Source: J061 sp003695725 [NCBI: Candidatus Schekmanbacteria bacterium]
GTDB taxonomy: Bacteria > Schekmanbacteria > GWA2-38-11
Length of the DNA stretch: 17,281 bases
Direction of reading: 5' to 3'
NCBI GenBank assembly: GCA_003695725.1
Contig: RFHX01000162.1
Span: 1 to 17,281, forward strand
The position numbers were made by a program, and so were the translations under genes. Shown here in pieces: positions 1 through 17,281 of the stretch. Each line of letters begins with the position of its first letter. The first letter of the stretch is position 1. Below the pieces are notes generated by a model. It worked only from the letters and a program-made list of their open reading frames with translations, was not told the origin of the DNA and did not search any database.

Positions 1-2
1 AT

Positions 3-98
3 GGCTCAGACAATTCCTTCTCATTAAGATGGGAAGTTGATACTGAGTCAATTTTCAGTAAAGGTTGCAGACAATGCCACAACAATGTCGACAATTGA
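3..98 (+). CDS. Possible 3' end of a c-type cytochrome-like gene (partial)
   Basis: The frame beginning at base 3 is open from the left edge to a TGA at 96-98. It would encode about 31 C-terminal residues ending IFSKGCRQCHNNVDN. CRQCH fits the CxxCH haem c attachment motif, and a phrase of the type 'IF..GC..CH' is common in periplasmic cytochromes. Only this short tail is visible, so one motif carries the whole argument and chance occurrence is possible. The stop lies 5 bp before the left inverted-repeat arm at 104-138. The MacB gene on the other side ends next to the matching arm in the same relative orientation, which mildly supports a real gene end here. The product is unknown. Confidence 0.25.
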   Translation, partial: GSDNSFSLRWEVDTESIFSKGCRQCHNNVDN

Positions 99-103
99 GG
101 AAG

Positions 104-138
104 AAGGGGTCAAGTCTGCTTTTGGCTTTTCTCTATTG
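104..138 (+). repeat. Left arm of an inverted repeat
   Basis: The first 27 bases (104-130) are an exact reverse complement of 822-848. A further CTATTG at 133-138 matches 816-821 after a 2-base indel. The arm starts with GGGGTCAAGTCTGC and continues into T-rich sequence. It begins 5 bp after a possible stop codon at 96-98. The internal sequence is not a strong self-palindrome, so it is not an ordinary hairpin terminator. It may be a dispersed extragenic repeat or the end of a small non-autonomous element. No transposase lies nearby. Confidence 0.8.
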
Positions 139-200
139 TTCCATCTATTCAGCCAAAAATCGGTGCCAATAAATTAAAAGGTACATAGAAGAACGTAAAT

Positions 201-284
201 TGCCGAAGGGGGGACTCGAACCCCCAAGGGATTGCTCCCACTAGACCCTGAACCTAGCGTGTTTGCCAATTTCACCACTTCGGC
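201..284 (-). tRNA. tRNA-Leu (anticodon CAG)
   Basis: On the minus strand this folds as a class II tRNA. The 7-bp acceptor stem GCCGAAG/CTTCGGC is followed by discriminator A at 201. The D-arm contains the A..TTGGC..A pattern, and the anticodon loop TTCAGGG gives CAG (complement of 248-250). A long variable arm with a GGGA/TCCC stem precedes a T-arm with GGGGG-TTCGAGT-CCCCC. It reads CUG leucine codons. No CCA is encoded after the discriminator, so the end must be added by tRNA nucleotidyltransferase. It stands alone with its own promoter at 311-339 and lies inside the inverted-repeat pair. Confidence 0.95.
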
Positions 285-310
285 ATTAATCTTTCATTGA
301 TTGCATAGAA

Positions 311-339
311 AAGGTAAAGATTTTTTTCTTCTTTGTCAA
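311..339 (-). promoter_or_regulatory. Sigma-70-type promoter for tRNA-Leu
   Basis: Reading the minus strand, a perfect TTGACA (complement of 334-339) is followed by a 17-bp spacer and TACCTT (complement of 311-316). The predicted start is about 20 bp upstream of the tRNA 5' end, a normal distance for a tRNA gene. The -10 box is only a partial match to TATAAT. Confidence 0.65.
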
Positions 340-815
340 CATCAGGTTCAAATAGATTTTGAGAAATTCAAAATAAACCTTTTTAATTTCTAAGTTTATT
401 ACAGCCAAATCTCCAATCTTAGCTCTGCTGGAGATGACACAATAATATTATGCAGTCCTAAATATCCGACTTCGAATAGAAAACCCAAACTGTCCTTCAA
501 AGTATGTCTTACAAGTACAAGAATTTGATTTATTCTACCTATCCTTCTTTTTAAAAAAAAGCCGAAAGCGTTGTGAAGCAAAAAGTTCCCTTTCCGAGGA
601 AGATTCCAATAAATCTGACGAGTTTAGAGTTTCAGCAAACAGATCTTTTTAGAGAAATAGGCGTTAGCTTTGTAATACCTCAAAATAACTATTTTATATT
701 TTAATCAAATAAAGTTGTTCCTCTGCTAACCTCAAAATCAATACTGTTGTGCAATGGATATAAAAAGGAAAAGAAAAAATTAACAGCATAACTATTTGAT
801 AATATTGAGAAAAAG
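340..815. other. AT-rich intergenic stretch, possibly decayed coding sequence
   Basis: No intact gene is supported here. On the minus strand a frame is open from about 632 down to the stop at 399-401. Its middle reads RRIGRINQILVLVRHTLKDS, which is loosely helical but matches no family I can name with confidence. A second minus-strand frame between about 540 and 650 also has protein-like composition before a stop, as a frameshifted remnant would show. There is no clear ribosome binding site or ATG for either. The whole stretch lies between the two inverted-repeat arms. Confidence 0.3.
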
Positions 816-848
816 CAATAGAAAAGCCAAAAGCAGACTTGACCCCTT
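816..848 (-). repeat. Right arm of an inverted repeat, abutting the macB stop
   Basis: This is the reverse complement of the arm at 104-138: 27 identical bases at 822-848 plus CAATAG at 816-821, with a 2-base deletion between the two blocks. On the minus strand it begins one base after the MacB permease stop codon (850-852). AAAAGC occurs three times in and just before the arm (811-816, 822-827, 829-834). The position directly behind a gene end suggests a 3'-flanking dispersed repeat, but the inverted pairing with 104-138 also allows a cassette boundary. Confidence 0.8.
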
Positions 849-849
849 T

Positions 850-2076
850 TTACTCATATCGGAGGGCGTCGATAGGATTCAGACTCGAAGCCCGCTTTGC
901 AGGGTAAAACCCAAAGAATATCCCCACTCCTGCGGAAAAACCAAAGGCAAGAATAATCGCAAAGGGAGAAATTATTGTAGGCCAATCAAAATAGTTGGAT
1001 ACTCCCACTGAAATTGCAATTCCAAAGATAGTTCCTATTACTCCGCCAATAAATGAAAGTACAACAGATTCCATCAAAAATTGCAAAAGTATATCGCGCT
1101 GTTTAGCTCCTATTGCCATTCTTATTCCTATTTCACGAGTGCGCTCGGTAACTGAAACAAGCATTATGTTCATTATTCCGATACCGCCAACGAGCAAAGA
1201 TATAGATGCAATAGCTCCTAACAAAATCGATGATATATTCGCAGCTTTTGTTGCAATGCCAGTCATTTCAGCAAAGTTCATCACCAAGAAATCGGGTTCT
1301 TTATTTTTCCCAATGTTGTGCCTTTGGAGCAAGAGATTATTGATCTGTTCCTCTGCATCATCGACTTTATTCTGCGATACAGCTTTTACCATTATCAAGT
1401 TGATAACCCCGGGCAGTAAGGAGCCAAAAACTCTCTGTTGCGCCGTAGTCAAAGGAATATAGATTATGTCATCTTGGTCCTGCCCCATCAAGGATTGTCC
1501 CTTCATTTTAAGTGTTCCTATAACCTTAAAAAGGACACGATTTATTCTAATTGTCTTGCCCACAGGATTTTCGCCAAAAAAAAGATTATCAGCAACAGTT
1601 TTACCGATGACGCATCTTTTCGTTGCTCCTTCCACATCTGCATAAGTGAAAAACTTGCCTTCATCGATTTCCCATTCACGAATGGCAAAGATTTCTGGGA
1701 AGGTTCCCATTACTATCGTATTCCAATTTTCATTTCCATAAACTACCTGCGCCGTTCCCCTTACAATTGGCGCAACCATCTTGACAGCTGAACATTCTTC
1801 ACCAATCGCAATGGCATCATCCAAAGTCAAAGAAAGATGGGTCCCCATTCCCATTCTTGTGCCACCGCTCGTTCGCGATCCCGGCCGCACCATCAAAAGA
1901 TTTGAACCTATGCTTTCAATGGATTCAGCAAGTTTGGCTTTTGCACCGTTTCCTATTACGATCATAGCGATGACGGCACAAACACCTATTATGATTCCAA
2001 GAATTGTCAAAAAAGAGCGAACTTTATTTACCATCAACGCTCTCAAAGCAACCTTTATATTTACCCACAAATCCAT
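850..2076 (-). CDS. macB: MacB-type ABC transporter permease
   Basis: This 408-residue inner-membrane protein is the permease half of a MacAB-type tripartite exporter. One N-terminal membrane helix (about residues 21-43) precedes a large periplasmic domain (about 45-275). Three C-terminal helices follow (about 281-308, 333-360 and 368-392). The FtsX/MacB signature GGIGIMNIMLVSVTERTREI starts at residue 297, and YPAKRASSLNPIDALRYE closes the protein, as is typical of the family. The ATG lies 5 bp after the ATPase stop, with a GGGGAG ribosome site overlapping the end of the ATPase gene. E. coli MacB fuses ATPase and permease, whereas here they are separate. MacB-like pumps export macrolides, peptides, lipoproteins or siderophores, and the substrate here cannot be read from sequence. 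The stop is adjacent to the repeat at 816-848. Confidence 0.93.
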   Translation of the reverse strand: MDLWVNIKVALRALMVNKVRSFLTILGIIIGVCAVIAMIVIGNGAKAKLAESIESIGSNLLMVRPGSRTSGGTRMGMGTHLSLTLDDAIAIGEECSAVKMVAPIVRGTAQVVYGNENWNTIVMGTFPEIFAIREWEIDEGKFFTYADVEGATKRCVIGKTVADNLFFGENPVGKTIRINRVLFKVIGTLKMKGQSLMGQDQDDIIYIPLTTAQQRVFGSLLPGVINLIMVKAVSQNKVDDAEEQINNLLLQRHNIGKNKEPDFLVMNFAEMTGIATKAANISSILLGAIASISLLVGGIGIMNIMLVSVTERTREIGIRMAIGAKQRDILLQFLMESVVLSFIGGVIGTIFGIAISVGVSNYFDWPTIISPFAIILAFGFSAGVGIFFGFYPAKRASSLNPIDALRYE

Positions 2077-2081
2077 TTTTT

Positions 2082-2801
2082 TTAGTCATCTCCCCACAAA
2101 ACTGTTCCTTCCTCTTTAACCCGAGCTCCTTCATCTGAAATTATTTTTCCATCACTAAAAACAATCCTTCTTTGAGCATATGCGGCAATATCTGATTCAT
2201 GCGTCACCATTACGATAGTTATTCCTTTATCTTTGTTCAAAGATGTAAATATTTCCATTATTTCTCTACTTGTTTTTGTGTCGAGATTTCCTGTTGGCTC
2301 ATCAGCAAGAATAAGCGATGGATTATTGACTAATGCCCTTGCAATAGCAACTCTTTGTTGTTGACCTCCTGAAAGTTGATTGGAAAAATGAAAAGCCCTT
2401 TTCTCTATTCCCATATCTTGAAGAGCTTTCAATGCCCGCGCTCTTCTTTCCTTTGAAGAAATTCCGCTATAAATCAAAGGGAGTTCAACATTTTCTACTG
2501 CAGTGGTTCTGCTCAACAAATTGAAACCTTGAAACACAAAACCGATTCTTTTGTTTCTAAGTTCTGCCAATTCATTGGGAGATAGTCGACTTGTGTCTTT
2601 TCCCTCAAAATAGAATTTGCCTTCTGTTGGCACATCCAGACATCCAAGGATATTCATAAAAGTGGATTTGCCAGAACCGGAAGCTCCTAAAATCGCAACA
2701 AATTCACCCTTATCGACTCCTAAATCTATTCCATTCAATGCCCAAACATATTCGTCGCCAACAGGATATGCTTTTTTTAGATTCTTAACCTCTATAAACA
2801 T
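2082..2801 (-). CDS. macB: ABC transporter ATP-binding protein (MacB/LolD family)
   Basis: This 239-residue cytoplasmic ATPase powers the adjacent permease. It has Walker A GASGSGKS (39-46), a Q-loop at Q91, signature LSGGQQQR (143-150), Walker B LILADEPTG (163-171) and the H-loop histidine H201. Phrases such as DTSRLSPNELAELRNKRIGF and the N-terminal YPVGDEYVWALNGIDL are typical of the MacB/LolD/FtsE group. It starts 28 bp after the adaptor gene and ends 5 bp before the permease, so the three genes form one operon. The ribosome site ahead of the ATG is weak (GGAAAA at a long spacing), so translation may be coupled to the upstream gene. The short charged tail after residue 225 is not conserved family sequence. 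Confidence 0.95.
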   Translation of the reverse strand: MFIEVKNLKKAYPVGDEYVWALNGIDLGVDKGEFVAILGASGSGKSTFMNILGCLDVPTEGKFYFEGKDTSRLSPNELAELRNKRIGFVFQGFNLLSRTTAVENVELPLIYSGISSKERRARALKALQDMGIEKRAFHFSNQLSGGQQQRVAIARALVNNPSLILADEPTGNLDTKTSREIMEIFTSLNKDKGITIVMVTHESDIAAYAQRRIVFSDGKIISDEGARVKEEGTVLWGDD

Positions 2802-2829
2802 CGATTGTTTTTCCGATTAAATTCAGCGC

Positions 2830-3981
2830 TCAATCTTCATAGATGGCATCTATTACCAGTTTATCGCCTTCTGATATTTCGCCTTCTACAAGCTCTGTAT
2901 ATTGGCTGTTGCTGATACCTGTCTTTACTTCAACCCTTTTTATTTCCCTTTCTGATACAAGTTTCCAAACTCCTCTCGAAATATATTTCTTATAATTTTC
3001 ATTTCGTCTCATCTTTTCCTTTTCTTCACGAGGCATAAACCTCAAAGCGGCATTCGGTATTCTCAACACATTATCTTTTACACCGGTAGTTATGTTTACA
3101 TTCGCTGTCATCCCGGGTTTTAAAATCAAGTCCGAATTATCAACATCTATAATTACTACATAAGTGACTACATTCTGCACTGTTTGAGGAGAAATCCTTA
3201 TCTGCGATACTTTACCATTGAAGACTCTGTCTGGATAAGCATCAACAGTAAACTCTACATCTTCCCCAACTTTGACTCTCCCAATATCTGCCTCATCAAC
3301 ATTTGTTTCAATCTGCATAACAGAAAGGTCCTTTGCCGCAAGAAAAAGAGTGGGAGTTTGAAGGCTTGCCACAATGGTTTGTCCCACATCGACATTTCTC
3401 GATACGATTATTCCGTCAACTGGTGAAATGATATTTGTATATTTTAGGTTTGTTTCTGCTTCTTCAAGATTAGCTTTTTGCTGTTCAACTTGAGCACGCG
3501 AAACTTCAACTTGGGCAAGGGCAGAATCATATGCATTTTGTGCCGAATCGAGTTCCTGATCTGATGCAAAACCGGCTTCATTGAGGGCTTTTATCCTCTT
3601 GAGCTTGAGCTCAGCATCTCTCAAAAGCACTTCGTTTTTTTCAAGATTATTCTTTGCAAGCCGCAGATTGTATCTTGCCTGATCAACACGCGCCTGAAAA
3701 AGCTGTGGGTCAATTTTTGCAAGAAGCTGTCCCTTCTTGACCCTGCTGTTATAATCGACATAAATTTCACTAACCTTTCCTGACACTTGACTTCCAATTA
3801 TTACCAATGCTTTGGGATTCACAGTGCCTGTTGCAGTTACTTTTTGGATGATTTTTCCACGCGTTACAGGCGCCGTAATATACTCTACATTGTATTCCTT
3901 CGGCGGCTTAAAAAAATAATAAGCGCCTACTAGTACTGCTAAGGCAATAATCAAACTGAACAAAAGCGTTTTCCTTTTCAT
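2830..3981 (-). CDS. macA: MacA-like periplasmic adaptor (HlyD/RND membrane fusion protein)
   Basis: This 383-residue adaptor bridges an inner-membrane transporter and an outer-membrane TolC-like channel. A signal anchor spans residues 5-24. The first lipoyl half is near 60-92 (GSQVSGKVSEIYV..). A coiled-coil hairpin covers about 93-180, rich in Ala, Gln, Glu and Leu, and the second lipoyl half is at 184-205 (ISPVDGIIVSRNVDVGQTI). A beta-barrel follows at about 215-300, then a membrane-proximal domain. A charged stretch (318-336, PREEKEKMRRNENYKKY..) is inserted just after the RIPNAALRF phrase. I chose the ATG at 3981, which has AGGAG 10 bases upstream. A TTG one codon earlier is an alternative. 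It is first in the macA-ATPase-permease operon. No TolC homologue is in the window. Confidence 0.93.
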   Translation of the reverse strand: MKRKTLLFSLIIALAVLVGAYYFFKPPKEYNVEYITAPVTRGKIIQKVTATGTVNPKALVIIGSQVSGKVSEIYVDYNSRVKKGQLLAKIDPQLFQARVDQARYNLRLAKNNLEKNEVLLRDAELKLKRIKALNEAGFASDQELDSAQNAYDSALAQVEVSRAQVEQQKANLEEAETNLKYTNIISPVDGIIVSRNVDVGQTIVASLQTPTLFLAAKDLSVMQIETNVDEADIGRVKVGEDVEFTVDAYPDRVFNGKVSQIRISPQTVQNVVTYVVIIDVDNSDLILKPGMTANVNITTGVKDNVLRIPNAALRFMPREEKEKMRRNENYKKYISRGVWKLVSEREIKRVEVKTGISNSQYTELVEGEISEGDKLVIDAIYED

Positions 3982-4069
3982 CAATTAAAATCTCCTAATC
4001 ATTAAAAAATGCAAATAAATAATTTTAACAACAATCCGAAAATGCAATATTCATCTGCTTAAACAAAAA

Positions 4070-4098
4070 ATTATACGAAAAATCAAGCAGTTTTAAGG
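4070..4098 (-). promoter_or_regulatory. Candidate macA promoter
   Basis: On the minus strand a perfect TATAAT (complement of 4070-4075) lies about 90 bp upstream of the macA ATG. The hexamer 17 bp before it is CCTTAA (4093-4098), a poor match to TTGACA, so the call rests mainly on the -10 box. In AT-rich DNA a chance TATAAT is common. Confidence 0.3.
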
Positions 4099-4115
4099 TG
4101 AAGCTATTTCCCCTC

Positions 4116-4131
4116 AAATGAGCGCTCACTT
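4116..4131. promoter_or_regulatory. Palindromic operator candidate upstream of macA
   Basis: TGAGCGCTCA at 4119-4128 is a perfect 10-bp palindrome. It extends to 16 bp (4116-4131) with one mismatched pair. It is unusually GC-rich for its surroundings and sits about 20 bp upstream of the putative macA -35 position. Symmetric sites of this size are typical for dimeric repressors or activators of efflux operons, but no regulator gene is present nearby. Confidence 0.35.
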
Positions 4132-4306
4132 CCATCAATAGAAGAATCTTTTTTGAGATTTTTAATACATCTGTGAGTCAGGCCTTCATCAAGGTCAAAT
4201 GATGAATCTCTTCATAGCGAAATCAACTCTTCAATCACATCGGATAATTACTTTCATAGGTGGAATCAAGATTTAGACAATCAAAAAAAGTTATGGTAAA
4301 AGAAGA

Positions 4307-4960
4307 TTATAGTTTTTTCAATTTATCAAGGTCTTCATCTCTACCAAGAAGTATAAGAATATCGCTGTCTTTAATAACAAAGGATGCAGGAGGGATAAGA
4401 TTAAACCTTTCAGGGACAACTTCTTTGATGGCAATTATCTGCACATTATACTTAGCCCTTACATCGAGCTCCTTTATACTTTTGCCTATGAATGCTTTTG
4501 GAGCTCCAAGCTCAATCACACTATAACCCGTTGCAAGCTCCAAACTGTCAAGCACTCCGGGAAAACTTAAACTGTTGGCGACATTGATTCCCATATCCCT
4601 TTCAGGGAATAGGACCTGCTTTGCGCCAATTAGAGAGACGACTTTCCCATGTGCTTCATTCTGCACGCGTACGACTATCTCTTTACAGCCAAGTTCCTTC
4701 AAGTAAAGAGTTGTCAAGATGCTTTTGCTCAAATCACTTCCAATTGTCAGCACGACGACATCCATCTTGTTTAGTTCAAGGCCTTCAAGGACTTCTTTGT
4801 TGCTGGCATCAGCAACGATGGCATGAGATACTTCATCCTTTATGCTTTCAATTTTAGTCCTGTTGTAATCGATTACTGTCACTTCACAGCCATTCTTCAT
4901 AAGCTGAAGCGCAGCATGATATCCAAAATCACTCAATCCTATAACTGCAATGTGTCTCAT
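4307..4960 (-). CDS. ktrA: TrkA/KtrA-type potassium uptake regulator
   Basis: This 217-residue cytoplasmic gating subunit partners a Trk/Ktr channel. An N-terminal RCK (Rossmann) domain covers about 1-135 and a RCK_C domain about 142-217. The nucleotide loop reads GLSDFG (8-13). The usual motif is GxGxxG, so the middle glycine is serine here. Asp31 at the end of beta-2 (VIDYNR) is the residue expected to bind the NAD(H) or adenosine ribose. Length fits single-RCK KtrA (about 220) rather than double-domain TrkA (about 458). The ATG follows the channel stop by 12 bp, with AGGG and AGAGAG upstream, so the two are co-transcribed and probably co-translated. Confidence 0.92.
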   Translation of the reverse strand: MRHIAVIGLSDFGYHAALQLMKNGCEVTVIDYNRTKIESIKDEVSHAIVADASNKEVLEGLELNKMDVVVLTIGSDLSKSILTTLYLKELGCKEIVVRVQNEAHGKVVSLIGAKQVLFPERDMGINVANSLSFPGVLDSLELATGYSVIELGAPKAFIGKSIKELDVRAKYNVQIIAIKEVVPERFNLIPPASFVIKDSDILILLGRDEDLDKLKKL

Positions 4961-4972
4961 CTCTCTAAATCC

Positions 4973-6319
4973 CTATCCAATCATAACATCTTCGTCAGGG
5001 TAAGATATCTTAGACCTTTTAACTCTCTCACTTAAAACAACGGCAAGAGTTAGAGGACCTATCCTTCCCAAAAACATTGTCAATATTATTAACAGTTTCC
5101 CTGCGTATGTCAATTGCGGAGTGATGCCCACCGACAAACCTACTGTGCCAAAGGCGCTGACAGTCTCAAAAAAAACATCAAATATCCGCCCTTCACTTCC
5201 ACGATGCGGAATACCGCCATACTCCGAGATCGTAACAAGCATAGTAATAATGACAATCAGGACCATCCCCAATATTACGAGAGTCAAAACCTTATTGATG
5301 GATGATTGTTTTATTCGCCTTTCATACAAAAGCACAGAATCTTCCCCGCGAATCTTCGAAATAGCTGAAAAAAGAAGAATCCCGAAAGAAGTGGTTTTTA
5401 TGCCTCCTCCTGTAGAGCCCGGTGATGCACCAATAAACATCAATATTACAAACAAAAAAAGAGTGGAATCAGTCAAAGATGACATGTCAACTGTATTGAA
5501 TCCTGCAGTGCGCGGTGTTATCGATTGAAACAAAGATAAAAGAACTTTGTCATAGAAAGGCAAACCTTTCAAAACATTTGACCATTCAAAAACCATAAAT
5601 CCCATAAAGCCAATTATTAGAAGCCAAAGCGTAATTGTCAGTACGAGTTTTGTATGAAGCGAAAATTTCCTAAATCTGAAGTCTTTCAATGAAACAATCT
5701 TCTCATAAAGTTCATAAATTACAAAAAAACCAATTCCTCCAAGAAAAATAAGAGCGCATATTACAACATTTATGATTGGGTCGAACCGGTAAGAGATAAA
5801 GCTCTCTTTAAATAAACTGAAACCTGCATTACAGAAAGCTGAAATAGAATGAAAGAATGAATACCAAAGGGCATCAAAAAAAGGGTAATCACTCTGCCAT
5901 CTCAAAAAAAGAAGGATAGCGCCTGCAAGCTCTATTATAGCTGTGTATATCGCAATAGTCTTCAACACACCTCCAATCTTGACTTTACTGCCGGGCGTAT
6001 AACTCATTCTTGAAACTTCTCTCATCTCATAGTTTGCCCTCTGCCCAAAGGCAAAGATATATACAGCAGAAAATGTTACTATTCCCAATCCACCTGCCTG
6101 AATAAGAAGAAGAATCACAAGCTGACTAATAAATGGGAAGTCTGCGCCAGTATTCAATACCACAAGGCCTGTCACACATGATGCCGATGTAGCAGTAAAT
6201 AAGCTGTCAACAAACGATATATCTTTGCCAAAGGAATTTGTCAGAAAAAAGAGCGAAAGGGTCCCTATTCCTATGAGGAAAATAAAAAAAATTATTATTA
6301 TTCTTGAAGGTGTCAGCAT
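4973..6319 (-). CDS. ktrB: TrkH/KtrB-type potassium channel subunit
   Basis: This is an inner-membrane K+ (or Na+-coupled K+) uptake protein of 448 residues from the ATG at 6319. A TTG start at 6337 would add six residues, and neither start has a good ribosome site. It has four membrane-pore-membrane repeats. The selectivity-filter glycines are at G51 (CVTGLV), G166 (FCNAGF), G273 (PRTAGF) and G394 (GTVGLS). The family signature GASPGSTGGGIKTT spans 297-310 and forms the intramembrane gate region. Length matches KtrB better than TrkH. Its regulator ktrA follows 12 bp downstream, and a strong promoter lies at 6357-6386. All four filter glycines favour K+ selectivity. Confidence 0.94.
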   Translation of the reverse strand: MLTPSRIIIIFFIFLIGIGTLSLFFLTNSFGKDISFVDSLFTATSASCVTGLVVLNTGADFPFISQLVILLLIQAGGLGIVTFSAVYIFAFGQRANYEMREVSRMSYTPGSKVKIGGVLKTIAIYTAIIELAGAILLFLRWQSDYPFFDALWYSFFHSISAFCNAGFSLFKESFISYRFDPIINVVICALIFLGGIGFFVIYELYEKIVSLKDFRFRKFSLHTKLVLTITLWLLIIGFMGFMVFEWSNVLKGLPFYDKVLLSLFQSITPRTAGFNTVDMSSLTDSTLFLFVILMFIGASPGSTGGGIKTTSFGILLFSAISKIRGEDSVLLYERRIKQSSINKVLTLVILGMVLIVIITMLVTISEYGGIPHRGSEGRIFDVFFETVSAFGTVGLSVGITPQLTYAGKLLIILTMFLGRIGPLTLAVVLSERVKRSKISYPDEDVMIG

Positions 6320-6356
6320 AGTTTTTCTATTTTCCAATAATTTTTAAAAATGCACT

Positions 6357-6386
6357 TTTATATCTTGCATCTTGTATTTATGTCAA
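6357..6386 (-). promoter_or_regulatory. Sigma-70-type promoter for ktrB-ktrA
   Basis: On the minus strand TTGACA (complement of 6381-6386) is followed by an 18-bp spacer and TATAAA (complement of 6357-6362). Shifting one base gives 17 bp and ATATAA. The predicted start is about 30 bp upstream of the ktrB ATG. A TATAAA at 6409-6414 on the plus strand could be the -10 of the divergent HNH operon, but its -35 is poor. Confidence 0.65.
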
Positions 6387-6496
6387 TCAAGCAAAAATAA
6401 ATTAATTCTATAAAGAGAGATATGGTGGCTTTACCTTTGCATCTATACTTTTTACTGCTTGCCAAGAAAATGCTTTTTTGCTATTTATTGAGGCTT

Positions 6497-7039
6497 ATGG
6501 ACAGCGGCGTTTACAAATATTTTAAGAATTCTTCTGTGCTTGTGCTTAATGCAAGCTATGAAGTCATCAACATCTGCAACATCAAAAGAGCAATTATTAT
6601 GATATTAAAGGGTGTTGCAGTAGCAGAAGAAAATACTGACAGATATTATCATTCTCCATCTTTCAAAATTCCTGTTCCCTCTGTGATTAGAATAAACAGA
6701 TATGTAAGGATAAAATATCAGCTTGTATCCTTTACAAGAAAAAACATTTTTCTAAGGGATAATTTTACCTGCTATTACTGCAACAAAAAATTCAAGCCGA
6801 AGGATTTAACCCTTGACCATGTTCTGCCAAAATCGAAAGGCGGATGGAACAACTGGGATAATATCGTAACTGCCTGCATTCCCTGCAACAAGAAAAAAGG
6901 CAATCGCACACCTGAAGAAGCCAATATGAAGTTGAGAAAAAAACCAAAAGAGCCCACAATTCCCATATATATTCAAATCATCAGAAATCTTTCAGCTTCA
7001 AAACAGCAATGGAACAAATACCTTTTTCTCGATAACTAA
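6497..7039 (+). CDS. HNH endonuclease family protein
   Basis: This 180-residue protein belongs to the stand-alone HNH group that begins with an LVLNASYE-type motif (VLVLNASYEVINI, residues 14-26). The zinc knuckles are CYYC (92-95) and CIPC (127-130). The catalytic beta-beta-alpha core includes LDHVLPKSKGG (106-116), with D107 and H108 as the metal/base pair, and NKKKGNRTPEEA (131-142). I chose the ATG at 6497 because the conserved family sequence starts soon after it and GAGG lies just upstream. An in-frame ATG at 6422 would add 25 hydrophobic residues that do not resemble the family. It ends 9 bp before bioF and is first in a plus-strand operon. Proteins of this group are common in chromosomes, but their target is not established. 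There is no partner methylase, integrase or intron here. Confidence 0.88.
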   Translation: MDSGVYKYFKNSSVLVLNASYEVINICNIKRAIIMILKGVAVAEENTDRYYHSPSFKIPVPSVIRINRYVRIKYQLVSFTRKNIFLRDNFTCYYCNKKFKPKDLTLDHVLPKSKGGWNNWDNIVTACIPCNKKKGNRTPEEANMKLRKKPKEPTIPIYIQIIRNLSASKQQWNKYLFLDN

Positions 7040-7048
7040 AATCTTGCC

Positions 7049-8230
7049 GTGAAGAAGAGAAATCTTTTTTCATTCATTGACAAAGAACTTGAAAAATTAA
7101 AAAAGGAAAATCTTTACAGGTCTCTTCGCATTATTGAATCAGCCCAAAAACCGAAGGTCAGGATTGAAGGCAAAGAATTCCTTCTTTTCTCATCCAACAA
7201 CTATCTCGGTTTGTCGAACAATCCAATAATCAAAAAAAAGGCGGCTGAAGCGCTAAAAAAATATGGATGCGGAGCTTGCGCTTCCCGCCTGATTTCAGGA
7301 AATGTCGAACCTTATGTTTCCCTTGAAAAAACGATTGCCCGCTTTAAAGGGACCAAAGAAGCTCTTGTCTTTTCTTCAGGATACGCCGCAAATGTAGGGA
7401 CAATATCAACTATTGCAGAATCATCAGATACTATCTTTTCCGATGCTTTAAATCATGCAAGCATAATAGACGGATGCCGCTTGAGCAGGGCGCAGATAAA
7501 AATTTACAATCATAAAGATGTAAACCATCTTGAAGATTTAGTTAAAAAAACAAAAGGAAGAGGGAAAAAAATCATAATCACTGATTCTATATTCAGTATG
7601 GATGGAGATATTGCGCCATTAGGAGATATTCAGAAAGTCGCGAAAAAATATGGATGCCTGCTCTTTGTGGATGACGCGCATGCAACAGGTACATTGGGAA
7701 AAAGGGGACGCGGTTCAGCCGAATTTTTCAACATCAATGGGAAGATAGACATATATATGGGTACATTGAGCAAAGCTGTAGGTAGTGTGGGGGGATTTAT
7801 TGCCGGCAAGAGGAAACTGATTGAATTTCTCATAAACAGGAGTAGAAGTTTCATCTATTCCACAGGACTTCCGCCATCAGCCCTTGCCGCTTCTCAAAGC
7901 GCTCTTGAATTGATAGAAAAGGATTTATCATACCTAAACAACCTCAAAAGGAATGAAAAATTGATAAAGGAAGGCCTTGAAGAAATTGGATATGACACTA
8001 TGGAGAGCGAAACACAGATAATCCCTGTGCTTATGGAGACTGAAGAACGGGCAATCAAGGCATTTCATTTCTTATTTAAAAACAATATATTTGTCCCTGC
8101 CATAAGGCCTCCTACGGTGCCAAAGGGGAAAGCCCGCCTTAGGATTACTCCAATGGCATCTCACACCAGGAAAGATATTGAATATCTTCTCGATGTTTTC
8201 GCTAAAATGAAAAAGGCAATTTTCAAATGA
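7049..8230 (+). CDS. bioF: 8-amino-7-oxononanoate synthase (BioF-type alpha-oxoamine synthase)
   Basis: This PLP enzyme condenses L-alanine with pimeloyl-ACP/CoA to form 8-amino-7-oxononanoate, the first committed step of biotin ring assembly. The 393 residues show family landmarks in order: SSNNYLGL (48-55), SRLISGN (79-85), FSSGYAAN (108-115), H136 that stacks on PLP, FVDDAHATGTLG (206-217), and TLSKAVGSVGG with the Schiff-base lysine K242. RPPTVPKGKARLRITPMASH near the C-terminus is the usual BioF ending. The closest alternative is glycine C-acetyltransferase (Kbl), which shares the fold. The SRLISGN and RPPTVP phrases favour BioF. The start is GTG, with no visible ribosome site, 9 bp after the HNH stop, so coupling is likely. 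No other bio genes are in the window. Confidence 0.87.
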   Translation: MKKRNLFSFIDKELEKLKKENLYRSLRIIESAQKPKVRIEGKEFLLFSSNNYLGLSNNPIIKKKAAEALKKYGCGACASRLISGNVEPYVSLEKTIARFKGTKEALVFSSGYAANVGTISTIAESSDTIFSDALNHASIIDGCRLSRAQIKIYNHKDVNHLEDLVKKTKGRGKKIIITDSIFSMDGDIAPLGDIQKVAKKYGCLLFVDDAHATGTLGKRGRGSAEFFNINGKIDIYMGTLSKAVGSVGGFIAGKRKLIEFLINRSRSFIYSTGLPPSALAASQSALELIEKDLSYLNNLKRNEKLIKEGLEEIGYDTMESETQIIPVLMETEERAIKAFHFLFKNNIFVPAIRPPTVPKGKARLRITPMASHTRKDIEYLLDVFAKMKKAIFK

Positions 8231-9207
8231 AGCTCAATTCTTTCAAAATTGGGAAGATAAAAATTTATCCTCCAATTATTCTTGCGCCTATTGCAGGATG
8301 GACAAATCTTCCCTTTAGAATTATCGCCTGCGAAAAGGGGGCAGGACTAACCTATACAGAGCTCATAAGCTCCGAAGCCATTGTGAGGAAAAACAAAAAA
8401 ACATTGAAAATGCTTACCTGCGATGAGCGTGAGGGGAATAGGGTTATTCAAATCTTTGGCGCAAATCCTGATGTAATGGCAAGAGCTGCAAAAATCGTAG
8501 AAGATATGGGAGAAAAGATTATTGATATCAATATGGGATGCTCTGTTAAAAAAGTAATAAAAAATGGAGCAGGCGCTTATCTCTTGAAATCAGCAGTTGA
8601 CGCCAAAAAGATTATGAAAGCGGTTGTTTCAGCAGTATCCCTGCCGGTCACAGTCAAGATTCGCTCGGGCTGGAATGATAGAAGCATCAATGCAGTAGAA
8701 ATATCCAAAATCGCTGAAGAATGCGGTATTTCTGCCATCACAGTGCATCCACGCACAGCAGTGCAGTATTTCAAAGGTACGGCAGACTGGAATATCATAA
8801 AAGAGGTCAAACAGAATGTGTCGATTCCCGTAATTGGCAATGGCGATGTCAAAACCGAAGAGGATGTGAAAAGAATGTTTGAAGAAACCGATTGTGATGC
8901 TGTGATGATTGGTAGAGGAGCATTGGGCAATCCATGGATTTTCAAAAGAGCCGAATATTTTATTACAAAAGGAGAAAAAATGGTATCTCCAAGCATAAAA
9001 GAAATCAGAGATACAATGATAAAACATCTCAAACTGAATATAGAAATATTCGGTGAAAAGAGAGGAATTTCACTATTCAAAAAACACTCAGCATCCTATG
9101 TAAAAGGAATGAGGGGTGCTATTGACTTTAGAAAAAAGATTTTTCTTGCAAAAAGCGAAAGCGAGGCAAAGGACATAATAAGGAAATTTTTCTCTGCTTT
9201 GAGCTGA
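8227..9207 (+). CDS. dusB: tRNA-dihydrouridine synthase (DusB family)
   Basis: This FMN-dependent enzyme reduces uridine to dihydrouridine in the tRNA D-loop. Its 326 residues form a TIM barrel plus helical domain. Visible landmarks are LAPIAGWTNLPFR (19-31), NMGCSVKKVIKNGAGAYLL (102-120) with catalytic Cys105, KIRSGW (144-149), VHPRTAVQYFKGTADW (173-188) with FMN/substrate His174, IPVIGNGDV (200-208) and MIGRGALGNPWIF (227-239). The usual motif after the cysteine is CPVKK. Here serine replaces proline. The start codon overlaps the bioF stop as ATGA, a sign of translational coupling. The operon ends here, facing the NRAMP gene convergently across 32 bp. Confidence 0.94.
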   Translation: MKLNSFKIGKIKIYPPIILAPIAGWTNLPFRIIACEKGAGLTYTELISSEAIVRKNKKTLKMLTCDEREGNRVIQIFGANPDVMARAAKIVEDMGEKIIDINMGCSVKKVIKNGAGAYLLKSAVDAKKIMKAVVSAVSLPVTVKIRSGWNDRSINAVEISKIAEECGISAITVHPRTAVQYFKGTADWNIIKEVKQNVSIPVIGNGDVKTEEDVKRMFEETDCDAVMIGRGALGNPWIFKRAEYFITKGEKMVSPSIKEIRDTMIKHLKLNIEIFGEKRGISLFKKHSASYVKGMRGAIDFRKKIFLAKSESEAKDIIRKFFSALS

Positions 9208-9239
9208 TATAAAATTTTTCTTTGGAAAATTCCTTTCTT

Positions 9240-10529
9240 TTATCGACCTTGAAATAAAGAGGCAAGATAATCCATAGAAGGCGGATAAAAAATGCCTAAA
9301 AGAAGAAGAAATGTCAAAACAATCAAAATTGAAGCAGTTATTATTGAGAGAATATTCTGTCCCAATGTATTGACATTTTCTCCCATTATGGATTTATCGT
9401 TTATCAATTTGAGCATTAGAATCAGAATAATAGGAAGTAGTATCCCATTTACTGTCTGAGATATCAGCATAACCATAATAAGTTTTAAATTTGGAATTAA
9501 AATAAAGCCTGCACCAATAGCAAGAATTACCGTATAAAACCAAAAAAACTTTGGAGCTGAATGAAATTTTTTGCCCAATCCGGATTCCCATCCAAATGCT
9601 TCACTTACTGCATAGGATGTAGAAAGAGGCAGAATAATGGCGCCAAGCACAGATGCATTCAGTAATCCAATAGAAAAAAGGATAAAGGCGTAATTGCCAG
9701 CCAAAGGTTTGAGGGCAAGGGCAGCTTGAAAAGCATCATTGACTTCCCGATTACCGTTAGCATATAGGGTGGCTGCAGCTGCAATAATAATAAACATTGC
9801 AACGAAATCTGTTATAAAAGACCCAATATAGACATCCCATTTCAAAAACTTGTAATTTTCCTTCTTCAACCCCTTATCCACTACCGACGCCTGAAGATAA
9901 AACTGCATCCAAGGTGTTATCGTTGTGCCAACAAGAGCAATAAAAAGGTTTATATAACCAGTTTCAAATTTGAATGTTGGATGCACTAACCCTGCAACCA
10001 CTTCATTCCAATCCGGCTGCGCCATAAAACCTGACACAACATATGTAAAATAAATAAGACAAAAAAAGAGCATAACTCTTTCCACGGCAATATAGCTCCC
10101 CTTTATGACAATCAGCCATATTATAAGCGCCATAAGGGGAACAGAAAGAAGCCTGCTTACTCCCAAAAGTTCAAAACCAGCGGCAATACCAGCAAATTCT
10201 GCTATAGTTACAGTAAGGTTTCCTACCACCAAAAGAAGCATAGTAAAAAAGGTTGTCCTCATCGAGAATTTCTCACGAATCAAATCAGCAAGTCCCTTGC
10301 CCGTGACAACTCCCATTCTTGCAGACATCTCCTGAATTACGACTAACGCCAAAGTGGTAAGGAAAAGAGCCCAAAGGAGGCTATATCCCTCCTGCGCACC
10401 TGCAAGAGTATAGGTAGCAATGCCGCCTGCGTCATTGTCGGCGCTCGATGTAATTATTCCGGGACCAATCAGGGTAAGCAGTATCAAAAAACGCCCTAAT
10501 CCTCGTCTTTCTCTTTTTACAGCTGGCAT
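9240..10529 (-). CDS. NRAMP-family divalent metal transporter with Mg2+-type (NRMT-like) metal site
   Basis: This polytopic membrane protein (about 11 helices, 429 residues from the ATG at 10529) belongs to the NRAMP/SLC11 superfamily. The ATG has GAGG 6 bases upstream. A TTG at 10544 is a weaker alternative. Helix 1 reads SSADNDAGGIATYTLAGA, where the canonical DPGN is DAGG: the metal-ligand Asp is kept (D33) and the Asn becomes Gly. Helix 6 reads TTITPWMQFY (202-211), where canonical MPH is TPW, so the soft methionine ligand becomes T205. In classic NRAMPs that methionine disfavours Mg2+ and Ca2+, so its loss points to a hard divalent ion such as Mg2+ (my inference, matching the described NRMT group). 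It is encoded 20 bp after a soluble MgtE_N-CBS protein. NRAMP membership is sure; the substrate is inferred. Confidence 0.88.
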   Translation of the reverse strand: MPAVKRERRGLGRFLILLTLIGPGIITSSADNDAGGIATYTLAGAQEGYSLLWALFLTTLALVVIQEMSARMGVVTGKGLADLIREKFSMRTTFFTMLLLVVGNLTVTIAEFAGIAAGFELLGVSRLLSVPLMALIIWLIVIKGSYIAVERVMLFFCLIYFTYVVSGFMAQPDWNEVVAGLVHPTFKFETGYINLFIALVGTTITPWMQFYLQASVVDKGLKKENYKFLKWDVYIGSFITDFVAMFIIIAAAATLYANGNREVNDAFQAALALKPLAGNYAFILFSIGLLNASVLGAIILPLSTSYAVSEAFGWESGLGKKFHSAPKFFWFYTVILAIGAGFILIPNLKLIMVMLISQTVNGILLPIILILMLKLINDKSIMGENVNTLGQNILSIITASILIVLTFLLLLGIFYPPSMDYLASLFQGR

Positions 10530-10549
10530 TTGAATCCTCAACAAATAGT

Positions 10550-11815
10550 TTAGACTCTGAGCTTTTTCTTCCGAGAGGGAGGCGGTATGACCAAGTCAAC
10601 GATGTCATCAACAGTAATGATGCCAAGAATTACATTTTCTTCGTTTACAACAGGAATAGCATAAAAATTATATTTCGATATCATCTCTGCCACTTCTTCT
10701 TCATCTGTATCCGGCAAAACACTCTTTACCTGTTCTTTCATAATAGCTGAAAGTTGGGTATTGTCTGCTGCCAACAGAAGGTCTTTTATTGAAACAACAC
10801 CAAGCAGTTTGTCATTGTCGTCTGTAACATATATGTAATAAATCATCTCAACATCAGGAGCCATCAATCTGAGATTCTTGAATGCCTCTTTCACTGTCAT
10901 AGTGGGAGGAAAGGAAAGAAAATCCGTTGTCATCAATCCTCCTGCTGTATCATCTTCGTGTTCAAGAAGCTCCTGCACATCTTCTGCCTCTTCGTCTTCC
11001 ATCAAATTCAGTAGCTCCTGCGCTGTTTCTTCAGGCAAATCACCCAGCAAGTCTGCGGCTTCATCAGGGGGCATCAACTCCAATATATCAGATGCCTGTT
11101 CCTTATCCATTCCATGAATTATGGATACCTGCGCTTCCGGTTCAAGCTCATGGAGCGCTTCTGCCGCTGTTTCAAGTTCAAGAGTATCAAAGAGAGCAGA
11201 CCTTTCTTTTGGCGGAATTTGACTCATTATAGATGCAATGTCAGAAGGATGGAGTTCAGAAAGTTTCGATTTCGTAACTTTCAAGGTCAAACTGCTTACC
11301 TTAGGGTCAACTGGCTGTAAATAGTTCCATGATATCAGGTTTTGAGCTTTTCCTCCGCCAACCTTCTTCATCAATCCCTTGGCAATGTTAGCTACACCGA
11401 TTCGTCTGAGGATTGCGTTGAATCCTATGTCTGCTGCAATTATGCAAAGATTCCCTCTCATTTCACCCAATTTAACATCATTGACCCTAACAACTTTGGC
11501 TCCGTCTATATCAACTATCTGTTTATCAAGAATATCCTTTGCGATTGAAATATCATTTTCGCCCGGTTCAGTCTCTGTAACTTCATTCTTATAAATATTT
11601 GCCGTAATTGTGCTTCTATTGAAAAGTTCTATATTTTCGAAAGGAATGATTGCCTTCTTGCCGGACTTAATATTGACAACAAGTGCAGACACTGTTGGAA
11701 ATACATCTTTAATACGCACAAGAAGGTCTTCAAGCTTGCCTATAACCTCACCTTCCCGGTCATAGACATCCCGCCCCAATACCTCACTGGCAAATATTTC
11801 TCCCACTAAATACAT
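10550..11815 (-). CDS. PRC-barrel / MgtE_N / tandem-CBS protein lacking a membrane domain
   Basis: This 421-residue soluble protein combines a PRC-barrel-like domain (about 4-75; GRDVYDREGEVIGKLEDLLV), probably a second one (about 89-170; VVRVNDVKLGEMRG), a helical MgtE_N domain (about 183-290; LSELHPSDIASIMSQIPP) and two CBS domains (about 294-350 and 356-412). HEDDTAGGLMTTDF (286-299) is the hallmark of the MgtE N-to-CBS junction. The chain stops after CBS2 with PPPSRKKKLRV, where full-length MgtE would continue into five membrane helices. In MgtE these domains bind Mg2+ and close the pore. It is followed after 20 bp by an NRAMP-like transporter and preceded after 36 bp by era. I infer that it senses Mg2+ or nucleotide and regulates that carrier. 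Confidence 0.88.
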   Translation of the reverse strand: MYLVGEIFASEVLGRDVYDREGEVIGKLEDLLVRIKDVFPTVSALVVNIKSGKKAIIPFENIELFNRSTITANIYKNEVTETEPGENDISIAKDILDKQIVDIDGAKVVRVNDVKLGEMRGNLCIIAADIGFNAILRRIGVANIAKGLMKKVGGGKAQNLISWNYLQPVDPKVSSLTLKVTKSKLSELHPSDIASIMSQIPPKERSALFDTLELETAAEALHELEPEAQVSIIHGMDKEQASDILELMPPDEAADLLGDLPEETAQELLNLMEDEEAEDVQELLEHEDDTAGGLMTTDFLSFPPTMTVKEAFKNLRLMAPDVEMIYYIYVTDDNDKLLGVVSIKDLLLAADNTQLSAIMKEQVKSVLPDTDEEEVAEMISKYNFYAIPVVNEENVILGIITVDDIVDLVIPPPSRKKKLRV

Positions 11816-11851
11816 AATAATTCCACAAAGAAAAAAGTCCTTTTACAGGTT

Positions 11852-12778
11852 TCAATTTTCATCAGAGGTATAGCCATATTTATGAAGTAATTTTTCATTC
11901 TCTGTCCATTTTTTTTTAACATATACTCTCAAGTCAAGATAAACTTTGCACCCTGTAAAATATTCAATATCCTTTCGCGCTCTACTGCCTATTTCTTTTA
12001 TCATTTCTCCCTTTTTGCCAATGATGATACCCTTTTGTGATTCTTTTTCAACAAATATATTTGCTGATACATAAATAAGGCCTTCTTTGCGCTCTTTTAT
12101 CTCTTCGACCTCCACATGGACACAATAGGGCAATTCCTCCTGCAAAAGACGATAAATCTTTTCACGAATATATTCAGCAAAAAGGAATTCTTCAGGACGA
12201 TCTGTAATTATATCCGCTTCAAAATACCTTGGCGCAATTGGCAGATTATCAACGACTACGGAAATAAGCCTTTTGAGATTAGTCCCGCGTTTTGCTGAAA
12301 TTGGGATAAATTCTTCGATAAACTCATATTTTTTCAAAGAATCGATTAGAGGCAAAAGCTCTTCTTTTTTTAAAAGGTCGATTTTGTTGATTAGAAGGAT
12401 TTTCATTGCATCAACCTTTTCAATCTTATCCAAGATTACAATATCATCTTTCTTTATACCTGCTTTTGCATCTATGATAAAGAGCACTATATCTGCATAA
12501 TTTAGAGTGCTTAAGGCAATCTTGACAAGATGGCTTCTCATCAATCCCTTCTTGACATTTATACCCGGAGTATCAAGAAAGATTGCCTGATAGTCTTCCC
12601 CATTCAGGATTCCTGTTATCCTGTTTCTCGTAGTTTGAGGTTTTGCAGAAGTGATTGCAATTTTAGTGTCTAAGATTCTATTCAGTAGAGTTGACTTTCC
12701 CGTATTAGGACGCCCTACCAAGGCAATAAAACCACATCTAAATTCTCTGCCTTCCCCTTCAAAATTATTTTCAGCCAT
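11852..12778 (-). CDS. era: GTPase Era
   Basis: This essential GTPase binds the 3' end of 16S rRNA and assists 30S subunit assembly. The 308 residues fit the family length of about 300. GTPase motifs are G1 GRPNTGKS (22-29), G2 region around PQTTRNRITG (47-56), G3 DTPG (69-72), G4 NKID (131-134) and G5 SAK (161-163). The C-terminal KH RNA-binding domain carries GIIIGKKGEMIKEIG (250-264). The short acidic N-terminus before residue 15 is not conserved. It leads the minus-strand group that continues into the PRC/MgtE_N/CBS gene 36 bp downstream. No strong ribosome site precedes the ATG. Confidence 0.97.
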   Translation of the reverse strand: MAENNFEGEGREFRCGFIALVGRPNTGKSTLLNRILDTKIAITSAKPQTTRNRITGILNGEDYQAIFLDTPGINVKKGLMRSHLVKIALSTLNYADIVLFIIDAKAGIKKDDIVILDKIEKVDAMKILLINKIDLLKKEELLPLIDSLKKYEFIEEFIPISAKRGTNLKRLISVVVDNLPIAPRYFEADIITDRPEEFLFAEYIREKIYRLLQEELPYCVHVEVEEIKERKEGLIYVSANIFVEKESQKGIIIGKKGEMIKEIGSRARKDIEYFTGCKVYLDLRVYVKKKWTENEKLLHKYGYTSDEN

Positions 12779-12937
12779 AATTCTATTATGAAATCGAAAG
12801 ATTGAGGATGTTATAAGATTCTCTATTTCAAATCAATTAAGTTTATCACTTTTTTACGATGACTCACATTCAAAATTGATTGAAAATTACAAAAAAAGTA
12901 TATTTCTACTTTGCCTTTACAATTGATATATTATCTA

Positions 12938-12966
12938 TTGACTTTTTATCCAAGCTACTTTAAATA
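12938..12966 (+). promoter_or_regulatory. Sigma-70-type promoter for tRNA-Phe
   Basis: TTGACT at 12938-12943, a 17-bp spacer and TAAATA at 12961-12966 form a good housekeeping promoter. Its predicted start lies about 20-25 bp upstream of the mature tRNA-Phe 5' end. Confidence 0.75.
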
Positions 12967-12995
12967 AACTTCGTCTTCTTTCAATTATTTTGAGT

Positions 12996-13068
<73 letters not shown>

Positions 13069-13076
13069 TTTTTTTT
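13069..13076 (+). terminator. T-tract after tRNA-Phe
   Basis: Eight T residues follow the discriminator base directly. There is no separate hairpin, so termination would rely on the U-tract behind the tRNA fold or on trimming of a longer transcript. Confidence 0.35.
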
Positions 13077-13369
13077 ATACCTTTTTGCTGTCGCACCATT
13101 TTGATTTTGTCTTATCTTCGAAACCTCTTCTTCAAAAATTGCATTTCGACATTACAGGAGCGATTGTCTTCGCAACAGAAAGAATTCAGAGGCTTCGATG
13201 CCCTCGGCTATGCATCATCCTTTTGAGCTTGACCATAGCTTAAAATCGGAAGATATGTTGAGTGGTATTCTATTTTTAGATATGAAAAAACCGAACGAAG
13301 AAATAACAAAAACAGCATAGAAAGTAATATATAAATCATCTCAATAAAACAAGAAAAAAACTATTCCTC
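13077..13369. other. Intergenic region between tRNA-Phe and the histidine kinase
   Basis: This stretch of just under 300 bp lies beyond the tRNA T-tract and downstream of the minus-strand kinase stop. I see no convincing ORF, tRNA or repeat, and no strong stem-loop followed by a U-tract on the minus strand to end the kinase transcript. Confidence 0.5.
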
Positions 13370-15616
13370 TCATTTTTTATCAAGAAGACGGCGGATAATT
13401 TTTCTCAACTCCTGCCAATTTGTTGGTTTCATAACAAAATGCGAAATGCCTATCTTCTTAGCTTTTTTTTCATTCATATGCTCACTAAAGCCGGTGCAGA
13501 TTATTACAGGAATATCTTTTCTGATTTTGAGTATCTCTTGCGCAAAAACATTGCCCGTCATCTTTGGCATCGTCATATCTGTGATTACCAAATCGAAAAC
13601 TTTGGGATTTTCTTCAAAAGCTTGGAGCGCCTGCATAGGGTCACTGAATGGGAATACCTTATATCCTGAAAGTTCAAGCATTCTCTTTCCTAACTCTGCA
13701 ATGCTTGGGTCATCATCAAGAAAGAGAATCTTTTCATTACCTGCCGTAGCATCCTTTTCTTCATACTTACTTTCAATCACTTTGGCTTTCTCTTTTCCTT
13801 TTTCATAAAGAGGCAAATAAATATAAAAGGCAGTGCCAATTCCCTCCTCGCTATAAACCAAAACCGCACCTCCTGCGCCGCGAACTATTCCGTGGACCAC
13901 TGAAAGACCAAGTCCTGTGCCCTTCCCTTCCTCTTTCGTCGTAAAATATGGATCGAATATTTTGTCGATAATATCACTCGGGATTCCACTGCCCGTGTCG
14001 CTTACAGTAATGAGAGAATATTTTCCTATCTTCAAATCGGGATGCACAATTTCCTCGGCGCTCTTGATTTCAGTTTCCTGAATATCAACTGTAATTACTC
14101 CACCTTCTTTACTAATTGCATGATAGGCATTTGTACATAAATTGATGATTATTTGATGGATTTCAGTCGGGTCAATATAGCAATAAATTTCTGTTGATGG
14201 AAAGTTTTTAACTATTTCAATGCTTGAAGGAATCGTTGAGCGCAAAAGCTTCAATGCTTCTTCAACAACACTTTTGATATCACAAACAACAGGCTCGCGA
14301 AGCCGTTGCCTGCTGAATGTCAAAATCTGTTTTACAAGGTCTCTTGCCCTTTCTGCCGCTTTAAGCATTTCTGTGAGCATTTCGGCATACTTGCTCTCCT
14401 GCGATACCATATTGAGCATCAAGTCGCAATAACCAATAATGGGCATCAAAATATTATTGAAATCGTGTGCTATGCCGCCTGCAAGATTTCCAATGGCTTC
14501 AAGACGTTGTGCCTGTTGAAGCTGTCTTTCAAGCTGTTTTTCTTTTGTTATATCCCTCTGCACGGATACATAATAATCGAACCCCTCCTCTTCATATCGT
14601 AAAGGAGAAATCGTTGCCGCAACTTCGTATAATGTGCCATCCTTCCTTTTGTTTATGAGAAATCCGCTCCAAGTTTCCCCTTTCGATATCTTTTCCCAAA
14701 GACTTTTGAATGACTCAGCATCACTCTTGCCACTCCCGAGGATTTCAAGTGTTTTCCCAATGACTTCATCGGATGCATAGCCTGTCGTTTTGCTGAAGCC
14801 CTTGTTGACATAGATAATTTTTCCCTCCTCATCGATTATGATTACCGATTCTTCGGCATTTTCTACTGCCGCAGAAAGGAGACGGCTTTCTCTCTCAGCC
14901 CTTACCCTTTCAGTTATATCCCTGCATATTCCTCCAATCTTCAATGAGCCATCTGCAAATTTTACGGGGAAGAGGGTATCTATATGGTATCGTTTTTCAT
15001 TTTCAGAATGGAGGAAATGTTCAAAAACAACTCGTTCTTCACTTTCAATAACCCTTTTTAGATTCTTTCTATATATTTTTGAAATTTCAGGAGGATAAAC
15101 TTCGTCAATACTTTTACCAATTAAATCATCGCTCCTATTCAACCCGAAACATTCAACTCTATCATTACTTGAAAGATAAATGCCTTCTGTCGAAAGCATA
15201 AAAATATGGTCAGACGAGGATTCTACAAGGGTGCGGTATGACAACTCGCTTCTTCTTGCGATTTCCTTCGATTGTCTTCGAAGCTTCAAGAAGGTCCTTA
15301 TCCTTGCAAGAAGTTCAATCTTTGATATGGGTTTTCTTATGCAGTCATCAAATCCGGCATCAAGCCATTTTGAACTTCCTTCATTATGTGAAAGGACTAT
15401 AAGCACAGGAAGAAAGATTTCAGGTGAATCATTCTTTTTTTGTAGAAGTTCACTTCCAATCTCTTTTCCTAAAAATTGGTCTGTTATATAAAGGTCTGCA
15501 TCTTCAATCGTATCTTTATTGTTGAAAGTATTGACGGAATAGCCGCAATTTTCAAGATATCTTTGAAGGATCTTACAATCAACCTCTTTTGAAAGATAAA
15601 TTCCTATAGTTTCCAT
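13370..15616 (-). CDS. Hybrid sensor histidine kinase (pseudo-REC / PAS / PAS / HisKA / HATPase / REC)
   Basis: This 748-residue kinase (ATG at 15616) has AAAAGG upstream at good spacing. A TTG at 15631 would add five residues. An N-terminal receiver-like domain (about 2-110) keeps D46 and K95 but lacks the acidic Mg2+ pair, reading [10 protein letters not shown]. Two PAS domains follow (about 128-236 and 247-358, each ending in an RDIT-type motif). HisKA carries GGIAHDFNN with phospho-acceptor H384. The HATPase has an N-box ([10 protein letters not shown]), DTGSGI (540-545), IFDPYFTTK and GTGLGL (566-571). A C-terminal receiver (about 629-745) is intact: acidic D634/D635, acceptor D680, T708 and K730. 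There is no membrane helix, so it is a cytoplasmic sensor. The KaiC-like gene lies 17 bp upstream in the same operon. No output regulator is in the window. Confidence 0.93.
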
Positions 15617-15633
15617 TGAATGCCTTTTCAATT

Positions 15634-17118
15634 TTATGAAATCTCGGGTTTTTTCTCCGGTGTTTCAGCAGTAGGAACTCCTGTCAACAGGCCTCTCAAG
15701 TGATCGAGTTTTTCTCCAATCAATATTCCTTTTTCAGTAATTTTATATTCTCTCAATTCGGGTTCATGATTTCCTATTCTATTCTTTAAACAGCTTATAA
15801 TCTTGATTACTTCACCGTTATATTCCGCATATCTGAGCATCAGGACGAGATCGGCGATATAGCTTACTCCTGTCTCTGTAATCTGTAGTTCACCGGTAAG
15901 CTTTTCAAGTTCATTGATAAGGAAGAGGTTTAGTTTATTCATACGGCAATAATTGATAATGTTCTGTATATGCGGCACAATATAACCAAACTGCTCCATT
16001 GCAAGATTGTATCCTCTCAAACTATCGATAACAATTAAACTGCGTTTGTTCTCCTTTACCTCATTTTTCATAGCCATCAAAAATTCATCAGGATATAGTT
16101 CAAGAGTATTGACTTCTACAATTTCTACCATATTGTTTTCAATTTTTTCTTCTACGGGAATACCTATGGCATTACATCTTTCAAGAATCGAAGATTTTCC
16201 TTCTTCAAAGGAATACAAAACGCTTTTTAATCCCTGATCTGCCGCTGAAACCAAATACTGTAATGCAAGTGTCGTCTTCCCCGTTCCCGAAGGGCCTGAG
16301 ATTAAAGTGCTGATACCTGTCTGGATGCCTCCATACAATATCTCATCGAGCTCTTTGATACCTGAAGATATCTGTTTGCGGGCATAAGCGATATGCTTAA
16401 TTTTTTCAATTATATGTGGAAAGACCTTAATCCCATTTTCGGTGATTTTCAGAGGATGGCGACCTGATATATAACTCGATCCTCTAAGTTTTGCCACCTC
16501 AAGGGAACGAATATCTATGAGTCTCCCTTCTGATACTTCTCTTCGCAGAATTACGACACCATCAACAGCAAGCGACACAGAAACATCCTTCTCTAAATCG
16601 CTGAGCTCCAAAAGCAACAAAGTTGTGCAATTTTTACTGTTTAGCCAATTTACGAGGCGTTGAATATGCTTTCTGAATTGGTATTCATCCGTAGAAAGAT
16701 AACGAAGATATGTTAGAGAATCTATTACAAGGTATTTTGGATTATTTTTATCAATTGCATCATATATCTTTTTCCATAGCGGCTCTTCTTCAACCTCACT
16801 GGGTGTAAAGATTCCATATTCATCAAATTCAGTTCCTTCCACTGCAGGCCTGAAGGTTAGATCTTCAAAGGCAATTGAATCTAAATCCCATCTGAAATCT
16901 TCTGCATTTCTTCGGATGCTTTCAACAGGTTCGGCAATACTTATAAACAAGGAGGAACCTTTCTTGCCCTTCATTTCTTTAAGCCACTGCAGAGAGAAGA
17001 TTGTTTTGCCTGTGCCGGTGGCACCCACAAGAAGATAGCAGGAAGATTGTATAAATCCGCCATTCAAAATTTCATCGACGCCTTGAATACCTGAAGGTAT
17101 GCGATTATTGTAGGACAT
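15634..17118 (-). CDS. KaiC-like double-domain RecA-family ATPase
   Basis: This 494-residue protein has two KaiC/RadA-type domains. CI (about 1-235) carries Walker A GATGTGKT (32-39) and Walker B YLVIDS (129-134). CII (about 245-475) carries Walker A GPSGTGKT (275-282) and Walker B LIVIDS (361-366). KaiC uses a Glu pair after beta-2. CII keeps both (E305, E306), whereas CI has A62-E63. Aligning the KaiC phosphosite region by eye, the Ser site is S419 and the adjacent Thr is Y420. Length resembles cyanobacterial KaiC (519), with a Pro/Glu/Lys-rich tail. A strong GGAGGGG ribosome site precedes the ATG. It is transcribed first, with the hybrid kinase following by 17 bp. There is no KaiA or KaiB, so 'KaiC-like' is safer than a clock assignment. 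Confidence 0.92.
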   Translation of the reverse strand: MSYNNRIPSGIQGVDEILNGGFIQSSCYLLVGATGTGKTIFSLQWLKEMKGKKGSSLFISIAEPVESIRRNAEDFRWDLDSIAFEDLTFRPAVEGTEFDEYGIFTPSEVEEEPLWKKIYDAIDKNNPKYLVIDSLTYLRYLSTDEYQFRKHIQRLVNWLNSKNCTTLLLLELSDLEKDVSVSLAVDGVVILRREVSEGRLIDIRSLEVAKLRGSSYISGRHPLKITENGIKVFPHIIEKIKHIAYARKQISSGIKELDEILYGGIQTGISTLISGPSGTGKTTLALQYLVSAADQGLKSVLYSFEEGKSSILERCNAIGIPVEEKIENNMVEIVEVNTLELYPDEFLMAMKNEVKENKRSLIVIDSLRGYNLAMEQFGYIVPHIQNIINYCRMNKLNLFLINELEKLTGELQITETGVSYIADLVLMLRYAEYNGEVIKIISCLKNRIGNHEPELREYKITEKGILIGEKLDHLRGLLTGVPTAETPEKKPEIS

Positions 17119-17125
17119 TTTAAAA

Positions 17126-17132
17126 CCCCTCC
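17126..17132 (-). promoter_or_regulatory. Strong ribosome binding site for the KaiC-like gene
   Basis: On the minus strand GGAGGGG lies 7 bases before the ATG at 17118, the best Shine-Dalgarno match in the window. It fixes the start. Confidence 0.8.
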
Positions 17133-17281
17133 ATTATGAAACTTTTTTAAAATGAAAATTTTTTATTCAGGAGACCTTTCTTTCGAGAAAAAAGCAGATA
17201 ATGTTGTATCTCTAACAAATAAAAAAAAATAAGTTCTTTATATTCAAATTATATATAATTTTTTTATTGTAAAGATATTTC
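17133..17281. other. Upstream region of the KaiC-like gene
   Basis: This very AT-rich sequence should contain the promoter of the KaiC/kinase operon. TATAAT-like hexamers occur, but none has a -35 box at normal spacing. A short TTTCT/AGAAA stem near 17180-17193 is too weak to call. Confidence 0.3.

Follow-up and report, generated by a model that had tools for sequence, protein, structure and literature searches.

Importers of Mg2+ must shut once the cell is full, and we know of no mechanism by which NRMT carriers are shut. The closest described system is that of Shin et al. (2014), in which a gene for a homologue of the MgtE cytoplasmic domain, the mgtE fragment, accompanies most NrmT genes, directly upstream of nrmT, and the pair is sometimes placed under an M-box riboswitch; the authors proposed 'cytoplasmic feedback regulation of transport' and named a chaperone role of the fragment as an alternative (PMC4072509). 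In their co-expression test with the genes of Acidobacterium capsulatum the fragment gave no better Mg2+ rescue. The rescue by NrmT of this organism was full for a Mn2+ defect and weak for a Mg2+ defect; the authors suggested a Mn2+-responsive fragment (PMC4072509). The NRMTs of C. acetobutylicum (PMC4072509) and E. lenta (PMC8806188) transport without the fragment in the published assays, and the fragment is thus not required. The words CBS, PRC and barrel are absent from the main text of the 2014 report, as are 'operon', 'CBS' and 'PRC' from the main text on EleNRMT (PMC8806188), and among the papers listed in our literature searches there was no follow-up to the MgtE-like neighbour. The gene pair and the feedback idea were already described in 2014 (PMC4072509), so the preliminary description of the present locus was mistaken in treating the design as one not known from earlier work. 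New here are the survey counts, the two PRC-type barrels, the retention of metal sites, the absence of Mg4 from the three scorable Acidobacteriaceae sensors and the re-fusion pattern.

The window, by which we mean the entire analysed stretch of 17,281 nucleotides from a Candidatus Schekmanbacteria bacterium, carries the pair on its reverse strand. The upstream gene (10550..11815, (-)) encodes a soluble protein of 421 aa, hereafter the sensor, in which the open reading frame, profile searches and the predicted fold indicate two PRC-type barrels, an MgtE_N domain and a CBS pair and no membrane domain. Pfam places PRC at residues 5-67 (32.2 bits against a cut-off of 21.2), MgtE_N at residues 188-289 (98 bits) and CBS in two stretches, and gives no match to the MgtE channel domain PF01769. 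Positions 21-252 of the 450 in the TIGR00400 mgtE model correspond to sensor residues 178-409 (numbered without the initial Met), after which the match stops, and its score stays below the cut-off (207 vs 232.75 bits). These matches agree with the domain anatomy outlined earlier, including the stop ahead of the channel. The protein ends with 'DDIVDLVIPPPSRKKKLRV', so the plug helix of MgtE (E258/D259) and the membrane part are absent; it stops where both would start. The remaining MgtE-like part of the model superimposes on the Mg2+-bound MgtE cytosolic domain 2yvy with Z 27.5 and an rmsd of 2.3 Å over 238 aligned residues. A truncated or broken MgtE gene was rejected as an explanation, as open reading frames of similar length occur across many phyla and PF01769 is found in 0 of 62 sensors.

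The downstream gene (9240..10529, (-)) encodes an NRAMP protein of 429 aa when read from the ATG at 10529. This codon, which lies behind a GAGG, is the likely start rather than the TTG at 10544 to which the reading frame extends, and with it the 20-bp gap given in the preliminary description is exact (10530..10549, (-); GAGG at 10536-10539). The protein matches PF01566 with 336.6 bits, and its nearest solved relative is EleNRMT (7qia, 358.7 bits; next PDB entry 97.4). The binding-site signature of NRMTs is complete. In TM1, the motif DAGG (10422..10433, (-); D38-G41, numbered from the TTG; D55-G58 of EleNRMT) provides the Asp, D38, and the Gly that replaces Asn, G41; in TM6, the motif TTITPW (9909..9926, (-)) contains T207 for Ala and the small residue T210 for Met, followed by W212, corresponding to T224, A227 and W229 of EleNRMT. 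Both carriers lack the two proton-path histidines that proton-coupled NRAMPs have in TM6b (PMC8806188), and W212 and L217 stand in their places in the window. They differ at Ala227 of EleNRMT, where the carrier has T210; of 80 named NRMT loci, 28 have Thr and 52 have Ala at this position, whereas the equivalents of D55, G58 and T224 are present in all 80. Signature and similarity disfavour a Mn2+/Fe2+ NRAMP. Judged from its sequence, the carrier is NRMT-like, with Mg2+ as the putative substrate, and uptake would proceed without proton coupling. The earlier assignment to the NRMTs is thereby borne out, and anatomy and carrier identity together support the re-use of the sensory half of MgtE beside an unrelated carrier. 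A search for carrier residues that separate NRMTs with and without a sensor yielded nothing usable; only A39 passed the chosen thresholds. Alignment A1 omits the carrier of the relative G002 (locus L030), which has an in-frame stop.

The neighbourhood survey that had been proposed for this pair showed that the arrangement is widespread, and hence not peculiar to one genome. Among 193 genomes, 21 have both genes, 2 the sensor alone, 2 the NRMT alone and 168 neither (Fisher p 1e-23, without correction for kinship), and in 19 of the 21 the two genes lie no more than 1.5 kb apart. Of the named NRMT loci, 76 could be scored (4 of the 80, at contig edges, were omitted) and 65 of these have a sensor nearby; 60 of 62 upstream sensors are within 332 bp of the NRMT. 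Chance adjacency was rejected on these counts (19/21 genomes, 65/76 loci). At the other 11 loci, scored by neighbourhood only, no sensor is nearby, and their metal sites look alike. The pairing nearly excludes MgtE, whose channel was detected in 1 of the 21 paired genomes vs 121 of the 172 others, and may thus be a substitute for MgtE in many bacteria. A replacement of CorA as well was rejected, since CorA is present in 12 of 21 paired genomes vs 92 of 172 others. The genome of the window itself has one NRAMP gene, no MgtE channel (PF01769), no CorA and no MgtA above the cut-off; its relatives G001 and G002 have CorA, so either a gap in the assembly or a recent loss may account for the missing CorA. 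We consider it somewhat probable that sensor and carrier form a Mg2+ uptake system standing in for MgtE, with the sensor as a trans-acting Mg2+ feedback regulator of the NRMT.

The metal sites of the sensor bear on the nature of this signal. Like the MgtE cytosolic domain (2yvy; PMC5882242, PMC5529423), the sensor combines an N superhelix and a CBS pair with the ligand positions of Mg4, Mg6 and Mg7, all of which are occupied. The superhelix (10949..11254, (-)) contributes E219 (Mg7), D251 (Mg4) and D255 (Mg6), and the CBS pair (10586..10948, (-)) keeps D404 (Mg4) and D407 (Mg5). Comparison of six N/CBS ligand positions shows a single alteration, N383 in place of D226 of Mg5. The Mg2/Mg3 ligands, E258 and D259, are missing along with the plug helix. 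The acidic Mg2+ sites sought after the preliminary description are thus present at most cytosolic positions and lacking at D226 and in the plug helix. The sensors as a group show the same picture, with Mg4, Mg6 and Mg7 mostly retained and Mg5 and the plug-helix sites mostly gone: D95 is found in 63 of 65 (the other 2 are gaps), D91 in 52, D247 in 54, E59 as E or D in 53, and D226 in just 6.

Of 63 loci scorable for the Mg4 pair, 11 have lost D91 and D247 together. In a wider set 5 of 104 modules are discordant, and the pattern amounts to about 4 changes on the tree; a sign test is unable to reach 0.05 here. Both ligands are missing in all three Acidobacteriaceae-type sensors scorable for Mg4 (L100, L120, L127), whereas the window sensor keeps them; a fourth Acidobacteriaceae locus, L131, retains D247, and most other Acidobacteriota sensors retain the site. 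These three sensors, the strong Mn2+ rescue and suggested Mn2+-responsive fragment in A. capsulatum (PMC4072509), and the transport of Mn2+ by EleNRMT (PMC8806188) would be in line with a pair that imports Mn2+, or Mn2+ together with Mg2+, and a sensor that answers Mn2+ or another divalent ion. However, both Mg4 ligands are present in the window sensor, almost all paired genomes lack the MgtE channel, and the window's own genome has no detected MgtE channel, CorA or MgtA. Moreover, M-boxes precede the sensor at 11 of 43 scanned loci and only where Mg4 is kept (11/32 vs 0/11; p 0.041, uncorrected), as in the Geobacter pair L098, although the window, unlike some of the published pairs, has no M-box (RF00380) at gathering score. 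A Mn2+ system is thus unlikely here. The published null test of the Mg2+ feedback could be explained if Mg4 is missing from the A. capsulatum fragment, as it is from the three scorable relatives.

The CBS pair might instead read ATP, AMP or another nucleotide and tune the carrier to the energy state of the cell, with Mg2+ as a secondary signal. The CBS domain of MgtE binds ATP (PMC5529423), and its ATP-site residues Y170, R187 (as K), D188 and F227 have counterparts in Y327, K344, D345 and F384 of the window sensor. However, the adenine-contacting N203 is K360 here, just 3 of 65 sensors have N at this position, and the F227 position is L in 47 of 65. This argument is weak, as 13 MgtE controls vary at the site too (N203 as N in 5, F227 as F in 4), and conservation of the ATP site was judged unconvincing in sensors and controls alike. 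The retention of D95 and, mostly, of D91 and D247 also speaks against a primary nucleotide signal, which we regard as very unlikely.

The preliminary description recognized one PRC domain in front of the MgtE part. PRC is indeed present, but the predicted structure appears to contain two PRC-type barrels, not one. The first (residues 1-80; 11576..11815, (-)) holds the Pfam PRC match of 32.2 bits, and PRC is matched at E 0.01 by 57 of 62 sensors. The second (residues 88-170, with a helical insert at 132-152; 11306..11554, (-)) has no separate Pfam PRC stretch and is tentatively assigned from the predicted fold, which spans residues 5-171 on 8qzo. Among the matches listed by VIA-align, this entry is the best fold for the N-terminal half (Z 12.3, rmsd 3.0 Å, 129 aligned residues); the matches were mostly MgtE or CBS chains for the whole model and mostly barrel 1 matches for the N-terminal model, and folds missing among them are uninformative. 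The entry 8qzo represents CdpB1/CdpB2 of Archaeoglobus fulgidus, PRC-barrel proteins that are not known to be part of a transport system; they share the fold of the N-terminal half at 16% identity. Compared with MgtE, the sensor thus lacks plug helix and channel, has N in place of D226 and carries two barrels in front. The PRC-type half holds 9 of the 15 invariant columns in alignment A2 (62 sensors, the truncated L064, L070, L075 and L131 omitted; a further alignment, A3, omits six of the 62, namely L100, L114, L120, L127, L137 and L141), and D97, Q99, D102, R110, N112, D113, R137 and R138 of the second barrel are invariant.

In the favoured Mg2+ feedback system, the two barrels would hold the sensor at the cytosolic face of an NRMT-type carrier that imports Mg2+ without proton coupling. 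At high cytosolic Mg2+, and perhaps ATP, the MgtE_N superhelix would close onto the CBS dimer via Mg4, Mg6 and Mg7, and the closed sensor would slow uptake; at low Mg2+ it would open and release the carrier. Direct contact, its formation by the barrels and the inhibitory effect of the sensor are what we infer. Alternatively, the sensor may not touch the carrier and may be a merely co-expressed Mg2+ buffer, a chaperone, as named by Shin et al. (PMC4072509), or a regulator of some other target. The carriers that work without it in heterologous hosts and the separate contigs on which the two genes lie in G012 and G045 are consistent with such a role. However, the co-occurrence in 21 genomes vs 2 and 2 with single genes, together with the tight spacing, argues for a joint function. 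The concentration of invariant columns in the PRC-type half, two of which change where the partner is altered, and the existence of modules joined in cis to an MgtE channel likewise make a sensor without carrier contact quite unlikely.

These joined modules occur in one bacterial family, in which the module is fused again to the MgtE channel. Twelve genomes encode the fusion, and G215 (one TGA) was omitted from the residue counts. In the remaining 11 proteins D226 and D250 are both D, and Mg5 is thus present, while Q99 and R110 are gone from all. Across 104 modules, 11 of them fused (duplicates R_L007 and R_L008, MgtE rows and rows of <281 residues omitted), Q99 and R110, which delimit a short stretch of the second barrel (11486..11521, (-)), are both present in 89 and both gone in 15, namely the 11 fused modules, L144 and 3 whose gene order is reversed; about 3 changes on the tree underlie this pattern, for which 0.05 is likewise out of reach of a sign test. 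In a quick LG+G4 tree without bootstrap that includes MgtE and misplaces one long-branch MgtE, M_L025, the 11 fused proteins form one clade within the detached sensors (SH-aLRT 99). Their sister group comprises 6 detached sensors of the same phylum (SH-aLRT 99), and all of these lie on the far side of MgtE (SH-aLRT 97). The nested position disfavours the fused form as ancestor of the detached sensor. Only sequence identities point to a crossover near the end of CBS2. A tentative, rather doubtful proposal is that a single module serves two transport systems unrelated to each other: in trans, it would dock to an NRAMP fold via the Q99/R110 face and inhibit by closure at Mg4, Mg6 and Mg7; in cis, it would act on the MgtE channel, with the face decayed and the plug-helix lock (Mg5) in place. 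If true, the trans form would amount to feedback gating of an NRAMP-fold carrier by a cytosolic metal sensor. The residue patterns turn a decade-old speculation into testable mutants and indicate better test species.

A gene for a GTPase with a KH domain (11852..12778, (-); ORF, Pfam), which we take to be Era-like, lies 36 bp upstream of the sensor gene on the same strand. It is possibly co-transcribed with the sensor and probably stands outside the sensor/carrier system.

The two genes lie on the minus strand of the window, separated by 20 bp. According to the ORF listing, the sensor gene (10550-11815) encodes 421 amino acids; the carrier gene has its ATG at 10529, with GAGG ahead of it, and ends at 9240. 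Pfam assigns PRC, MgtE_N, and CBS (in two stretches) to the sensor and Nramp as the sole match to the carrier, and the TIGR00400 (MgtE) match in the sensor covers model positions 21-252 of 450, with none beyond. On these grounds the anatomy in the preliminary description, a membrane-less MgtE sensor with an NRAMP-type neighbor 20 bp away, is correct. Elsewhere on the contig, TrkA/TrkH-type K+ uptake genes (4307-6337, minus strand) are found about 3 kb from the pair, and a double KaiC-type ATPase gene (within 13370-17118, minus strand) is separated by 2 bp from a following large ORF, which, judged by eye only, resembles a sensor kinase of PAS type carrying receiver domains.

In an AlphaFold2 model of the sensor (62-sequence alignment, mean pLDDT 87.4), the MgtE-like part starts at about residue 183 and matches 2yvy, the Mg2+-bound MgtE cytosolic domain (Z 27.5, rmsd 2.3 Å, 238 aligned residues, 36% identity; reported model range 101..409). 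The N-terminal 176 residues, modelled separately from 56 sequences, form two barrels (pLDDT 87.2, pTM 0.81) whose best fold match is 8qzo (CdpB1/CdpB2; Z 12.3, 129 aligned, residues 5-171). MgtE_N and CBS were detected by Pfam in 62/62 sensors, PRC in 57, and the MgtE channel domain in none. Fifteen columns are invariant over the 62 sensors: G26 in barrel 1, D97, Q99, D102, R110, N112, D113, R137, and R138 in barrel 2, and A253, D255, L283, M295, V389, and G398 in the MgtE-like part. A literature search retrieved no paper pairing "PRC-barrel" with "MgtE" or with "magnesium transporter".

The solved structure closest to the carrier is 7qia, EleNRMT (358.7 bits over 401 residues; runner-up entry 97.4). 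In the available text on EleNRMT, its substrate site features Asp, Gly for Asn, Thr for Ala, and a small residue for Met (PMC8806188). The window carrier likewise has the Asp, Gly, and Thr, and the small residue at the Met position is Thr210 (numbered from the TTG start); the TM6b histidine positions are occupied by Trp212 and Leu217. Asp, Gly, and Thr are common to 80/80 named NRMT loci (the 80 best-matching among at least 581 relatives); ten more distant sequences, chosen as the canonical NRAMP set, carry Asn in 6, Ala in 6, Met in 6, and His in 7.

That the adjacency might be peculiar to this genome, as the preliminary description had considered, is contradicted by both surveys. For the near-clade survey, named genomes were scanned and the 80 best-matching among at least 581 relatives were taken; 76 of these loci were scorable, and 62 of them have an upstream sensor in the same orientation, 60 within 332 bp of the carrier and two with an intervening gene. 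Three others have another close arrangement, and no sensor was found nearby in the remaining 11. Sensor-bearing loci include Nitrospirota, Acidobacteriota, Thermodesulfobacteriota, Myxococcota, Omnitrophota, Bacillota, Chloroflexota, Cryosericota, and others. The diverse survey covered 193 genomes, with a sensor counted as full-length when its match began at model position 9 or earlier and reached 406 or later, and an NRMT as strong above 450 bits, both cut-offs being chosen on the result listing. Both genes occur in 21 genomes, the sensor alone in two (G121, where the module is fused to a channel, and G111), the carrier alone in two (G014, G162), and neither in 168 (Fisher p 1e-23, uncorrected for kinship). 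The sensor precedes the carrier by less than 200 bp in 15 paired genomes; in the others a gene intervenes (G158, 1.4 kb), the genes are convergent (G183), the carrier comes first (G023 and G170, one family), or the two lie on different contigs (G012, G045). Genes found between sensor and carrier, about 1.1-1.4 kb apart, encode a glycosyltransferase (loci L100, L114) or a DEAD helicase (L145). One genome (G129:C1) has four NRMT-like carriers (242-461 bits) and one sensor, beside one of the four, and the G002 carrier (L030) has one in-frame TGA within the match, either a sequencing error or a real stop.

The MgtE channel domain was detected in 122/193 genomes at E 0.001, 121 exceeding the family cut-off. 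It is present in one of the 21 paired genomes (G090) versus 121 of the 172 others (p 4e-9, uncorrected); CorA shows no comparable pattern (12/21 versus 92/172). Because MgtE is rare in paired genomes and CorA is unaffected, the pair seems to substitute for MgtE specifically. The source genome (97.8% complete) was searched for NRAMP, MgtE channel, CorA, and MgtA; it has one NRAMP gene, neither an MgtE channel nor CorA was found, and the best MgtA match reached 52.8 bits against a cut-off of 610.75, findings that point to the pair as an important route of Mg2+ import in this organism. Since the relatives G001 and G002 possess CorA, its absence here may be a gap or a recent loss. Two more weak MgtE_N matches share one contig of this genome (G000:C89:247-426 and 3849-4049).

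Closure of MgtE involves the sites Mg2 (E258), Mg3 (D259), Mg4 (D91/D247), Mg5 (D226/D250), Mg6 (D95), and Mg7 (E59), as listed in the available text of PMC5882242. In 65 sensors, D95 is Asp in 63 (two gaps), D91 in 52, D247 in 54, and the E59 position is Glu or Asp in 53; D226 is Asp in only 6 and Asn in 39, and D250 is Asp in 31 and Glu in 12. The corresponding counts in 13 MgtE controls are 9, 13, 12, 10, 11, and 13. E258 and D259 are absent from the sensors along with the plug helix, which the loss of Mg5 fits; the kept Mg4 would now bridge the N and CBS domains alone. The acidic sites expected at the MgtE_N/CBS interface of the window sensor are present as E219, D251, D255, D404, and D407, with the exception of N383 at the D226 position.

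D91 and D247 are lost jointly: of 63 scorable loci, 11 lack both and none lacks just one. The 11 comprise seven from Syntrophaceae and relatives (S/N), two from Acidobacteriaceae plus one Granulicella (A or G with Q), and one Rhodanobacteraceae bin (G/N). Acidobacterium capsulatum belongs to the Acidobacteriaceae, as does Granulicella. A fourth locus labelled Acidobacteriaceae (L131) keeps D247, D91 not being scorable, and 8 and 9 of the 12 Acidobacteriota sensors keep D91 and D247, respectively. Among 104 modules, including 11 fused ones, both residues are kept in 85, both lost in 14, and discordant in 5; each changes four times on the tree, where a sign test is without power. A riboswitch scan of 43/65 sensor loci found an M-box ahead of the sensor gene at 11 loci (interrupted by the contig end in L097), all among the 32 loci with Mg4 versus 0/11 without it (two-sided p 0.041, uncorrected). 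None was found in the window. A Pelosinus bin (L134, 4019-4508) has two tandem M-boxes ahead of its sensor-NRMT pair, and three Syntrophaceae loci (L077, L081, L136) have PyrR binding-site matches just upstream of the sensor, divergent on the minus strand.

Most likely, the sensor binds the NRMT carrier and slows it when Mg2+ is high. The analysis shows the anatomy, the pairing, the exclusion of MgtE, and the retention of the sites; from these we infer the contact, the direction of the effect, and the substrate. Feedback of this kind, of which the preliminary description knew no account, is not new, because it was already proposed in the part of Shin et al. (2014; PMC4072509) that was available; there the MgtE-fragment gene is placed in the context of most NrmT genes, in some cases under an M-box. 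The gene pair is real, conserved, and of a published kind, and the new detail makes the old proposal testable. According to the same text, the A. capsulatum carrier rescued the Mg2+ defect partially and the Mn2+ defect fully, and adding the MgtE fragment did not improve Mg2+ rescue (PMC4072509). A feedback regulator would be expected to inhibit when Mg2+ is high, and a missing improvement in rescue would not test for this. No subsequent work on the fragment was found among the literature matches listed, nor in the available parts of two later NRMT papers (PMC9606685, PMC12873925).

A full-length module is present in 22 of the 39 genomes from G121's phylum; in 12, all of a single family, its ORF measures 624-658 aa, and in the other 10 it measures 429-473 aa. 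The long form joins the double PRC-type barrel and MgtE_N-CBS to an MgtE channel (about 624 aa; L143 3300-5171, plus strand, in G121, and 11 more genomes of the family). The channel was identified by Pfam on a 618-aa protein of L143 and deduced for the others from ORF length, in four also from the sequence letters. All 10 short modules adjoin an NRMT, and none was found in the available flanks, short at several loci, of 11 fused loci (L143, L170-L179). When a tree was built from the MgtE_N-CBS part, the fused proteins (11) formed one clade (99) beside detached sensors from their own phylum (99), within the sensor side of the sensor/MgtE split (97). This nesting makes the fusion look derived, by a single event. 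D226 and D250 are both Asp in 11/11 fused proteins. The fused gene of G215 has one in-frame TGA within the match, a sequencing error or a real stop.

Q99 and R110 are never Gln and Arg in the fused proteins (0/11). Over the 104 modules the two are kept together in 89 and lost together in 15, with none discordant and three changes; the losers are the fused clade (11), a reversed-order clade (L013, L160, L180), and L144. Three events alone are no proof. The predicted model shows 99-102 and 107-110 as a pair of strands with a short turn between them, so that Q99 and R110 could be cross-strand neighbors and their joint loss may be structural, besides being a possible sign of lost docking. The reversed-order clade, with the carrier first (L160, L180, and L013/L038; G170, G203, and G023), has diverged sensors that also lack the Mg4 ligand D91 and keep D247. 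G111, the genome of L144, has no strong NRMT, and the channel-domain survey found no MgtE channel match in it. At L144 (4087-6073) a divergent PRC-MgtE_N-CBS protein has a DUF1003 protein immediately behind it, which may give the module a third effector.
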